Positions 1-64,000 of a DNA stretch of 64,000 nt are shown in pieces; the stretch's first letter is position 1, and each line of letters opens with the position of its first letter. Both the position numbers and the translations under genes were made by a program. The stretch comes from Bacteroidota bacterium. Lineage in GTDB: Bacteria > Bacteroidota > Ignavibacteria > Ignavibacteriales > Melioribacteraceae. The notes under the pieces were generated by a model. It made no database searches and had not been told where the DNA came from. It worked only from the letters and a program-made list of their open reading frames with translations. Where the stretch lies: assembly GCA_018829205.1 (NCBI GenBank), contig JAHJUE010000022.1, positions 186,001 to 250,000 of the forward strand. The letters are read 5' to 3'.

Positions 1-1009
1 CTTCGGTCGATTCCTGATCCATAGGTATGCTGAAAACAATTCTTATCTCAGTTTCGGTATCGGTATTGTTTAAAGTATCGTTTGGTGAGAAATGAAATAC
101 AGAAGGAGGAATTGAATAATCCTTCTCAAGAAATACATCCGCGAATGTAGTCTGATTGGAGGCTACGGTTACAAATACCGAGTCGGCAGAATATGTGCCT
201 GCTTCAATTTGTAGTTTGTATTCCCCGGGCAAAAGTGAATCGATATAAAAGAAACCGTTATTATTGAAATCGCCGATATATGTTTTTCCGCCAGGCCTAA
301 TTGTTATCTTAAAATTATTTATCGGTTTTAATAATTTATCCCCGTCCTCAGTCTTCAGCTGAATCATTTCATTTTTATCTTTTACGAATCCAGCGATAAA
401 CCCTTTTTTAAAGGGTTTTGTTTCGTAAAAATTTATTATGCCTCTTAAATAACCCCATACCTCATTTTTAAGATAATCATTGTTTATTGAATTGTTAATT
501 CTGTTAGGCATATTACTTACAGGGTCAACGGAAATAATTCCCGGCGTGTTTAGTCCGAAGAAAAAATCACATAAAAGTTCCTTGTCAAATTCGTCCAAAA
601 GATATTTATTATCCACTCTATTTGAATTAGCTATACCGTCGAGAATAAGTTTCCCCGCATTCTCAATTTCAAAATTCTCAAATGAATTATGCATAACCAT
701 GGAATAACTATTGTCGTCAATTCCCGGCAAATCTTTGCTGAAAATAAAATGAATAAAATCGGCTTTACTCTGATTTGCAAATACGGCTAGCTGCGAAAGA
801 GGAATGCTGTTGCTGCGGTTATCTAACAAAATTACTTCGGCGCCGAAACTAGACAATATTTTTTTATAGAATTCCGCTTTAATAAAATTGTCGATATTAT
901 TTTCTGCAGAACTGCTGTAGGGATATATTAATATTTTCGTATTCGATAAATCCTGCGCCAAACCGGCAGAATAAAAAAAGAACAGCAATATGAATACTAA
1001 ATTTTTCAT
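1..1009 (-). CDS. Secreted amidase-fold-like protein with Ig-like domains (3' end outside window)
   Basis: The frame is open from ATG at 1009 to the left edge, so at least 336 residues with the C-terminus missing. Residues 1-19 are a Sec signal peptide ending in GLAQ. Residues about 25-190 follow the order of an N-acetylmuramoyl-L-alanine amidase (Amidase_3) fold: a SKADFIHFIFSK strand, a VDPVSNMPN segment where amidases have VExGFxSN, and a closing helix WGYLRGIINFYE. The usual first zinc motif (GHGG) is not seen and the catalytic Glu position reads Asp, so an active hydrolase is doubtful. Residues about 200-280 look like a carboxypeptidase-regulatory-like domain, followed by a Big_5-like start (SIPMD). 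It is last in a minus-strand operon behind two propeller proteins (7-base gap). Family assignment is inference from pattern only. Confidence 0.5.
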   Translation of the reverse strand, partial: MKNLVFILLFFFYSAGLAQDLSNTKILIYPYSSSAENNIDNFIKAEFYKKILSSFGAEVILLDNRSNSIPLSQLAVFANQSKADFIHFIFSKDLPGIDDNSYSMVMHNSFENFEIENAGKLILDGIANSNRVDNKYLLDEFDKELLCDFFFGLNTPGIISVDPVSNMPNRINNSINNDYLKNEVWGYLRGIINFYETKPFKKGFIAGFVKDKNEMIQLKTEDGDKLLKPINNFKITIRPGGKTYIGDFNNNGFFYIDSLLPGEYKLQIEAGTYSADSVFVTVASNQTTFADVFLEKDYSIPPSVFHFSPNDTLNNTDTETEIRIVFSIPMDQESTE

Positions 1010-1016
1010 TTAATTT

Positions 1017-1832
1017 TTATTTAATCTCAAACTCGGAAATAATTATATCGCCCGATAGATTATTATAGACTATTTTCTTCCCGTCGGGCGACCAATCGGG
1101 ATACATTTCTATATCGTCTTTTGTGTTTGTTAAATTAAATTTTGTTTTCCCGTTTAACGATGATATAAAAATATCAGACGAGATATAACTTATCCCGTCG
1201 TCTTTATCTACCATATATGTTATCCAATTCCCCTTGGGCGACCATCTGGGAGCGTTGGCATAACCAAGTTCAGAAATTATTCTCCCTTCAAGGTCGCATA
1301 CAAACGTACCTTTCCCTAAAAGAGTAAATAGGATTTTATCCTTGTCCGGAGAAAGTGAAACCCAAACATAAGCTCCTTCTCCCATAGGTTTTAAATTTCT
1401 GGTTTTATCTTTTTCGGAAATGACAATACTTGAGCTTCCGCTTTTAACGCTGATATTTAATGATAATTTACTCGTATCGTTTGTTTCTAATCCATTAATT
1501 GTATTATAAACTTTCGGTATCTGAATTCTTCTTTTATTTATATACTCATCAATTTGAAAATGAATTGTAGAATCATCGGTGAAAAAAGGTTCGAAACCCG
1601 AACCGAAATTGTCATTAATTTTAATCAATTCTTTTTGTGAAAGATTATAAAGCCATAGTCCTTTGAAATTACTTTTGGACATAGTAATATAATTTCCATC
1701 GGGACTAAATCTCGGAAAGTAAAGACGCTCCTGTTCGCCGGGAATCAATTTTTCAGTATTGATAACAGTTAGTGATTGGGCGATATTTAATGAAGCAAAT
1801 AAAAATAAACAAGTAAAAATCTTTCTATACAT
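1017..1832 (-). CDS. Secreted TolB-like PD40 beta-propeller protein
   Basis: 271 residues with a Sec signal peptide (cleavage near NIAQS, residue about 20) and no membrane segment after it. Repeated PD40 signatures are visible: FPRFSPDGNYI near residue 40, APRWSPKGNWITY near 195 and YPDWSPDGKKIVY near 243, as in the TolB propeller. No enzyme motif is present, so a periplasmic binding or scaffold role is likely. Its ATG overlaps the last 8 bases of the upstream lipoprotein gene and has an AGGAAG ribosome site inside it, so translation is coupled. It is only about half a TolB, too short for a complete six-blade propeller, and may pair with its neighbour. Specific function unknown. Confidence 0.75.
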   Translation of the reverse strand: MYRKIFTCLFLFASLNIAQSLTVINTEKLIPGEQERLYFPRFSPDGNYITMSKSNFKGLWLYNLSQKELIKINDNFGSGFEPFFTDDSTIHFQIDEYINKRRIQIPKVYNTINGLETNDTSKLSLNISVKSGSSSIVISEKDKTRNLKPMGEGAYVWVSLSPDKDKILFTLLGKGTFVCDLEGRIISELGYANAPRWSPKGNWITYMVDKDDGISYISSDIFISSLNGKTKFNLTNTKDDIEMYPDWSPDGKKIVYNNLSGDIIISEFEIK

Positions 1833-2799
1833 TACTTCCTGAAATAATTTTTAATTTCGCTAGTTTAATAATTCCCTCTGCAGTATTATAAATTATCCTT
1901 TCACCGTCAGCCGACCATGAAGGGAAAATCTCGTTTTCATTTGAGGATTTTGAAAAATTGTATCTCTTTAAACTTCCTTCGACTGAAAAAAACAAGTCAT
2001 AATTAAAATTTTCATAATATGAATACACTAATAAATTACTGCTATTCGAACATCTTAAATATTTATAATCTCCTAGCCAAATTATTTCTTTTGACTCAAT
2101 TTTATAAACCCCGGTTCCCTTTTCGGAATTATTAAAATATATGTTATCATTTTTTGAGGAAACTTCAACCCAAAGTATATTCCCCTCCGAATAAGGTATT
2201 ACTAATTCGGATTTGCCGAGTTTTAGATATTTAATTGAATTCCCGTCGGCAAAAGCGATCAGGTTTTCAGTATCGTAATCATCAATAAATTTTTTGTCCT
2301 TGCCGTTTAATACTTTTATTCCGTTATCAAATAAGAAAGCGACATTGCCGTCATCCAGCGGTTTCGGTCCGCTTATATAATTCTGACTTGTATATAAAAT
2401 ATTAATAAGTTTTGAGTTAATATCCTGTTCAGCAATTGAATAATTTCTAATATCACCTTTTGCCGATGTAGATTGAAGTCTGAAATAAACCTTCTCGCCT
2501 GTTTTTGAAACATCAAAATTTATCCCGGCTCCAATTGAGGGATTAAGCTGGTTTATTATTTTAGTCTCAAAATCGTAGTACCATAATCCGCTATAATTTT
2601 CGGTCGTAAATACCGCCTTGCTTCCTGTGGCTGTAAACTTCGGATAAAAGAATTTCCCGTCGCCGGGTGTCGTTAAATCAATAATTTCCGAAGCGCTTAT
2701 TTCTTCAATTTCACTAAATACCGTATACTGATTTTCTTCAACTTTATTGCAGGCCGTAACCAGGATTAAAAGCCAAAGTATCTTAAAATCAATTTTCAC
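1825..2799 (-). CDS. PD40 beta-propeller lipoprotein
   Basis: 324 residues. The N-terminus LLILVTACNK is a classical lipobox with the lipidated Cys at residue 17, so it is membrane-anchored. The body carries PD40-type blades: FYPKFTATGSKAVF near residue 50 and FPSWSADGERIIY near 293, the same architecture as the next gene and similar phrasing at the blade edges. The pair therefore looks like a tandem duplication in which one copy is lipidated and the other secreted. First gene of a three-gene minus-strand operon (with 1017-1832 and the amidase-like gene at the left edge). No catalytic residues recognised; function unknown. Confidence 0.75.
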   Translation of the reverse strand: MKIDFKILWLLILVTACNKVEENQYTVFSEIEEISASEIIDLTTPGDGKFFYPKFTATGSKAVFTTENYSGLWYYDFETKIINQLNPSIGAGINFDVSKTGEKVYFRLQSTSAKGDIRNYSIAEQDINSKLINILYTSQNYISGPKPLDDGNVAFLFDNGIKVLNGKDKKFIDDYDTENLIAFADGNSIKYLKLGKSELVIPYSEGNILWVEVSSKNDNIYFNNSEKGTGVYKIESKEIIWLGDYKYLRCSNSSNLLVYSYYENFNYDLFFSVEGSLKRYNFSKSSNENEIFPSWSADGERIIYNTAEGIIKLAKLKIISGSNV

Positions 2800-2898
2800 T
2801 TTTACTCACTTCGGAAATGAAGAAATTATAATTTTTATATACTTAACAATATCCAAAAAAAAGCGACATTTTCAAGTAAAATTTTGATGAATTCCAAA

Positions 2899-4383
2899 TT
2901 ATTTGACCATCATCATCTTTATCGCATGCATTTCCGTAAAACCGGACTTTTTTCCTATAATTATCCTGCAGTAATATACTCCCGATGCAACAGCGATATC
3001 AAACGAATCCCTTCCGTTCCATAAAACATATCTGCTGCCCGGTGATGAGATAGTTATGTTAAAATTTTTTATAAGCTGCCCCAAAGCGTTAAAAATCTGA
3101 AGTGTAATATTTGCCGGTTCATCAACAGAAAATTGAATTTTTGTTGAAGGATTGAACGGATTTGGATAATTCTGAAGCAGTTCGGTTTTAGCCGGGAGAT
3201 TTTCGTTCTCATTAACCGACACCGTTGTTTCAAATTTTTGAGCTATAAGGTTCCATAATTCTTCTTTATTACCGTCATAACCGAGCGCCCAAATACCTAC
3301 TCCCTTTAATTGCCTATTAATTGCTAAATCATATTTTAATGAAATACTGGAATCGTCGTCAACAAAATATTGGTTCCATAAATTATCCGACTGCCAATAT
3401 GTATAAGGCACATCAAACGAAACGTACCACTGTTTCCCGTACTGTAAATATACATCTGAAGACTCTCTATATCTCGGCGAAATTACCTTATCAATTTTCG
3501 GCGCGCCTACATTAGGGCTGTTGGCTTTAAAATGAAGACCGTAATAAGGTATTCCGAGTATAAGTTTTTCAGGATAATTATTTACAACATCTTTATAATC
3601 TAATTCCAGCGAACGGGTTAAACTTTGCGAAGATGAAATTAATGGCGAAGTAGGGCCAGTTGAAGAACTCCAGCTGCCGTAATAATCGTATCCCATTAAG
3701 AATAAATAATCGCAGCTTTCGGCGAGACCTTTAAGATTCCATCTTCCGCCCCAGTTAACGGCAGGTGATGCAAACGCGACTTCCAGCAGGGAGTTTTCAT
3801 TTTTTAAATAAGTATTTAATTCATTCATAAAAATATTCATCGGCTCCCCTCTATCCTTAAATTTAGGAGCTTCAAAATCTACAATAATTCCGTCGAGATT
3901 GTAATGACTTATAATTGAATTTACTTCCGCGAAAAAATTATTTTTTGAGGTTGTATTGCCGATAATACTATTAATTTGTATGCTGTCGAAATTTGTTACG
4001 GTCATTAATACTTTTATATTAAAATTACGCGAATTGGAAATGACGTTATTCCAGCTGTTTGCAAAAATGTTTGGCGGAATAGATACATCGCCGTTTTCAT
4101 CAACGGCAAAATCAAACAGAGCTATGTGAGTTAATAAATTATAATTTATATACTTGTAATTAGCGTTTTCCCAGTAAGGCAGAAACCCGAATATAGAACG
4201 GGTAAGATTATTCGATTTATTTAAAACTTTCCTTTCTGATTTTGTATAAACGACTGAACTGTTATAATCCTTTCCTAATTCGGCTTTATGAATTTGATGA
4301 ATTCCGTACTGGCCGAAAAGACACTCCGAAAGAATCATAATTATAAAAAATGTTATAAACTTCAGTTTAATTAAATTTCGCAT
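2899..4383 (-). CDS. Secreted GH18 (chitinase-like) glycosidase with T9SS sorting domain
   Basis: 494 residues. Signal peptide 1-24 (ends LFGQ). Residues about 63-385 form a GH18 TIM barrel: FGFLPYW at the first strand, VLMTVTNF at strand 3, the catalytic segment DGIIVDFE at 164-171 with Glu171 as likely acid and Asp169 as its partner, LMGYDYYG near 230 and ILGIPYYG near 275. The canonical third Asp of DGxDxDxE is Ile167, as also varies in spore-germination GH18 proteins, so the substrate may be a peptidoglycan or other GlcNAc polymer rather than chitin. Residues about 400-494 are a T9SS type A domain (YPNPFNPST, GVYYC, final MMMVK), so it is exported through the outer membrane. Monocistronic; divergent from ferritin. 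Confidence 0.88.
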   Translation of the reverse strand: MRNLIKLKFITFFIIMILSECLFGQYGIHQIHKAELGKDYNSSVVYTKSERKVLNKSNNLTRSIFGFLPYWENANYKYINYNLLTHIALFDFAVDENGDVSIPPNIFANSWNNVISNSRNFNIKVLMTVTNFDSIQINSIIGNTTSKNNFFAEVNSIISHYNLDGIIVDFEAPKFKDRGEPMNIFMNELNTYLKNENSLLEVAFASPAVNWGGRWNLKGLAESCDYLFLMGYDYYGSWSSSTGPTSPLISSSQSLTRSLELDYKDVVNNYPEKLILGIPYYGLHFKANSPNVGAPKIDKVISPRYRESSDVYLQYGKQWYVSFDVPYTYWQSDNLWNQYFVDDDSSISLKYDLAINRQLKGVGIWALGYDGNKEELWNLIAQKFETTVSVNENENLPAKTELLQNYPNPFNPSTKIQFSVDEPANITLQIFNALGQLIKNFNITISSPGSRYVLWNGRDSFDIAVASGVYYCRIIIGKKSGFTEMHAIKMMMVK

Positions 4384-4570
4384 ACCGGAACCGAATATTT
4401 TTCACTACAAATATAAAAAAACGTGACAATAAAGAATTTATAACTTTTTGGTTTTGAATAAATATGTAATAAAACGGCGCAATTATGTTTAATAAATTTG
4501 AATTATAATCCGTAATTGAATATCTTATGATTAAAATTAATTACGAAAAACACCAAAAACAGAGGAACAT

Positions 4571-5074
4571 ATGATTTCTGATAAAATGAAAGTTGCATTA
4601 AATGAACAGCTGAACGCCGAATTATACTCTTCATATATATATCTTTCAATGTCGGCCTATTTCGACGATATAAATCTAAAAGGAATGGCGGCATGGATGA
4701 AAATGCAGTCAACCGAAGAATACGCGCACGCAATGAAATTTTTCGATTTTATTATTAGAGTCGGCGAAAGAGTAAATTTGAAACAAATCGATAATCCTCC
4801 TGCTTCATGGGATTCGCCTCAAGCTGCATTTGAGTCGGCTTTAAAACATGAAAAATCGATCACAAAAAGAATTAATGATTTAACCGATCTTGCCATCAGC
4901 GAAAAGGATCACGCCACAAATACATTCCTTCATTGGTTTGTTGACGAGCAAGTCGAAGAAGAATCAACTGTAGCGGATATTGTTGAAAACTTCAAATTAA
5001 TTGCCGACAGTAAGGGCGGTTTATTTATGCTTGACAAAGAATTGGGCAAAAGAACTATTATGCCGCAGCAATAA
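4571..5074 (+). CDS. ftnA: Bacterial non-haem ferritin
   Basis: 167 residues, the normal length of a bacterial FtnA subunit (four-helix bundle, 24-mer iron store). The ferroxidase centre is complete: Glu17, Tyr24, Glu50, His53, Glu94, Gln127 and Glu130 all fall at the E. coli FtnA positions. It oxidises Fe(II) and stores the ferric mineral in the cytoplasm, protecting against Fenton chemistry. The Cys/Met ligands of bacterioferritin haem are absent, and the short length excludes Dps-like rubrerythrins. The gene stands alone: a 187-base divergent spacer from the GH18 gene upstream and a strong hairpin terminator downstream. No recognisable Fur box was found in the spacer. Confidence 0.96.
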   Translation: MISDKMKVALNEQLNAELYSSYIYLSMSAYFDDINLKGMAAWMKMQSTEEYAHAMKFFDFIIRVGERVNLKQIDNPPASWDSPQAAFESALKHEKSITKRINDLTDLAISEKDHATNTFLHWFVDEQVEEESTVADIVENFKLIADSKGGLFMLDKELGKRTIMPQQ

Positions 5075-5088
5075 ATTTAATAATGATG

Positions 5089-5118
5089 AAAAAGCGGCTT
5101 TTTAGCCGCTTTTTTTTT
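5089..5118 (+). terminator. Rho-independent terminator after ferritin
   Basis: Eleven-base stem 5089-5099 with 5104-5114, TTTT loop, core AGCGGCT/AGCCGCT, followed by an unbroken T run to 5118. Confidence 0.93.
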
Positions 5119-5212
5119 GCAGATAAAATATATTTTTCTAAAAAATATATTTTATTTTGAATTATTTTTTTTATATTTGTTGTGTTGAAATTTTTAGTGT
5201 AAGGAGAAAACA

Positions 5213-5452
5213 ATGGCACGTAGATGCGAAATGACAGGTGTGGGACCCATAAGCGGAAGCAGTATTTCTCACGCTCATAACAAAACAAAAAGAAGATTTT
5301 TACCGAATCTTCAGAAAAAAAGAATTTGGGTTCAGGAATTGAGCAGATTTGTTACCGTTAAATTGTCGACCACTGCTTTAAGAACTATCGCGAAAAACGG
5401 CACAGCCGCTTTAGCGAAAATGATCACCGAAGGGAAAGTTAAAGTAAGATAA
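5213..5452 (+). CDS. rpmB: 50S ribosomal protein L28
   Basis: 79 residues, basic, beginning MARRCEMTG as in bacterial L28 and ending in the conserved LRTIAKNG-type C-terminal segment. It belongs to the large ribosomal subunit near the exit-site region. Of the zinc-binding cysteines found in some L28 forms only Cys5 is present, so this is the zinc-free form. A good AAGGAG site lies 6 bases before the ATG. It is transcribed alone here; the rpmG (L33) neighbour common in other bacteria is absent. Flanked by terminators on both sides. Confidence 0.97.
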
Positions 5453-5469
5453 ATTTAATTTTGATTTAC

Positions 5470-5502
5470 AAAAAGCCCCGTTTTTAAGACGGGGCTTTTT
5501 TA
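5470..5502 (+). terminator. Rho-independent terminator after rpmB
   Basis: Twelve-base stem AAAAAGCCCCGT (5470-5481) with ACGGGGCTTTTT (5489-5500), 7-base loop, T-rich tail. Confidence 0.93.
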
Positions 5503-5552
5503 TTTTAAACTTAATTGTGTAATTTGCCAACGAAATAATCCGGGGGCAAAAT

Positions 5553-6938
5553 TTGAAATCTTTAATCTTCTCGCTGCTTTTTATATCCTTTTCCGGCTCT
5601 CTATACACCCAGAGCTTCAATAACAACAATCTTAAACATTACAGCAATATTGCCGATGAAATTATAACCTCTTCCTTAAACGATACTGTTGGATATAACC
5701 TTGCTCGGTACTTATGCAAAAATATCGGAAGCAGATTAAGCGGCTCCGAAAACTCGTTGAAAGCAATCAAATGGGCCGAAAAAACATTAATTGATATGAA
5801 CCCCGACACTGTTTGGCTGCAGCCTGTAATGGTCCCCCGTTGGATTAGAGGAAATGTAGAAAAAGCCGTATTACTAAACAATAATTTAGAAAAAACATTA
5901 AATGTTGCGGCTCTCGGCAGAAGCATTGCAACACCCGAGGAAGGAATAAACGCCGGGGTAATTGAAGTCAACAGCTTTGAAGAATTAATTGAAAGAAAAA
6001 ATGAAGCTAAAGGCAAAATTGTCTTTTTTAATTACCGTTTTAAGAATTCTTTTGTCGAGACTTTTAACGGTTACGGCGACGCGGTAAAATTCAGAGTAGA
6101 CGGCCCGATAGAAGCTTCTAAAGCCGGAGCGGCAGCTGTGATAACTAGATCTATTACTACAAAATATGATAATGTTCCTCACGTCGGAACAATAAGAACC
6201 TTCCCGGATTCAGTAAAAGAAATTCCCGCAGCGGCAATTGGACTTATTGACGCGGAATTTTTAAGCAAATCATTAAAAGAAAATCCCGGTTTGACAATTA
6301 ATTTGAAATTAAGCGCCCGGAATCTTAAGGAGGTTTTATCATACAATGTAATCGCTGAAATTAAAGGGACTGAAAAACCGGATGAAATAATTGTGGTCGG
6401 ATCCCATTTCGACAGTTGGGATAAAGGCGAAGGCGCTCATGACGACGGCGCGCCGAGCGTTCAGGTTATGGAAGTCATCGATATTTTCAAAAGACTAAAC
6501 ATAAAACCGAAAAGAACAATACGATGCGTATTGTTTATTAATGAAGAAAACGGATTGAGAGGCGCGTTAAAATACGCCGAGTATATCGATTCGCTAAAAG
6601 AAAATAATATCGCGGCAATCGAATCGGACAGAGGCGCATTTACTCCAAGAGGTTTTACAGTTGAAGCGGATTCATCTGTAATTTCTAAAATGCAAAAATG
6701 GATACCTGTATTAGAAAAATCATTAATTGACTGGGTAAAACCCGGCCACGGCGGGGCTGATATCGGGCAGATAAAAAACGCCAAAGCATTAATTGGTTTT
6801 GTACCGGATGCTCAAAGATATTTTGATGTTCATCATTCCGATAATGATGTATTTGAAGAGATAAATGCGAGAGAAATGGAACTTGGTTCCGCGGCAATTG
6901 CTATTCTGGCTTATCTGATTTCCGAAGAAGGGCTTTAA
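5553..6938 (+). CDS. Secreted M28 family aminopeptidase/carboxypeptidase Q-like
   Basis: 461 residues starting at TTG (5553), the only start that leaves the full signal peptide (residues 1-20, ending LYTQ); the ribosome site GGGGG is weak. Residues about 125-245 form a PA-like insert. The M28 two-zinc centre is intact: His285 in GSHFDSWD, Asp297 in HDDGAP, the Glu pair in NEENG near 330, Asp in ESDRG near 356 and His in VHHSDND near 430. Layout and length match plasma glutamate carboxypeptidase (CPQ/PGCP), which removes terminal residues from dipeptides. It probably acts in the periplasm to digest imported peptides. Monocistronic between two terminators. Confidence 0.92.
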   Translation: MKSLIFSLLFISFSGSLYTQSFNNNNLKHYSNIADEIITSSLNDTVGYNLARYLCKNIGSRLSGSENSLKAIKWAEKTLIDMNPDTVWLQPVMVPRWIRGNVEKAVLLNNNLEKTLNVAALGRSIATPEEGINAGVIEVNSFEELIERKNEAKGKIVFFNYRFKNSFVETFNGYGDAVKFRVDGPIEASKAGAAAVITRSITTKYDNVPHVGTIRTFPDSVKEIPAAAIGLIDAEFLSKSLKENPGLTINLKLSARNLKEVLSYNVIAEIKGTEKPDEIIVVGSHFDSWDKGEGAHDDGAPSVQVMEVIDIFKRLNIKPKRTIRCVLFINEENGLRGALKYAEYIDSLKENNIAAIESDRGAFTPRGFTVEADSSVISKMQKWIPVLEKSLIDWVKPGHGGADIGQIKNAKALIGFVPDAQRYFDVHHSDNDVFEEINAREMELGSAAIAILAYLISEEGL

Positions 6939-6955
6939 TACGCGATTTAAAATTT

Positions 6956-6986
6956 AAAGAGGCGGCATTATTGCCGCCTCTTTTTT
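6956..6986. terminator. Bidirectional terminator between convergent genes
   Basis: Stem GAGGCGGCA (6959-6967) with TGCCGCCTC (6972-6980), loop TTAT, flanked by AAA and TTTTTT. It ends the M28 gene on the plus strand and, with the T-rich left flank, can serve the DUF6600 gene on the minus strand. Confidence 0.85.
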
Positions 6987-6997
6987 AACTATATAAT

Positions 6998-8149
6998 CTA
7001 TCTTTTCTTTTTAGTATTTGTTTTACTTGGAGCAGATCTTGAACTTTTAGTTTCTTTTCTTGATTCAACTCTTGAATTTGACGGCGTCTGCTTTTCAACA
7101 CTTCTAACCGGACGTTTAACCTCAGTATTTGCTATTGGTTTTCTTTCAGTTCTGGTTTCCGTTGAATATTTATCCCTGGTGGTCGAGTATTCCTTTTTTG
7201 TTCTAGTTTTTGGCTCTTCCCTTCTATCATAAATTTTTGTTGAAGGGGTTCTTACAGTATTTGCCTCTCTATTAACCTTGGGTTCATTATTACCTTGCTT
7301 ATCTAATCCGCCCCTGTCTTTTGATCTGATAGCAATTTTATCTTTCTGCAGCGAATTTTTTCCATCTGAACTCTTTACATTATATTTTTCTATTTCTCTA
7401 TATCTGCTAATCTCTTTATCATCGGGACGAAATGTTGTTATTTTCCCGCCTCTTGATTTGGTATTTTTTTCGTATGAATTATAATCCGAAACTCTGGAAA
7501 TATCTGTTCTTTTAATGCTTCTGCCTGACCGGTTTTCAATATAATCTTTATCAATTCCCCGGTTTATTATTCTGCCACCGTCAGCATAATAATTTGTTCT
7601 GTATTTTGTCGTATTAAAAATTCTGTAATTATTGGAGTTATTTACGATATATATATTAACATTATTATGGCAGAAATTATCATAACTTACGAAACTCCAG
7701 TGACGGTGATGCTGATTCCAGTTAGTAGAGAAAGAAATACCGATCCCTGTTCTGAAATAAGCGTATGGCGGCAGCGGAGCCCAGCCTAAATAATTGTCGT
7801 TGTATCTCCATTCTACCCATGAAGGCGCCCATTCATAATCGGGTACCCAAACCCATCCGTAATAATCGTCATAATGCCATCTGCCGTAATGATATACTGC
7901 CCATCCGAAAGGTTCGTATGAATCCCAATACCAGCCTTCGTTTGTCCATGCCCATCTCCCAACAGAATATGGTTTCCAGTCGTAATGCACACTGTTTGGG
8001 CGCCACACGACAAGGTCATAATCTAAAGATATCCATTCTCCGTGCGGGGATAATGTTGAGTAAAAGTAGTTAAATGATATATTTCCGGCTTTTATGTTGA
8101 TAAATGACGCCAAAAATATTGCCGCGAGTAATAATCCTGTCTTTTTCAT
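6998..8149 (-). CDS. DUF6600 envelope protein with basic low-complexity tail
   Basis: 383 residues from ATG at 8149, chosen over the in-frame ATG at 8161 because GGAGGA lies exactly between them, ideally placed for the inner ATG. Signal peptide 1-21. Residues about 28-150 are a tryptophan/tyrosine-rich DUF6600 module: repeats of the form WRPN, GRWAW, GWAVYHYGRWHYDDYYGW, VWVPDYEWAPSWVEWR. Residues about 210-383 are a Lys/Arg/Ser/Thr-rich disordered tail that ends in KKR. DUF6600 has no known function; the aromatic repeats suggest polymer or surface binding. Function unknown. Possible sigma-54 type promoter upstream. Confidence 0.85.
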   Translation of the reverse strand: MKKTGLLLAAIFLASFINIKAGNISFNYFYSTLSPHGEWISLDYDLVVWRPNSVHYDWKPYSVGRWAWTNEGWYWDSYEPFGWAVYHYGRWHYDDYYGWVWVPDYEWAPSWVEWRYNDNYLGWAPLPPYAYFRTGIGISFSTNWNQHHRHWSFVSYDNFCHNNVNIYIVNNSNNYRIFNTTKYRTNYYADGGRIINRGIDKDYIENRSGRSIKRTDISRVSDYNSYEKNTKSRGGKITTFRPDDKEISRYREIEKYNVKSSDGKNSLQKDKIAIRSKDRGGLDKQGNNEPKVNREANTVRTPSTKIYDRREEPKTRTKKEYSTTRDKYSTETRTERKPIANTEVKRPVRSVEKQTPSNSRVESRKETKSSRSAPSKTNTKKKR

Positions 8150-8180
8150 GGCTTCCTCCATTGTTTCTGTTAATAGAAGT

Positions 8181-8195
8181 TCAAGGAATGTGCCG
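8181..8195 (-). promoter_or_regulatory. Possible sigma-54 (-24/-12) promoter of the DUF6600 gene
   Basis: The minus strand reads CGGCACATTCCTTGA, matching the TGGCAC-N5-TTGC consensus at 9 of the 10 best conserved bases except for the final C (A here). It lies 32-46 bases before the ATG, leaving room for a short leader with GGAGGA. A chance match in AT-rich DNA cannot be excluded. Confidence 0.3.
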
Positions 8196-8367
8196 ATTTA
8201 AAAGTGTTGAAAAACGAAGTAATATCAAGTTTTCGGATAATATTTGTATGTTTTTATATACAGTAGTGACATATAATAAAAACAAAATTATAAAATATTT
8301 GTGAGTTTTTTAACGCGTCAAAAAGTGATATATTTATTCATTATTAAATTTATTTTATGGAGGGAAA

Positions 8368-10038
8368 ATGAGGCGTTATATTCAATCGTTATTTGTAATT
8401 ATTATTTCGTTAACATTTTTTATTAAGTGCGGCGAAGACAAAAAAGATGAGGCTCATGATATGATGCAGGAAAAAATTGATCAGTTTGTTAAAACAGAAT
8501 TAAAATATGACGAGTCGCTTCTTGATGAAAATCAAAAAATTGTTGTACGTAAATTATTTGAAGCCGGAAAAATAATGGACGAATTGTTCTTAGAACAAGT
8601 CTACTCAAAAAATAATGAGATTAAATCCGTGCTTCAAAATTCAACTGATCCCAATGACAAACTTACTCTTGAATATTTTAACATTATGTTCGGTCCTTTC
8701 GACAGGCTTGATCACGACAAACCATTTTACGGCACGGAATCAAAACCACTGGGCGCTAATTTTTATCCGGCCGATATGACAAAAGAGGAATTCGCAGAAT
8801 GGATAAAAAACCATCCCGAAGATGAAGCAGCTTTTACGTCCGAATTCACAGTAATCAGAAGAGACGGAGATAAACTTGTTGCAGTACCTTATTCTGAATT
8901 CTACAAAGATAAATTAGAAAAAGCGTCGACTTTATTAAAAGAAGCTGCCGCGCACGCGGATAACCCTTCTTTAAAAAAATATCTGGAATCCAGAGCCGAT
9001 GCTTTTGCATCTAACGACTATTACCAAAGCGATATGGACTGGATGGATCTAAAGGATCATGATATTGAAGTAATCGTTGGTCCTTACGAAGTTTATGAAG
9101 ACGCAATGTTTAATTATAAAGCGTCGTTTGAAATGTTCTTAACAATATTGGACCCTGTTGAAAGCGTAAAACTCAAACAGTTCGCCAGTTATTTAAATGA
9201 TATGGAAAAGAATCTTCCTATTCCGGACGAGCATAAAAATTTTAACCGCGGCAGCGAATCCCCTATTGCGGTTGTAAATCAGATCTTCAGCGCGGGTGAT
9301 ACAAAAGCGGGAGTTCAAACCTTAGCTTTTAATCTGCCTAACGACGAAAGAGTAAGAGCCGCTAAAGGTTCTAAAAAAGTGATGATCAAAAATATGCACG
9401 AAGCTAAGTTCGAAAAATTATTAAAACCAATTTCGGAAATAGTTGTCGACCCAGAACAGCTTAAGTATGTTACATTTGACGGATTCTTTAATCATACTTT
9501 AATGCATGAAATGAGTCACGGCATAGGACCCGGTTTTATAAAAGTAAACGGAAGAGATACAGAAGTTAAGAAAGAATTAAAAGAAACATATTCCAAAATT
9601 GAAGAATGCAAGGCCGATATTCTAGGCATGTTAGAAAATATTTTAATGATTCAAAAAGGTGTGTATGAAAAATCGTTTGAAAATGAATTGTGGGTAACAT
9701 TCCTAGGCGGTGTTTTCAGATCGGTTAGATTCGGTATAAACGAAGCGCACGGCGGTGGAACGGCTATTATTTATAATTTCATGATTGAAAACGGAGGTTA
9801 TGAATACAATGAAGGAACTCAGAAACTAAAAGTAAATTTTGATAAAGTTTATAATGTGCTTGAAGACCTGGCGCATAAACTATTAATGATACAAGCTACT
9901 GGCGATTATGAAGGTGCGAAAAAGCTTATCGCCGATTATGCGGTGCAGTCTCCTTCTATGACAATTCTTGTCGAAAAACTGAAGACATTGCCTGTTGATA
10001 TAAACCCTGTATTCCAGATTGAAACGCACAAAGACTAA
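8368..10038 (+). CDS. M49-like (dipeptidyl-peptidase III family) metallopeptidase
   Basis: 556 residues. The N-terminus is a hydrophobic export segment ending at Cys20 (FFIKCGED); it looks like a lipoprotein signal although Lys before the Cys is unusual. The zinc site is H380-E-M-S-H384 followed by GIGPG, and E412-E-C-K-A-D, the arrangement of the compact M49 relatives (as in the C-terminal part of plant NUDT3) rather than the six-residue HELLGH of true DPP III. Expected activity is removal of dipeptides from oligopeptides in the periplasm. Strong GGAGGG ribosome site. The next gene (thioredoxin-like) follows after 35 bases and may be co-transcribed. Substrate is unknown. Confidence 0.85.
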   Translation: MRRYIQSLFVIIISLTFFIKCGEDKKDEAHDMMQEKIDQFVKTELKYDESLLDENQKIVVRKLFEAGKIMDELFLEQVYSKNNEIKSVLQNSTDPNDKLTLEYFNIMFGPFDRLDHDKPFYGTESKPLGANFYPADMTKEEFAEWIKNHPEDEAAFTSEFTVIRRDGDKLVAVPYSEFYKDKLEKASTLLKEAAAHADNPSLKKYLESRADAFASNDYYQSDMDWMDLKDHDIEVIVGPYEVYEDAMFNYKASFEMFLTILDPVESVKLKQFASYLNDMEKNLPIPDEHKNFNRGSESPIAVVNQIFSAGDTKAGVQTLAFNLPNDERVRAAKGSKKVMIKNMHEAKFEKLLKPISEIVVDPEQLKYVTFDGFFNHTLMHEMSHGIGPGFIKVNGRDTEVKKELKETYSKIEECKADILGMLENILMIQKGVYEKSFENELWVTFLGGVFRSVRFGINEAHGGGTAIIYNFMIENGGYEYNEGTQKLKVNFDKVYNVLEDLAHKLLMIQATGDYEGAKKLIADYAVQSPSMTILVEKLKTLPVDINPVFQIETHKD

Positions 10039-10073
10039 AGATTTGGGATACAATATTTGATAAAAGGATGTAT

Positions 10074-10679
10074 ATGGTTACAGAATCTGTTGATTTGCAA
10101 AGGATTTTACACGGATTGACATATAAAGAGTTTATGGAAATCTCTGTTAAAAAAATTGAAGAAACAAATGAAGAAATGCTAAATGAAGATGAAAAGAAAT
10201 TATATAATTTCTCCAAACTAAATCTTCATAGAATAAACAGAATTGAAAAAACATATAATGTATCGGATCAAATCTGTGAGCAGATTACTAAAATTACCGA
10301 ACCTCAGACTTGGATGGTGCTTACAGAGGACTGGTGCGGCGACTCGGCTCAAAATTTACCTTATATCGCTAAGATATCAGAATGTAATAAAAACATTACA
10401 TTAAGAATTCTGCAGCGGGATAAAAACCTCGATATTATGGATCAATATTTAACAAACGATAATTCGAGAAGTATTCCAAAACTTGTTGCTTTTGACAAGG
10501 ATGGAATTGAGTTATTTCAATGGGGTCCGAGACCCGCGGAGGCGCAGCAGTTGGTTATTGATTTAAAAGCATCGGGTATGCCTAAAAATGAATATACCGA
10601 AAAACTTCATTTGTGGTACGGCAGAAACAGAGGGAAGAATATTGAAAATGAATTTGTTGATTTATTAAAATCGTTATAG
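10074..10679 (+). CDS. Thioredoxin-fold family protein (Thioredoxin_9 type)
   Basis: 201 residues from ATG 10074; the ATG two codons earlier (10068) overlaps the AAAGGA ribosome site and is less likely. Residues 75-180 form a thioredoxin-like fold with WMVLTEDWCGDSAQ at the active-site position and the cis-Pro segment SIPKLVAF near 140. Only one redox Cys is present (Cys88-Gly-Asp-Ser), so it cannot act as a dithiol reductase; a monothiol or glutathione/bacillithiol-type role, or binding, is possible. No signal peptide, so cytoplasmic. Family of PF14595-type proteins common in Bacteroidota and Firmicutes. Function not established. Confidence 0.85.
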   Translation: MVTESVDLQRILHGLTYKEFMEISVKKIEETNEEMLNEDEKKLYNFSKLNLHRINRIEKTYNVSDQICEQITKITEPQTWMVLTEDWCGDSAQNLPYIAKISECNKNITLRILQRDKNLDIMDQYLTNDNSRSIPKLVAFDKDGIELFQWGPRPAEAQQLVIDLKASGMPKNEYTEKLHLWYGRNRGKNIENEFVDLLKSL

Positions 10680-10685
10680 AATATT

Positions 10686-10739
10686 GGAGCCGTTATTTTC
10701 TAATAGGTACGCTTATGATTATATCGGCTCCGGTTTTTT
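10686..10739 (+). terminator. Possible terminator of the thioredoxin-like gene
   Basis: GGAGCCG (10686-10692) can pair with CGGCTCC (10725-10731), followed by GG and a run of T. The 32-base loop is long and the right half lies inside the end of the convergent gene, so strength is uncertain. Confidence 0.4.
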
Positions 10740-11979
10740 TTCCGTTTTTAACGGCCGGTTCAAACCTAGTACCGAGTACGGCCACTTCAACAGCCTCATC
10801 GCAGCCGTATCCTAATCCTTGTATTACCTTTGTATCGCGCACATAACCGAATTCATCAACCGCAGCGATTAGAATTACATCACCTTTTATATTTTTGCGG
10901 AATGCCGAAAGTGGAGTAACAAGATTTTTTAGAATCTGTTCGAATCCACCTTTAGGCACGGGACAAACATCCGCGTCGCATTCCATATTAACAAATGATC
11001 CGCTTATAATTTTGTACTCAAGCAGATTCGATCCGCTATTTTTTATTTTAACATCTGTCTTTTGGGCGGGAATCGGTAAATCCTTTTCCTTTTCATTATT
11101 TACTTTTTCATTATTTCCCGGCTTATTTTTTTCAGATTTATTTTTAGCTGTATAATTCTTAACGCTTTCTGTAATGTATGTTTTTTCCGGTTTAGCTGGT
11201 TTATGTCTTCTGTAATTAAGGGCGAATTCAGATTTTTCGTCAAGTATAAAAGGAACCGATAAACTGATCTGAGCTCCGACAAATTTTCCATTATTTTGAC
11301 CCGGCATAAATTTAGTATTATTTACAGCTTCCTGGGCCGCCTCATCGCAGCCTAGACCAATACTTTTTATAACCTCCGTTTTTGTGACGGTACCGTTTTC
11401 CGAAACATCAACGAGTAAAATAACGATCCCTTCAAGTCCGTATAGTTTCGCGTGCTCGGGATACTTAATGTTTTTTTCAATTGCTTCCATTCCGCCTACG
11501 GGCGCGGGGCAGATTTCTATATCGCACAGAATATTATCTTTCTTCTTTTGAAGTTCATACTGCCTGTTGCCTAACGCGTATAGTTCGGGAGGGGCAATAT
11601 AATTTTTATCATAATTTACTTTTTCGGAATTAATAAGTTTTCCGTTTTCATAACTTAATACTTCTTTTAATCCCCCGTTATCATAAAACAATTTTACGTC
11701 GCCTTCAATTACTCCGTTATTTGCAAAATATTCTTTTTTTAACAAGCCGTTTTCATAATACTCTCTTACCCAACCGTTTACCTTGCCTTCGCTGTAATTA
11801 ATTTCTTTTTTGATATTGCCGTTTGGGAAATACCAATAACTCGGACCGTCATATAAATCATTTATATAAGAAATTTCTGATTCAAGTATTTTATCATTGG
11901 AATATGTTTTAATTATTCCTTCCTGAGCATATGCACTAGAAAACCCTAACAGCAGTAATATTAAAAGTATTTTATTCAT
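10693..11979 (-). CDS. MORN-repeat protein with two TonB C-terminal domains
   Basis: 428 residues from ATG 11979; a TTG five codons earlier is possible but unsupported. Signal peptide 1-18 (ends SSAYAQ). Residues about 20-115 are MORN_2-type repeats (YYENGLLKKEYF, FYDNGGLKEVLSYENG). Two TonB C-terminal-like domains follow, near 155-245 (GGMEAIEKNIKYP to PFIL) and 335-428 (GGFEQILKNLVTP to SVPIRK), joined by a Lys/Asn-rich linker. Each keeps the GxGCDEA motif and the final SVP strand. There is a cleavable signal rather than a TonB anchor and no proline-rich span, so it may bind TonB-box proteins without energising them. Function is inference. Confidence 0.82.
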   Translation of the reverse strand: MNKILLILLLLGFSSAYAQEGIIKTYSNDKILESEISYINDLYDGPSYWYFPNGNIKKEINYSEGKVNGWVREYYENGLLKKEYFANNGVIEGDVKLFYDNGGLKEVLSYENGKLINSEKVNYDKNYIAPPELYALGNRQYELQKKKDNILCDIEICPAPVGGMEAIEKNIKYPEHAKLYGLEGIVILLVDVSENGTVTKTEVIKSIGLGCDEAAQEAVNNTKFMPGQNNGKFVGAQISLSVPFILDEKSEFALNYRRHKPAKPEKTYITESVKNYTAKNKSEKNKPGNNEKVNNEKEKDLPIPAQKTDVKIKNSGSNLLEYKIISGSFVNMECDADVCPVPKGGFEQILKNLVTPLSAFRKNIKGDVILIAAVDEFGYVRDTKVIQGLGYGCDEAVEVAVLGTRFEPAVKNGKKTGADIIISVPIRK

Positions 11980-12101
11980 TAGTCCCGATAACAATTATTA
12001 ATAATTAAAAAACTTAATTTAAGATTTAGATCAACAAGATGTTAATTTTATTTCCGTTTATAAAAATGAAAAACTAAAATGTTGCGAATATTTTACCGGA
12101 C

Positions 12102-12130
12102 TTGCGTATCTAATTAAAATTAAATATTTT
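12102..12130 (+). promoter_or_regulatory. Possible promoter of the cytochrome operon
   Basis: TTGCGT (12102-12107), 17-base spacer, TATTTT (12125-12130). Partial matches to -35 and -10 at the right distance, about 35 bases before the ATG. Confidence 0.35.
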
Positions 12131-12164
12131 TATTCCTAATTCTACTGTCCAAAAGGAGGCTGTA

Positions 12165-13514
12165 ATGTTTAAAAAGATACCTCTATCCTATCTTGTAATA
12201 TTAATAATAATTACATCTGTAATAACACCTGCGCAGAAACCGGGTACCGTAGGTTCGTTTAAGTATTCTGATTTTAAGAAACCGTCATACTGCGGTTCAT
12301 GTCATAAAGATTTTTACCGTCAGTGGGATCAGGCAATGATGTCAAAAGCATATACTCATCATTGGGATGAAATAGAATATTTTAAGTTGGCAGTCCCGCA
12401 TGCCGAAAAAGATGAAAAAGTAGCCGAAGTGCGAGAAGGATGCAACGGATGCCACGCGCCTATTTCTTTTATGGCCGGCGATGTACCTCCACCGCTTCCC
12501 GAAATGAATTCAAGAGCAAATGAATCCGTTTCATGCGAAGTATGTCATTCAATTACAGGGTTTACCGGCGATACGCCGTTTAATTTTAACTATGTGGTTG
12601 ATCCCGGAAAAACTAAATACACTTCACGTTTGGGTGATACACAATCTCCAGCTCATGAAATAAAAGTAACGGAACTTCATAAGTCGGGGGATTTCTGCGG
12701 AATATGCCACAATGAAAAAAGCCCTTTCGGTATTTGGGTTAAATCAACTCATCTTGAATGGAAGGAAGGTCCTTACGCCGAACAGGGCGTTCAATGCCAG
12801 ACATGCCATATGCCTCAGGCCGAACTTAAAACAGCTGCCATGGGGGCAACGTATATGGACGCAAAAACTCATCTGTTCCACGGCGCGCACGATCCGGGCA
12901 AGGTTAAAGGCACAATAGAATTAAGAATAAACCCCGATATAGTTGAAGCCGAACCGGGTGAAAAAGTAAAATTTACAATCGCTTTATTTAATCAGAAAAC
13001 CGGTCATAAATTCCCTACCGGCTCGGTAGAAGACAGAATTTTATGGATGCATGTCGAAGCAGTCGATTCGAAAGGAAATATGTATCATCTTCCTGTTGAT
13101 TTAAAAGGTTTTGAAGGAGAGGAATTTACAATCGCTTCCGATGTTTTAGCATACCAAGATATGGGAATTGCTCTAGGAATAGAAAATTTTGAAGGTGTGC
13201 AGAGAGACGGAGTTCCTTTCGGCGACAGAATTTTCAGGCTTCCTTATTTTGATCCTCAAGGCAGAATGACAATGCAGCAATGGAATACTGCATCTTTAGG
13301 TGTAGATTATAGAATTGGTCCGCGCGAAACAAAAATTGAAACATGCACATTTAATCTGCCCGATAATTTACCTCCCGGCGAATTAAAAGTTACCGCGGTT
13401 TTAAATTATCAGCTTCTTGTAAAACCTGTTGCCGATTTTCTAAACGTTCCCGAAGAAGAATCAAATATAATGGAAGTGAATAGGCATTCAACCGTTGTTA
13501 AAATTTTAGATTAA
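12165..13514 (+). CDS. Periplasmic five-haem cytochrome c
   Basis: 449 residues with a Sec signal peptide (cleavage near TPAQ, residue 24) and five CxxCH haem sites at Cys43, Cys93, Cys124, Cys178 and Cys211, all in the first half, resembling the cytochrome c554 class. The C-terminal half (about 240-449) is a beta-rich domain with the GHKFPTGS motif seen in other multihaem cytochromes, probably for docking or ligation. A strong AAGGAGG site precedes ATG. It is followed after 10 bases by a haem-porin gene and then a terminator, so the two form a unit likely to move electrons between periplasm and outer membrane. Direction of flow and partner are not visible. Not a nitrite reductase of the NrfA type (no CxxCK). 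Confidence 0.9.
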   Translation: MFKKIPLSYLVILIIITSVITPAQKPGTVGSFKYSDFKKPSYCGSCHKDFYRQWDQAMMSKAYTHHWDEIEYFKLAVPHAEKDEKVAEVREGCNGCHAPISFMAGDVPPPLPEMNSRANESVSCEVCHSITGFTGDTPFNFNYVVDPGKTKYTSRLGDTQSPAHEIKVTELHKSGDFCGICHNEKSPFGIWVKSTHLEWKEGPYAEQGVQCQTCHMPQAELKTAAMGATYMDAKTHLFHGAHDPGKVKGTIELRINPDIVEAEPGEKVKFTIALFNQKTGHKFPTGSVEDRILWMHVEAVDSKGNMYHLPVDLKGFEGEEFTIASDVLAYQDMGIALGIENFEGVQRDGVPFGDRIFRLPYFDPQGRMTMQQWNTASLGVDYRIGPRETKIETCTFNLPDNLPPGELKVTAVLNYQLLVKPVADFLNVPEEESNIMEVNRHSTVVKILD

Positions 13515-13524
13515 GGAATTAAAT

Positions 13525-14697
13525 ATGAAATTATTGATTAAATCATTAGCGCTGACGTTTCTAATCCTGATATTACTATCAGAGAATATTTTCTCTATAC
13601 CCAGTTTCGCAAGGCAATATAAAATAAGCTGTCAAACATGCCATTCGCCTATTCCAAGATTAAAGCCTTACGGTGATGATTTTGCCGGAAACGGATTCAG
13701 GCTTTCTGATCAGGAGCCCGGCCGCTACTATGTTGATACGGGGGACGATGAATTAATGCTTTTAAGAGAATTCCCGTTAGCTGTTAGATTGGACGCGTTT
13801 ATTACATATAAAAGCGATAATAAAATCAGCGATCTTAAAACACCTTTTAATCTTAAGATTCTTTCGGCCGCTGCAATTTCAAAAAATATCTCTTACTACT
13901 TTTATTTCTTTTTAAGTGAAAGAGGCGAAGTTGCGGGCATTGAAGACGCGTATTTAATGTATAATAACCTATTTGAAAAAGATATTGATATATATGTCGG
14001 GCAATTCCAGGTATCCGATCCGCTCTTTAAAAGAGAGGTGCGCTTAACCTACGAGGATTATGAACTATACAGAACAAAGGTAGGTCTCTCAAGAGTTAAC
14101 CTGACCTATGACAGAGGTATTATGGTTACCATAGGTTTGGATAGCGGGACTGATATAATGCTTGAATTGATAAACGGAACGGGTTTGGCTCAGGCAAATG
14201 ATTTCAGAAACTTTGATGAAGATAAATATAAAAATGTGATGGGACGTTTAAGCCAGGATTTAACGGATAATATTAGAATAGGCGGTTTTGGATACTGGGG
14301 AAAAGAAGAACTCGGAACGGTTTCAAAATTTAATAATACTGTTGTAATGTACGGTCCCGATGCCACATTTTCATATGAGGATAAACTTGAAATGAACATT
14401 CAGTATGTTAAAAGAATTGACGACAATCCGTTTGGGCCTTTCCTATTAAGCGACGACATAAATACCGAAGGACTTATGACGGAATTAATTTATACGCCCG
14501 AAGGCGACGAAAGCAAATGGTATGCAGTGGGTTTATATAACCGTGTTGAATCGGATATAAATAATCTGAATTATGAATCATTAACAGGGCATGCCGGGTA
14601 TTTATTAAGCAGAAATATAAGGGCATTCGGAGAATACACGTATAATATGACAAAAGAATTCGGACAATTTTCAATAGGCGTCGTTTCAGCGTTTTAA
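13525..14697 (+). CDS. Cyc2-like fused monohaem cytochrome-outer membrane porin
   Basis: 390 residues. Signal peptide 1-24, then IPSFARQYKISC with one haem site Cys36-Gln-Thr-Cys39-His40, then PRLKPYGDDFAGNGF. This matches the start of Cyc2 iron-oxidising cytochrome-porins (PxFARQTG..CxxCH..P.L..FG..F...G). The rest is a run of amphipathic beta strands ending in an aromatic residue (final Phe390), as in a 14-16 strand barrel. Length is close to Cyc2 (about 400). It could carry electrons from outside the cell through the barrel to the adjacent five-haem cytochrome. Related uncharacterised FAR..CxxCH porins exist, so Fe(II) oxidation is inference, not shown. Good AAGGA ribosome site. Confidence 0.82.
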   Translation: MKLLIKSLALTFLILILLSENIFSIPSFARQYKISCQTCHSPIPRLKPYGDDFAGNGFRLSDQEPGRYYVDTGDDELMLLREFPLAVRLDAFITYKSDNKISDLKTPFNLKILSAAAISKNISYYFYFFLSERGEVAGIEDAYLMYNNLFEKDIDIYVGQFQVSDPLFKREVRLTYEDYELYRTKVGLSRVNLTYDRGIMVTIGLDSGTDIMLELINGTGLAQANDFRNFDEDKYKNVMGRLSQDLTDNIRIGGFGYWGKEELGTVSKFNNTVVMYGPDATFSYEDKLEMNIQYVKRIDDNPFGPFLLSDDINTEGLMTELIYTPEGDESKWYAVGLYNRVESDINNLNYESLTGHAGYLLSRNIRAFGEYTYNMTKEFGQFSIGVVSAF

Positions 14698-14734
14698 TTG
14701 CATCTAACGATTTTATTTATATTTTTTGTAATTT

Positions 14735-14770
14735 GAAGCGGAGTTCTTAAAAGCTCCGCTTCTTTACTTT
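14735..14770 (+). terminator. Terminator of the cytochrome operon
   Basis: Nine-base stem GAAGCGGAG (14735-14743) with CTCCGCTTC (14754-14762), loop of 10, followed by TTTACTTTT. Confidence 0.88.
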
Positions 14771-14793
14771 TAAACAAAAAAATAATTTATAAC

Positions 14794-16071
14794 ATGTATA
14801 AAATATCTCTCTATTCATTACTGATATTAATAATTTGTTTTAATCCAATTTTATCTCAAAATAAAATTGATATAACAGAACTTTATTCTAAGTTCGCCAA
14901 AAAAGAAAATAGGATAAAATTCGAGCGGGAACTTAAAACTTCTATTGATACTTCCCTTTCAAAACCATTAATAAAAGAAAATATAAAATTGATTCATAAA
15001 GCTCTGAACAACGCTTCATTATATTTTATAAAAAATGATCTTGTTGAATATTCTATAAAGAATATTTTTAATAATTATAAAACGCTTAATAATAAACTTC
15101 TATTCAGAACAATTCAGACCGCATATAATCTTTATCCCGGGAAATTTATAAACGAAGCAGAGAAAATATATAACGAAACAAACGACTCGTTTGTTTATTC
15201 TGCTGCGGCCGTCTATTTGTTAAACAGCAAAGGTTATGAAAATATACATACCGACTTAATAAATAAGTTCGGCGTTTTCAAAAATGATCCGGTATTATTG
15301 ATGCTGGAATACTTTCTAAACGATAATAAATTGAATACTCCTCCGCTTCTAGATTTGGTAAAACATAAATTCGGGAATAATAAAACTATAGTTTATTCAT
15401 TTCAAAGAAAGGATAGAAATTTTCCCGGCATAACATTAATTAAAGCGCCAAACGGGAAATTCGTGCGGAATGAAGACAGCACAATTTTTTATATACCTCA
15501 TCTAGCTTTATCGGCTAACGGCTTTCCGGGATTTCTAAAAAACGGCAATACGGCTCAGGGAATTTATTCTGTTCAGAAATATTATTATTCACCCACCGAA
15601 GAAATCGGGCCTTCCCCCGTTTTATTATCCCGTATACCATATGAAATTGAGCCGGCTAAATTTTATCACGGCGGCATAAATAAAAACAGATGGAATATTG
15701 ATGATTATAAAAATCTGCTGCCGGATTCATGGAAGGATTATCTTCCCGTTTATGAATCTTATTATGCGGGCTTATCAGGAAGAAGAGTTATTGTTGCGCA
15801 CGGCAATGCCGATGATCCGGCGTTTTATAACGATAAACGGTTCTCCCCTTTTACTCCAACGCAGGGTTGTCTTTCATCAATAGAAGTATGGAATGACAAA
15901 GGAAGATTGATAAAAAGCGACCAGATAAAATTGATGAACGCGTTTTTTTCAACCGGAGAACTTTACGGGTATTTGATAGTTGTTGATATAAACGATATAA
16001 AAGAACCGGTAACAATTGAAGAATTATTACCGGTTATAAATCAATATGAATTAAATTCAGACACAAATTAA
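14794..16071 (+). CDS. Secreted protein with YkuD (L,D-transpeptidase)-like domain
   Basis: 425 residues. Signal peptide 1-21 (ends ILSQ). The N-terminal half (20-200) is helical with no recognised domain. The C-terminal half has YHGGINKNRW near 288, IVAHGNADDP near 330 and TPTQGCLSSIE near 360, reminiscent of the YkuD pattern HG...SHGCxR: a conserved His, then a Gly-Cys pair in which Cys would be the nucleophile. The His before GC in classical YkuD is Gln here. It may therefore be a divergent L,D-transpeptidase or related cysteine enzyme acting on peptidoglycan; this is inference. No close ribosome site. Convergent with the next gene after 4 bases. Confidence 0.6.
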   Translation: MYKISLYSLLILIICFNPILSQNKIDITELYSKFAKKENRIKFERELKTSIDTSLSKPLIKENIKLIHKALNNASLYFIKNDLVEYSIKNIFNNYKTLNNKLLFRTIQTAYNLYPGKFINEAEKIYNETNDSFVYSAAAVYLLNSKGYENIHTDLINKFGVFKNDPVLLMLEYFLNDNKLNTPPLLDLVKHKFGNNKTIVYSFQRKDRNFPGITLIKAPNGKFVRNEDSTIFYIPHLALSANGFPGFLKNGNTAQGIYSVQKYYYSPTEEIGPSPVLLSRIPYEIEPAKFYHGGINKNRWNIDDYKNLLPDSWKDYLPVYESYYAGLSGRRVIVAHGNADDPAFYNDKRFSPFTPTQGCLSSIEVWNDKGRLIKSDQIKLMNAFFSTGELYGYLIVVDINDIKEPVTIEELLPVINQYELNSDTN

Positions 16072-16075
16072 AAGA

Positions 16076-18217
16076 TTATTTAAGCATAAGAAGTTTTAAA
16101 GTATGTCTTTCAAAACTATTTGCCGCGACAAAGAAATAAATTCCGCTTGAAGTCATTCCCCCGTTATCGTTTCTTCCGTCCCAGTTAAACTTAAGATTCC
16201 GTCCGGACCCTGAAAAATTATTTTCGAATGTTTTTATTTCCTGTCCGAGTACATTATAAACTTTAAATACGGCGCTGTTAATTTCAAAATCCTTGCTAAG
16301 GTTTACCGTTATTTCAGTCTGTGCGTTAAAGGGATTAGGATAAGCTACAATAAACATACTGTCGGCAGCTTCTTCTGTATCTTCCACATCGGTAATAATT
16401 CCTCCGCCGTCGTCATCGTTGTAGCAGTCGGCGCATGTATATGACATACCCGGTTCAAGAGCCAGAAACGCGGTATAAAGCGACAGCACTCTTTCCTGCA
16501 TGCTGTAGCTAATAATTTCGCTTATGCCGTCATTGCCGCTGCCTGTCATTTCAAGATTTCTTATATGATTGCCTGCCCAAAGCTGATTAACTGTTGAGTC
16601 ACCCGCGTAAAAATCATTATTGTTAACATTTACGCTTAAGGAAAAGGCTTGTGAATCATATATCCCCGATGCTTCAACCAAAAAAGGAAATCCTCCGAAA
16701 AATTTACCTACCTGAAGTATAGGTTTATTAATATACGCTGCCGGATCATCTTCATAATTATATCTTGCGTAACAGAACCCAGATTCCATTTTTGTATGCA
16801 TATCGAATGAACGGATAAAACCGTTTAAGGAAGAAAATAGACGGTCAAGTATTTCGCCGTACAAATAAGAATAATTAAGAAGACGTTCATATTCACCCCC
16901 TGTTAATCTCGAAAGGTTCAGATAAAAGTATTCATTCCCGTAATATGATCTTGCCCCGAACCAATAATACTGATAATTCTTATCCGTAATATCGGCGATA
17001 CTTATAGGAATTTTATTCTCCGATTTTTCTTTTAAGTCATTTAATAAAGTATTAGCAGGTGAATAATCGCCGAATTGATCCGAGCTTGAGATAAGGAACA
17101 GACTCCCTTCGTTTCCGTTATTCTTAATAAATTCAATTCCCCTATTCAAAACGGCAGGCAGATTACTGTAATTTGCCACACCACTTAATTTAAGATCATT
17201 AAAATAGTTTGATACATTTAATGAATCGGCGCTGATCCAGGCAGAGCTGAACTCTTTTACATCCAGTTTGGAATAAAATACGTTAAATGAATCGTTCGCT
17301 GTAAACTCATTAAGAATTTTAGCCTTTAGCGTATTGATAACCTCTTCTTTCGTGATTGTTGTTTTTGATTCGTCATAGTCAATCATAAAAGCTACTTTTT
17401 TATATGAGAATAAATTCAATGCCGCTGAGGGATTAAAAGCGAGCTGATATATTCCCTCGCCGTCTTCTTCAAAATACTTAAAATAAATTCCGTTTTTCAT
17501 CGGCGAATCGAAACTTACATTAAGTGAGGAATAAACCGATTGATTGGGAAGCAGGGTATGGTAAACCATGTGCTGATCCTCATCCACTACCTCAGTAAAT
17601 TCATAATCGGGCTGTTCTATTACCCGCGGATTTTTCCATTCCTCGCGAGGTGAATAAATTAATTCAATTATAGGAATTGAATGTTTAGAAGTACGCAAAA
17701 TATTTGCCGGTAATGTTACGGCAACTTTTTCATTAAGCCACTGATTCGGGATTAGATAGTTTAATTTGATTTTTCTTGATTCATCCCCTGCCATTGGAAA
17801 AATTCTCAATTGAAAATGGCCCTGCTGTTTCTTAAAAAGAATCGCCGGATCTTTTCTGCGGTTGACGATATTTTCATAAATATCCGAAGCGCTCCATTTA
17901 TCGAGCATTTGAGCCTTTACAATCGAATCCCCTACCCAAAGCCATAAATCGGTTATTATTGCTTCAGCAGGTAGATCAAAATCAAGTACAACTTCAAGTG
18001 TATCGCTATGATGATAATTCAGACTCTTCGCCGAAAATGTAAGGTACATTCCGATTTCGGAATAGATGCCTAAGGGATTAATTGAAATTACGGATTCTTC
18101 AATTGTACCTTGCCCGCCTCCCCACCAGCTTTGAGGATCGGATACGGTTAATTGAGTTTGGGCGAACAGTGAGGAAAGAATAAAGAAGTGTAAAAGAAAG
18201 AAATAGAAACGTGCCAT
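16076..18217 (-). CDS. Secreted VIT/vWA-like protein with T9SS sorting domain
   Basis: 713 residues from ATG 18217, chosen because AAAAGGAGA sits 9 bases before it; the ATG 12 codons earlier lies upstream of that site. Signal peptide 1-20 (ends LFAQ). Residues about 35-160 resemble a VIT domain (inter-alpha-trypsin inhibitor heavy chain type; DLWLWVGDSIVKAQM and KLNYLIP). A vWA-like region follows (VAFMIDYDESKT near 278) with a second strand LFLISSSDQFGD near 370, though the MIDAS motif DxSxS reads DYDES and is imperfect. Residues about 630-713 form a T9SS type A domain (YPNPFNAQT, GIYFFV, LKLLMLK). Likely a cell-surface or secreted adhesion protein. Strong promoter with a palindrome upstream. 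Confidence 0.85.
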   Translation of the reverse strand: MARFYFFLLHFFILSSLFAQTQLTVSDPQSWWGGGQGTIEESVISINPLGIYSEIGMYLTFSAKSLNYHHSDTLEVVLDFDLPAEAIITDLWLWVGDSIVKAQMLDKWSASDIYENIVNRRKDPAILFKKQQGHFQLRIFPMAGDESRKIKLNYLIPNQWLNEKVAVTLPANILRTSKHSIPIIELIYSPREEWKNPRVIEQPDYEFTEVVDEDQHMVYHTLLPNQSVYSSLNVSFDSPMKNGIYFKYFEEDGEGIYQLAFNPSAALNLFSYKKVAFMIDYDESKTTITKEEVINTLKAKILNEFTANDSFNVFYSKLDVKEFSSAWISADSLNVSNYFNDLKLSGVANYSNLPAVLNRGIEFIKNNGNEGSLFLISSSDQFGDYSPANTLLNDLKEKSENKIPISIADITDKNYQYYWFGARSYYGNEYFYLNLSRLTGGEYERLLNYSYLYGEILDRLFSSLNGFIRSFDMHTKMESGFCYARYNYEDDPAAYINKPILQVGKFFGGFPFLVEASGIYDSQAFSLSVNVNNNDFYAGDSTVNQLWAGNHIRNLEMTGSGNDGISEIISYSMQERVLSLYTAFLALEPGMSYTCADCYNDDDGGGIITDVEDTEEAADSMFIVAYPNPFNAQTEITVNLSKDFEINSAVFKVYNVLGQEIKTFENNFSGSGRNLKFNWDGRNDNGGMTSSGIYFFVAANSFERHTLKLLMLK

Positions 18218-18260
18218 TATAATTATCTCCTTTTTACTGGAGATAACCGCCATTAAAGAT

Positions 18261-18282
18261 GAAAATATTATAGAATATTTTC
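18261..18282. promoter_or_regulatory. Perfect 9-base inverted repeat over the -10 box (possible operator)
   Basis: GAAAATATT (18261-18269) and AATATTTTC (18274-18282) are exact inverted copies, 4 bases apart, covering the TATAAT of the VIT/T9SS gene promoter. A repressor site or chance symmetry in AT-rich DNA. Confidence 0.5.
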
Positions 18283-18295
18283 ACAATAATATCAA
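18267..18295 (-). promoter_or_regulatory. Sigma-70 type promoter of the VIT/T9SS gene
   Basis: Minus strand TTGATA (18295-18290), exactly 17 bases, then TATAAT (18272-18267). Predicted start near 18260, about 43 bases before the ATG. Confidence 0.72.
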
Positions 18296-18343
18296 TGTAT
18301 TTATTTCAGGATAATATTATTTAATATAGATACACGGTCTATT

Positions 18344-19306
18344 TTATTTGTTTAATTCATGCCAGATTAATGCGCTAGCCCCGAGCACCGCCGCATCACC
18401 TTCCTTTAATCCCGAGGGTAAAATTTTAACTTTATTTCTGAAGGCCGGGAATAAATTTTCTTCCATATAATGTTTAACAGGTTCAAGCAGAAAATCCCCG
18501 GCGTTCGCTAATCCGCCGAAAATAATAATAGCTTCGGGACTTAAATAAGCGGCCGTACCGGCGAGAGCCATGCCTAATATTTTGGCTGTATAATCGAAGG
18601 CTTCCAATGCGATAATATCACCTTCCTTAGCGGCGTCAAAAATCATTTTAGAATCCATTTGATTAAACGTAACATCTCTTAAATGGCTTTCGACTTTTAC
18701 AACGGACATAAGTTTAAATACTGTACGTTTAATACCGGGCGCGGATACATAAGTTTCAAGGCATCCTTTCATTCCGCATCCGCATAATCTTCCGTTTGGT
18801 TTTACGTTTGTATGACCGATTTCACCTGCAAAGCCGTCGTGGCCGTATACTAATTCGCCGTTGACTACAATACCGCTTCCGAGTCCGGTGCCTAATGTAA
18901 TCTCAACAAAATTTTTCATTCCAATTGCGGCGCCGAATTTCATTTCTCCCAATGCGGCGGCGTTAGCGTCGTTTGTTACGGCTACGGGAACGTTTATATA
19001 TTTTTTTACAACTTCTGCTACATTTATATGCCCCCAATTTAAGTTCGGGGGATTTTCAATTGTACATTTATAAAAATTTCCGTTTGGAGCTCCTATGCCG
19101 ATGCCGATAATAGAAGAATCCTTTGGCGCGTTAATTAATAATTTTGAATAGAGACCGAACAATCTTTCAAAAAAATCGGCCGCTGAATTCCGTCCGTTGG
19201 TTGGTAAAGTTTCTTTAGCGAAAATTTTTCCCGCTTCATCAACTAATCCTAAAACTGTATTAGTGCCGCCGATATCGATTCCAAGTACGAGATTTTTATT
19301 ATCCAC
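18344..19306 (-). CDS. ROK family glucokinase
   Basis: 320 residues from GTG 19306, preceded by CCGGAAA; a TTG nine codons upstream (19333) is the alternative. The N-terminal phosphate motif LGIDIGGTNTVLG, catalytic Asp in VTNDANAAALGE, GHTNVKPNG and the zinc motif CGCGMKGCLE are all present, as in bacterial ROK glucokinases (about 320 residues). It phosphorylates glucose to glucose-6-phosphate with ATP in the cytoplasm. N-acetyl-sugar kinases have the same fold, so sugar choice is not fixed by sequence. No helix-turn-helix, so it is not a ROK repressor. Stands alone between a T9SS gene and a histidine kinase, both on the same strand. Confidence 0.9.
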   Translation of the reverse strand: MDNKNLVLGIDIGGTNTVLGLVDEAGKIFAKETLPTNGRNSAADFFERLFGLYSKLLINAPKDSSIIGIGIGAPNGNFYKCTIENPPNLNWGHINVAEVVKKYINVPVAVTNDANAAALGEMKFGAAIGMKNFVEITLGTGLGSGIVVNGELVYGHDGFAGEIGHTNVKPNGRLCGCGMKGCLETYVSAPGIKRTVFKLMSVVKVESHLRDVTFNQMDSKMIFDAAKEGDIIALEAFDYTAKILGMALAGTAAYLSPEAIIIFGGLANAGDFLLEPVKHYMEENLFPAFRNKVKILPSGLKEGDAAVLGASALIWHELNK

Positions 19307-19450
19307 AATTATTTCCGGGGTTTTAGTGTACAAATTATTTTAAAGAGAGTTTTGTATAACAAAAATAATAAAAATATTATTAAGTAATGAAGATTGAAAT
19401 AAATGAAAAGAAATTTTTGAAAAGGAATTATCAGTTTGAAATAAAGCCGT

Positions 19451-22400
19451 TTATTTTTCTTCTTTAAATAAAATCTTAAACGTGGTGCCTTTCCCCTTTT
19501 TGCTGGTGACTGATATTTCGGCGTTATTTAATTCACAATAGCTTTTTACCAGCGCAAGACCGAGCCCGTTTCCTTCATATTGTCTTGTATAACCCTGATC
19601 CTCTTGGGTAAACGGTTTAAATATATTAGGCAGGTAATCTTCCGAAATTCCGATTCCGGAATCCGCTACCTTAATGTATACATTATTATTTTTTTCTTTC
19701 CCAATAATAACTTTAACATAACCTTTATGAGTATATTTAATGGCGTTATTAATTAGATTATGCAGAATCTGTCCTACTGTATATTCGTCCCCTATAATAA
19801 TATTGTTTTCATTTTTCTTCACCACCTCAAATTTTAATTTTTTCTCTTTCGCGGTGTAGTAGTATTCATCGGCTATATCTTTAATTACTTTTTGATACGC
19901 GTCCATCTTTTTGTAATTAATTTCGTAAGTGCTTGTCTGCAGCTGCGACATATCGAGCAGAAGATCAATAGTTCTAATTATTCTTTTTCCCGCCCTGCTC
20001 ATAACGCCGAAGCTGTCTTCAAGCTCAGAAGAAAGTCTGCCGGTTAATTCCTCCTTAATCAGCCCGGAAAAACTAAGTATGGTATTTATAGGAGTTCTGA
20101 TTTCATGCGACATTTGCGCGAGGAATTCCGATTTTAATTTATCCGATTCCTCCGCTTTTTCTTTTGCTTTAAGCAATGCCAACTCGGCCAGTTTTTTGTC
20201 CGATATATCCTCTACCGCGCCTTCAATTAATTTTTTACCGTTTACATTTACAATTCGCGCGAATTCGCGCACATAAACATATAATCCTTTTGAATTTTTA
20301 TAATGCACTTCCTTGCCTTCAATTTTTCCTTTGGCAAATAATTCTACCAGGAACTGTTCCCTATCCTTGGGCGAAAAATAAAATGATTTAGAACAATCCT
20401 TATCGGCAATTTCACTAAAAGATTTATATCCGAATATTTTCAGAAATGAACTATTACATAATTCAAATTTACCTTCAAGCGTTGTTTGATAAATTCCGAA
20501 AGCGGAATTCTCGAATAAACTTCTGAATCTCTCTTCGCTTTTAGTTAATGCTTCTTCGGCCGATTTTTTATCGGTTATATCAAGTATTGTTCCTGCAGCT
20601 CTAACCGCTTTTCCGTTTGGGTCTCTTTGAAGAACCTTACCTCTGTCAAGAATCCATTTCCACTTTCCGGATTTTGTCTTCATCCTGTATTCGAATTCAT
20701 AAAAAGAAGTTTTGCCTTTAAGGTTGTCATTAATTGCAGATCTGAACTTTTTATAATCTTCATCATGAATAAGTTTCTGCCAGCTTTCAAAGCTCGGTTT
20801 AATTTCAGCAAGTTTGTAGCCTAATATTTTTGCCCAGTTTTCATTAAAAATTATTTTACCTGTCTGCACTTCCCAATCCCAAAGACCGAGTTCGGCTCCT
20901 CTTAAAGCAAGTTCAAGTCTTTCTTCGCTTTCGCGCAGATTCTTCTCAGTTTTTTTTCTTTGAAGAAGATTTACAAATATTTGTCCGAGCATATTAAACA
21001 ATGATATTTCACCAGGCAAGAATTCGAGCGGTCCGCTTTTGGAGTTAAAGCCCAAAAAACCAATTACTTTTTCATTATACACGAGAGGAATATCGATAAT
21101 CGATTTTATTCCCATAGCATCAAACATTTTCTTTTCAGCGTCGGCAGATTGAGGCAGATCAAAGGTATTGCTGACGCTTACTGTTTTACGGTTGAGCATT
21201 TGCAGGCTCCACCATTTAATACTTTTAGTATCAATTTCATAAAATGATTCGGTGTTTTCTGATCTGCTCCATCGATGCGTATAAATAATCTTTTTATAAT
21301 CGGGCGAAAATTCGGCAAGCAGACCTTCGTCGCATGATGTTAGATTTACGATTTTTTTTATCGCGGAAGTTATGCTGTTATCAATTTTCTCGAACGGCAC
21401 GCTGATAAAAGCAGAAGAAATTTCATTAATTGTTTTTTCAATTCTGCTTCTAATTTCGAAATGTTTTTCAGTCTTTTTTCTTTCTGATATATCGCGCACA
21501 ATTGCCTGCAGCAAATCCTCACCTTCTATCCGCACCTTATTAAGACTTACCTCGGCGTCAAATAATTCGCCCGAATATTTTTTATGAATCCATTCAAAAT
21601 GCTGCGGCACTCCCGATTTTGCTCCATTAATTTTCAAAAGAGCTTTTTTCTTTGAGCTTAATCCGTCGTATTGTTTATCGGGAGAAAACATATAAGGCGG
21701 TTTCCCGATAATTTGTTCCTTAGTGCAGTTAAACAATTCGAGAGTTTTACTGTTGCAGTCAATAAACAGATCATCCTTTAATATAAATATCGCGTCGCCG
21801 GCTGTTTCAAATAATCTTCTGTACTTTGTCTCACTCTCAATAAGTTTTTTCTCGGCGTATTCTCTGTCGGTTATATCGAGCATCTGCGCAATAGTAAGAA
21901 GCCCCCCCTTTTTATCTTTTGCCACAGCTGAAGAAATTTGAACGGTTCTAATATCGCCGGATTTATTAACCAATTTAAATTGATAGACTGAAGGCACATT
22001 CTCGCCGCGCTGTCTTTTTTTATATCTGTCGGCTACAAGCTGTTTCGACGATTGATGCAGAAAGTCCCTAAAATCCCTGCCAATTAGTTCTGAGCTGCTG
22101 TATCCCAATATCTCGCTAAACTTGGCGTTAACATAATTAAATAGATAATCACCGCCGACAATAATAATACCCGACTGCGAATTTTCAACAATTGACCTGT
22201 ATTTTTCTTCCGATTCAATTATAATTTCCTCGGAAATTTTTCTTTTAGTTATATCCTCAAAGAAAATAAATTTACTTTTCACTTCCGTAACAATTACGGA
22301 AAACTTCATTATCCTTTCATTTTTATTTTTATCAAGTACTAAAAATGAATTTGAACTGATGCTGCCGGTTTTTTCCACCGTATCTTTTGTCCATTCGGCT

Positions 22401-22681
22401 TCGGCATAGTCTGCCTCATGTTTTGATCGGAAAGCTTTTTTAAACCATGATTTAGTATCGGGGATATCATTTATTGTATATCCAAGCAGTTCGGTAAATT
22501 TAGGACTTACGTAGGTAATTTCGTCGGATTCATTAATAAATATTACGGCAAACGGAGAGTTGCGTAAAACCTCAAAAACCTTTTTATAAATCAGGTTTAA
22601 TTCCCGGTTCGTTGGATTCCCGGATTTCATTAAATCTCCATTTGATGCTTTTATTTTATCCTTTGACAAATCATTCGGCAT
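19451..22681 (-). CDS. Multi-PAS/GAF sensor histidine kinase, cytoplasmic
   Basis: 1076 residues, no membrane segment. Order: PAS about 27-150, PAS 155-270, PAS 280-400, GAF 410-575, PAS 590-710 (LGLWDWEVQTG, a PAS fold-3 type), PAS 720-840, HisKA 855-925 with the phosphorylated His near 859 in MSHEIRTP, HATPase 960-1075 with NLINNAIKYT, DSGIGI and GNGLGLALV boxes intact. The many PAS modules suggest sensing of several small-molecule or redox cues in the cytoplasm. There is no receiver domain and no response regulator next to it, so its partner lies elsewhere. The gene starts a stretch with a repeat-rich 580-base upstream region and ends 117 bases before the ROK gene. Confidence 0.93.
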   Translation of the reverse strand: MPNDLSKDKIKASNGDLMKSGNPTNRELNLIYKKVFEVLRNSPFAVIFINESDEITYVSPKFTELLGYTINDIPDTKSWFKKAFRSKHEADYAEAEWTKDTVEKTGSISSNSFLVLDKNKNERIMKFSVIVTEVKSKFIFFEDITKRKISEEIIIESEEKYRSIVENSQSGIIIVGGDYLFNYVNAKFSEILGYSSSELIGRDFRDFLHQSSKQLVADRYKKRQRGENVPSVYQFKLVNKSGDIRTVQISSAVAKDKKGGLLTIAQMLDITDREYAEKKLIESETKYRRLFETAGDAIFILKDDLFIDCNSKTLELFNCTKEQIIGKPPYMFSPDKQYDGLSSKKKALLKINGAKSGVPQHFEWIHKKYSGELFDAEVSLNKVRIEGEDLLQAIVRDISERKKTEKHFEIRSRIEKTINEISSAFISVPFEKIDNSITSAIKKIVNLTSCDEGLLAEFSPDYKKIIYTHRWSRSENTESFYEIDTKSIKWWSLQMLNRKTVSVSNTFDLPQSADAEKKMFDAMGIKSIIDIPLVYNEKVIGFLGFNSKSGPLEFLPGEISLFNMLGQIFVNLLQRKKTEKNLRESEERLELALRGAELGLWDWEVQTGKIIFNENWAKILGYKLAEIKPSFESWQKLIHDEDYKKFRSAINDNLKGKTSFYEFEYRMKTKSGKWKWILDRGKVLQRDPNGKAVRAAGTILDITDKKSAEEALTKSEERFRSLFENSAFGIYQTTLEGKFELCNSSFLKIFGYKSFSEIADKDCSKSFYFSPKDREQFLVELFAKGKIEGKEVHYKNSKGLYVYVREFARIVNVNGKKLIEGAVEDISDKKLAELALLKAKEKAEESDKLKSEFLAQMSHEIRTPINTILSFSGLIKEELTGRLSSELEDSFGVMSRAGKRIIRTIDLLLDMSQLQTSTYEINYKKMDAYQKVIKDIADEYYYTAKEKKLKFEVVKKNENNIIIGDEYTVGQILHNLINNAIKYTHKGYVKVIIGKEKNNNVYIKVADSGIGISEDYLPNIFKPFTQEDQGYTRQYEGNGLGLALVKSYCELNNAEISVTSKKGKGTTFKILFKEEK

Positions 22682-22904
22682 ACATTACAATTTCCGGTTT
22701 ACAGAATCCCATTTCGCTGTTAAATAAAACTAAGTCCCTAACATGAGGAAATATATAGTCATTTTTTTTTATAAAATCAAAAATTGATTGATACTAATTA
22801 CCTTAATTTATTAAAGAAACATTAAACATATTAAGTTTTTCCCTTAAAACTCCTGCTGGTAATTTTACCTTATTTTTCATTACAGTAAGGGTGGATTGAT
22901 AAAA

Positions 22905-22929
22905 GAATGAATGAATGATTGATTGATTG
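22905..22929. repeat. Tetranucleotide tract (GAAT)3(GATT)3
   Basis: Three GAAT units run into three GATT units without a break. The same GATT/GAATG wording recurs beside the palindromes at 22943 and 24464. Confidence 0.85.
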
Positions 22930-22942
22930 TTTAGTATACTTG

Positions 22943-22956
22943 TCCGCAGCTGCGGA
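22943..22956. repeat. GC-rich palindrome, copy 1
   Basis: TCCGCAGCTGCGGA is a perfect 14-base palindrome in a GTCC...GGAT frame, followed by TGATTGAA. Related copies at 23161, 23442 and 24464. Confidence 0.8.
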
Positions 22957-22976
22957 TTGATTGAACTTTCTCACCC

Positions 22977-22997
22977 AAAGTTTAATACTTAAACTTT
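22977..22997. repeat. AT-rich perfect inverted repeat
   Basis: AAAGTTTAA (22977-22985), TAC, TTAAACTTT (22989-22997); flanked by CCC on the left and AGG on the right. Could fold as a hairpin in RNA from either strand. Confidence 0.8.
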
Positions 22998-23009
22998 AGG
23001 CTGTTAATG

Positions 23010-23087
23010 GAACGCGGATTTTTATGATTTATTAAGATCAATTAAGATTATCATAAACAATCATAACTATCATAACGATCTGTGTTC
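23010..23087. repeat. 78-base inverted element with internal ~10-base periodic repeats
   Basis: Ends GAACGCGGAT (23010-23019) and ATCTGTGTTC (23078-23087) pair over ten positions, eight Watson-Crick and two G-U. Inside, TTATGAT (23022-23028) is complementary to three ATCATAA units at 23050, 23060 and 23069, and ATTAAGAT occurs twice (23031, 23041). Spacing is 9-10 bases, about one helical turn. It looks like a small non-autonomous interspersed element rather than a gene. Confidence 0.7.
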
Positions 23088-23160
23088 TATTATTTTTATA
23101 TTCTTTCCAGATCAAATAAGTTTATTGCATTTGTCAAAGGCAGATTGATAATTATTATAG

Positions 23161-23174
23161 TCCGCCGCCGCGGA
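23161..23174. repeat. GC-rich palindrome, copy 2
   Basis: TCCGC-CGCC-GCGGA in the same G...T frame (GTCCGC to GCGGATTGA) as copy 1. Confidence 0.75.
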
Positions 23175-23228
23175 TTGAACCTATGAATTATTAATTTTGG
23201 TAGCAGATATTATTAATCCTTTAAAATG

Positions 23229-23257
23229 AAAAAGCCGTGCATTTTACACGGCTTTTT
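23229..23257 (-). terminator. Terminator of the tRNA-Gly/tRNA-Val unit
   Basis: Stem GCCGTG (23234-23239) with CACGGC (23247-23252), extended by A/T pairs; on the minus strand it lies just after tRNA-Val and ends in TTTTT. Confidence 0.85.
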
Positions 23258-23263
23258 GTTGAG

Positions 23264-23338
23264 TGGGAGCTATAGGATTTGAACCTATGACCCCCTGCTT
23301 GTAAGGCAGGTGCTCTGAACCAACTGAGCTAAGCTCCC
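23264..23338 (-). tRNA. tRNA-Val(TAC)
   Basis: 75 bases. Minus strand: acceptor GGGAGCT/AGCTCCC with discriminator A, D arm with GTTGG, anticodon stem CCTGC/GCAGG with loop CTTACAA giving anticodon TAC, T arm with GGTTCAAATCC. All canonical. The 3' CCA is not encoded. It follows the tRNA-Gly-like gene by 94 bases on the same strand and is followed by a terminator, suggesting one transcript. Confidence 0.97.
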
Positions 23339-23432
23339 ATTATAATACTAACAACCTAATGAACGATAAAAATTTCAGACTGTAATTATATGTTATTCTA
23401 TTATAATTTGCAACAAAAAATTATTTTTTTTG

Positions 23433-23505
23433 AGCGGGCGATCCCGCTTTGCGGGACGACATTCAGCTTGGGAAGCTGACACTCTACCAACTGAGTTACG
23501 CCCGC
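23433..23505 (-). tRNA. tRNA-Gly(CCC) with aberrant T arm
   Basis: 73 bases. Acceptor GCGGGCG/CGCCCGC with U73, D arm ACTC-AGTTGGTA-GAGT, anticodon arm TCAGC-TTCCCAA-GCTGA (anticodon CCC) and variable loop ATGTC are canonical for glycine. The T arm has the right 17-base length but reads GTCCC-GCAAAGC-GGGAT: T54, T55 and C56 are absent and the loop can pair further to leave only AAA. It cannot make the usual G18-U55 and G19-C56 contacts. The T arm equals a local palindromic repeat type. Either a decayed gene, a special non-canonical tRNA, or a sequence error; CCA not encoded. Confidence 0.75.
23442..23456. repeat. GC-rich palindrome, copy 3, inside the tRNA-Gly T arm
   Basis: TCCCGC-TTT-GCGGGA (plus strand), six-base arms. 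On the minus strand it reads GTCCCGCAAAGCGGGATC, matching the GTCCGCCGAAAGCGGATT of copy 4 at most positions. Confidence 0.75.
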
Positions 23506-23517
23506 GGAAAATTTTTA

Positions 23518-23547
23518 ATTATACGAATGATTGATTTAAAGTATAAA
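23518..23547 (-). promoter_or_regulatory. Possible promoter of the tRNA unit
   Basis: A perfect TATAAT on the minus strand (23523-23518) ends 12 bases before the tRNA-Gly 5' end. The -35 (TTTATA, 18-base spacer) is poor. Confidence 0.4.
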
Positions 23548-23697
23548 TATTCTCAATCTCTCAATCATTCTAACAGCCGTTCTCTCAAAGTATATAGCAA
23601 TGGAAATCACGGTTTAAAAATATATTTTACATGCGTCTATTTCAATAAAATTTATTTATCTTTGCTGACAATTTTTAACCATATATCAGCCGGTAGT

Positions 23698-24381
23698 TTG
23701 AAAAAACTTTCAAAAAAAGGGAAACAGAATTTAGAACTTGGCATTATCGCTTTAATTGTAATTATAACCATAATGTTATGGAATACAATCGCGATTTACC
23801 CGGTTAAATTATTTGTTGTACTGCTGCATGAAATCAGTCACGGTATAGTATCCGTATTATCGGGCGGACAGATAATTTCAATTCAAATAAGTGAAAACCT
23901 CGGCGGGCAATGTTTAACCAAGAGAGGAATTCCCTTTTTAGTAGCTTCGGCAGGTTATTTAGGGAGTCTTATATTTGGTTCGGCAATATTTATTTCATCA
24001 TACGATATAAAATACGGGAAATGGATTACTACATTTATTGCAGTAATTCTTCTTTTATTTACTGCTAATTTTATGACAGGCTCCATCGGTATAGTTTTAT
24101 CGCTTCTATTTGTTTTAATATTATTTTTATCGCCGAGGTACTTTAATAAAACAGTTCATAAATACTTAATGAAATCGCTGGGTTTGATAAGTTCTCTTTA
24201 TGTTTTGGTTGATATAAAGGAAGATCTAATTACATTTGCTTATAGAGAATCCGACGCGCATCTGCTGGCTAAATTAACCGGAATAAGCGCAATATTTTGG
24301 GGCGTGCTTTGGTTTATTATTTCCGCGATTGTTATTTATTTTTTATTCAGATTCGGTTATAAGAAAGGTTATAAAAAATAA
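23698..24381 (+). CDS. M50B-like membrane metalloprotease (HEISH)
   Basis: About 227 residues if started at TTG 23698; the reading frame is open further upstream into the tRNA-Gly gene, but that part is low-complexity and not protein-like. After LKKLSKKGKQ comes a first membrane helix, then VVLLHEISHGIVSVLSGG, the zinc motif HExxH inside a helix as in M50 site-2-type proteases, and about four more hydrophobic helices, ending in basic GYKKGYKK. It matches the small peptidase_M50B family (PF13398-like), whose substrates are unknown. No PDZ domain. TATCTTTG lies about 40 bases before the TTG and could be part of a promoter. Start is uncertain. Confidence 0.75.
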   Translation: MKKLSKKGKQNLELGIIALIVIITIMLWNTIAIYPVKLFVVLLHEISHGIVSVLSGGQIISIQISENLGGQCLTKRGIPFLVASAGYLGSLIFGSAIFISSYDIKYGKWITTFIAVILLLFTANFMTGSIGIVLSLLFVLILFLSPRYFNKTVHKYLMKSLGLISSLYVLVDIKEDLITFAYRESDAHLLAKLTGISAIFWGVLWFIISAIVIYFLFRFGYKKGYKK

Positions 24382-24408
24382 GTTGTAATTTAATATCATA
24401 ACAATCCC

Positions 24409-24463
24409 AATTCAACCATACAATCCAATCATTCATCAGCCATACATTCAGCCATTCATCCAA
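24409..24463. repeat. Degenerate ATTCAT/CCATTCA tract
   Basis: A run of variants such as AATCATTCATCAGCCATACATTCAG, on the minus strand a GAATG/GATTG tract like that at 22905. It abuts palindrome copy 4. Confidence 0.6.
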
Positions 24464-24478
24464 TCCGCTTTCGGCGGA
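24464..24478. repeat. GC-rich palindrome, copy 4
   Basis: TCCGC-TTTCG-GCGGA (plus strand). With flanks the minus strand reads TGTCCGCCGAAAGCGGATTG, like copy 1 with its TGTCC start and GGATTGAT end. Confidence 0.78.
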
Positions 24479-24493
24479 CAGGTCTTACACTCT

Positions 24494-25813
24494 CTAACTA
24501 CTTACTCGCCCAGTATCTTTAACTTTTGTTAAAATCAAAATTCCAATGACAAAAAATACGGCGATTGTAAGAATAGCCAGCCGCTGACTTCCCGTAGCGT
24601 AACTTACAATACCGAAAACCAGCGGACCTAAAATTGCAGAGCTTTTTCCGAAGAAGGAATAGAATCCGAAGAACTCTGTTTTTTTATCTGCGGGAGTGAG
24701 TTTTGACATTAAACTTCTGCTTGTCGACTGCGTTGCACCCATTACACTGCCGGCTAAAAGTCCTACTGCGTAAAAGCTTTCACGCTGCAGAATTACGGCA
24801 TCTCTTGAAAATAACCCTGATAACATTCTCATAAACGCATTTCCGGGATCGCTAGTGAAATATGCGAATATAATCGTAAGTATCCATATTACAAGTGAAA
24901 TATTGATTGATTTTTTCTGTCCGATAGAATCGGATATTATTCCAAATAATACCGATCCGGCTATGGCGGTAGTCTGCACAATTATAAAAAATATTATAAG
25001 TTCCTGCATACTAAAACCGAGAGTTGTGCTGGCATAATTTCCCGAGAAGAAAATAACGGTATTAACACCTTCGATATAAAAAAAGAAAGCTAGTAAGAAC
25101 ATGGCCAAGTTTTTATAACTTCTTAAATGACCAATAGTATGATAAACTCTTTTAAATCCTATTGAAAAATAAGACTCTTCGCGGATTACAACCTTTCTAT
25201 TATCTTTTAGAAAAATAAAAAGAGGCGCGGCGAAAATCAGGAAGAAAAGCGCCGAAACGGGGAATGTTTCTTTTATCATTTCGGCTTGTATAAACGGGAA
25301 TGCGATTGCAAGTGAAACGAGAGATCCTACATAACCCATCGCGAAGCCGTATCCGCTTACCCTTCCGTAATTTTTAGGCGATGCAAGTTCAGGAAGAAAA
25401 GCATCGTAAAATACAAGACCCGATTCAAATCCGATATTCGCGAGAATAAATAATATTAACGCGAAAAGTATGTCCCCTTCGCCGGTAAAATAAAGAAGTC
25501 CGGTAGCGGTAATGCATAATATTGTAAAGAATAAAAGGAATCTTTTTTTACCTGCAGAGTAATCGGCAATAGCGCCAAGAACCGGTGAAATAACTGCTGT
25601 AATAAGCATTGAAATGCTTGTGCCCAGACTCCAGTAAAAATCCCCGATCGATTCCCCCGAAGCAATAACTTTTTTAAAATAGACAGCAAACAGGAATGTA
25701 ACTATAACAATAGAATAAGAAGTATTAGCAAAGTCAAAAAGACTCCATATAAAGATCTTTGCTTTATTGTCTTTATTCTTTTGCTGAAGATTTTTTTGGG
25801 AGGGAAACGTCAA
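24494..25813 (-). CDS. UMF1 family MFS transporter
   Basis: 439 residues from TTG 25813, which has AGAGGA four bases before it inside the end of nusB (41-base overlap). Twelve hydrophobic segments; the first carries SLFDFANTSYSIVIVTFLF, the signature of the UMF1/Atg22-like MFS family, and the loop after helix 2 has DYSAGKKRFL. Members are thought to export small solutes such as amino acids; substrate is unknown here. Co-transcribed with nusB. Nothing indicates a drug-efflux role. Confidence 0.88.
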   Translation of the reverse strand: MTFPSQKNLQQKNKDNKAKIFIWSLFDFANTSYSIVIVTFLFAVYFKKVIASGESIGDFYWSLGTSISMLITAVISPVLGAIADYSAGKKRFLLFFTILCITATGLLYFTGEGDILFALILFILANIGFESGLVFYDAFLPELASPKNYGRVSGYGFAMGYVGSLVSLAIAFPFIQAEMIKETFPVSALFFLIFAAPLFIFLKDNRKVVIREESYFSIGFKRVYHTIGHLRSYKNLAMFLLAFFFYIEGVNTVIFFSGNYASTTLGFSMQELIIFFIIVQTTAIAGSVLFGIISDSIGQKKSINISLVIWILTIIFAYFTSDPGNAFMRMLSGLFSRDAVILQRESFYAVGLLAGSVMGATQSTSRSLMSKLTPADKKTEFFGFYSFFGKSSAILGPLVFGIVSYATGSQRLAILTIAVFFVIGILILTKVKDTGRVSS

Positions 25814-26261
25814 TTAATCCTCTTCCTCTCTTATTTAGTTTGCCGCTTTCTTTAAGTTCGTTTAGTATCGCGTCCAGTATACCGTTTATAAATTTACCGC
25901 TGTTTGAAGTGCTGTATTCTTTTGCGATTTCAATTACTTCATTTATTGATACTTTTGGAGGGATATCCGGGAAATACAACAATTCCGCTATTCCGATTCT
26001 TAAAAGTAGTTTATCAATTAAAGCGATTCTATCCATTTCCCAGTTATTTACTCTCTCTTTAATTTTCGCGTCGAGCAGATCATAATTGGCGATCACTTTA
26101 TTAATTAGATCAAGGCTAAATTCCTTATCGGCTTTAACCGGGATATCGGACAAAATCCCTTCCGATAGCATTGTTAATCCTTCTTTATTCATTTCATAAG
26201 CATAAAGAACTTGAAGACTTTTTTCTCTTAACAGCCGTCTATTAATTTTTTTATCACTCAT
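25773..26261 (-). CDS. nusB: Transcription antitermination factor NusB
   Basis: 162 residues, normal NusB length. Begins with the helix NRRLLREKSLQVLYAYE and ends with the conserved VSINEVIEIAKEYSTSNSGKFINGIL block that contacts RNA and NusE. It binds boxA of rRNA leaders with S10 to prevent early termination. Extra ten residues at each end give it a slightly longer tail (KKSSAKE). ATG 26261 follows a run of AT-rich DNA; translation of the downstream transporter starts within its end. Confidence 0.95.
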   Translation of the reverse strand: MSDKKINRRLLREKSLQVLYAYEMNKEGLTMLSEGILSDIPVKADKEFSLDLINKVIANYDLLDAKIKERVNNWEMDRIALIDKLLLRIGIAELLYFPDIPPKVSINEVIEIAKEYSTSNSGKFINGILDAILNELKESGKLNKRGRGLIDVSLPKKSSAKE

Positions 26262-26423
26262 TAATTCATTCTGATATTTTTTGTTTTTTTAAATTATAAC
26301 TCTTCCGATAAGATACAATTTAAGGAAGAGTTATAACAAGAATTAATACAACTAATTATTTAATAATTCATTTCATTACAGGCGTCGGAACACTATAATC
26401 TTATATAGTTCTGCGCCAATAAA

Positions 26424-27515
26424 TTATCTTCGTGTAATTCCTTTTGCGCCGGAAAATATTTTTGAAATTCCGCCTACTCTTTGAAGTCTTAATTCAACCA
26501 ATTTATTTGACGCAATATTCGTCGGAACATTTTCTTCTTTTGAGATTGCGAATATTTTGTTTAATATTTCGTAAATTCCTTCCGCCTGTTTCATTGCTCT
26601 GTCCTGTCTGTAGCCTTCAAGTTCATTTGCTACGTTAATTAACCCGCCGGCATTAATTACATAATCAGGGGCATAAAGAATTCCTTTATCAAGCAGAATT
26701 TTACCGTGTTTAAGTTCGTCTTCGAGCTGGTTATTGGCGCCGCCGGCTATGATTTCGAATTTAAACTTTTCAATTGTTTTATCGTTTATTACCGAGCCTA
26801 GCGCGGTAGGGGCAAATATTTCCGCATCGGTTTCATAAATTTCCTCAGGCGATACCACATGGGCTTTAATTGTCTCCAGTACGCTTTTGATTTTAACATC
26901 ATTAATATCGGATACATAAATTTCAGCTCCTTCATTATAAAGGTGCTCGCACAAATAACGGCCTACCGCTCCGGCTCCCTGCACTGCAATTTTTCTTCCG
27001 CGTAAAGAATCATTTCCCCATTTTTCTTTTGCGCATGCTTTCATTCCAATATACACGCCGTAAGCCGTAACCGGTGAAGGGTCGCCCGATCCGCCCAGTG
27101 CTTTTGAAATACCGGTAACATACTTAGTTTCCATTCTAACATATTCCATATCTCTTACATCGGTGCCTACATCCTCGGCGGTAATATATCTTCCGGCGAG
27201 ACCGTCGACAAATTTTCCGAAAGTTCTAAACAGCAGTTCATTTTTTTGAGTGGATGAATCGCCAATAATAACAGCTTTACCGCCCCCGAAATTTAAACCG
27301 GCCGCAGCAGCTTTGTAAGTCATACCTCTCGAAAGTCTCAATACATCATTTAACGCCGCTTCTTCATTATCATAATTTAACATTCTTGTTCCGCCAATGG
27401 CCGGACCAAGAGTAGTGTCATGAATTGCAATAATGGCCTTTAGACCCGATTCTTTATTGGAGCAAAATATAACCTGCTCGTGACCGGATTTTTCAAGTAT
27501 TTCGAAATTAACCAT
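26424..27515 (-). CDS. Leucine dehydrogenase-type Glu/Leu/Phe/Val dehydrogenase
   Basis: 363 residues, length of leucine dehydrogenases (about 360; glutamate dehydrogenases are about 420-450). The N-terminal domain has PAIGGTRM, catalytic Lys in GLNFGGGKAVI and the second essential region TAEDVGTDVRDM; the Rossmann domain has VQGAGAVGRYL with NAD+-specific Asp (SDIND) after it. It reversibly deaminates branched-chain amino acids to 2-oxo acids with NAD+. Strong AGGAGT ribosome site before the ATG. Alone on the minus strand, with no branched-chain keto acid genes nearby. Confidence 0.92.
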   Translation of the reverse strand: MVNFEILEKSGHEQVIFCSNKESGLKAIIAIHDTTLGPAIGGTRMLNYDNEEAALNDVLRLSRGMTYKAAAAGLNFGGGKAVIIGDSSTQKNELLFRTFGKFVDGLAGRYITAEDVGTDVRDMEYVRMETKYVTGISKALGGSGDPSPVTAYGVYIGMKACAKEKWGNDSLRGRKIAVQGAGAVGRYLCEHLYNEGAEIYVSDINDVKIKSVLETIKAHVVSPEEIYETDAEIFAPTALGSVINDKTIEKFKFEIIAGGANNQLEDELKHGKILLDKGILYAPDYVINAGGLINVANELEGYRQDRAMKQAEGIYEILNKIFAISKEENVPTNIASNKLVELRLQRVGGISKIFSGAKGITRR

Positions 27516-27545
27516 TAGGTCACTCCTATTTATTTTATTATTAAA

Positions 27546-28571
27546 TTAAATCGCAAATAACCAGAACAAAAGCAAACCGATGCTATCTCGTACCCTGTAA
27601 TATAACAACTTTTTCCAATTTAATTTATATCCTGATTGAATTCCTTCGGCATTAACATTAAAAAACTTGCACATTTCAAGCACCCGTTTAAGATGAAAAT
27701 GATCCGAAATAATTAAAATTTTCCGCATACCCTGCTTCTCTACCAATGTATTCTTAATATATCTTATTTGTTCCGAAGTAGTAGAAGTTGCGGATTCAAA
27801 TAATATATCTTTTTCATTCATGCCTAAATCAATTAAATATTTTTTCGCGGATTCCGCTTCGCTTATTTCGCCGGGCGCGTTGCCGCCGGTAACATGTATC
27901 TTTTTAATTTTTCCGCTTTTATACAATTCAAATGTTTTTTCGATTCTTTGTTTAAATATTGGACTAGGCTGATTTTTGCTCCAAACAGCGGCGCCGAGAA
28001 TTACCCCTACATCATACTCGCCGTTTTCATTTATTTCTTTTAGATTTGTTATCGCGCCCGTAGTATAAAAATATGAAAACATCATTAAAAAAATTATTGA
28101 GGCTGCCGAATGAAAAAGAGAATTTAGAAAACTAAAATCTTTATATGAGAATATTATCAGCCAAATTACAAAGAATGTAAATATCTGAAAACATTCGCTA
28201 AGAATAAAAAGAAATGCAAGATATACTTTCTGCACCGGATAATTAAATATGTATCCTTCGGGGAATGTAATTTTTAATTGTTCGAAGAATAATATTAATA
28301 CCAGTGGAATTAATGAAGCCACTGATGAAATCAATATTACATAACGGTCAACAGCTTTTAACTCCTTTCTAAAATAAAATATTATTACAACACCTATTAT
28401 AAGAAGCAGCGAAAGGACTATATTAAATATATTCCCGAAATAAAAAATATTAAAATCCTTCCAGGAAAGTCCGTTCATATCCAATTTTAGATAAAAAGTA
28501 AGGAACAGTTCCGCTAGCACGGCAGCCGTAAAAATATAGAGAAAATAATTTTTCTTAACGGACTTTTTCAA
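27546..28571 (-). CDS. SanA/YdcF-like DUF218 membrane protein
   Basis: 341 residues. Five or so membrane segments occupy residues 10-175; the cytoplasmic or periplasmic DUF218 domain follows, with GVILGAAVWS near 188, KIHVTGGNAPGE near 222, ESATSTTSEQI near 262 and ISDHFHLKR near 290. DUF218 proteins (SanA, YdcF, ElyC) affect envelope permeability or bind nucleotides and lipid intermediates. Its TTG start (28571) overlaps the TGA stop of the ABC ATPase gene, so the two are coupled. Exact reaction unknown. Confidence 0.86.
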   Translation of the reverse strand: MKKSVKKNYFLYIFTAAVLAELFLTFYLKLDMNGLSWKDFNIFYFGNIFNIVLSLLLIIGVVIIFYFRKELKAVDRYVILISSVASLIPLVLILFFEQLKITFPEGYIFNYPVQKVYLAFLFILSECFQIFTFFVIWLIIFSYKDFSFLNSLFHSAASIIFLMMFSYFYTTGAITNLKEINENGEYDVGVILGAAVWSKNQPSPIFKQRIEKTFELYKSGKIKKIHVTGGNAPGEISEAESAKKYLIDLGMNEKDILFESATSTTSEQIRYIKNTLVEKQGMRKILIISDHFHLKRVLEMCKFFNVNAEGIQSGYKLNWKKLLYYRVRDSIGLLLFWLFAI

Positions 28572-29368
28572 TTTAACCCGGATTTGATATGTACAGAAAC
28601 AGCTTCATTATTTATATATGTTTCGGCGTTGACTTCAAAAACAAAATTAATATTTTCCGAAGTTAAAATATCTTTATTAATACCGTCCCTAACTATCTGG
28701 CCTTCCTTCATTAATACTGTTCTGCGGCTGTAATTGCCGGCAAGATTAAGATCGTGCGAAACAGCAACAATACCGATTCCTTTTTCAATATTAAATTTTT
28801 TGAACAATTCAAATATGGAAATCTGATGTTTTATATCCAGGTGCGCGTTAGGTTCATCAAGAAGAATAATTTCGGGTTCCTGCACCAAAGCCCTCGCTAT
28901 AAAAGCACGCTGCGCTTCCCCGCCCGACACCTCATTTATTCCTTTATTTTTCAGATGTGATATTTCAACCAAATCAAGCGCTTCATTTATTTTCTTTTTG
29001 TCAATATTCTCTTCAAATCCGCCAATGCCCAGATAAGGAGTTCTTCCCATCAGAACAATTTCATAAACGGAAAAAGGAAATACGGACAAGGTTGATTGAG
29101 GCACATACCCAATTTTTTTAGCGGTTTCTTTTCTTGAAAAGGATTTAAGTTTTTTATTATTAAAAAGAACTTCTCCTTTTTGAGGATGTAATAATCCCGA
29201 CATTAATTTAAGAAGTGTGGTTTTACCGGATCCGTTAGGTCCCAATATTGTTATAAAATCGCCGCAGTTTATCGAAATATTAATATCATTAAGCAGATAT
29301 GAATCACAAAGTTTTTTTTCATAACTGAAATAAATATTATTTAGAGAAAGCAAATTCATTTGTTTCAT
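28568..29368 (-). CDS. Iron-siderophore/cobalamin-type ABC transporter ATPase, orphan
   Basis: 266 residues. Walker A GPNGSGKTTLLK (near 43), Q loop VPQSTLSVFPFSVYEIVLMGR, signature EVSGGEAQRAFIAR, Walker B ILLDEPNAHLD and H-loop VSHDLN are all intact. The spacing VYEIVLMGRTPY and HLDIKHQ is that of FecE/BtuD/FhuC ATPases which serve FecCD-type permeases. No permease or binding protein gene lies nearby, so it must pair in trans. It is coupled to the SanA-like gene. Substrate unknown. Confidence 0.93.
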   Translation of the reverse strand: MKQMNLLSLNNIYFSYEKKLCDSYLLNDINISINCGDFITILGPNGSGKTTLLKLMSGLLHPQKGEVLFNNKKLKSFSRKETAKKIGYVPQSTLSVFPFSVYEIVLMGRTPYLGIGGFEENIDKKKINEALDLVEISHLKNKGINEVSGGEAQRAFIARALVQEPEIILLDEPNAHLDIKHQISIFELFKKFNIEKGIGIVAVSHDLNLAGNYSRRTVLMKEGQIVRDGINKDILTSENINFVFEVNAETYINNEAVSVHIKSGLN

Positions 29369-29497
29369 ATTTTTTTATAAGAACATACATTGCTGAGCGA
29401 AATTATCCCGGAATAAGCCGGACACATTATTTGGAAAATTTAAGATATAAAGTTAGAAAAAAACAGCTCACTCATCAAGGAATTTAACTGATAATAA

Positions 29498-29520
29498 AAA
29501 GGGGCTTTAAAGCCCCTTTA
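29498..29520 (-). terminator. Terminator of the efflux operon
   Basis: Palindrome AAAGGGGCTTT/AAAGCCCCTTT at 29498-29519; on the minus strand followed by TTTTTATTAT. It separates the efflux operon from the ABC ATPase gene. Confidence 0.88.
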
Positions 29521-29539
29521 AATTTAATATCATCAAATA

Positions 29540-32500
29540 TTACTTATTTTTTTTGAAGATTGACTTAAACGAAACTTTCAGCGCGTCAGGAATATCGGAA
29601 ATCGCCGAAAACATTACAGGCACTACAATTAATGTTAAAACTGTTCCGAATAATAATCCGAATATTACGGCTACGCCCATTGAACGCCAGAAGTCTGCAT
29701 CTGCGCCTCCGCTTTCAAAAGAAAATGAATATATATCAAATCCGAATCCGAATGTAAGCGGAATTAATCCGAGTATAGTTGTAATTGCCGTTAAAGTAAC
29801 CGGCCTGAATCTTCTTGTTCCGGCGTTAATTACAGCATCTCTAACTGAAAGACCGCGTTTACGAAGTATATTCATATAATCAATTAGAACAATGTTATTA
29901 TTAACTACAACTCCGGCCAGACTAATAACACCAATGCCAGTCATAATAATGCCGAAAGGCATAGCGAATACAATTAGTCCGATAAAAACGCCAATTAAAG
30001 AAATTGTAACTGCGGCCATAATCATTACAGGCTGTGAAAGAGAATTAAACTGAATAACAAGAATTAGAAATATTCCGAAGAATGCGATCATAAAGGCTTT
30101 TCCTAAAAATGCCGAAGCTTTATCCTGTTCTTCATTTTGACCTGTATATTCAATTCTATAATCAGGCGGAAGATTAAAATCTTTCAGCTCAGTCATAATT
30201 CTGCCAAGAACCTCATTCTGATTAAACGCCGCGTCGACGTTGCCCGATATGGTTACAACTCTTTTTAAGTCCTTTCTCTTGATAGCGCCCGGACCTTTAT
30301 CATACTCAACATCTGCAACACTTATTAAAGGGACACTTTGAATTTTACCTTGTTTATCATTATATGTAATTCTCATATTCCTTAATAAATCCACGCTTTC
30401 GCGCTGTTCTTTTTTCAGTCTAACCGTAATGTCATATTCTTCCTCATTAATTCTGTATTTTGAAGCTTCAAATCCGTTAATTGCAGTACGAATGCTATTA
30501 GCAATTATTGAAGTATTCATAGAATACAGCGCGGCTTTTTCTCTGTCAATCATTACCCTTACTTCAGGTCTGCCGCTGTCGAAATCATCTTTTAAATCAA
30601 CTACGCCGTCAAGGTTAACAATTTCCTGTTTTATATTCTCAGCGATAGCGCCTAGTGTATTAAAATCATCCCCAATGACTTCAATATTAATAGCGGCACC
30701 GACAGGCGGACCGTTATCTTCTTTTTTCACCTCAATTTCAGCGCCTGCAATATCAAGTAAGACATTACGTATCTGATCCGCAGTTTTAGTTGAGGCTTGA
30801 GCCCTGTCGTTATAATCAATAAACTGAACTGTTATTGTGCTAACATTTGGCGAACCGCCCTGCCCGCCTGAAAAAGGATTGTTTGATGAGCCAACATTCG
30901 CCACATATTCCTTTACGTCGGCATCTAAAAAGGTATCCAATCTTTTTTCAATCTGCTGAGCAATTTTATTTGACATTTCCACGTTTGTACCGGTAGGACT
31001 TTCAACATTTATATAAATTCTTTCCGGATCGGTAGATGGAAAGAACTCGACTCCGTGCCCGAATTCAGCATAGATATCAATAATAATTATTAATGTTAAG
31101 ATCGCGCCTGCAAGCACTCTTAATCTGCTGTTTGAAAAAACTTTAATTATACCAATGCCCGCTAAAATACTGCCTCCCAACACAACCGGATTAGGAACCA
31201 TTGGATTAGCAAGCAGGGCGCTTGTTACAATGATAAGTACAAATACGGAAAGTAATCCGACCCAATTTCTCCAATGTATTTTTTGTCCGGGTTCTCTTTC
31301 ATTACCGAGAGCCGATTCAAGAAATTTCTGATAAATATCAATTGTAGCCGGGAGCATTTTCTGTGAAAAATAAACAGAAACTTTTTGAAGTGGAGCGAAT
31401 AATTTACCGATAAAGGTTTTAGGTTTTTCCCCTTTCGTTTCAAGTTTCATAAATTTTGAGGCGACAACAGGATTTATAACTAGCGCGACAAATAAGGATG
31501 AAGCGAGAGTTACAATAAGAGTTAAAGGCAGATAATACATAAAATCACCCACAACTCCGGGCCAAAACAATAATGGTCCAAACGCCATAAGCGTAGTTAA
31601 AGTAGAAGTTGTAATTGGCCATGCCACTTCGCGTGCGCCTAATTTAGCGGCTTCTGACAAACTGTTTCCGTCTTCAAGAAACTTATAAATGTTTTCTATA
31701 ATAACTATAGCGTTATCTACAAGCATACCCAGCGCAAGAATAAGAGAGAACAATACAATAAAATTAAGCGTTATATTTAACGCCGACAAAATTATAAATG
31801 TAATAAGCATGCTTAACGGAATCGCTATTGCAACGAAGAATGCGTTTCTTAAACCCAATAGTGAGAACAAGACAACAAGCACAAGAACTAATCCTGAGAA
31901 TATGTTATTCTCCAGATTTTTTACGCTTCTTTCGATATCTTTAGACTGATCAACGGTTAAGACAAATTTAACGGTTGAAGGCAGTTTCTTTTCATATTTT
32001 GCTATTACTTCTTTTACCTGATCGGCAATATCAATTATATTCGCGCCTAATCTTTTGGAAATATTCATGGTAACGCATTCAAGTCCATCTACTCTAGCGT
32101 AGGTGCTTTTTTCCTGGAACGAATAATTTACGTCGGCAACATCCTTCACATAAATCGGTTTGCCTTCTTTTAACCTAACTATAAGATCTTCTATAACGAA
32201 AGGTTTATCAAATTCGCCCGGTACACGCACTAAAAAACTAGAGTTGTTTACGTCAATTAGTCCGCCGGGAATTGTCCTGTTTTCATTTGTTATAGCTTCA
32301 ATAACATCGTCGAATCTAATATTATAATGAACAAGTTTATCGAGATCAACGTCAACTTTAACTTCCCTTTCCAGGCCGCCGCTGATTTTAACTTCGAGTA
32401 TGCCCTCAATTTTTTCAACTTCGTCTTTAACATCGTCAGCAATATCTTTTAGTTTTACAAGTCCGATATCACCTGTGATATTAAAGGTCATAATAGGAAA

Positions 32501-32905
32501 TTCCGAAAAATTGATTTCAATTATGCTCGGTTTTTCGACATCGGTCGGAAGCTCGGCTTCGGCTTTATCAACTTTATCTCTTACTTTCTGCAGCGCGTCA
32601 TCAATATCATATCCGCTTTCAAATTCTACTTGAATTAAAGAATAACCTTCCGAAGAAGACGACGTAATTTTTTTAACATCGTTAATCGAGTTTAATTCTT
32701 TTTCGATCGGCTGGGTAATCAGCGACTCAATATCCTCAGGCGATACTCCGAAATACGGGGTTGAAACAATTACAAGCGGAATCTGAATATCAGGCGCCGC
32801 TTCCCTTGGAAGTGAAACGTAGGATATTATACCGCTTATAATAATTATAAAAATTAATATAAATACGCTGGTTCTGTTATCAATACTAACATCTGTAAGT
32901 TTCAT
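29540..32905 (-). CDS. RND efflux transporter permease (AcrB/MMPL-type HAE family)
   Basis: 1121 residues, the usual size of RND pumps. Begins with the first helix TSVFILIFIIIISGIISYVSLPREA; typical motifs include LALGMLVDNAIVIIENIYK in helix 4, where an Asp and neighbouring Asn form the proton relay, and GVISLAGVVVNNNIVLIDYMN in helix 10. It works in the inner membrane as a trimer and exports substrates through the adaptor and TolC-like outer channel encoded just upstream. Sequence ties it to the large group of RND pumps with unassigned substrates; metal-type CzcA pumps have different helix 4 charged residues. Confidence 0.95.
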   Translation of the reverse strand: MKLTDVSIDNRTSVFILIFIIIISGIISYVSLPREAAPDIQIPLVIVSTPYFGVSPEDIESLITQPIEKELNSINDVKKITSSSSEGYSLIQVEFESGYDIDDALQKVRDKVDKAEAELPTDVEKPSIIEINFSEFPIMTFNITGDIGLVKLKDIADDVKDEVEKIEGILEVKISGGLEREVKVDVDLDKLVHYNIRFDDVIEAITNENRTIPGGLIDVNNSSFLVRVPGEFDKPFVIEDLIVRLKEGKPIYVKDVADVNYSFQEKSTYARVDGLECVTMNISKRLGANIIDIADQVKEVIAKYEKKLPSTVKFVLTVDQSKDIERSVKNLENNIFSGLVLVLVVLFSLLGLRNAFFVAIAIPLSMLITFIILSALNITLNFIVLFSLILALGMLVDNAIVIIENIYKFLEDGNSLSEAAKLGAREVAWPITTSTLTTLMAFGPLLFWPGVVGDFMYYLPLTLIVTLASSLFVALVINPVVASKFMKLETKGEKPKTFIGKLFAPLQKVSVYFSQKMLPATIDIYQKFLESALGNEREPGQKIHWRNWVGLLSVFVLIIVTSALLANPMVPNPVVLGGSILAGIGIIKVFSNSRLRVLAGAILTLIIIIDIYAEFGHGVEFFPSTDPERIYINVESPTGTNVEMSNKIAQQIEKRLDTFLDADVKEYVANVGSSNNPFSGGQGGSPNVSTITVQFIDYNDRAQASTKTADQIRNVLLDIAGAEIEVKKEDNGPPVGAAINIEVIGDDFNTLGAIAENIKQEIVNLDGVVDLKDDFDSGRPEVRVMIDREKAALYSMNTSIIANSIRTAINGFEASKYRINEEEYDITVRLKKEQRESVDLLRNMRITYNDKQGKIQSVPLISVADVEYDKGPGAIKRKDLKRVVTISGNVDAAFNQNEVLGRIMTELKDFNLPPDYRIEYTGQNEEQDKASAFLGKAFMIAFFGIFLILVIQFNSLSQPVMIMAAVTISLIGVFIGLIVFAMPFGIIMTGIGVISLAGVVVNNNIVLIDYMNILRKRGLSVRDAVINAGTRRFRPVTLTAITTILGLIPLTFGFGFDIYSFSFESGGADADFWRSMGVAVIFGLLFGTVLTLIVVPVMFSAISDIPDALKVSFKSIFKKNK

Positions 32906-32918
32906 TAAAATTTATTCC

Positions 32919-33983
32919 TTAATTTACAGTATTAATTTTCTGGCCGTTAATCAAATTCTGATATCCAACAACAATCAGCTGTTCTCCTTCTTGCAAACCT
33001 GATTTCACCGCTATTTTATCACGCGATCTGTTTAATATTTCAATAATTCTGCTTTCGGCTATTCCGTTATTTGCAACATAAACCGTATAACCGTTATCGG
33101 TTCTTGAAACGACTTCATCCGGCACCGTAACAACATTTTCATATCTGTCGGTTTCAAGAAAAATATCGGCTACTAATTCAGGTTTTAATTTACCGTTCCC
33201 GTTATCAATTATAAGTTCAACGGGGAATGTACGGTTTTCAGATATTACAGAAGAACCGACATATATAACCTTTCCGTACACCGGCTGAGAAGAAATGCTT
33301 TTTATCACCACTTTAGCGCTACGTCCAATATAAATTTGACCTACATATCTTTCGGGAACGCCGGCTTCAATTTTAATTTTAGAGGCATTAATAAGATTGA
33401 CTATAGGCATACCAGGAACGGCCATTTCACCTTCTTCGTAATATTTGGCATCTACTATACCTGCGAAAGGAGCTGTAATAAATGTCTGCGCGTATTGAGC
33501 TTTCATAAGATCGTAATTTGCTTTTGCCTGATCTCTTCTGAACTTTGATTCAAGCAGCTGATACTCGCTGTTTACTTTCGACTTATATATTTCAGCCTGT
33601 TTTTGATAAGTAACTTCCGCCAGTTCAAAATTAGCTTTGGCGCCGTCCAGGTTGGCTTTTAATACATCGTTATCAATAATTAATATTGTATCACCTTCGG
33701 CAACCCTGTCCCCTTTATCTTTAAGAATTTTCTTAATGATGCCTCCGGATTGGTAGCTTAGATTCGCTTTTTCAAAAGGTTTTAATGTGCCTATTACATT
33801 AATATAATCAATGTATTCGGTACCCTTAAGCTCCACCGTTTGAACATTTACGGCTTTAGATTTATCTTCGGTCTGTTGATTTTCTTTTTCGCTTCCTTCC
33901 GATTCACCGCATGAGACAATAACGAAACTCATTAAAATAAATAAAGGAAGAAGAAATAATTTTGAATATTTGATTTTGGTCAT
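32919..33983 (-). CDS. RND efflux periplasmic adaptor lipoprotein
   Basis: 354 residues. Lipobox IVSCGES near residue 25. Barrel-sandwich and hairpin architecture of membrane fusion proteins: lipoyl half-motif LKPFEKANLSYQSGGIIKKIL near 65, alpha hairpin 100-165 with YQLLESKFRRDQAKA, second lipoyl half FITAPFAGIVDAKYYEEGE near 175, then beta-barrel and membrane-proximal domains ending GYQNLINGQK. AGAGGA ribosome site. Links the permease to the outer channel. 13 bases upstream of the pump gene. Confidence 0.95.
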   Translation of the reverse strand: MTKIKYSKLFLLPLFILMSFVIVSCGESEGSEKENQQTEDKSKAVNVQTVELKGTEYIDYINVIGTLKPFEKANLSYQSGGIIKKILKDKGDRVAEGDTILIIDNDVLKANLDGAKANFELAEVTYQKQAEIYKSKVNSEYQLLESKFRRDQAKANYDLMKAQYAQTFITAPFAGIVDAKYYEEGEMAVPGMPIVNLINASKIKIEAGVPERYVGQIYIGRSAKVVIKSISSQPVYGKVIYVGSSVISENRTFPVELIIDNGNGKLKPELVADIFLETDRYENVVTVPDEVVSRTDNGYTVYVANNGIAESRIIEILNRSRDKIAVKSGLQEGEQLIVVGYQNLINGQKINTVN

Positions 33984-34002
33984 CTGTTCCTCTTTTGTAT
34001 CA

Positions 34003-35343
34003 TTAATTTTTGTTTAACAAAATATTATTTTCACCTACCAAATGATCTAACAATGAATTGTATACATAATAATCTCTAACACCGGTCAGGTAATTAACCT
34101 TTGTCTGAGAAAAAACAACAAGTGCGTTTGTAACTTCCAATTGCGTTCCCAGTCCGGCATCGAATCTTTGTTTGGAAATTTCATATCCTCTAAAAGCCTC
34201 GCTTACGGATAATTCATAAGCTTCAATCTGTTCTTTGGCTTTATTGATATTTAACATTGTGCTTTCAAGCTGGTTAATTAGATTTCTTTTTGTTTTAATT
34301 AACTCTTCCTGAGCTTTAAGCAGGTCAATTTCAGCTTGTTCCGCTTTCGAATCTATCGAGAAGCCTTTAAATATGGGGACCTTAAGATTTAATCCCACAT
34401 AAAAAGAATTTATGTAATACCAGTTAGAAAAACTTTTATCGTCATTTTCCTGCGCCTGTGCCTGGTAGGTGCCTGTTAAATTAAGTTCGGGAAAATGTTT
34501 TGAAAACTGATAGGAAGCGGTTAAGTCCTTTAATTCCTGGTCCAGTTTTAACTGGTTTATAAGTTTATTGTTTTCTTCGAGCATTTTGATCGCTTCATTC
34601 ATTTCCATATCTGAAATTTCAGAATATTTTAGGGAATCGGTCACTGTAATTTTTTGTGATAAATCGAATCCTAATAAAAATTTCATATTGTTTTTACTAA
34701 GGTTAAGCTGGTTTTCAACTTCGGTTAAAGCAGGAATTAAATTTTGATAATTCACTTTTGCTTTTAAGAAATCATATTCGGGCGAAAGTCCCGCATTATA
34801 CATAGATTCGGTATCATCAAGATTCTTTTTAGCAAGGTTCAGATTAAGATTCCCTAATTTTACAAATTCCTGCGCGAGCAGGATATTATAGTATGCCTCT
34901 TTAACCTTTGTAATAAGATCAGATTTTGAATACTCAACGTTTTCTTCCGAAATATTCGCGAAAGTTTCGGCGATTCTTGTCGCAAGAAACATAGCCCCTG
35001 TAAAAAGCGGCTGTTCAAGCGAAACCGAAGCCGTTAAAGTATTTTTTGTCCCTTGCGGAAACGAACCGCTGAAGAAGGGAGTTTCAATAATAATTACGCC
35101 TTGTTTGACCGCTCTCTGATAAGAAACATTACCGTCAATTGAGGGGAATAACGATGTACCGTAAGCTTCCCAGACCTGCTCTTTAGCTTTTTTATAATCC
35201 AGTTTAATTTGTTTTAAATCGCTGTTGTTTTCTAAAGCGATTTTAATACTTTCTTCAAGATTCAGTTTAATTTCATTTTCCGTTTGAGCGGAAAGAAATG
35301 ATTGAAAAAGAAGAATCATTATAAGGATTTTTACCAACTTCAC
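34003..35343 (-). CDS. TolC-family outer membrane efflux channel
   Basis: 446 residues from GTG 35343, which has CTGGAG five bases before it; upstream in-frame codons run into tetR and lack a signal peptide at the right place. Signal peptide 1-19 (ends LSAQ). The OEP repeats (EESIKIALENNSDLKQIKLDYKKAKEQ at 35 and a second half from about 235) form the coiled-coil duct. Outer membrane partner of the following adaptor and pump. It begins 13 bases after tetR ends. Confidence 0.93.
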   Translation of the reverse strand: MKLVKILIMILLFQSFLSAQTENEIKLNLEESIKIALENNSDLKQIKLDYKKAKEQVWEAYGTSLFPSIDGNVSYQRAVKQGVIIIETPFFSGSFPQGTKNTLTASVSLEQPLFTGAMFLATRIAETFANISEENVEYSKSDLITKVKEAYYNILLAQEFVKLGNLNLNLAKKNLDDTESMYNAGLSPEYDFLKAKVNYQNLIPALTEVENQLNLSKNNMKFLLGFDLSQKITVTDSLKYSEISDMEMNEAIKMLEENNKLINQLKLDQELKDLTASYQFSKHFPELNLTGTYQAQAQENDDKSFSNWYYINSFYVGLNLKVPIFKGFSIDSKAEQAEIDLLKAQEELIKTKRNLINQLESTMLNINKAKEQIEAYELSVSEAFRGYEISKQRFDAGLGTQLEVTNALVVFSQTKVNYLTGVRDYYVYNSLLDHLVGENNILLNKN

Positions 35344-35356
35344 ATTTACTCCAGAA

Positions 35357-35986
35357 TTAATTTGCCTGTATTCCATTAAATAAAACCGATAAAACAAATT
35401 CCGCTTCTTTATCCGAATCAATATCTTCAACATTTTTACAGCACATTAAAAAATGCAGATAAGGAAAAATCATGCTTCTGTACATATTGATTAAGGAATT
35501 TATTTCAAAAGGACGGATCTCTTTCTTTTTTATTGCATCATTAAATTTATTAAATAAAATTTTGTTGTTATTATCCATGTTTTTTTTAAGAAGTCCCGTT
35601 CTAATTGAAGGATCGTTTCCGGCGGCATGAGTTCTGACTCTTACGATCAAGGAAAAAGCGTCCTTATTTTCCAAACTTTTTTTCATCCCCGCCTTGGTAA
35701 GTTTTGTTAAAAAACTTTTTAGATCTTCGTTTGACTGCGCCAATTCTTCCATCATTTTGGTATGATCATCAAGTATTGATTCAATTATCGCTAAATAAAT
35801 TTCTTCTTTATTGGAGAAATAATTATATATAGTCCCCTTCCCGAATTCAGAAGCTTCCGCAATTTCATCAAGTGTGGTATGTTCATAACCTTTATTAGCG
35901 AACAATTTTATAGCCGATGAAATAATTTCATTTCTTCTGAAATTTCTTTCACGTTCTTTTCTGCTCAAATTTTGAATTTCTTCCAT
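35357..35986 (-). CDS. TetR/AcrR repressor of the efflux operon
   Basis: 209 residues. The helix-turn-helix is at about 17-60: RNEIISSAIKLFANKGYEHTTLDEIAEASEFGKGTIYNYFSNKEE. The C-terminal half is a ligand-binding/dimer bundle with no assigned ligand. First gene of the four-gene efflux unit, so it probably represses its own operon; the 24-base inverted repeat at 36046-36069 overlaps the promoter and is the likely operator. An inducer would release the repressor. Confidence 0.94.
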   Translation of the reverse strand: MEEIQNLSRKERERNFRRNEIISSAIKLFANKGYEHTTLDEIAEASEFGKGTIYNYFSNKEEIYLAIIESILDDHTKMMEELAQSNEDLKSFLTKLTKAGMKKSLENKDAFSLIVRVRTHAAGNDPSIRTGLLKKNMDNNNKILFNKFNDAIKKKEIRPFEINSLINMYRSMIFPYLHFLMCCKNVEDIDSDKEAEFVLSVLFNGIQAN

Positions 35987-36021
35987 TTATACCTTTTTAT
36001 AAAACAATTTTTAAGGGTGTA

Positions 36022-36050
36022 AAACTACGTGTCCAAATTGTGAATGTCAA
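36022..36050 (-). promoter_or_regulatory. Promoter of the tetR-efflux operon
   Basis: Minus strand TTGACA (36050-36045), 17 bases, TAGTTT (36027-36022). The -35 box sits in the left arm of the inverted repeat 36046-36069. Confidence 0.62.
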
Positions 36051-36069
36051 GTCATTTTTTATACTTGAC
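36046..36069. promoter_or_regulatory. Candidate TetR operator
   Basis: GTCAAGT (36046-36052) and ACTTGAC (36063-36069) are perfect inverted arms separated by 10 bases, a size typical of TetR sites. It covers the -35 box, so binding would block transcription. Confidence 0.6.
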
Positions 36070-36133
36070 GTTATAAATAAAATATTTTATGGTCATTGGA
36101 CGGAACACTTAGTAATAAGTTTCATAAAAGGGC

Positions 36134-36162
36134 AAAAAAAAAGCGCCTTAAAAAGGCGCTTT
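36134..36162 (-). terminator. Terminator of tonB gene
   Basis: AAAGCGCCTT (36140-36149) with AAGGCGCTTT (36153-36162), loop AAA; on the minus strand followed by a nine-T run. Confidence 0.92.
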
Positions 36163-36184
36163 GTAATAAATTTTTATAAACCGG

Positions 36185-36841
36185 TTACTGAAGTTTAAAT
36201 AAGACAGGAACGGTTACCTGTACTTTTACTGCCTTACCTCTTTGTTTTCCGGGTTTAAATTTCGTCTTTTGAACAGCTTCCATCGCAGCTTCGTCGCATC
36301 CAGCACCAATACCTTTAATCAGCTCAACTTTCTGTACCGATCCGTTTTCATTAACAAAAGCTTTAACATAAACACGGCCTTGAACACCTGCGCGTTTTGC
36401 TATTTCGGGATATACAATAAGTTTTTGAATAGCCGCAATACCGCCTATAGGTTCAGGCATTTCTTCAACGGCAACAAAGAATGCCGGTTCTTCTTCCTCT
36501 ACTTCTTCTGCGGGAGGAGGAGGAGGAGGAGCAGTAACTTCTTCGTCAACATTAAGTTCTGTATCGCTGATTTCTATATCTTCAAGAACGTCGTCGCTCG
36601 GCGCTTCTATAGGAATCGGAGGTTTTGGAGGAGGAGGAGGAGGAGTTTCCTGCTTGGTAGCAGCAACATCTTCAACATTAATTAATTCTTGAGGTGCGTC
36701 AAACTCAACGTCTTGTTTCTGAAACTTTGGAAAAAACTTAAATGCTAAAATCAGCACCGCCAGCGAAATAATTAAACTAATCTCAAATATTCTTTTATAG
36801 TGTAATTTGAGATCAAATTTTGGATTTTTCTTTAATGCCAC
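36185..36841 (-). CDS. tonB: TonB energy transducer
   Basis: 218 residues from GTG 36841 behind a strong GGAGGA. A single membrane anchor at about 15-37 is followed by proline-rich stretches (TPPPPPPKPPIP, TAPPPPPPAEEV) and a C-terminal TonB domain (GGIAAIQKLIVYP near 134 to VTVPVLFKLQ). The anchor would interact with ExbB/ExbD; the C-terminus with TonB-box receptors. exbBD are not in the window. Monocistronic with its own terminator and promoter. Confidence 0.94.
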   Translation of the reverse strand: MALKKNPKFDLKLHYKRIFEISLIISLAVLILAFKFFPKFQKQDVEFDAPQELINVEDVAATKQETPPPPPPKPPIPIEAPSDDVLEDIEISDTELNVDEEVTAPPPPPPAEEVEEEEPAFFVAVEEMPEPIGGIAAIQKLIVYPEIAKRAGVQGRVYVKAFVNENGSVQKVELIKGIGAGCDEAAMEAVQKTKFKPGKQRGKAVKVQVTVPVLFKLQ

Positions 36842-36875
36842 TTTATCCTCCTAATAAGCACAATTCAGTGCTGTT

Positions 36876-36904
36876 AACTTAAAAAATCATTCTTTGATTG
36901 TCAA
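36876..36904 (-). promoter_or_regulatory. Promoter of tonB
   Basis: Minus strand TTGACA (36904-36899), 17-base spacer, TAAGTT (36881-36876), ending about 34 bases before the GTG. Confidence 0.6.
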
Positions 36905-36952
36905 ATAAAGCTGCTAAAATTTTCTACAAATTTATAAAAAATAAGTTCCAGC

Positions 36953-37390
36953 TTATTCATAACTTAAATTCTTTGTATCCGAGCCCCTATTGATAAAATA
37001 ATTTACAAGAACTACGGCAATTAAGGTGCCTATAATGTTAGAAATAAGATCTAATATATCGCAGAATCTGCCCGGAATATAATATTGGTGAAGTTCATCA
37101 AGTATTCCGTATATAAAGCTTATAACTATTGTATAATATACGTGATTTTTTTTCAGGTTTATATACCTTTCCTGAAAATGAAATGTAAGCTGCATAAATA
37201 TACTTAAAACCAGGTAAGCAAATAAATGTTCAAATTTATCCCCTATCCCGAAAACCGGGATACCGTCGGCGGGATAACTTGTTAATCCTAAAAGTATAAT
37301 CCAGTATAAGATGAAAGGAAGAAAAACATATTTCTTTTTATTCGATTCAAGTATTTTATACAAACGAACTAATAATAAACTTAATTGCAT
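36953..37390 (-). CDS. VanZ-like small membrane protein
   Basis: About 145 residues if started at ATG 37390, which overlaps the end of the NAD(P)HX repair gene by 35 bases; a TTG at 37363 is another choice. Four hydrophobic helices with the VanZ features DKFEHLFAYLVLSIFM near 45 and ELHQYYIPGRFCDILDLISN near 95. VanZ proteins give low-level teicoplanin resistance in enterococci; most homologues have unknown roles. Coupled to the upstream gene. Confidence 0.8.
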   Translation of the reverse strand: MQLSLLLVRLYKILESNKKKYVFLPFILYWIILLGLTSYPADGIPVFGIGDKFEHLFAYLVLSIFMQLTFHFQERYINLKKNHVYYTIVISFIYGILDELHQYYIPGRFCDILDLISNIIGTLIAVVLVNYFINRGSDTKNLSYE

Positions 37391-38918
37391 TGGGCATATT
37401 TTCCATAATTCCGGAAGCAGTAATTCCATATTCCGTACTATTTTCAAAAAGTAAATCCGCAGAAAGACTATGAAGATAAACCGCGGAAATTAAAGTTTCT
37501 TCTATTTCTTGTGACTGCGCCAAAAAACCGGAGATTATGCCGGTTAGAACATCGCCTGTTCCGAATTTAGCCATTCCGGAGTTTCCCGCGCTATTAATAA
37601 ACGCTTCGCCGGCGGGATTAAAAATAATTGTGGGCGCTCCTTTTAAAACAAGATAAGAGCTTGTTGATCTTACAAATTTACGCCCGTAATTCAGCAAGTC
37701 ATTCTTCAAATCGTTAATGCTAATTCCCAGCAGATCGGCAAATTCCATATGATGAGGCGTTAATATTTTATCTTTAAGATTTATTTTTTTATAATTTTTA
37801 TTCAGTGCGAAAACAGCATCGGCGTCAATTACAAATTTTTTATCAGGATAGGTTTTTAATATTTTCAGAACCGCTTTTTGAGTTGCTTCTCTGCGGCCTA
37901 ATCCGGATCCGATTGAAACAACATTTGCCCATTTTATTTTTTCGTTCAATTCATTAACATTATCAATTGATAAATATTCACATCCGTTATCGTCATATGA
38001 ATCGACGACAACCTCTTTTAATTTTACCTGGGCAATTGATTTAATGGATCTCGGGAAGGCAAGCACTGAAGCTCCCGCACCGCAAATTAAAGCAGATTCG
38101 GATGCAAGACAGGCCGCTCCGGGAAATTTTCCCGAGCCGGCAATTGTTAAAACTTTTCCGGCGCTGTATTTGTGTATATTTGTTTCTTTAATAGGAAGTC
38201 CCGCAAATGCGTCTTCGGGTTCAACCAGGTAATTTTCTACGGATAAATTATCAAAATATTCCGGACCGATTCCGATAGAAGCTTTTTCTACTTCGCCTGC
38301 AAAAGCGTATCCTTTCCCGAAGAAAAGACCGCTTTTAAATTCCGCAAGAGTTACTGTAAGATCAGCTTCAAGAACAACATCACCTGAACCTTTATCGGCA
38401 TTGAGTCCCGTTGGTATATCAACCGCAACTTTCAAAGCGGAAAGTTCATTCATAAACTGCACAATGGTTAAATAAGGTTCTTTAAGATCGCCTTCGGATC
38501 CGGTTCCAAGCATAGCATCAATAATTAATGAGCATTCGAACAGACCGGCCAAATCACGCGGATTCTTATAAAATGTTATTCGGCTTTTTTCCTGTTTTAA
38601 AATAATATTTTTAGCTATTTTGAAATTTACTAGCGCGTCTCCTTTAAGATCATTCGGTCTACCTACGGAAATAACGGAGACATTAAAACCGTTATTCATA
38701 AAATGACGCGCTAATGCAAAGCCGTCTCCACCGTTATTCCCTTTACCGCAAACGATACCTATTTTTTCAAATTGAGATACTTCGGGAAGTTTTTTAAGAA
38801 TTGCGTCAAAGATATTTTTCGCGGCATTTTCCATTAATACAATGCCTGGAACTCCCAGTTTTGTAATTGCGTACTGGTCCGCATTTTTAATTTGATCTGT
38901 TGAAAATAAAGGAATCAT
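37356..38918 (-). CDS. nnr: Bifunctional NAD(P)H-hydrate epimerase/dehydratase
   Basis: 520 residues. N-terminal YjeF_N epimerase domain (about 1-215) with MENAAKN and CGKGNNGGDGFALARH; C-terminal ribokinase-like dehydratase domain (225-510) with the GSGKFPGA phosphate loop and catalytic Asp in KFGTGDVLTGIISG. Both are complete, as in E. coli Nnr. It repairs hydrated NADH and NADPH in the cytoplasm. VanZ-like gene overlaps its end. Start ATG 38918. Confidence 0.95.
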   Translation of the reverse strand: MIPLFSTDQIKNADQYAITKLGVPGIVLMENAAKNIFDAILKKLPEVSQFEKIGIVCGKGNNGGDGFALARHFMNNGFNVSVISVGRPNDLKGDALVNFKIAKNIILKQEKSRITFYKNPRDLAGLFECSLIIDAMLGTGSEGDLKEPYLTIVQFMNELSALKVAVDIPTGLNADKGSGDVVLEADLTVTLAEFKSGLFFGKGYAFAGEVEKASIGIGPEYFDNLSVENYLVEPEDAFAGLPIKETNIHKYSAGKVLTIAGSGKFPGAACLASESALICGAGASVLAFPRSIKSIAQVKLKEVVVDSYDDNGCEYLSIDNVNELNEKIKWANVVSIGSGLGRREATQKAVLKILKTYPDKKFVIDADAVFALNKNYKKINLKDKILTPHHMEFADLLGISINDLKNDLLNYGRKFVRSTSSYLVLKGAPTIIFNPAGEAFINSAGNSGMAKFGTGDVLTGIISGFLAQSQEIEETLISAVYLHSLSADLLFENSTEYGITASGIMENMPNAIKFIISSFV

Positions 38919-38958
38919 TTTATTTCCATAAAAATAGTTTAATATTCAGCTAATCAAT

Positions 38959-39324
38959 TTATTCGATAAAAAGAAAGTTCTCGCCCGCTTCTTCAATTTT
39001 TATTTCATGGCCGTCATTTAAATGCAGAATCAATTTTATGTGATTTTTTATATCAAAGATATCTCTGCCTTCTTCAACAACAATCAACTTAATTGTTTCA
39101 TAAGTTGTAATAAATTCGCTTAGGTCGGCATATTCATAGAAGTAAATTTCGGTACGATTATCTTTAATTTCGTATTCTGCCTGTTCGGAGAAATCGCTGA
39201 AATCGGTTATAATACTCTTTTCGATTACTGCTTTTAGGATATCGGCTTTAAAGGGGAGCAGAATTCTATTCCCGTAATACAATCCATGCAAATTTTTTGT
39301 AAGTACTTCATTTAAAGTGCTCAT
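38959..39324 (-). CDS. Small soluble protein of unknown function
   Basis: 121 residues, acidic, no signal peptide or membrane helix. Predicted to alternate short strands and a helix at 65-80, ending in LNDGHEIKIEEAGENFLFIE. I recognise no family. It sits 2 bases after the NhaD-like antiporter gene and 40 bases before nnr on the same strand, so it is probably in the antiporter transcript. Confidence 0.65.
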   Translation of the reverse strand: MSTLNEVLTKNLHGLYYGNRILLPFKADILKAVIEKSIITDFSDFSEQAEYEIKDNRTEIYFYEYADLSEFITTYETIKLIVVEEGRDIFDIKNHIKLILHLNDGHEIKIEEAGENFLFIE

Positions 39325-39326
39325 AA

Positions 39327-40751
39327 TTAAACTCTCCCGTAATAAAATGCTAACCAGACTAAAATAAATATAGGGATTAAAATCGGGATTGAATACTTAA
39401 TTAAATAAGCAAAAAAGCTGGGCATTTTAATTCCCGCTCTTTCACTAATAGATTTTACCATAAAATTCGGACCGTTTCCGATATAGGTCATAGCCCCGAA
39501 AAATACTGCCGCAACGGATATTGCCTGCAGATAAACTGCATGTTCGATTTCAAAATTATGAACATCTACGGCGTTGTTAACATCCCAGCCGTATTTGCCC
39601 ATAGCGGCGCTTAAGAAGTTAAGATAAGTAGGGGCATTATCTAAGAATCCCGATAACAATCCGGTTGCCCAATAAAATATTCCTGGATTCAGTTTATCTC
39701 CGAGTAAATTTGCTTCATAAGCAATTAATTGCAGCGCAGGAATCATTGTAGCGAATATGCCTATAAATAAATAAGCAACTTCTTTGATCGGCTCGAAATC
39801 AAATTCATTAGAACTGAGAATTTCTTTATCTGCGGTTTTATATGATAAATAAACAACCGAGAACATTATAATTTCTCTAATTCCGAAAGGGAGCGGATAC
39901 AAGTTGGGCACCCAGCTTATTACATTTGGATCAATAAAAACAGAAATCAAAATAATGAGCAGATATACAACATTCTTATATCCTTTGAATTCAATTTGTC
40001 CGGTATATTCTTTGCTTTTTTCCTGACCGTCATTATTTCTTGAATCAATAAAATAGAATACGGCCGCTACAACAATTATAGTCGGCAGCCACATATACCA
40101 TACGTGCTCAAATACCCAGAAAAAATCGACACCTCTTAAAAATCCCAGAAACAAAGGCGGATCACCTATAGGAGTAAGAGCGCCTCCAATATTACTAATA
40201 AGAAAAATAAAAAATATAATATGATATGGTTTTATTCTGTCCTGGTTTATTTTAATAAATGGTCTAATCAAAAGCATAGACGCTCCGGTAGTTCCTATAA
40301 TATTTGCGATTACCGCTCCGAACAATAAAAATATAACATTCAGCATCGGCGTTGCTTTTTTATCAACCTTTATAAGAATTCCCCCCGAAGCTACGAATAG
40401 ACTTGCCAGCAGGGCAATAAAAGAAAGATATTCTGCCAATGTATGCAGAAGCGAATGAGTATCGTTCATCACTAATAAGTAATAAAGTACGGTAATGGTT
40501 CCAAGTGCTATTGAAAATTTTGGATAATGCTTTTCCCAAAAGTGATGTGCAAAAAGAGGCATAACGGCAATTAAGAGAAGCAGTGTCACAAAAGGGATAA
40601 CCATAAATACAGGCGGAAGCGAATGCTCGGCATCTGAATTTACAATTTCAGCCGAAAGCGCCGCCGGATTAACAAAATCCGAAGCGTTAACTTGGTTCGT
40701 CATCCCGAACAATAGAAATGCCAGTAAAACTACCGGGAGAATTTTTCTCAT
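39327..40751 (-). CDS. Sodium:proton antiporter (NhaD/CitMHS superfamily)
   Basis: 474 residues. Apparent signal peptide 1-23 (ends VNAS), then about 12 hydrophobic segments in ion-transporter superfamily order, with GTTGASMLLIRPFIK and ISNIGGALTPIGDPPLFLGF, the twin signature loops of this family, and PTYLNF near 375. In Ignavibacteria/Bacteroidota such proteins are annotated as Na+/H+ antiporters; a dicarboxylate or other substrate cannot be excluded. Upstream of the small unknown gene. Confidence 0.85.
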   Translation of the reverse strand: MRKILPVVLLAFLLFGMTNQVNASDFVNPAALSAEIVNSDAEHSLPPVFMVIPFVTLLLLIAVMPLFAHHFWEKHYPKFSIALGTITVLYYLLVMNDTHSLLHTLAEYLSFIALLASLFVASGGILIKVDKKATPMLNVIFLLFGAVIANIIGTTGASMLLIRPFIKINQDRIKPYHIIFFIFLISNIGGALTPIGDPPLFLGFLRGVDFFWVFEHVWYMWLPTIIVVAAVFYFIDSRNNDGQEKSKEYTGQIEFKGYKNVVYLLIILISVFIDPNVISWVPNLYPLPFGIREIIMFSVVYLSYKTADKEILSSNEFDFEPIKEVAYLFIGIFATMIPALQLIAYEANLLGDKLNPGIFYWATGLLSGFLDNAPTYLNFLSAAMGKYGWDVNNAVDVHNFEIEHAVYLQAISVAAVFFGAMTYIGNGPNFMVKSISERAGIKMPSFFAYLIKYSIPILIPIFILVWLAFYYGRV

Positions 40752-40780
40752 ATTAAACTCTTATTTAATGAATAATAAAA

Positions 40781-42079
40781 CTAAGGCGTATTTCTGTAAA
40801 TCATTCTCGGGAACGGAATGGCTTCCCTTAAATGTTCAAGTCCGCAAATCCAGCTTACGGTCCTTTCAAGTCCAAGCCCAAATCCAGAATGAGGCACTGA
40901 TCCGTAACGGCGCAAATCCAAATACCATTCAAAGAAACTCTGAGGCAAATCGTGCTGTTTTATTCTTTCCAGCAATAAATTAAGATCATCCTCTCTTTGG
41001 CTTCCGCCGATAATTTCGCCGTAACCTTCGGGAGCTAAAACATCTACAGCTAAAGCTACTTTCGGATTTTCAGGATCACGTTTCATATAGAATGCTTTTA
41101 TTTCGGAAGGGTATCTATGAACCATAACCGGTCTGTCAAACTGATTTGAAATTATTGTTTCATCTGCAGCCCCGAAATCATTTCCCCATTCGAAATCAAC
41201 GCCGTTATTTTTTAATATTTCTACGGCATCATCATATGAAACACGCGGAAATGGTCTAACTACTTTTTCTAATTTTGAAGTATCTCTTTCTAAAATTGCG
41301 AGATCTTCTTTTTTTTCTTTTAATATTGTCTGCACAATATACTCTAAAAACTCTTCGGCAAGATCCATATCGTCGTTCAAATCATAAAATGCCATTTCAG
41401 GTTCAACCATCCAGAATTCAGTTAGGTGGCGTCTTGTTTTGGATTTTTCAGCACGGAAAGTCGGTCCGAATGTATAAACCTTTCCTAAAGCAAGCGCGCC
41501 AGCTTCGGCGTATAATTGACCGGATTGAGTTAAATATCCTTTACCCAAATCGAAATAATCCAATTCAAATAGTGTTGACGTTCCTTCACAAGCATTTGGA
41601 GTAATGATGGGAGGATCAAAAAGAGTAAATCCTTTTTCGTCAAAAAAGTCGCGTATAGCTTTTACAATTCTATGCCTTATTTTCATAATAGAAACCTGTC
41701 TTTTAGAGCGGAGCCACAGGTGTCTATTATCGATTAAAAATTCCACGCCGTGTTCTTTGGGAGTAATCGGAAAATCATGAGATTCTCCTATTAGTTTAAC
41801 GTCGGTCGCGTCAAGTTCAAATCCGCCAACCGCTCTTTCTTCCCTTTTAACTTTTCCAGTAATCTCAAAAGAGGCTTCCTGGGTTAATGAATCGGCCACT
41901 TTAAATACATCTTCACTTACATTTCCTTTAAATACGATACATTGCAGATAACCGGTACCGTCGCGCAGAATTAAAAACTTTACTTTACCGCTGGATCTTT
42001 TGTTATAAAGCCAGCCTTTTAATGTAACATCCTGGCCTACATAATCCGAGAGGTCGCTTATTGTTATTTTCTTTTCCAT
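40781..42079 (-). CDS. asnS: Asparaginyl-tRNA synthetase
   Basis: 432 residues. N-terminal OB-fold anticodon-binding domain (about 15-110, [18 protein letters not shown]), then a class IIb catalytic core: motif 2 [21 protein letters not shown], motif 3 [16 protein letters not shown] near 395. The combination DxGxG... and GVDFEWG insert fit AsnRS rather than AspRS. Charges tRNA-Asn. ATG 42079. Transcribed in line with the antiporter, 29 bases after asnS ends. Confidence 0.96.
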
Positions 42080-42196
42080 ATAATAATAATTCGGGTTTAG
42101 TGAATAAATTAAATTTAGCGTTCAATATATGGAAATCTGAAATATTTTGGTACTGTTTAGGAATTAAAATATGATTAAATATTGAGGGATCAATAA

Positions 42197-42985
42197 TTAT
42201 TTCAGTTTTTTGATTTTACGGCTGTATCTTTGGCTCATTTTGAAAGGAATATCAATTAATTTTAGATAAACTCTATATGTATAATTTTTATCTCTTTCCA
42301 CTCTGTCTAAAAATTGAAGGTTAATAATTGTCTGGCGGTGAATTCTTACAAAATTTTCGGCAGGAAGAATCTCTTCCCATTTAGCGAGTGTTCTTCTTAT
42401 TACGACTTTTCTGAAATCATTAAAAACAATGGTTGTATAATCCTTTAGACTTTTAATGTATATAATTTTTTTAACAGCGAAGAAACCGGGCGATTTTTTC
42501 TCATTAAGGAAAATGAAACCGTTATATGACAGTTTATTATCCCCGCCTAAATCATCATCGGCTTGATTTAATATTTGTGTTTTAGATTCTGCACTGCCTT
42601 CATTCCCGGTTAATTTTTCTCTTTTATTTAATTGTGTATTAATCGCGTTCAGCAATTCCGATTTTGTAAAAGGTTTGGTTATAAAATCATCCGCACCAAG
42701 TTCCATACCTTTGCGCTGATCGTCGCGCTGTGATTTTGCTGTAAGGTAAACAAACGGAGGGAGTGAATAGCCCAGCTTATCCTTTAAAATCTGAAGCAGC
42801 TCATAACCGTCTTTATCCGGAAGCATAATATCGCAAAGTATTAAATCCGGTTTATCCTGAAATACAATATTTAAACCCTCTTCCGCAGAACTGACATGAA
42901 TTACGCTGAAAATTTCTTCTTCAAGTAGAGCTTTAATATTTTCCGCAAGCAGACTATTGTCTTCAATTAAAAGTATGGTTTTCAT
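42197..42985 (-). CDS. Response regulator with LytTR DNA-binding domain
   Basis: 262 residues. REC domain 1-120 with acidic pair Glu8/Asp9, phosphorylated Asp52 (ILCDIMLP), and Lys at KPFTKSEL. LytTR domain about 165-260 (IIYIKSLKDYTTIVF, ENFVRIHRQTIINLQFLDRVE), a beta-type DNA binder. Third gene of the TPR-kinase/REC-kinase/LytTR relay and likely its output. Two bases separate it from the REC-kinase gene. Targets unknown. Confidence 0.94.
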   Translation of the reverse strand: MKTILLIEDNSLLAENIKALLEEEIFSVIHVSSAEEGLNIVFQDKPDLILCDIMLPDKDGYELLQILKDKLGYSLPPFVYLTAKSQRDDQRKGMELGADDFITKPFTKSELLNAINTQLNKREKLTGNEGSAESKTQILNQADDDLGGDNKLSYNGFIFLNEKKSPGFFAVKKIIYIKSLKDYTTIVFNDFRKVVIRRTLAKWEEILPAENFVRIHRQTIINLQFLDRVERDKNYTYRVYLKLIDIPFKMSQRYSRKIKKLK

Positions 42986-42987
42986 AT

Positions 42988-44085
42988 TTATTCTACTTTC
43001 ATTGGCACATACAAATAAACTATTGTTTCGACTTTAAGAAGACTTTCAATTCTTAAGTAGCCTTTATTTAATTCAATCAGTCTTTTAGCGATTGAAAGTC
43101 CGAGTCCCGATCCTTTTTGTTCATAACGTTCTCTGTCAAACTGCTGAAAAATACCGATTCTGGAAATTTGTTCTTTTGTCATTCCCCGCCCGAAATTTTT
43201 AAATTGCAGGCAATAGAACCTATCTTCAATTGACTCGGAAACATATACCTGAGTATTTTTCGCTTTAAATTTGAAAGCGTTTTCAAGAAGTTCGGTATAT
43301 AATATTTCGATATCTTCGCCGGAAATATTCAGAAGTACGTTTTCGGAATTCTCTTGAACAATAACCATATTATCGTATTTTTCTCTGGATAATTCAATGA
43401 TATTATTTTTAATATCCGCCGACCAAATAAATTTGGTTCTATTTTCATTATATTTTTTTACTTCATCGGCATCTGAAAATATTGTTTCCAATTTGCTGAT
43501 AAGCAGGAATCTTTTCAGAAGGCCGTGCAGTTCTTTACCCGCTGAATTAATAATCCCCGCATATTTTATAATCTCAGAATTAATATTTTTAGTATCCCCT
43601 CCCATATCCATAATAATTTCGGAATAACCTAAAACCGTAAGCAACGGATTATTAAATTCATGCGGTAATGAGAGAGTTATGCTTTTAGTTAATTCCTTTG
43701 TATGTTTTTTAAATATATCATTTTTTTTTAATCTCGAATAAATAGATTTTAACAAATCTTCTACTGTAAACGGTTTAATAAGATAATCATCAGCTCCGAC
43801 TTCCATTCCTTTTCTTATATCTTCTTTCCCCGACTTTGCCGTTAAAAATATAAAAGGAATAGTTGATACAAATGGATCTTTGTTTAGTTCATCCTTAATC
43901 ACAAGTCCGTTAAATTCAGGCAATAGAATATCGCAAATAACAAGATCAGGAAGATGAAATTTGACAAGATTTAGACCTTCAATTCCGGAAGATGTTGGTA
44001 CAACTTCGAATCCTTCTTCGCGTAAAATTTCGGTCAGGTTTTGAACCAGCAATAAATCATCCTCTATTAATACAATTTTTTTCAT
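42988..44085 (-). CDS. REC-histidine kinase hybrid (relay intermediate)
   Basis: 365 residues. N-terminal REC domain 1-120 with Asp52 and Lys104, then a HisKA-like helix pair about 128-200 with His142 in SLPHEFNNPLLTVLGYSEI, and HATPase 235-362 (LLENAFKFK, GSGLGLSIAKRLI). Receiver ahead of kinase is the reverse of most hybrids, so the REC domain may gate its own kinase. No membrane helix. Sits between the membrane TPR kinase (6-base gap) and the LytTR regulator. Confidence 0.92.
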   Translation of the reverse strand: MKKIVLIEDDLLLVQNLTEILREEGFEVVPTSSGIEGLNLVKFHLPDLVICDILLPEFNGLVIKDELNKDPFVSTIPFIFLTAKSGKEDIRKGMEVGADDYLIKPFTVEDLLKSIYSRLKKNDIFKKHTKELTKSITLSLPHEFNNPLLTVLGYSEIIMDMGGDTKNINSEIIKYAGIINSAGKELHGLLKRFLLISKLETIFSDADEVKKYNENRTKFIWSADIKNNIIELSREKYDNMVIVQENSENVLLNISGEDIEILYTELLENAFKFKAKNTQVYVSESIEDRFYCLQFKNFGRGMTKEQISRIGIFQQFDRERYEQKGSGLGLSIAKRLIELNKGYLRIESLLKVETIVYLYVPMKVE

Positions 44086-44091
44086 TTTTAT

Positions 44092-46539
44092 TCAATTAAT
44101 ATGATTAAATGAATTCGTAATATTAACAAGACTTTTATCCGTCGGTAATGTCACCACAAACGTTGTTCCTTCTCCCTCATTTGATGTAAGTTCTATTGTA
44201 CCTTTATGAACCTCGACCGATTTTTTTACGATCGACAATCCTAAACCCGTACCTGAAATTGTTTTTGAATTTTTTGCGCGGAAAAAGTACTGGTATAAAT
44301 TTTTTATATCCTCTTTCGGGATTCCTATACCTTCGTCCCTAATACTGAAAATTATTTTATTCTTTTGGATTTCTGTTTTAAATAATATTTTGCCGCCGTC
44401 GGGTGAATATTTGATGGCATTTGAAAGCAGGTTCGTTAAAATTTGTCTTAACAAATTAGGATCCAGAAAAACATTTTCATTTTCGCCTTCAAATATCTGG
44501 TCAATTAAATGTTTATCTGTTGCCGAGATAATAATATCTTCAAGAATTTCACTGCAGAAAGATTTTATATTAATTATTTCCGGTTTGAACTCAATTTTAT
44601 CAACATCCGCTTTATTAATAGTTAAAATATTATCCAGCATATTTGTCATATAAAGAACAATATCCTTGATTCTGCCGAGATGGTAGAGTTTTTTATCCGC
44701 CGATTTAGTTTTATCATAGTGCTGAATAAGCTCGACCGAACTGAATAATGTAGCCAGCGGTGTTCTGAATTCATGCGAAGTAGAAGAAATAAAATTTGAT
44801 TTTAACTCGTTAAGTTCTCTTTCTCTTTCAAAGGCGGATTTGATTTTATTAACCGCTTCTTTTTTATCCGTTATATCAACGGCGTATTCAATTATTTTTT
44901 CGACTTCGGATTTCTTATTAATAATAGGAAACCCAAAACATTCAAAAAATATTCTTTCTCCGTTTATATTATCTTCAAACTCAATAACAAAAGGTTTTTT
45001 AGTTTCAATAATTTTATCGGCAGTATAAGGGAAAAAATGCCTGTTGTTTCCGTCGTTAAATTTCAGGTAAGGCGATTTAGACTCAAGTGCAGCTTTGTTA
45101 TGTAATTCATTGCTGTTAGTTAATACATCATAAACAATAAACGGATGTGTAAATGAATTTAATATATTTTTTAAGAATAACTCTGATTTTCTCTTCTGTC
45201 TGTAAAGAAAATAAAATATTGCGGATATAATAAGCAGCAGAGAAATTGTTACTGTAGAAAAAATAAAAATTCTTTCCTGCTGGGTTAGCTTCAGCTCATT
45301 AATTTCTTTTTCTTTTTTCTCAATATCGTATTTAACGTTTGCGTCAATTATTTTTTCCCTGTTTTCTTCGGCGAATAAAGAATCATTCATCGATTTATAC
45401 AGCTTAAAATATTCAAGAGACTTGGAAAAATCCGAGTTGTTTTCATGCACTTCTGAAAGAATTTTATAGCTTTCGAGCTGAAGATCTTTAGCATTAATTT
45501 TTTCAGCAATTATTAAACCGTCATTAGCACTATTAAGCGCGGCTTGATTTTCGCTGCTTGATAAATAAACCGACGCCAGATTATTTAATGTATTGGCCAT
45601 TCCCCATTTGTCCCCGGCGTCTTCCGAGGATTCATACGCTTTTTTATAAAACTTAATTGATTCGCTGTAATTGCCAAGGTCATTTTGAACATATGCTATA
45701 TTGTTCAGACAATAGGATTTTATTAAACCGTTATCTGTTTCGGCGGCAATTTCATACGCGGTTAAAAAATTTGACAGAGCTTCTTTCTTTTTATCAATGC
45801 TAAAATACACAACCCCTATATTCATTAAGCTGTTTGCTATTTTAACGCTGTCATTTAATTCACGAGAAATTTCAAGAACCCTAAGATAATTTTGCAAAGC
45901 TTTACCGTAATCGTTTAAGCTTTCGTTAACGTTGCCTATATTCCCCAAAGACGCGGCAATACCGGGATTATACTTTATGTTTTCATAAATTTTAAGCGCC
46001 GATAAATGATATTCAATTGCTTCCGCATAATCGCCTTTAAACTTGTGCACAATGCCGATATTATTTAACAATGTGCCATGTTTCAATAAATATGAATTCA
46101 ATTGACAAATTACAAGCGCTTCATTATATGCGGATAAAGAGCCGGAATAATTCCCGGTATCAAAATTAATATCACCAAGTTTTATAAGTAAGTTTACCTT
46201 ATTGGAATCATTTTCATTTAAAAAATCAACGCGAAGAGCTTTTTCTAAAATATCCTTAGACTTTTTAATATTATTTAATTTGGCGTAGCAGGAGCTGGCA
46301 AGAATTGAGGCTTCGGTAAATTCTTCGGCTAAGTTTTCATCTGCGGAAATGTTAGCTGCTTTTAACGCATAATACAATGATGAATCAGTATTTGAATTAA
46401 AATGATTTTCAGCCGCAGTTAAATAAAAATTCAAGTTCTGTTTATTAATTAAATCGTTATTATTATTCGCATATAACGGATAATAAAAAACAGAGATGAA
46501 AAAAAATATTTCTAAAATATTTATTGTTTTATGAATCAA
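44092..46539 (-). CDS. TPR-containing membrane sensor histidine kinase
   Basis: 815 residues, TTG start 46539 (weak ribosome site, AGGA 11 bases away; a start further in is possible). N-terminal signal/anchor 5-24. About seven to eight TPR motifs between 40 and 390 (LLKLGDINFDTGNYSGSLSAY type), a coiled coil, a membrane helix about 425-447, a PAS-like segment 450-560, HisKA near 580-650 (SSTSHEFRTPLATL) and HATPase 690-805 (LLSNAIKYS, GTGLGLSIVK). It senses in the periplasm and starts the three-protein relay. Confidence 0.93.
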   Translation of the reverse strand: MIHKTINILEIFFFISVFYYPLYANNNNDLINKQNLNFYLTAAENHFNSNTDSSLYYALKAANISADENLAEEFTEASILASSCYAKLNNIKKSKDILEKALRVDFLNENDSNKVNLLIKLGDINFDTGNYSGSLSAYNEALVICQLNSYLLKHGTLLNNIGIVHKFKGDYAEAIEYHLSALKIYENIKYNPGIAASLGNIGNVNESLNDYGKALQNYLRVLEISRELNDSVKIANSLMNIGVVYFSIDKKKEALSNFLTAYEIAAETDNGLIKSYCLNNIAYVQNDLGNYSESIKFYKKAYESSEDAGDKWGMANTLNNLASVYLSSSENQAALNSANDGLIIAEKINAKDLQLESYKILSEVHENNSDFSKSLEYFKLYKSMNDSLFAEENREKIIDANVKYDIEKKEKEINELKLTQQERIFIFSTVTISLLLIISAIFYFLYRQKRKSELFLKNILNSFTHPFIVYDVLTNSNELHNKAALESKSPYLKFNDGNNRHFFPYTADKIIETKKPFVIEFEDNINGERIFFECFGFPIINKKSEVEKIIEYAVDITDKKEAVNKIKSAFERERELNELKSNFISSTSHEFRTPLATLFSSVELIQHYDKTKSADKKLYHLGRIKDIVLYMTNMLDNILTINKADVDKIEFKPEIINIKSFCSEILEDIIISATDKHLIDQIFEGENENVFLDPNLLRQILTNLLSNAIKYSPDGGKILFKTEIQKNKIIFSIRDEGIGIPKEDIKNLYQYFFRAKNSKTISGTGLGLSIVKKSVEVHKGTIELTSNEGEGTTFVVTLPTDKSLVNITNSFNHIN

Positions 46540-46675
46540 TTTTAATTATATCCTAAAAAATTGTTTTAATAGAATCAATTAAAGCAATAAAATCCACAAT
46601 AAATAGACAAACGCTTAATTTGTATGATTAACGCATGTATTTTGGTAAGAATTAGTGAAATTTTTGTAAAAAGAT

Positions 46676-48232
46676 CTAAGGAGAAGGAAGAAAATTTTTA
46701 ACAGATAAAGACATTCCAAAAATTTCTTCGAATAACGCTTTACGCCGTTCAAGGCTCCATAATTCAATTTCAGGAATTACCGTTGATGTTTGCAGCGTCA
46801 ATTCAACACTTTTGCCGTTTATTTCAGCATTTATCTTATTAACAAGTTTATAATGTGTTCTGTCAAATGAATCCGCAACTCTTAGAATCGCTGCAAGTTT
46901 TTCCACTGTTTCCCTGCTTTTTGCCGGCAGATTAATAAAATCCTTATGACTTTTTTTGGGATGGCTTTTTCGGTGATAACGGGCGACGTTTGCAATAATG
47001 TTTATTTCATTTTCATTAAATCCAAGCAATTCGCTGTTGCTTATGATATACATACTATGTCTGTGATGTTGAGAATGAGCGATATGATATCCTATATCGT
47101 GAAGGCGCGATGCCGCGTCTAAATATTCCCTTTCCTTGTTTCCAAGTTTGTGAAGATCCAAAAGCTGATCAAACAACTGCAACGCAAGTCTTGATACGTG
47201 GGTACAATGTTCACGGTCAAAATTACAGGACTCGGCTAAATTTTTCACACTTTCGGCTCTAATGTTTGAAAGTCCTTGATGAACGAAATTTTCTTCGCTT
47301 TTTTGAATTGTATCAATAACAATTCCTTCTCTTAAGGCGTAACCCGAAATTGTCATAACAGGAATTTGGAAATGCTTAAACAATTCGGAAAGAATTAGAA
47401 GTCCGGCCGGAATAATATCCGCTCTTTTCGAATCGAGGCCTTTAATTTTTAATCTTTGTTTAGAAGTTTTATTTTTCAGAACTTCATTTTCTACATTTAA
47501 GAATTCGTCGACGGTAAATTCGTAATTATTCAGGATTACACTTTCTTTAACAGATTCGCTTCTTGCGGCCGAAATCATTAAACCAACTGACATAATTGTA
47601 CCTGAGGAGCCGACAAACTGCTGAATTTTATGTGTTTTTAATTCACGTATAACCGGGAATATTTCGCCTTCAATCCAATTTCTACAGGCTTGAATACTTT
47701 CCTTTGTTAAAACATAATCCGGGAAGAACTTTTGGCTTAAACGCACCGCGCCAAGTTTTAAACTAATTGAATATTGAATTTTCCCTTTTTCGCCTATAGT
47801 AAACTCTGTGCTTCCGCCGCCAATATCAACGCATAAAACTTTTTTATCATAAACGGGCACAGCCTGCAGCATACCTAAATAAATTAAACGGGCTTCTTCG
47901 GTGCCGCTGATTACTTCAATTTCAATCCCGGTCTGATAATATACTTGTTTTAAGAATTCAATTTTATTCTGGGATTCACGAACGGCGCTTGTGGCAACGG
48001 CTCTAATTTTAGCGGAATGAGAATCGGCTATTCCTTTAAATCTTTTCAGTGTTATAATAGCTCTTTCAACGGCTTCAGGCTGAATAAATTTAATATCCCC
48101 CGTGCTTCCTTCGCTTAATCTTATTACTTCTTTTTCTCTGTCAACAATATCAAAACTTCCGTTTTCTTTAATGTCGACAACAATTAAATGGAATGAATTT
48201 GTACCAATATCTATAGCCGCTAATTTTGACAT
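46676..48232 (-). CDS. Ppx/GppA phosphatase with HD-type C-terminal domain
   Basis: 518 residues. Actin-like N-terminal half with LAAIDIGTNSFHLIVV, a second phosphate loop CVDIGGGSTEF and catalytic Glu region SGTEEARLIY; C-terminal HD-like domain (about 340-510) with HDIGYHI and RVADSFDRTH. Cuts terminal phosphate from polyphosphate or converts pppGpp to ppGpp; the two activities cannot be told apart from sequence. Its ATG overlaps the stop of the GT9 gene (TAATG-type junction), last gene in the long housekeeping operon. Confidence 0.93.
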   Translation of the reverse strand: MSKLAAIDIGTNSFHLIVVDIKENGSFDIVDREKEVIRLSEGSTGDIKFIQPEAVERAIITLKRFKGIADSHSAKIRAVATSAVRESQNKIEFLKQVYYQTGIEIEVISGTEEARLIYLGMLQAVPVYDKKVLCVDIGGGSTEFTIGEKGKIQYSISLKLGAVRLSQKFFPDYVLTKESIQACRNWIEGEIFPVIRELKTHKIQQFVGSSGTIMSVGLMISAARSESVKESVILNNYEFTVDEFLNVENEVLKNKTSKQRLKIKGLDSKRADIIPAGLLILSELFKHFQIPVMTISGYALREGIVIDTIQKSEENFVHQGLSNIRAESVKNLAESCNFDREHCTHVSRLALQLFDQLLDLHKLGNKEREYLDAASRLHDIGYHIAHSQHHRHSMYIISNSELLGFNENEINIIANVARYHRKSHPKKSHKDFINLPAKSRETVEKLAAILRVADSFDRTHYKLVNKINAEINGKSVELTLQTSTVIPEIELWSLERRKALFEEIFGMSLSVKNFLPSP

Positions 48233-49317
48233 TATTTACTCAATAATTTTTGAACTGAATTAAAAACATCTTTTACAGCAATTTCATTAATTGAATCTGA
48301 TTGTTTAATAAATAATTTATTAACTCCGATAGGCGCCCAGTTATTCGGGTTGGTAGGGCCGAATAAAGAAATCTGTGCGGTATTTGTAGCTCCGGCAACG
48401 TGCATTACGCCGGTATCGTTAGTAATAAATAAACTGCTTTTGGAAATTAATGCGGCCACTTCAGGTATCTTTTTATTTAGGAATATTTCGCATTTTAATT
48501 TAGAAGATGAACAAAATTGATTCAGTTCATTTTCATCGCTGCTGCTGCCGGTTAAATAAAAATCGGCATTATAATTCTCGTTAATTAATTCGGCAAGACT
48601 AATAAATTTCTCAACCGGCCACCTGTTAGGAGGTTTACCGGCTCCGATATGAAGCCCTATAATAAGTTTATTATCTCCGGTACTGATACTATTCAGAAAT
48701 TCTTCTGCGGTTTTTTCATCGTACTTATCAAAGGAAATTTCCGATTTAAAATTATCTGTATTAATTCCAAACGGCCTTACAATATCCAGCCCAAAATCAG
48801 ACACATGACGTTCCGGTTTTATATCCCAATTCATATCAATACTTTTATGAAATAGAAAAGAGAACTCATTTATTTTACCGTTAAGGCTTCCCGGTCCGAT
48901 TCTAAATCCGGCGTGAGCAAATCTGCCAATAAAACAGCTTGTATCGGAAATTGCGACCGTTACTGGAACTATTACAAGATCATAACGGCCGCGGAGAAGA
49001 TTTAATAATCTATAAATATAATCCGGATTGAATAATTTTTTTTTATCAAAAACGAATTGTTCGTCGATATACTTATTTTTAGAAACAGCATAGCAGTTTT
49101 GAGGACTTGTAATAACCGTAAGCTTGCAATTTATAAAAGTTTCTTTAACTGCTCTGAACAATGATACGCTTGCTAGAAGGTCGCCGAATTGATTATGCTG
49201 TCTTACAATCAAAACATTTTTAATAACACTGTGATCCGGAACAGTTTTCTCATCTACGGAAAGAAAAGCTTTTGCGGTATAAATAAAAATCGAAGATAGT
49301 ATTTTGTGAACGGACAT
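48232..49317 (-). CDS. GT9 family heptosyltransferase-like glycosyltransferase
   Basis: 361 residues. Two Rossmann-like halves: VLIVRQHNQFGDLLASVSLFR near 35 and, after residue 190, HIGAGKPPNRWPVEKF and LFITNDTGVMHVAGA, the ADP-heptose-binding features of WaaF/WaaC-type enzymes, plus FGPTNPNNWAP. It probably adds a heptose or related sugar to lipopolysaccharide core at the inner membrane face. Acceptor not deducible. 10 bases after the small membrane protein. Confidence 0.9.
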   Translation of the reverse strand: MSVHKILSSIFIYTAKAFLSVDEKTVPDHSVIKNVLIVRQHNQFGDLLASVSLFRAVKETFINCKLTVITSPQNCYAVSKNKYIDEQFVFDKKKLFNPDYIYRLLNLLRGRYDLVIVPVTVAISDTSCFIGRFAHAGFRIGPGSLNGKINEFSFLFHKSIDMNWDIKPERHVSDFGLDIVRPFGINTDNFKSEISFDKYDEKTAEEFLNSISTGDNKLIIGLHIGAGKPPNRWPVEKFISLAELINENYNADFYLTGSSSDENELNQFCSSSKLKCEIFLNKKIPEVAALISKSSLFITNDTGVMHVAGATNTAQISLFGPTNPNNWAPIGVNKLFIKQSDSINEIAVKDVFNSVQKLLSK

Positions 49318-49327
49318 TTAATAAATT

Positions 49328-49543
49328 CTATTTGGAATTATCATTTTTATTGTCTTTAATCTCTTCAAAATCTGCTTCAATAATATCTTCTTTATTGATA
49401 TTTAAATTGCCGCTTCGCTTGTTTCTATTATTAACTTTAGAATCCTGATTACTGCCGCTGCCGGACATAATTCTAAGAATATATTTAACCGCTCTATAAG
49501 CAAGAATAAATAACAAAATCCATATAATTGCACGTATAAACAT
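49328..49543 (-). CDS. Small membrane protein (DUF4834-like)
   Basis: 71 residues. One membrane helix 4-26 (IRAIIWILLFILAYRAVKYIL) and a polar acidic tail with EDIIEADFEEIKD, similar to DUF4834-type proteins of Bacteroidota. ATG 49543 lies 2 bases after the kinase gene ends, in the same operon. Function unknown. Confidence 0.7.
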   Translation of the reverse strand: MFIRAIIWILLFILAYRAVKYILRIMSGSGSNQDSKVNNRNKRSGNLNINKEDIIEADFEEIKDNKNDNSK

Positions 49544-49545
49544 AA

Positions 49546-50202
49546 TTATAATTTGGCTACCGGGTTAAAATACTCGATAAAGCCTCTATCCTCTCTGAAT
49601 ATTTGTGTATATAATTCGTCAAAATCTTTTTGACGGTTAACAAAATCTATATCTGTTGTATTAACGATCAATAATGGGGTTGTATTGTACTTAAAAAAGA
49701 AATTGTTGTAAGCTTCGCTAAGTTCAGTTATATAACTTTTAGTAAGATTTCTTTCAATTTTTCTAGCGCGGTTTTTAATATTATGCATTAATCTATCGGC
49801 GCTTGACTGCAGGAATACAACAAGATCAGGTTTTCTTAAATCGCGCTGCAGTAATGGGAATATGCTTTCATAAAGTTTTATTTCGTCCCCTTTTAAGTTA
49901 AGGTAAGCGAATATTTTATCTTTATCGAAAATATAATCGGATACTATAAAGTTAGAGAATAAATCTTCCTGATTAAGCTGTTCCTGCTGTTTATATCTAT
50001 TAATCAGAAAAAACATTTGAGTTTGAAAGGCGTAACGTTTCCTGTCGTCATAAAATTGTTCAAGAAACGGATTAGCCTCGAACTCTTCAAGCACAAGATT
50101 GGAATTTAATCGTTCCGAAAGTTTTTTTGCTAAAGTTGTTTTGCCCGCTCCAATAACTCCCTCAATTGCGATGTATCTAATTTCCGGCAACTTCAACTCC
50201 AA
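49546..50202 (-). CDS. Deoxynucleoside kinase
   Basis: 218 residues. P-loop IEGVIGAGKTTLAKKL, DRS-like motif region with RKYAFQTQMFFLINRY and YIFDKDKIFAYL (deoxynucleoside kinase DRx/YxFD features), and LQSSADRLMHNIKNRAR lid. Family of deoxyadenosine/deoxyguanosine kinases; phosphorylates purine or pyrimidine deoxynucleosides for salvage. Follows folK by 5 bases. Confidence 0.92.
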   Translation of the reverse strand: MELKLPEIRYIAIEGVIGAGKTTLAKKLSERLNSNLVLEEFEANPFLEQFYDDRKRYAFQTQMFFLINRYKQQEQLNQEDLFSNFIVSDYIFDKDKIFAYLNLKGDEIKLYESIFPLLQRDLRKPDLVVFLQSSADRLMHNIKNRARKIERNLTKSYITELSEAYNNFFFKYNTTPLLIVNTTDIDFVNRQKDFDELYTQIFREDRGFIEYFNPVAKL

Positions 50203-50207
50203 TAATT

Positions 50208-50699
50208 CTAAAAAGTAAACTTTTTTATTATATTTTTTTCAATATTACCGAATTCAATTTCACTTAATTTTTTGTTTAAGACGGGATGAATTAAATCCGG
50301 GTTTATTTCAATAACGGGCACAAAAGCAAAATCTCTCAATAAAAATTCCGCATGCGGAACAGTTAATTCATTATCGGAGTAAATTAAATCATTGTAGAAT
50401 AGAATATCAATATCAATTTCTCTGGCACCCCATTTTATGCTTTTTGTTCTTCCAACTTTCTTTTCAATCTTTTTACAGAATATAAAAAAATCTTTAATCG
50501 ATAATTGAGTTTTTATTTTCGCGGCGGCATTATAAAAGTTACCCTGTCCTTTTACTCCGTACGGTTTTGACTCATATAATGAAGAAATTTTTTCAACAGT
50601 ATTTAGCTCATTTTCTGAAATATAAAACAAAGCTTTTTTAATATATGCTATTCTGTCGTTTTTGTTAGATCCTAATCCCACAAAAACAATATTATCCAT
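50208..50699 (-). CDS. folK: 2-amino-4-hydroxy-6-hydroxymethyldihydropteridine diphosphokinase (HPPK)
   Basis: 163 residues. FVGLGSNKNDR at the N-terminus, YESKPYGVKGQGNFYNAA, RTKSIKWGAREIDIDILFYND and VPHAEFLLRDFAFVPVIEI are the HPPK signatures with the two Mg-binding Asp residues in DIDIL. Makes the diphosphate used by dihydropteroate synthase. Its ATG overlaps the end of folB by 8 bases. Confidence 0.97.
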   Translation of the reverse strand: MDNIVFVGLGSNKNDRIAYIKKALFYISENELNTVEKISSLYESKPYGVKGQGNFYNAAAKIKTQLSIKDFFIFCKKIEKKVGRTKSIKWGAREIDIDILFYNDLIYSDNELTVPHAEFLLRDFAFVPVIEINPDLIHPVLNKKLSEIEFGNIEKNIIKKFTF

Positions 50700-51060
50700 T
50701 ATCTTTTATTACCTCAGCTTCCACGCAGTCAATTACACCTCCTACAGGGACGCTGTGTTTTCTTACTCTTACAATTATTTTATTTATTCCTTCGAACTTC
50801 TCTAAAATCTGATCCGCAATTACGGAAGCCAGGGTTTCAATAAGATAATATTTTTTTTCATTAACAAGTTTATTTATAAATCTATAAACGGTATCGTAAT
50901 TAATAGTAAGCGTTAGGTCATCATTAGCTGCGGCTTTGCTGAAATCGGTATAAATTTCCACGTCGGCTTCAAATCTGCCGCCGATGTTTTGTTCTTCGTA
51001 CATAGCGCCGTGATAAGCGTAAAAAGCGGCGTTTTTTATTTTAATTATATTTGTCGTCAT
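50692..51060 (-). CDS. folB: Dihydroneopterin aldolase
   Basis: 122 residues, normal FolB length. YAYHGAMYEEQNIGGRFEADVEI at the start, TINYDTVYRFINKL in the middle, and LIETLASVIADQILE and VRKHSVPVGGVIDCVEVE at the end, with the conserved YHG and Glu/Lys residues. Converts dihydroneopterin to the HPPK substrate. Overlaps DMT exporter stop by 4 bases and folK start by 8. Together with folK a folate pair. Confidence 0.96.
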   Translation of the reverse strand: MTTNIIKIKNAAFYAYHGAMYEEQNIGGRFEADVEIYTDFSKAAANDDLTLTINYDTVYRFINKLVNEKKYYLIETLASVIADQILEKFEGINKIIVRVRKHSVPVGGVIDCVEAEVIKDNG

Positions 51061-51983
51061 ACAGTGTTTTGGACTTTTTTATGTCTGGATAAGAAATAAT
51101 TTTTCAAACCTCTAAAATTAGCAAATAATATCCCAATTAGCACCAAAGAACTTCCGAGCAGGGTTAGCGCCGATAATTTTTCATGAAGAATAAACCATCC
51201 TAAGAATACGGCGATTATTGGAGTAATAAATGTGGACAACGATAATATAACAACGCTGATTCTTTGCATAAGCCAGTAGAAAGTTGTAAAAGTAACTACC
51301 GTACCGAAAAATGCCAAATAAGCAATTGAGAGAATAGCCTGCTGATTAAATATCCATGTCGTGTAATCTTCGGCGATAAATCCCAATATTACCATTATAG
51401 TTCCGCCTAATAGAACGGGAACAAAATTCATTGAAAGAGGATTTAGATGTTTTCCGTATTTTTTAATTATTACGGCTATGGCAGCCTGAATTACAGCGCT
51501 GGATAATATTGCAAGCATGCCCCAAAAACTACTTGAAAAATCAATTGAAATATCCCGCATAAAGATAATTATAATACCTAAAAATCCGAGCAAAACGCCT
51601 ATTATTTTATACGGACCAATTTTTTCATCTTTAATAATTATTCTCGTAAAAATGATTACGAAGAACGGATACACGGCAAAAATAATTGACGTAAGTCCCG
51701 AAGGAATAAATTGTTCAGCCCAATAAACCAGCCAGAATGGAATAACGAATGAAAATATTCCCATTATCCAGTACAAATTTAACGAAGCTTTATCCTTTTG
51801 AAGTTTTGTTCCGCGCATTCTCATTATTATATAAATAAAAATAGAAGCTAATAAAAACCTTGTCCCTGCATAAATCATAGGAGTTAACGTTTCCAATCCG
51901 ATCCTAATAACCATCCATGTAGAACCCCAAAGAAGGCAAATTAAGACGTATGCTAATCCAATTTTAATATTTTCCTTACTCAT
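51057..51983 (-). CDS. EamA/DMT superfamily transporter
   Basis: 308 residues, ten hydrophobic helices as two EamA repeats; begins with VLICLLWGSTWMVIRIGLETLTP and the second repeat has LAILSSAVIQAAIAVIIKK. Likely an exporter of metabolites such as amino acids; substrate unknown. Starts with an 8-base overlap on pgeF and ends with a 4-base overlap on folB. Confidence 0.9.
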   Translation of the reverse strand: MSKENIKIGLAYVLICLLWGSTWMVIRIGLETLTPMIYAGTRFLLASIFIYIIMRMRGTKLQKDKASLNLYWIMGIFSFVIPFWLVYWAEQFIPSGLTSIIFAVYPFFVIIFTRIIIKDEKIGPYKIIGVLLGFLGIIIIFMRDISIDFSSSFWGMLAILSSAVIQAAIAVIIKKYGKHLNPLSMNFVPVLLGGTIMVILGFIAEDYTTWIFNQQAILSIAYLAFFGTVVTFTTFYWLMQRISVVILSLSTFITPIIAVFLGWFILHEKLSALTLLGSSLVLIGILFANFRGLKNYFLSRHKKVQNTV

Positions 51984-52722
51984 TATTGTCCTTCAAATAA
52001 ATTACTCCCCATGCCCTGCCGGATCTGTCCCCTTCTCTTCTATATGAATGCAAAAACTGAGAGCATTCATACGAACAAAGTTCCGAACTTTCAATTTGCC
52101 CTGCCGGTATTCCTTTGTTTATTATCATGTCGTAGTTGGCGGATTTTAAGTCAAGCATAAACTTTCCATTTTTCGGAATAGAGTATTTTGAATGGAATTT
52201 GGACGCAACATCTTCGCCGACTTCATAATATTTTTTTGAAATTGCTGGGGACATATAAAAATACAAATCATTTGGCGCAGAGTTGTATTTTTTAAAAAAG
52301 GTATCGATTGTTTTATCCAATATTTTTTGTTCTGTACCGCGCCAGCCCGAATGAACGGCGGCGATTACTTTTTTGTTTTTATCATATATAAAAATTGCCG
52401 GACAGTCTGCCGAAGAAGCAACTAATGCAATACCCGGTTTATCCGTAATTATTGAATCGCTTTCCCCCTGCTGTCCGCAGCTTGTAACTTCCTTTATAAT
52501 ATCGCTGTGAATTTGTTTCTGGTAAGCCGCGTCTTTATGATAATTTAATCCAAGTGTTTTAAAAAATTCATTCCGGTTATTTATTACCAAATCATTTTCG
52601 TCGCCTACCGAAACCGACATGTTAAAATGGAAAGGGGGTTTTCTATCGGATCCGATTTTAGTACTGAATCCGAATACAATTTCCGGAAATTGACTAAATA
52701 ATTTACTTTTTAGAATTAGCAT
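51976..52722 (-). CDS. pgeF: PgeF/laccase-domain protein (peptidoglycan editing factor)
   Basis: 248 residues. VASSADCPAIFIYD, AVHSGWRGT and YMSPAISKKYYEVGEDV, including the conserved His, Cys and His of the YfiH/PgeF zinc site. In E. coli it removes misincorporated amino acids from UDP-MurNAc; other members have purine nucleoside phosphorylase activity. Heads the operon down to the Ppx/GppA gene. Confidence 0.93.
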   Translation of the reverse strand: MLILKSKLFSQFPEIVFGFSTKIGSDRKPPFHFNMSVSVGDENDLVINNRNEFFKTLGLNYHKDAAYQKQIHSDIIKEVTSCGQQGESDSIITDKPGIALVASSADCPAIFIYDKNKKVIAAVHSGWRGTEQKILDKTIDTFFKKYNSAPNDLYFYMSPAISKKYYEVGEDVASKFHSKYSIPKNGKFMLDLKSANYDMIINKGIPAGQIESSELCSYECSQFLHSYRREGDRSGRAWGVIYLKDNNE

Positions 52723-52781
52723 ATAGGACAGAGTTTATTAAAAAAATTTTAGCGAGTAAAGCTACTTAAAAAAGTAGTGAT

Positions 52782-52808
52782 AAAAAAGAAGGGAGCTAGA
52801 AAGCTCCC
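52782..52808 (-). terminator. Terminator of the PPC/T9SS gene
   Basis: GGGAGCT (52791-52797), loop AGAA, AGCTCCC (52802-52808); T run follows on the minus strand. Confidence 0.88.
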
Positions 52809-52842
52809 TAATAATTTTATTGATGATTTGCATTAAGCAGCA

Positions 52843-54675
52843 CTATTTAATTAAAAGCATCTTTTTTATCGAAGTGAAATTTGAAGCTGTAAGTTTATAA
52901 ATATACATTCCGCTGGAAATACCCGTTCCGTCGAATTTAACATTGTGAATTCCGGGATTTAAATTATTATTAACAAGTGTTTTTATTTCCTTCCCTAGAA
53001 TATCATAAATTTTAAGTGTTACAAATCCAGATTCAGGAATATCAAACTGAATTGAAGTTTCTGGATTAAATGGATTTGGGTAATTCTGGTACAGATTATA
53101 TTCAACCGGTAAAACATTTTGATTATCTGCTGCCTCTACACTTACTACACCGGTTCTTGTTGAAGAAGCTTTAAATGAATATCCGCCGTATCCGGAATAA
53201 TTATGCACCTTAAAGTAATATGTGCCCTGTTGCACATTACTCTTTATAATTAATTCGGGAATGCCCGTTCCTGTTGCCGTAGAAGAACCATAGCCATTCT
53301 GACTTGCATCATATAAATAAATGTCAGGATCAGCTGTAGAATCACAACTCATTCTAATAAAAAGAGAATCCAAAGCCGTAGAAATGGTAAAGATATAATA
53401 ATCATCAATATCGGTTGAGCCTTCGAAATAATATCCTATATGTCCATAAGAAAATTCTTCCAGGTTCATTGTTTCAGCAGCAGCAAATTCATTATTAGGC
53501 TCCAGATCGTTCAGAATTTCATTTGCAGTATAATTGCAGATTAGTTCATAGCTGCCGTATCCTGAATAACTATAAAGTTTAACATAATATGTCCCGGCCA
53601 TCAGATTATTGCGGTGTGTTGCTTCAATCTGACCGGTACTTATATCATATCCCGCAATCTGATGTTCACCATTTTGATCATACATATATAAATCGATATC
53701 TAAAGTAGAAGAAGAATTTGTAGTTATAACTAGTTTGCCGTCACTAGGCGTAACTATTTTATACCAATCAAAAGTATCTGTTTCATTATTATAATAATAT
53801 CCTAAATGCCCTGTAATCGTAGTATTTGGACTCAGCGCAAGTGCGTTTTCCGGAGTATCGTTATTTTCCTGATCATTTATTTTATCAATTGGCTCAAAAA
53901 TACATTGAAGTGTATAGCTTCCGTATCCGGAATATTGCCAAAGTTTTAGAAAATATGTTCCGGCTTTTAAATTATTTTTGTGTGTTGATTCGTTTATTCC
54001 GGTACTGGTATCATAAATAGCAATTTGATGTGTCCCATCAACATCATATATATATAAATCAATATCTCCAGATTCATCGGAAGTAGTTCTGAATATTAGA
54101 CTGCCGTCATTTATTAAAGTTATTTTATACCAATCTTCTCTATCGAGATAATTGTTATAATAAAAACCGAAATGACCGTTTACCATAGTATTAGGCTCAA
54201 TAATAATTGCTTGTTCAGGAGTGTCATTAATTTCTAAGTCGTTAGTAAAAGATGCTTCAGTAAATGTACAATTTATTGAGTAACTACCCGAACCTGAATA
54301 CCGGTAGGCTTTTATATAATATGTGCCTGCAGCGGCATTACTTTTATGGGTTGTTTCCCTTGTCCCGGTGCTTATATCATAAATGGCAATTTGATGAGTA
54401 CCATCTTGATCGTATATATAAAGATCTATTTCAAGACTGGCATCTGAATTAGTTTCAATAAATAATGTGCCATCAACAGGAATGGTTACAACCCACCAAT
54501 CAACAATATCGATATCACCCAAAGAACCAGTATTGGATGAATTTGCTCCTAATGAAATTGCAGTTTCTGGCGTATCGTCCGCATAAATATTATTTAACGA
54601 GATAAATGAAAAGAAGAAATAAAAGAGCATAATAAAACGGAATACACCACTAATAGTAGTAATTTTTTTCCACAT
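52843..54675 (-). CDS. Secreted protein with four PPC domains and T9SS sorting domain
   Basis: 610 residues from ATG 54675, chosen because GAGGG lies five bases before it; upstream in-frame codons lack a signal. Signal peptide about 1-32. Four bacterial pre-peptidase C-terminal (PPC) domains at about 33-140, 140-260, 260-385 and 385-510; the first three share DLYIYD or DLYMYD and GTYYIK/GTYFLK/GTYYVK repeats, the fourth is diverged. T9SS type A domain about 530-610 (YPNPFNPET, GMYIYK, KKMLLIK). No catalytic domain, so it is a surface or matrix binding protein rather than a protease. Own terminator. Confidence 0.9.
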   Translation of the reverse strand: MWKKITTISGVFRFIMLFYFFFSFISLNNIYADDTPETAISLGANSSNTGSLGDIDIVDWWVVTIPVDGTLFIETNSDASLEIDLYIYDQDGTHQIAIYDISTGTRETTHKSNAAAGTYYIKAYRYSGSGSYSINCTFTEASFTNDLEINDTPEQAIIIEPNTMVNGHFGFYYNNYLDREDWYKITLINDGSLIFRTTSDESGDIDLYIYDVDGTHQIAIYDTSTGINESTHKNNLKAGTYFLKLWQYSGYGSYTLQCIFEPIDKINDQENNDTPENALALSPNTTITGHLGYYYNNETDTFDWYKIVTPSDGKLVITTNSSSTLDIDLYMYDQNGEHQIAGYDISTGQIEATHRNNLMAGTYYVKLYSYSGYGSYELICNYTANEILNDLEPNNEFAAAETMNLEEFSYGHIGYYFEGSTDIDDYYIFTISTALDSLFIRMSCDSTADPDIYLYDASQNGYGSSTATGTGIPELIIKSNVQQGTYYFKVHNYSGYGGYSFKASSTRTGVVSVEAADNQNVLPVEYNLYQNYPNPFNPETSIQFDIPESGFVTLKIYDILGKEIKTLVNNNLNPGIHNVKFDGTGISSGMYIYKLTASNFTSIKKMLLIK

Positions 54676-54848
54676 ATATACCCTCAGCTTTAAGAAGTGA
54701 TGGTATAAATTTAATTTTCCCCAAATCAAAATCAAGGATGTACTTGTCTTCTTAAAGAGAGCAATAGTCCTATTTGCGGCAGATCATATAATTTTCAGTA
54801 TCGGAGTTCATAGTGGAATAATGATTAATTTGCTTGAGGAAGTTATAC

Positions 54849-55643
54849 TTATATTTGAAGTGATATTACACAACCTTCATTATTTCTTACATTAAAAACA
54901 TAACCGTCTTCAAAAATCAAATACTGTCCTTTTATGCCTTTGAGTTTATACTCAAAGAATTTTGTTTTCTCAAGATTTATGCTTTTAACTTTTTCAGGGT
55001 ACTTCAGTACGGGATAATCCAGATATGTAATGTTTGTTTTATCCGCGGTATAAAATTCCTTGGCTTCATCCGGAATGTATTTTGAAAGTCCGTTCCTTAT
55101 TTCAAACATATCAGCCGAAGGCACATCGTTGGTTAGCATTTTACGCCAGTTTGTTTTATCCGCTACATGCTGCTTAAGTGCTACTTCAGTTATTCCAGCT
55201 AAGTATCTGTTAGGCGTTTCAAGAATTTCAATCGCTGAATTTGCTCCCTGGTCAATCCATCTTGTCGGCACTTGAGTTTTCCTTGTTACTCCCACCTTAA
55301 TGTTGCTTGATAAAGCCAGATAAACAATGTGTGGCTGGATCTGAACTTTTTTTTCATATTCAAGGTCGCGGTCCTCAATTCCCAAATGCGCTTTGGATAA
55401 TTCGGGACGCATTATCCAGTCGCCGACTTCGGCTGATTTGTAAAAACATTCGTAACAAAATCCTTGTCTGTATATTTTTTTTTCTTTACCGCAGTTTGTG
55501 CATTGGTATTTTATAAAACTTACCTGCATTGTTTTATCAAGATACCGGTTTACGTTTATTACTTCATCCCCCAATTTTAGAAAATATTGTATTGGTGAAC
55601 CGATTTCTGTTTCCATTTTTAAGAGCATACCTTCGTAGCGCAT
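54849..55643 (-). CDS. DUF2797 protein with zinc ribbon and GIY-YIG-like segment
   Basis: 264 residues. N-terminal half has a four-cysteine ribbon CTNCGKEKKIYRQGFCYEC near 48-68; then IVYLALSSNIKVGVTRK near 108 and VPTRWIDQGA, similar to the GIY-YIG fold start and typical for DUF2797. The GIY-YIG catalytic Arg/Glu pattern is not complete, so DNA cleavage is not assured. Cytoplasmic. Found in many Bacteroidota, function unknown. Confidence 0.85.
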   Translation of the reverse strand: MRYEGMLLKMETEIGSPIQYFLKLGDEVINVNRYLDKTMQVSFIKYQCTNCGKEKKIYRQGFCYECFYKSAEVGDWIMRPELSKAHLGIEDRDLEYEKKVQIQPHIVYLALSSNIKVGVTRKTQVPTRWIDQGANSAIEILETPNRYLAGITEVALKQHVADKTNWRKMLTNDVPSADMFEIRNGLSKYIPDEAKEFYTADKTNITYLDYPVLKYPEKVKSINLEKTKFFEYKLKGIKGQYLIFEDGYVFNVRNNEGCVISLQI

Positions 55644-55696
55644 TTCACAACCTCACCTCAAATCCTCTCCTTTCTATTTGGATAGGCTCGAAGTCT

Positions 55697-56131
55697 CTAT
55701 TTTTGATTTTGCAGTTCTTTTTGAATTAATCCGAGAATGCCCGGCTTAAAAATAAATCGGCCTTCTTCATCAATCTCCATAAAATCATAAAGGTATAGCC
55801 GGTTTCCGAATGTATCATACTTATCCGCCCATTGGGAAATTTCAATTGCCGGGTTAAAAAAGCTTAGAGATAAATTATTACTTGAAGGATTAATTATAGT
55901 ATTCGGATTTACAATTGTTGAATCATTATAAATTTTCTGATAATATTTTTCGAATTGGTCATTTTCATTATTATTTATTTTCACAAGACCGTTTTCGGTA
56001 TTTAGATAATAACTGCCGCCGTTTTGAACCAAACCTAAAACTTGATAATTTAATTCTCCGCCCGATTTATTTTCCTGAGCATTTAAGGTAGAATAAAAGA
56101 TCAAGAATAAAATAATCAATGATTTTTTCAT
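55697..56131 (-). CDS. Secreted protein of unknown function
   Basis: 144 residues with a signal peptide 1-18 (STLNAQ). The rest is Asn-rich, strand-prone, with YYLNTENGLVKINN and LYLYDFMEIDEEGRF. I recognise no domain. 53 bases after its end begins the DUF2797 gene on the same strand; upstream is metB. Confidence 0.6.
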   Translation of the reverse strand: MKKSLIILFLIFYSTLNAQENKSGGELNYQVLGLVQNGGSYYLNTENGLVKINNNENDQFEKYYQKIYNDSTIVNPNTIINPSSNNLSLSFFNPAIEISQWADKYDTFGNRLYLYDFMEIDEEGRFIFKPGILGLIQKELQNQK

Positions 56132-56211
56132 TTTTAATTTCCTATTTCCGGTTTTGTGAATTTGCTAAAAAATAAAAAATGTTACTGCAAATAAATTATT
56201 TCGATTATGAT

Positions 56212-57348
56212 TTATAATTGCACAGCTTGATCAATATCGGCAATCAAATCTTCAATGTCTTCAATTCCAACCGAGAAACGAATTAAGCTGTCGGTCAACC
56301 CCATTGCCTCTCTTCTTTCCTTAGGCACCGAGGCGTGTGTCATAGATGCAGGATGACAGATTAAACTTTCAACTCCCCCAAGACTTTCAGCTAAAGTAAA
56401 CACTTTAAATTTTTCCGTAATTTTATAGGCAAAACCGGCATCTCCCAAATCGACGGAAATCATTCCGCCGAATCCCCTCATCTGTTTTTTTGCTAATTCA
56501 TATTGAGGATGATTTTTTAATCCGGGATAATAAATTTTCTTGATATATTTTTGTCCGCTTAAATATTCAGCAATTTGAATTGCGTTTTCATTATGCTGTT
56601 TCATTCTAACCGCAAGAGTTTTAGTAGCTCGTAAAGTAAGCCAGCAATCGAAAGGAGAAGGCACTGCGCCGGCTGCGTTCTGTACATATTTTAATCTTTG
56701 AAATACTTTATCGCTGCTTGTAATTATTAAGCCTCCAATTATATCGCTGTGACCGTTTATATATTTGGTTGAGCTATGCATTACAATATCGGCTCCCAAG
56801 GTAAGCGGATTTTGGAAATAGGGGCTCATAAAGGTATTATCTACAATTGTTAAAATATTATTTTCTTTGGCGAGATCCGTTAACAGTTTAATATCTGTTA
56901 AATTCATCATAGGATTGGTAGGAGTTTCAAAGAAAATTAATTTTGTGTTTTCTTTAATTGAATTTTTCACTTCACCGAAATCATTAGTATTTATCCAAGA
57001 GAAATCGATTCCATAATCGCGGTATATAGTTTCAAACAATCTGTAAGTACCGCCGTAAACATTGTTGGACACTAAAACATGATCTCCGGCTTTAACAAGG
57101 GACATAAGAGCCTGCGTAGCCGCAAGTCCGGATGAGAAAGCAATACCGTATTTTCCTTTTTCCAAAGCCGCAATATTATTTTCCAAAGCGGCTCTTGTCA
57201 GGTTATGCGTTCTACCGTATTCATAACCTTTATGTTTGCCTATTGCTTCTTGCGCATAGGTTGATGTTAAATACAAAGGCGTCATTACTGCGCCCGTTGT
57301 CGGGTCCGGCTGCTGCCCGGCATGAATTGCGTCGGTTGAAAATCCCAT
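56212..57348 (-). CDS. Cystathionine gamma-lyase/synthase (Cys/Met metabolism PLP enzyme)
   Basis: 378 residues. YGRTHNLTRAALENNIAALE, FSSGLAATQALMSLV and the PLP lysine in SSTKYINGHSDIIGG are those of the cystathionine gamma-synthase/lyase fold type I family. Next to cystathionine beta-synthase it most likely acts as cystathionine gamma-lyase (MccB type), completing homocysteine to cysteine conversion; synthase activity cannot be ruled out. 8 bases after CBS. Confidence 0.92.
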   Translation of the reverse strand: MGFSTDAIHAGQQPDPTTGAVMTPLYLTSTYAQEAIGKHKGYEYGRTHNLTRAALENNIAALEKGKYGIAFSSGLAATQALMSLVKAGDHVLVSNNVYGGTYRLFETIYRDYGIDFSWINTNDFGEVKNSIKENTKLIFFETPTNPMMNLTDIKLLTDLAKENNILTIVDNTFMSPYFQNPLTLGADIVMHSSTKYINGHSDIIGGLIITSSDKVFQRLKYVQNAAGAVPSPFDCWLTLRATKTLAVRMKQHNENAIQIAEYLSGQKYIKKIYYPGLKNHPQYELAKKQMRGFGGMISVDLGDAGFAYKITEKFKVFTLAESLGGVESLICHPASMTHASVPKERREAMGLTDSLIRFSVGIEDIEDLIADIDQAVQL

Positions 57349-57356
57349 AAAATTCC

Positions 57357-58730
57357 TTAATTATTTTTACTTAAAAATTCTATTAAATCATACCTGGTTA
57401 TAATATCGGTAATTCTTCCATATTCTTTAACAAGTACTGCCTGGTGATCTTTTAATTCCTTTCGGACATCTTTTAATGAAGAATCTGCATCCATAATCGG
57501 GAAACATTCATGCGATAATACATCATTAATCGGGGCGTTTAATAATTCAGTATTCTCAAGTAATACCGAAGTCAGTCTTGCCTCAATAACACAACCAACC
57601 GCTCTGCCGTCTTTTAACACCGGCATTTGATTAAATCCATAGCGGTGAAGTTTTTCAAGAACATCTTTCACCAGATTATCGGCTTCTGCGTACACAAGAT
57701 CGACAACGCCGGAAGCTTTTTTCAAATTCGAAATATCCTTTAAACATCCTGCTCCGGCGGCGTACATTCCGTGTTCTTTTAGCCATTCAATATCAAAAAC
57801 CTTTGTTAAATACCTTTCTCCCGTATCGCACACAACAAAAACAATAATATCATTTTCGGATAAATCTTTAGCCACTTCAAGAGTTACATGAACGGCAGTG
57901 CCGGTGCTTCCGCCTGCAAAAATACCTTCTATTGTGGAAAGTTTACGGGCCGCGGAAAATGAGTCGGCGTCGCTTACATTTATAAATTTATCGATATATT
58001 GAAAATGCACATTTGCCGGAAGGCAGTCCTGCCCAATGCCTTCAACTAAATAAGGCGTACCTTTTATTAATCTATTTTCTTCCTTATATGTTTTAAATAT
58101 AGATCCGACAGGATCTGCGCCGATTACCTGAATATTTGGGTTCATCTCTTTTAAGAATCTTCCGGTACCGCTTATTGTTCCTCCTGTACCTACACCGGCG
58201 ATAAAATGAGTTATATTACCGTCGGTTTGTTTCCATATTTCCGGACCTGTAGTTTTATAATGCGCTTCTGCGTTTGCAGGATTGCCGTATTGATAAATAA
58301 AAACAGAGTTGGGTGTTTCTTCCGCGATTCTTTTTGCAACAGTAACATAAAATTCAGGAGAGTCGTGTTCCGCGGCATTAGAGACTACAATAACTTCGGC
58401 TCCCAATCCTTTCAGATATTTTACTTTTTCAGAGCTTGCTTTATCAGTAAGAACCATTATTGCTTTATAACCTTTAACAGCGGCGGTTAAAGCAAGACCG
58501 ATTCCCGTATTGCCGCTTGTCGCTTCTACAATTGTCCCGCCCGGTTTTAATATTCCTTTCTTTTCGGCATCCAGAATCATATTTAATCCAATCCGGTCTT
58601 TATTACTTCCGCCGGGATTTGCGGATTCTAGTTTTGCGAATATTTGCGGTTTTAAACCTCTATTTAATTTATTCAACTTTACTAATGGTGTATTGCCGAT
58701 CAATTCAAGTATATTGTTTTTATAGTCCAA
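57357..58730 (-). CDS. Cystathionine beta-synthase with C-terminal CBS domain pair
   Basis: 457 residues from TTG 58730, with AAGAGG eight bases before it and giving the family start (M)DYKNNILELIGNTPLVK; the in-frame TTG six codons earlier is poorer. PLP domain 1-320: NPGGSNKDRIG (PLP lysine), SGNTGIGLA, GTGGTISGTGRFLKE. CBS pair about 340-457 (DVLEKLHRYGFNQMP, LTSVLLENTELL). Joins serine and homocysteine to cystathionine. CBS domains would bind S-adenosylmethionine or a nucleotide and regulate it. Confidence 0.92.
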   Translation of the reverse strand: MDYKNNILELIGNTPLVKLNKLNRGLKPQIFAKLESANPGGSNKDRIGLNMILDAEKKGILKPGGTIVEATSGNTGIGLALTAAVKGYKAIMVLTDKASSEKVKYLKGLGAEVIVVSNAAEHDSPEFYVTVAKRIAEETPNSVFIYQYGNPANAEAHYKTTGPEIWKQTDGNITHFIAGVGTGGTISGTGRFLKEMNPNIQVIGADPVGSIFKTYKEENRLIKGTPYLVEGIGQDCLPANVHFQYIDKFINVSDADSFSAARKLSTIEGIFAGGSTGTAVHVTLEVAKDLSENDIIVFVVCDTGERYLTKVFDIEWLKEHGMYAAGAGCLKDISNLKKASGVVDLVYAEADNLVKDVLEKLHRYGFNQMPVLKDGRAVGCVIEARLTSVLLENTELLNAPINDVLSHECFPIMDADSSLKDVRKELKDHQAVLVKEYGRITDIITRYDLIEFLSKNN

Positions 58731-58913
58731 GCCGGTACCTCTTTTCAAATTGCATAATCTGATATACTGTCCTATAAATTAACATTTTTTTATATAAATA
58801 GATTAATCGATCTTCATTTCTTTAGGATGCGGATTTAATTTTCATTTTATAAAAAATTATATAAAAAACAGAAAGACTAACCATGATAATGTAAAAGCGC
58901 ACAAATAAAATTA

Positions 58914-59879
58914 TTAAATAATCTCATTTTTAGTTAGCCATTGCTCATTAAAGATGGTGCTGAAATATTTGAATCCCGAATCGCATGCTATAGTAACAAT
59001 ATTTGCAGGTTTATTCAATTCTTCGGCAAATTTAATAGCGGAATATATATTTGCTCCCGTAGAACCGCCGGCTAATATTCCTTCTGTATGAGCAAGTTTT
59101 AACGCCCATTTTATTCCGATTTTATCTTCAATTTGTATCATATCGTCAAGCATTTCCAGCTGAGCTGTTTTAATTAGAAACTCGTCGCCAATGCCTTCAA
59201 TAATATATCTTGAAGGTTTTATAATTTTTTTAGATTTGTAATAATCATAGAAAATTGAACCGATTGGATCAACACCAATAAGTTTAATATCCGGATTTTT
59301 TTCTTTAAGATATTTACCTGCCCCGAATAAAGTTCCTCCTGTTCCAACACCGGCAATAAGATAATCTACTTTTCCGTTCATCTGTTCCCAGATTTCAGGT
59401 CCGGTCGTAATATAATGTGTTTCGTTATTATCAAGATTATTATGCTGGTCGATATAATAAATTGACGGATCTTCATTTGACATTGTTTGCGCTAAGTTAT
59501 TATAGCTCTTGAGATGTTCCGGCGGAAGAGACGCATCAACAAGAATAACTTCGGCGCCGAGAACAGAGAGCATTTTTATTTTTTCTCTGCTTGTGGTATC
59601 GCGAATTACAATTTTTAATTTATAACCCTTTTGAAGCGCAACAATTGCCAAACCCATTGCAGTATTGCCGGATGAATTTTCAATTATTGTATCTCCGGGT
59701 TTTAGTCTTCCTTCAGTCTCTGCTTTTTCGACCATATATTTAGCAATACGGTCCTTAATGCTTCCGCCGGGATTCATGAATTCTAATTTTACGAATATAT
59801 TTGCTTTTAAACCTTGTGTTATTTTTTCCAGTTTTACAATCGGAGTATTTCCAATTGCGTCAAGAAATGATTTTTCCAT
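58914..59879 (-). CDS. Cysteine synthase family PLP enzyme
   Basis: 321 residues, length of CysK/CysM and CBS core without CBS domains. GNTPIVKLEK, MNPGGSIKDRIAKYM, SSGNTAMGLA, GVGTGGTLFGAGKYLKE and EGILAGGSTGANI are conserved. Could be O-acetylserine sulfhydrylase or a second CBS-like enzyme; sequence of the loop after GSTGAN is closer to CBS. 8 bases after fmt. Confidence 0.85.
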   Translation of the reverse strand: MEKSFLDAIGNTPIVKLEKITQGLKANIFVKLEFMNPGGSIKDRIAKYMVEKAETEGRLKPGDTIIENSSGNTAMGLAIVALQKGYKLKIVIRDTTSREKIKMLSVLGAEVILVDASLPPEHLKSYNNLAQTMSNEDPSIYYIDQHNNLDNNETHYITTGPEIWEQMNGKVDYLIAGVGTGGTLFGAGKYLKEKNPDIKLIGVDPIGSIFYDYYKSKKIIKPSRYIIEGIGDEFLIKTAQLEMLDDMIQIEDKIGIKWALKLAHTEGILAGGSTGANIYSAIKFAEELNKPANIVTIACDSGFKYFSTIFNEQWLTKNEII

Positions 59880-59887
59880 AAGAATCC

Positions 59888-60790
59888 TTAAATAAGAGAA
59901 TAGCCGCGGAGGAATTCTTCGGACATCATTCTTTTCCTTCCTTCAGGCTGAATTTCCAATATCTCCAATGAGTTTATACCGCATCCTACAAAAATTTCTT
60001 TTTTAGTCTGACTAATTTTTCCCGGTTGAAGATTAATATCTGAATTAATTTTAGTTTTATAAATTTTATAAATTTTCCCGTTTTGTTTAAAAAACGCGCC
60101 GGGATAAGGTGAAAGTCCGCGAATTAAATTGTGGATTTTTTCTGCCGGATCAGTCCAATTAATTTCGCAAAGTTCTTTAGTGATTTTAGGCGCCGGGGAT
60201 GATAAAGAATCATCCTGTTCTTTTAAATTAACTTTCCCTTCCTCAATTAATTTAATGGTATCAAAAACCAGTTCGGCTCCGGCAGCGCTCATTTTATCAT
60301 GTAGAGAGCCGAAATTATCTTCATCATTTATTATTATTTCTTTTTGAAGGATCATATTCCCCGTATCAACTTTTTCCTGCAGAAAAAAAGTCGTAAGTCC
60401 GGTTATTTTATCACCGTTAATCAGCGACCACTGGATTGGCGCCGCCCCTCTGTATTTAGGCAGAAGTGAGCCATGCAGGTTAAAAGATCCTTTAGGCGGA
60501 ATTGTAAAAACTGACTTAGGCAATATTTTGAAAGCTACTATGATAAACAGATCGGCATTAAAATTCCGCAATTCAGTCACAAATTTTTCATCATTTAATT
60601 TTTCGGGCTGCAATACAGTTAAATTATTTTGAACGGCAAAATCTTTAACTGGAGTAAAACTTACTTTTTTACCTCTGCCTCTTTCCTTATCAGGCGCCGT
60701 AACGACAGCTGAAATTTCATATCTGCCATTATATATTTTTTCTAAAACAGGGACGGCAAAATAGGGCGTGCCGAAAAAAACAATTTTCAT
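59888..60790 (-). CDS. fmt: Methionyl-tRNA formyltransferase
   Basis: 300 residues. VFFGTPYFAVPVLE, FKILPKSVFTIPPKG, LHGSLLPKYRGAAPIQW (catalytic His/Asn loop, SLLPKYRG), and the C-terminal domain from about 205. Formylates initiator Met-tRNA with 10-formyl-THF. Located 49 bases after def; the def-fmt pair is usual. Confidence 0.96.
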   Translation of the reverse strand: MKIVFFGTPYFAVPVLEKIYNGRYEISAVVTAPDKERGRGKKVSFTPVKDFAVQNNLTVLQPEKLNDEKFVTELRNFNADLFIIVAFKILPKSVFTIPPKGSFNLHGSLLPKYRGAAPIQWSLINGDKITGLTTFFLQEKVDTGNMILQKEIIINDEDNFGSLHDKMSAAGAELVFDTIKLIEEGKVNLKEQDDSLSSPAPKITKELCEINWTDPAEKIHNLIRGLSPYPGAFFKQNGKIYKIYKTKINSDINLQPGKISQTKKEIFVGCGINSLEILEIQPEGRKRMMSEEFLRGYSLI

Positions 60791-60839
60791 TATTTAATCT
60801 CTCCGGGAAGGAATATTTAAGCAATGTAAAAATGGAAGT

Positions 60840-61385
60840 TTATTTTTCTGTTATCGGGTAATCGACATCAACTTCTCTTTTCATGATTCTCAATAAATCA
60901 TTCTGCATTTGCTTTTTAATTTCAGATTCAACTCTGTCGGGAATCATTTTCCCAATCAAATGATCATATTCATGCAGAATTACGCGCGCGAACAAATTAT
61001 CTGCTTCAATTTCCTGTTCTTTTTCATCGGTATCAATGTAGCGCACCTTAATAATTTTCGGTCTTTCAATTTCCGCTCTTAAACGGGGCAGACTTAAGCA
61101 GCCTTCATCCATAATTATTTGTTCTTCCGACTCTTCAATTATTTCAGGATTAATCATTATCAGCGGTTTCATTTTTTCATAACCTTCTACCGGCTGAAGA
61201 TCGATTATGAAATATTTATCTTTTAGTCCTACTTGATTAGCCGCTAAACCTATACCGTCGGCATTTCTCATAGTTTCGAACATACTTTGAATATTAAAAA
61301 TCATTTCATCGTTTACCTGTTTAACAGGTTCGGCGATATTTCTTAAAATTTTATCACCGTAAATCGTAATTGGGAATATGGACAT
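60840..61385 (-). CDS. def: Peptide deformylase
   Basis: 181 residues. Motif 1 GIGLAANQVG, motif 2 EGCLSLP (metal Cys), motif 3 HEYDHLIGKMIPDR (two metal His and catalytic Glu). Removes the N-formyl group from nascent proteins. Preceded by a membrane gene 8 bases away. Confidence 0.97.
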   Translation of the reverse strand: MSIFPITIYGDKILRNIAEPVKQVNDEMIFNIQSMFETMRNADGIGLAANQVGLKDKYFIIDLQPVEGYEKMKPLIMINPEIIEESEEQIIMDEGCLSLPRLRAEIERPKIIKVRYIDTDEKEQEIEADNLFARVILHEYDHLIGKMIPDRVESEIKKQMQNDLLRIMKREVDVDYPITEK

Positions 61386-61393
61386 TAAAACTC

Positions 61394-62296
61394 CTAATTT
61401 GCTTTTTGAACTTTAGGCGAAATAACTTCCGCGCTTAAATCTTTATATAAAATAACCTCTGTTGAATAAAACAACATTCTGATTAACAGTCTAAAAATAA
61501 TTAACATTTGTTGAAGAATAAAGGAGACAATTAAAAAATAAAATGGTGTTTCGGGAATTGTCACGCGGACAAGATTATAAACCACCGCCCCGGCCGCGCC
61601 GATTATTGCAATAAACAGAAAAAGGATAAATACTTTTGCGAAATTTTCTTTCAGGAATTCAGCGGTATCAATAAGCACTCTTATTATTTTATATTTATCT
61701 TTTACAGCAACATTCACTTTAGAATAATCAGAAATTAATGCGATTACTCCTATAAAAAATATAAGAAGAATATAACGCATCATCATAAATACAAATTCGG
61801 CAGTTTCGTTTTCGGAATTTTTGAAAAATGATATTATCAAATACCCCAGATAATCATTTATTAAAAACGCAATACTGAAAAACAGAAGCGAAAAAAGAAG
61901 TAGTTTTGTATAACGCACAAAATATTTAACCCCGCCGTAGAAGAAATCAACTGAATGATTTTTTTCCGGTATATGAAATATTGAAATTAGTCCGCCCACA
62001 AAAAATGTCTGAACCAGCAAATAAATTCCCATCATTCCGTAAAGCATAAAAGGTATTTCGGTAAGATTTGACTTATAAATATTCAGAAACTGAATAAACC
62101 ATATATAATCGAAATTGAGAGCCAGTTTATCGCTTAACATTGAACGGTTAAGACTATCAAGCAGCACGGCATAAATAGGGATTGAAAGAAGAAATGCCGA
62201 AGAGGCGTTTGCACCCCATAAAAGAAAAACAAATTTCTTATTGTAATAAACCGAACGGGTTCCCATTTGCAATGTTTCTTTAATTGTTCTATACAT
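61394..62296 (-). CDS. Multi-pass membrane protein of unknown function
   Basis: 300 residues from ATG 62296, which shares one base with the stop (TAATG) of the M1 peptidase gene. About six hydrophobic helices, at roughly 20-40, 65-88, 115-140, 165-190, 215-245 and 250-275, with charged loops. No family recognised. Its tight coupling to the peptidase gene and placement before def suggest a membrane partner, but this is inference. Confidence 0.75.
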   Translation of the reverse strand: MYRTIKETLQMGTRSVYYNKKFVFLLWGANASSAFLLSIPIYAVLLDSLNRSMLSDKLALNFDYIWFIQFLNIYKSNLTEIPFMLYGMMGIYLLVQTFFVGGLISIFHIPEKNHSVDFFYGGVKYFVRYTKLLLFSLLFFSIAFLINDYLGYLIISFFKNSENETAEFVFMMMRYILLIFFIGVIALISDYSKVNVAVKDKYKIIRVLIDTAEFLKENFAKVFILFLFIAIIGAAGAVVYNLVRVTIPETPFYFLIVSFILQQMLIIFRLLIRMLFYSTEVILYKDLSAEVISPKVQKAN

Positions 62297-64000
62297 TAAA
62301 TACTTCCCAGCATCATTAATGCATTCTGGACCCAGAAAAACCATCTAACCGCAAGCGAAAGAGATGCCCAATACTTCCCTTCCATTGTATATGAATTATT
62401 AGCGTAATTAATATCCATGATATTTTTATATTCATGGTCAATTACCCCCGCATAAACTTTATTCTTTGTTTCGAACTCAACAATCTTCCACTTCTCTTTC
62501 CCGTCCCAATGTTTATATAATGTATCCGTTTCTGTAATTAATGCGATTTCATTTTTAAATATCCCGTCGCCAAGTCTCTCTACAAACACTTCATATTTAT
62601 TTCCGTTTTTAACAACGCTGCGTACTTTATAATCAAATATTCTGGAATTCTCAAATACATTTTCCCAGAACCAGGATAAATCAATATCGGAATTCTTATT
62701 AACAATATTTATAAAATCCGCGCTTTCCGCGTGAGTGAATTTATAAGTGTCAAAATATTCTTTAAATATTTTCATCATTGTACCATGGCCTAAAATTCTT
62801 TCAAGCGAAAGAAGCATAAGTTCAGGTTTAAAATTAGCGTGCACGAAGTACGGATAAAAGAAGGGAATTTTGAATGAAGTGTCGGCTATGGCACCTATAG
62901 ACATATTCTTATAATAAGCATTTAACGCGTTTGAACCTTCGGGACGGTGGATATTATTAATAGAATATATAATCGGGATTTCTTCAAATGTAAGAAAATT
63001 AAATCCGTATACGGGAATATAATTTGCAAATTTAAAATTCGCCAAAGGTTCGCCGTAATATTCTTTTAATATTTTAGTCGTAAAATAGCTGGTTATGCCT
63101 TCGTCGAGCCATGCTTCGTTTACTTCGTTATTAGCCACAATTCCGTAAAAGTATTGATGTGAAAATTCATGAACGGTTACATTCTCCGGATCTTGAGTTC
63201 CTTTGGGGGAAAATAACGGCGCGCTTACAGTAAAAAACGTAGGATATTCCATACCGCCGGAATTACTTGTACGCGGAACATCAACAAGAGAAATAGTATT
63301 ATAAGGATAGCCGCCAATATTTTTTTCAAAATATTCCAAAGAATTTTTTACGGCGTCAAAATATCTTGGTATAAATTTTTCTTTTTCAGGCTGAACATAT
63401 GTTTTTACAATTAATTGTCCGCCGTCTTTTTTTGTTAATACTTTTTCATTGTATAAAATATTATCAGTTGCCATCCAAACAAAATCATGCACATTTTCCT
63501 GAAAAAATCTTAATGTTTTTTTATCGATATTTCTTTTTTCATTTATTAGATCTCCGGTTGCCGCAACCGTATAATCCATAGGAACGGAAATAGAAACATC
63601 ATATTTACCGAAATCCGAATAAAAATTTGTAAATGGATGAAATTGATTTGTGGTCCATACCCCTTCTTTAAACACACCGGCTTTAGGAAACCATTGTGAG
63701 ATAAAATAGAAATTTCTGCCTTCGGCATAACCAAAACGTAAAAGCGATTTAGGAATTCTGATTTCATATTCAAAATAAATTTGAGCCGAATCTCCGGGCA
63801 ACAAAGCATTATCAATTATTACTTTAGCCACAGTACTGTCGAATTCATTATTAACATCCGGCTGAAAATAAATAAGTTCTTTTTCAACTCCGTTGACCAG
63901 CAATTTACTTATTACAATTTCTGTTTTTCCTTTGTCGTCAACATTAATTCTTTTATTAAGAAGAGTTTTATTGTTTTTAAATCCGTTTGCATACAAATGA
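62296..64000 (-). CDS. M1 family metallopeptidase, N-terminus outside window
   Basis: At least 567 residues; the frame is open to the right edge and the visible part starts HLYANGFKNN, the usual LHLYPNAF-type segment of the M1 N-domain, so the start lies beyond the window. Zinc and general base motif HEFSHQYFYGIVAN near 245 with the second Glu in NEAWLDEGITSYF 18 residues on. GGMEYPTFF is the GAMEN-type exopeptidase motif with altered residues. Probably a periplasmic aminopeptidase-type enzyme, or a membrane-associated form. Coupled by TAATG to the membrane gene downstream. Confidence 0.9.
   Translation of the reverse strand, partial: HLYANGFKNNKTLLNKRINVDDKGKTEIVISKLLVNGVEKELIYFQPDVNNEFDSTVAKVIIDNALLPGDSAQIYFEYEIRIPKSLLRFGYAEGRNFYFISQWFPKAGVFKEGVWTTNQFHPFTNFYSDFGKYDVSISVPMDYTVAATGDLINEKRNIDKKTLRFFQENVHDFVWMATDNILYNEKVLTKKDGGQLIVKTYVQPEKEKFIPRYFDAVKNSLEYFEKNIGGYPYNTISLVDVPRTSNSGGMEYPTFFTVSAPLFSPKGTQDPENVTVHEFSHQYFYGIVANNEVNEAWLDEGITSYFTTKILKEYYGEPLANFKFANYIPVYGFNFLTFEEIPIIYSINNIHRPEGSNALNAYYKNMSIGAIADTSFKIPFFYPYFVHANFKPELMLLSLERILGHGTMMKIFKEYFDTYKFTHAESADFINIVNKNSDIDLSWFWENVFENSRIFDYKVRSVVKNGNKYEVFVERLGDGIFKNEIALITETDTLYKHWDGKEKWKIVEFETKNKVYAGVIDHEYKNIMDINYANNSYTMEGKYWASLSLAVRWFFWVQNALMMLGSI

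Follow-up and report, generated by a model that had tools for sequence, protein, structure and literature searches.

Short palindromes that are dispersed through a genome and enter genes are known from several settings. The Rickettsia palindromic elements are short, dispersed and found entering genes, as reportedly are the short dispersed palindromes of cyanobacteria (SDRs) that Elhai is said to have described in 2008, and GC-rich palindromes are said, to go by the title of a 1981 report by Yin, to flank tRNA genes in Neurospora mitochondria. The palindromes described here resemble those of Neurospora mitochondria, and other organellar mobile palindromes, in their concentration at tRNA genes. 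The Neurospora palindromes differ in being organellar and in flanking the genes, and we know of no arm exchange among organellar mobile palindromes. Unlike SDRs and Rickettsia palindromic elements, the palindromes found here exchange a structural arm on its boundaries, and the copies that carry them are tied to GIY-YIG genes.

A second described system concerns the nuclease. In the sections of the source drawn on here, SegB of phages T4 and T6 is a free-standing GIY-YIG homing endonuclease encoded in a tRNA gene array, and the T6 enzyme cuts within tRNA genes, with a preference for the motif RAWTSGAAC, and causes tRNA segments to be amplified in tandem (PMC13096335). The linked open reading frames in the present study are, like SegB, small stand-alone GIY-YIG genes beside tRNA genes; unlike phage SegB, they lie in bacterial genomes and occur with palindrome-swapped tRNA copies, which those sections do not mention for SegB (PMC13096335). 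The reverse complement of the SegB motif, GTTCSAWTY, reads, we infer, as the T loop of a tRNA.

The window analysed here, a stretch of 64,000 nucleotides, contains a tRNA-Gly(CCC) gene (Table 1) whose letters on the minus strand, from 23505 to 23433, are GCGGGCG-TA-ACTC-AGTTGGTA-GAGT-G-TCAGC-TTCCCAA-GCTGA-ATGTC-GTCCC-GCAAAGC-GGGAT-CGCCCGC-T. The original prediction was that this gene is normal except for its T arm, which keeps a length of 17 bases, lacks TTC and may close to a three-base loop. Sequence and position are as predicted, nucleotides 1-49 closely match those of the relatives, and the account of the arm is borne out by both sequence and predicted fold: the loop GCAAAGC can close to AAA, and the arm is predicted to fold at -10.3 kcal/mol (ancestral arm, -6.6 kcal/mol), with two pairs gained. 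The whole gene is predicted to form a complete cloverleaf at -36.0 kcal/mol, against -32.3 kcal/mol for the ancestor. Among the features of a canonical elongator tRNA, the whole-model cloverleaf is present and T54-T55-C56 in a seven-base T loop is absent. The gene was not called by ARAGORN; its score against Rfam RF00005 extends over all 71 model positions, exceeds the gathering score of 29 bits and is the lowest among the 41 tRNAs of the 4.59-Mb genome.

Table 1. Positions of the tRNA-Gly(CCC) gene, its surroundings in the window and related loci elsewhere in the same genome
Feature	Position	Strand	Basis
tRNA-Gly(CCC), palindromic T arm	23433..23505	-	RF00005, 46.5 bits, model 1-71; orthologues in G011 and G037 identical over nt 1-49
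Exchanged T arm GTCCCGCAAAGCGGGAT; core TCCCGCAAAGCGGGA at 23442-23456, in relatives CGGGTTCGAATCCCG or close variants	23441..23457	-	Relatives and palindrome counts
Intact tRNA-Val(UAC), conserved neighbour of tRNA-Gly(CCC)	23263..23338	-	ARAGORN; Rfam, 76.5 bits
Pseudo-tRNA-Val T-arm remnant split by palindrome: TCATAGGTTCAA / TCCGCGGCGGCGGA / CTATA	23156..23186	-	Val match
Palindrome GTCCGCAGCTGCGGAT, adjoins GTTCAATCA on minus strand	22942..22957	.	Pattern match
Palindrome ATCCGCTTTCGGCGGAC, short class, no tRNA fragment recognised alongside	24463..24479	.	Pattern match
Stand-alone GIY-YIG beside tRNA-Arg(CCG), partial tRNA copy (L203)	C24:119570-119874
Stand-alone GIY-YIG beside tRNA-Leu(CAA), partial tRNA copy (L206)	C19:58548-59100
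Broken GIY-YIG remnant beside tRNA-Met, partial tRNA copy (L210)	C16:104597-105070
Pseudo-tRNA Pro (G000)	C4:10660-10800
Pseudo-tRNA Asp (G000)	C12:69340-69540
Pseudo-tRNA Ser (G000)	C12:42690-42710
Pseudo-tRNA Val (G000)	C8:8890-9215
Pseudo-tRNA Arg (G000)	C33:208530-208610

It had also been proposed that a repeat replaced the T arm in register, and comparison with 28 relatives, all at family or order level and none from the same genus, shows this to be right and fixes the direction of the change. A normal T arm, for example GCGGGTTCGAATCCCGT, is present in 28 of 28 relatives inspected, where the window gene has GTCCCGCAAAGCGGGAT; because all of them keep the normal arm, the sequences compared assign the exchange to the window lineage. 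Orthologues are near-identical to the window gene over nucleotides 1-49, fully so in G011 and G037. The outer stem pair G49-T65 is common to the ancestral and the exchanged arm, so that the change is a replacement of 15 bases by another 15, with the rest of the gene left as it was. In view of this clean 15-for-15 exchange we rejected simple decay by point mutation. No other tRNA with an in-register palindromic T arm was found among 391 genomes of the class, where the one further match to the pattern (G074) is not recognisable as a tRNA; a collection of 84,980 species contained six in-register T-arm palindrome matches, one of them a tRNA, from a Parcubacterium. Sequence matching also suggests that the tRNA-Gly(CCC) gene can be lost in relatives, some near-complete ones (e.g. 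G002, G039 and G015) having yielded no tRNA-Gly(CCC)-type match.

Outside the T arm, every part of the tRNA is intact and conserved, with no sign of decay, and since the rest of the gene is untouched, either the event is recent or some residual use persists. With T54, T55 and C56 gone, the elbow between D loop and T loop should be abolished together with the modifications usual there, and because the usual elbow should not form, the tRNA probably decodes weakly or not at all. No second tRNA-Gly(CCC) was found elsewhere in the genome among its 41 tRNAs; there is one gene per glycine anticodon, the other two being a normal tRNA-Gly(GCC) and a normal tRNA-Gly(TCC), and GGG accounts for 12.6% of glycine codons in the long open reading frames of the window. 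The UCC anticodon reads GGG by wobble, and a lone swapped tRNA-Gly(CCC) could be tolerated because tRNA-Gly(UCC) can read that codon.

The intact and conserved remainder of the gene, a predicted fold more stable than that of the ancestor and the lack of any other CCC isoacceptor in the genome would also fit a working tRNA or tRNA-like RNA, employed in decoding or in, for example, peptidoglycan synthesis. We consider this improbable, given that the TTC required for the elbow is missing, that the change is absent from all 28 relatives and that comparable swaps sit in redundant, often truncated copies, many of them with no usable anticodon. The peptidoglycan tRNA-Gly of staphylococci does have an altered T loop; it is present as extra copies with the anticodon UCC, unlike the window gene, which is a single CCC isoacceptor with a lineage-specific palindrome swap. 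Of the three explanations originally offered for the gene, decay comes nearest to the evidence, and a special glycine tRNA is not supported, the change being confined to one lineage.

The sequence that replaced the arm recurs in the genome. The palindrome RTCCSGCNNNGCSGGAY occurs at five sites in 4.59 Mb, against none for the reversed control pattern, and none is expected in shuffles of the window. Two of these sites form the T arms of pseudo-copies of tRNA-Val(GAC), arranged in tandem downstream of the intact gene; of the other three, one lies 65 bp from a tRNA-Thr, one falls in hairpin P12 of rnpB and one is the window T arm. The rnpB site was dropped as evidence of insertion, similar P12 tips in relatives indicating ordinary variation. 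A palindrome class shorter by one C has 24 genomic sites (2 in the control), and the looser pattern TCCCGN3-12CGGGA has 75 (8 in the control). About 10 of the first 50 listed sites of the looser pattern fall within 200 bp of a tRNA, where an estimate from 41 tRNAs in 4.59 Mb gives an expectation of about 0.2. Mobility of the REP/RAYT type was considered, and no link of it to tRNA loci was seen: as in REP/RAYT systems, short palindromes occur here in a genome with three Y1 transposase domains, but no tRNA lies near the three Y1 genes.

Palindromes were also found in copies of other tRNA genes, namely those for Gly, Val, Thr, Asp, Gln, Pro, Leu, Arg, Ser and Ile, in the same genome, in genomes of the class and in a Parcubacterium. 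Most are of the form TCCCG..CGGGA and lie in, or replace, a hairpin arm, the anticodon arm most often. When split copies of intact tRNA genes were counted at the loci collected up to then, with no palindrome required, 18 of 20 replaced segments proved palindromic, and most of the segments corresponded to the anticodon arm. A second method placed the boundaries of the swaps at 29-45 in Val and Pro, 26-42 in Gln, 28-44 in Leu and, in Gly, at 28-42, which is the anticodon arm minus its outer pair. The palindromes vary by locus (TCCCGC..GCGGGA, TCCCGAC..GTCGGGA, CTCCGAT..ATCGGAG and TGGCGCGC..GCGCCA), the stem being kept throughout. Some cases are out of register, such as the Asp copy of L235, which retains four extra bases of the old arm, and cases in the D loop and T loop were found as well. 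Swapped copies usually adjoin an intact tRNA; the window tRNA-Gly(CCC) has no intact copy in its genome.

Within that genome, palindromes occur in Pro(UGG) twice, in Asp(GUC) three times in a 77-nt tandem, in Ser(UGA) in the D loop, in three copies of Val(GAC) and in Arg(ACG) with anticodon and T arms changed, in Arg(CCG) in the D loop and in Met in the T arm. The Pro, Asp and Val pseudo-copies stand in tandem, and the Pro, Asp, Ser, Val and Arg copies escape standard tRNA finders. Besides the window gene, T-arm swaps affect Val(GAC) and, in Parcubacteria, Ile(GAU) and Leu(GAG): the Parcubacterium tRNA-Ile(GAU) copy is the same as its intact neighbour over nucleotides 1-48 and then carries GTCCCGCTAAGCGGGAC as its T arm. 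In a full-length copy of tRNA-Leu(GAG), which has an intact copy alongside, exchange has affected both arms and the acceptor stem is intact. Palindrome swapping of tRNA hairpin arms is a recurrent and apparently undescribed pattern, seen at sites that small, selfish GIY-YIG nuclease genes favour. The draft state of the genome (39 contigs) might prompt the view that the window arm is an assembly or sequencing artefact, an option that had originally been raised; we set it aside as scarcely credible because swaps of this kind turn up again in further tRNAs, in other genomes and in other phyla, with an architecture shared by several loci of this genome and by unrelated ones, and the gene lies inside a 520-kb contig.

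Several swap loci encode a stand-alone GIY-YIG protein of about 80 residues (PF01541, E 4e-14 to 5e-18), the open reading frame typically starting a few bases past the 3' end of an intact tRNA; swapped tRNA copies often stand on the flanks of such genes. Against PHROGs, one of three linked proteins matches phrog_5123, a GIY-YIG homing family, weakly (E 6e-4). A GIY-YIG gene lies within 300 bp of a tRNA at 29 of 35 loci, that is, at 26 of 30 in the class, a rate biased because the query used to find this set was itself tRNA-linked, and at 3 of 5 in the window's own genome, where the set came from a Pfam search that was not tRNA-linked; in the control for this comparison, 0 of 30 rnpB loci lay within that distance of a tRNA. 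Palindromes in tRNA-like copies were present at 17 of the 30 class GIY-YIG loci. At L108 and L089 the order is a 3'-truncated pseudo-Gly with palindrome, an intact tRNA-Gly(UCC), the GIY-YIG gene and a 5'-truncated pseudo-Gly with palindrome, and in the window's own genome a pseudo-Arg with a D-loop palindrome is followed by a GIY-YIG gene and the intact tRNA-Arg(CCG). No GIY-YIG gene was found, among the matches listed, near that genome's swapped Pro, Asp, Ser, Val and Arg(ACG) copies. We found no report of a chromosomal association of tRNA genes, GIY-YIG genes and palindromes in the open-access literature.

The Gly(CCC)-Val(UAC) pair of the window is also present in L054, L058, L062, L070 and G016, in each of which a GIY-YIG gene follows the pair. 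In L058, L062, L070 and G016 pseudo-Val copies whose anticodon arm is palindromic lie with this gene, and in L054 a degraded segment resembling such copies lies at the cluster of GIY-YIG gene and Gly-Val pair. Additionally, upstream of its intact gene G008 has pseudo-Gly(CCC) copies that stand in tandem and bear palindromes in the D loop.

In the window itself, a pseudo-Val remnant lies 76 bp past tRNA-Val on the minus strand. It matches nucleotides 49-60 of Val at 12 of 12 positions (E 0.010 in 2.1 kb); the match stops at a palindrome and picks up again as the Val bases CTATA. The pseudo-Met beside the GIY-YIG remnant on C16 has the same layout (GGTTCAA / TCCGCAGCGGCGGA), and because the pseudo-Val remnant shares it, palindrome included, we count the window locus, judging by its letters, as bearing traces of the arm-swap pattern without the nuclease: no GIY-YIG gene or remnant was found in 22600-24700 around the tRNA. 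Three similar palindromes had been noted within 1.6 kb of the gene, and they are present as members of the one-C-shorter class, one at 23160-23175 and the other two as listed in Table 1 (P about 1e-7 under uniform scatter). The palindrome at 22942-22957 pairs with 23143-23178 as direct repeat D2.

We propose, with a probability of roughly 60%, that the T-arm palindrome is the scar of a tRNA-targeting GIY-YIG homing element, and we infer both a causal role for the nuclease and inactivity of tRNA-Gly(CCC). The GIY-YIG nuclease would cut tRNA genes within the anticodon or T arm, and repair from a palindrome-bearing, uncuttable copy would yield a tRNA copy with a swapped arm, while survival of the cell would be secured by the intact copy that usually lies alongside. 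A lone swapped tRNA, in the window tRNA-Gly(CCC), could then result if copies recombined or the nuclease unit was lost; recombination of a 5'-intact with a 3'-intact pseudo-copy, for instance, would remove both the nuclease and the intact tRNA and produce a full-length tRNA with one exchanged arm. Several findings favour such a scar: the exchange is clean and specific to one lineage, palindromic arm swaps recur on arm boundaries, the Gly-Val cluster of relatives carries GIY-YIG genes and palindromic pseudo-Val copies, and the window retains a pseudo-Val remnant. The reverse complement of the SegB motif is present in the ancestral arm and absent from the exchanged one. Against it, most loci swap the anticodon arm rather than the T arm, the intact tRNA of the unit still carries the presumed target, no GIY-YIG gene lies at the window locus or is listed near several of the genome's own swapped copies, and the tRNA is not decayed elsewhere, which fits a recent event and also continued use.

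Alternatively, the nuclease would not be causal, and a very small mobile palindrome, comparable to SDRs, Rickettsia palindromic elements or mitochondrial GC clusters, would insert wherever it is tolerated, with tRNA copies and the surroundings of GIY-YIG genes as favoured landing places. In favour of this, many swapped tRNAs of the genome have no nuclease nearby, and the class is dispersed, most of its 75 sites having no tRNA listed nearby, and it occurs inside open reading frames (L079 and L103). Insertion would, however, lengthen the host sequence, whereas what is seen is the exchange of whole arms on structural boundaries, in many isotypes and often at equal length, and the palindromes are enriched at tRNAs and GIY-YIG loci; we therefore hold this explanation to be unlikely. 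A further reading, which we offer tentatively and with the odds against it, is that tRNA genes are subject to a natural cleave-and-rescue system made up of chromosomal GIY-YIG elements. The nuclease would destroy the resident tRNA gene by a cut in a hairpin arm, the element would bring an intact rescue tRNA, and palindrome-swapped copies would supply homology arms that the nuclease cannot cut. On this view the tRNA of the window would be a fossil whose rescue copy was lost since the tRNA was dispensable.

The wider pattern, apparently undescribed, joins GIY-YIG homing nucleases at tRNA genes with very small palindromic elements. If the homing-scar reading is true, bacterial tRNA genes are targets of tiny homing nucleases, the abundant small GIY-YIG genes gain a concrete target, and an explanation is at hand for arrays of pseudo-tRNAs that are missed or misread by annotation pipelines. 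So exact an exchange of hairpin arms of an RNA, made at the level of DNA, is in itself a surprising kind of change.

Some further arrangements were seen at related loci. At L079 and L103 (G048:C1), the open reading frame containing the palindrome resembles a C-terminal sorting domain, and one reads ..VGHPALRDSPDMATGIYFY... At L193, L243 and L245 of Parcubacteria BM519 (G401), and so in another phylum, copies of tRNA-Ile, -Leu and -Ser have arms exchanged or broken, and the Ser copy adjoins a GIY-YIG gene. Tandem arrays of palindrome-bearing pseudo-tRNAs stand beside an intact tRNA in L083 (G083:C26:278352-278755), L235 and L070, the units in this set being a 96-nt Gly, an 88-nt Asp and a 124-nt Val. 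GIY-YIG genes themselves occur in tandem at a spacing of 320-430 nt, for example in G035:C1:1384646-1385513 and G086:C1:3709346-3710400, as if whole units had been amplified.
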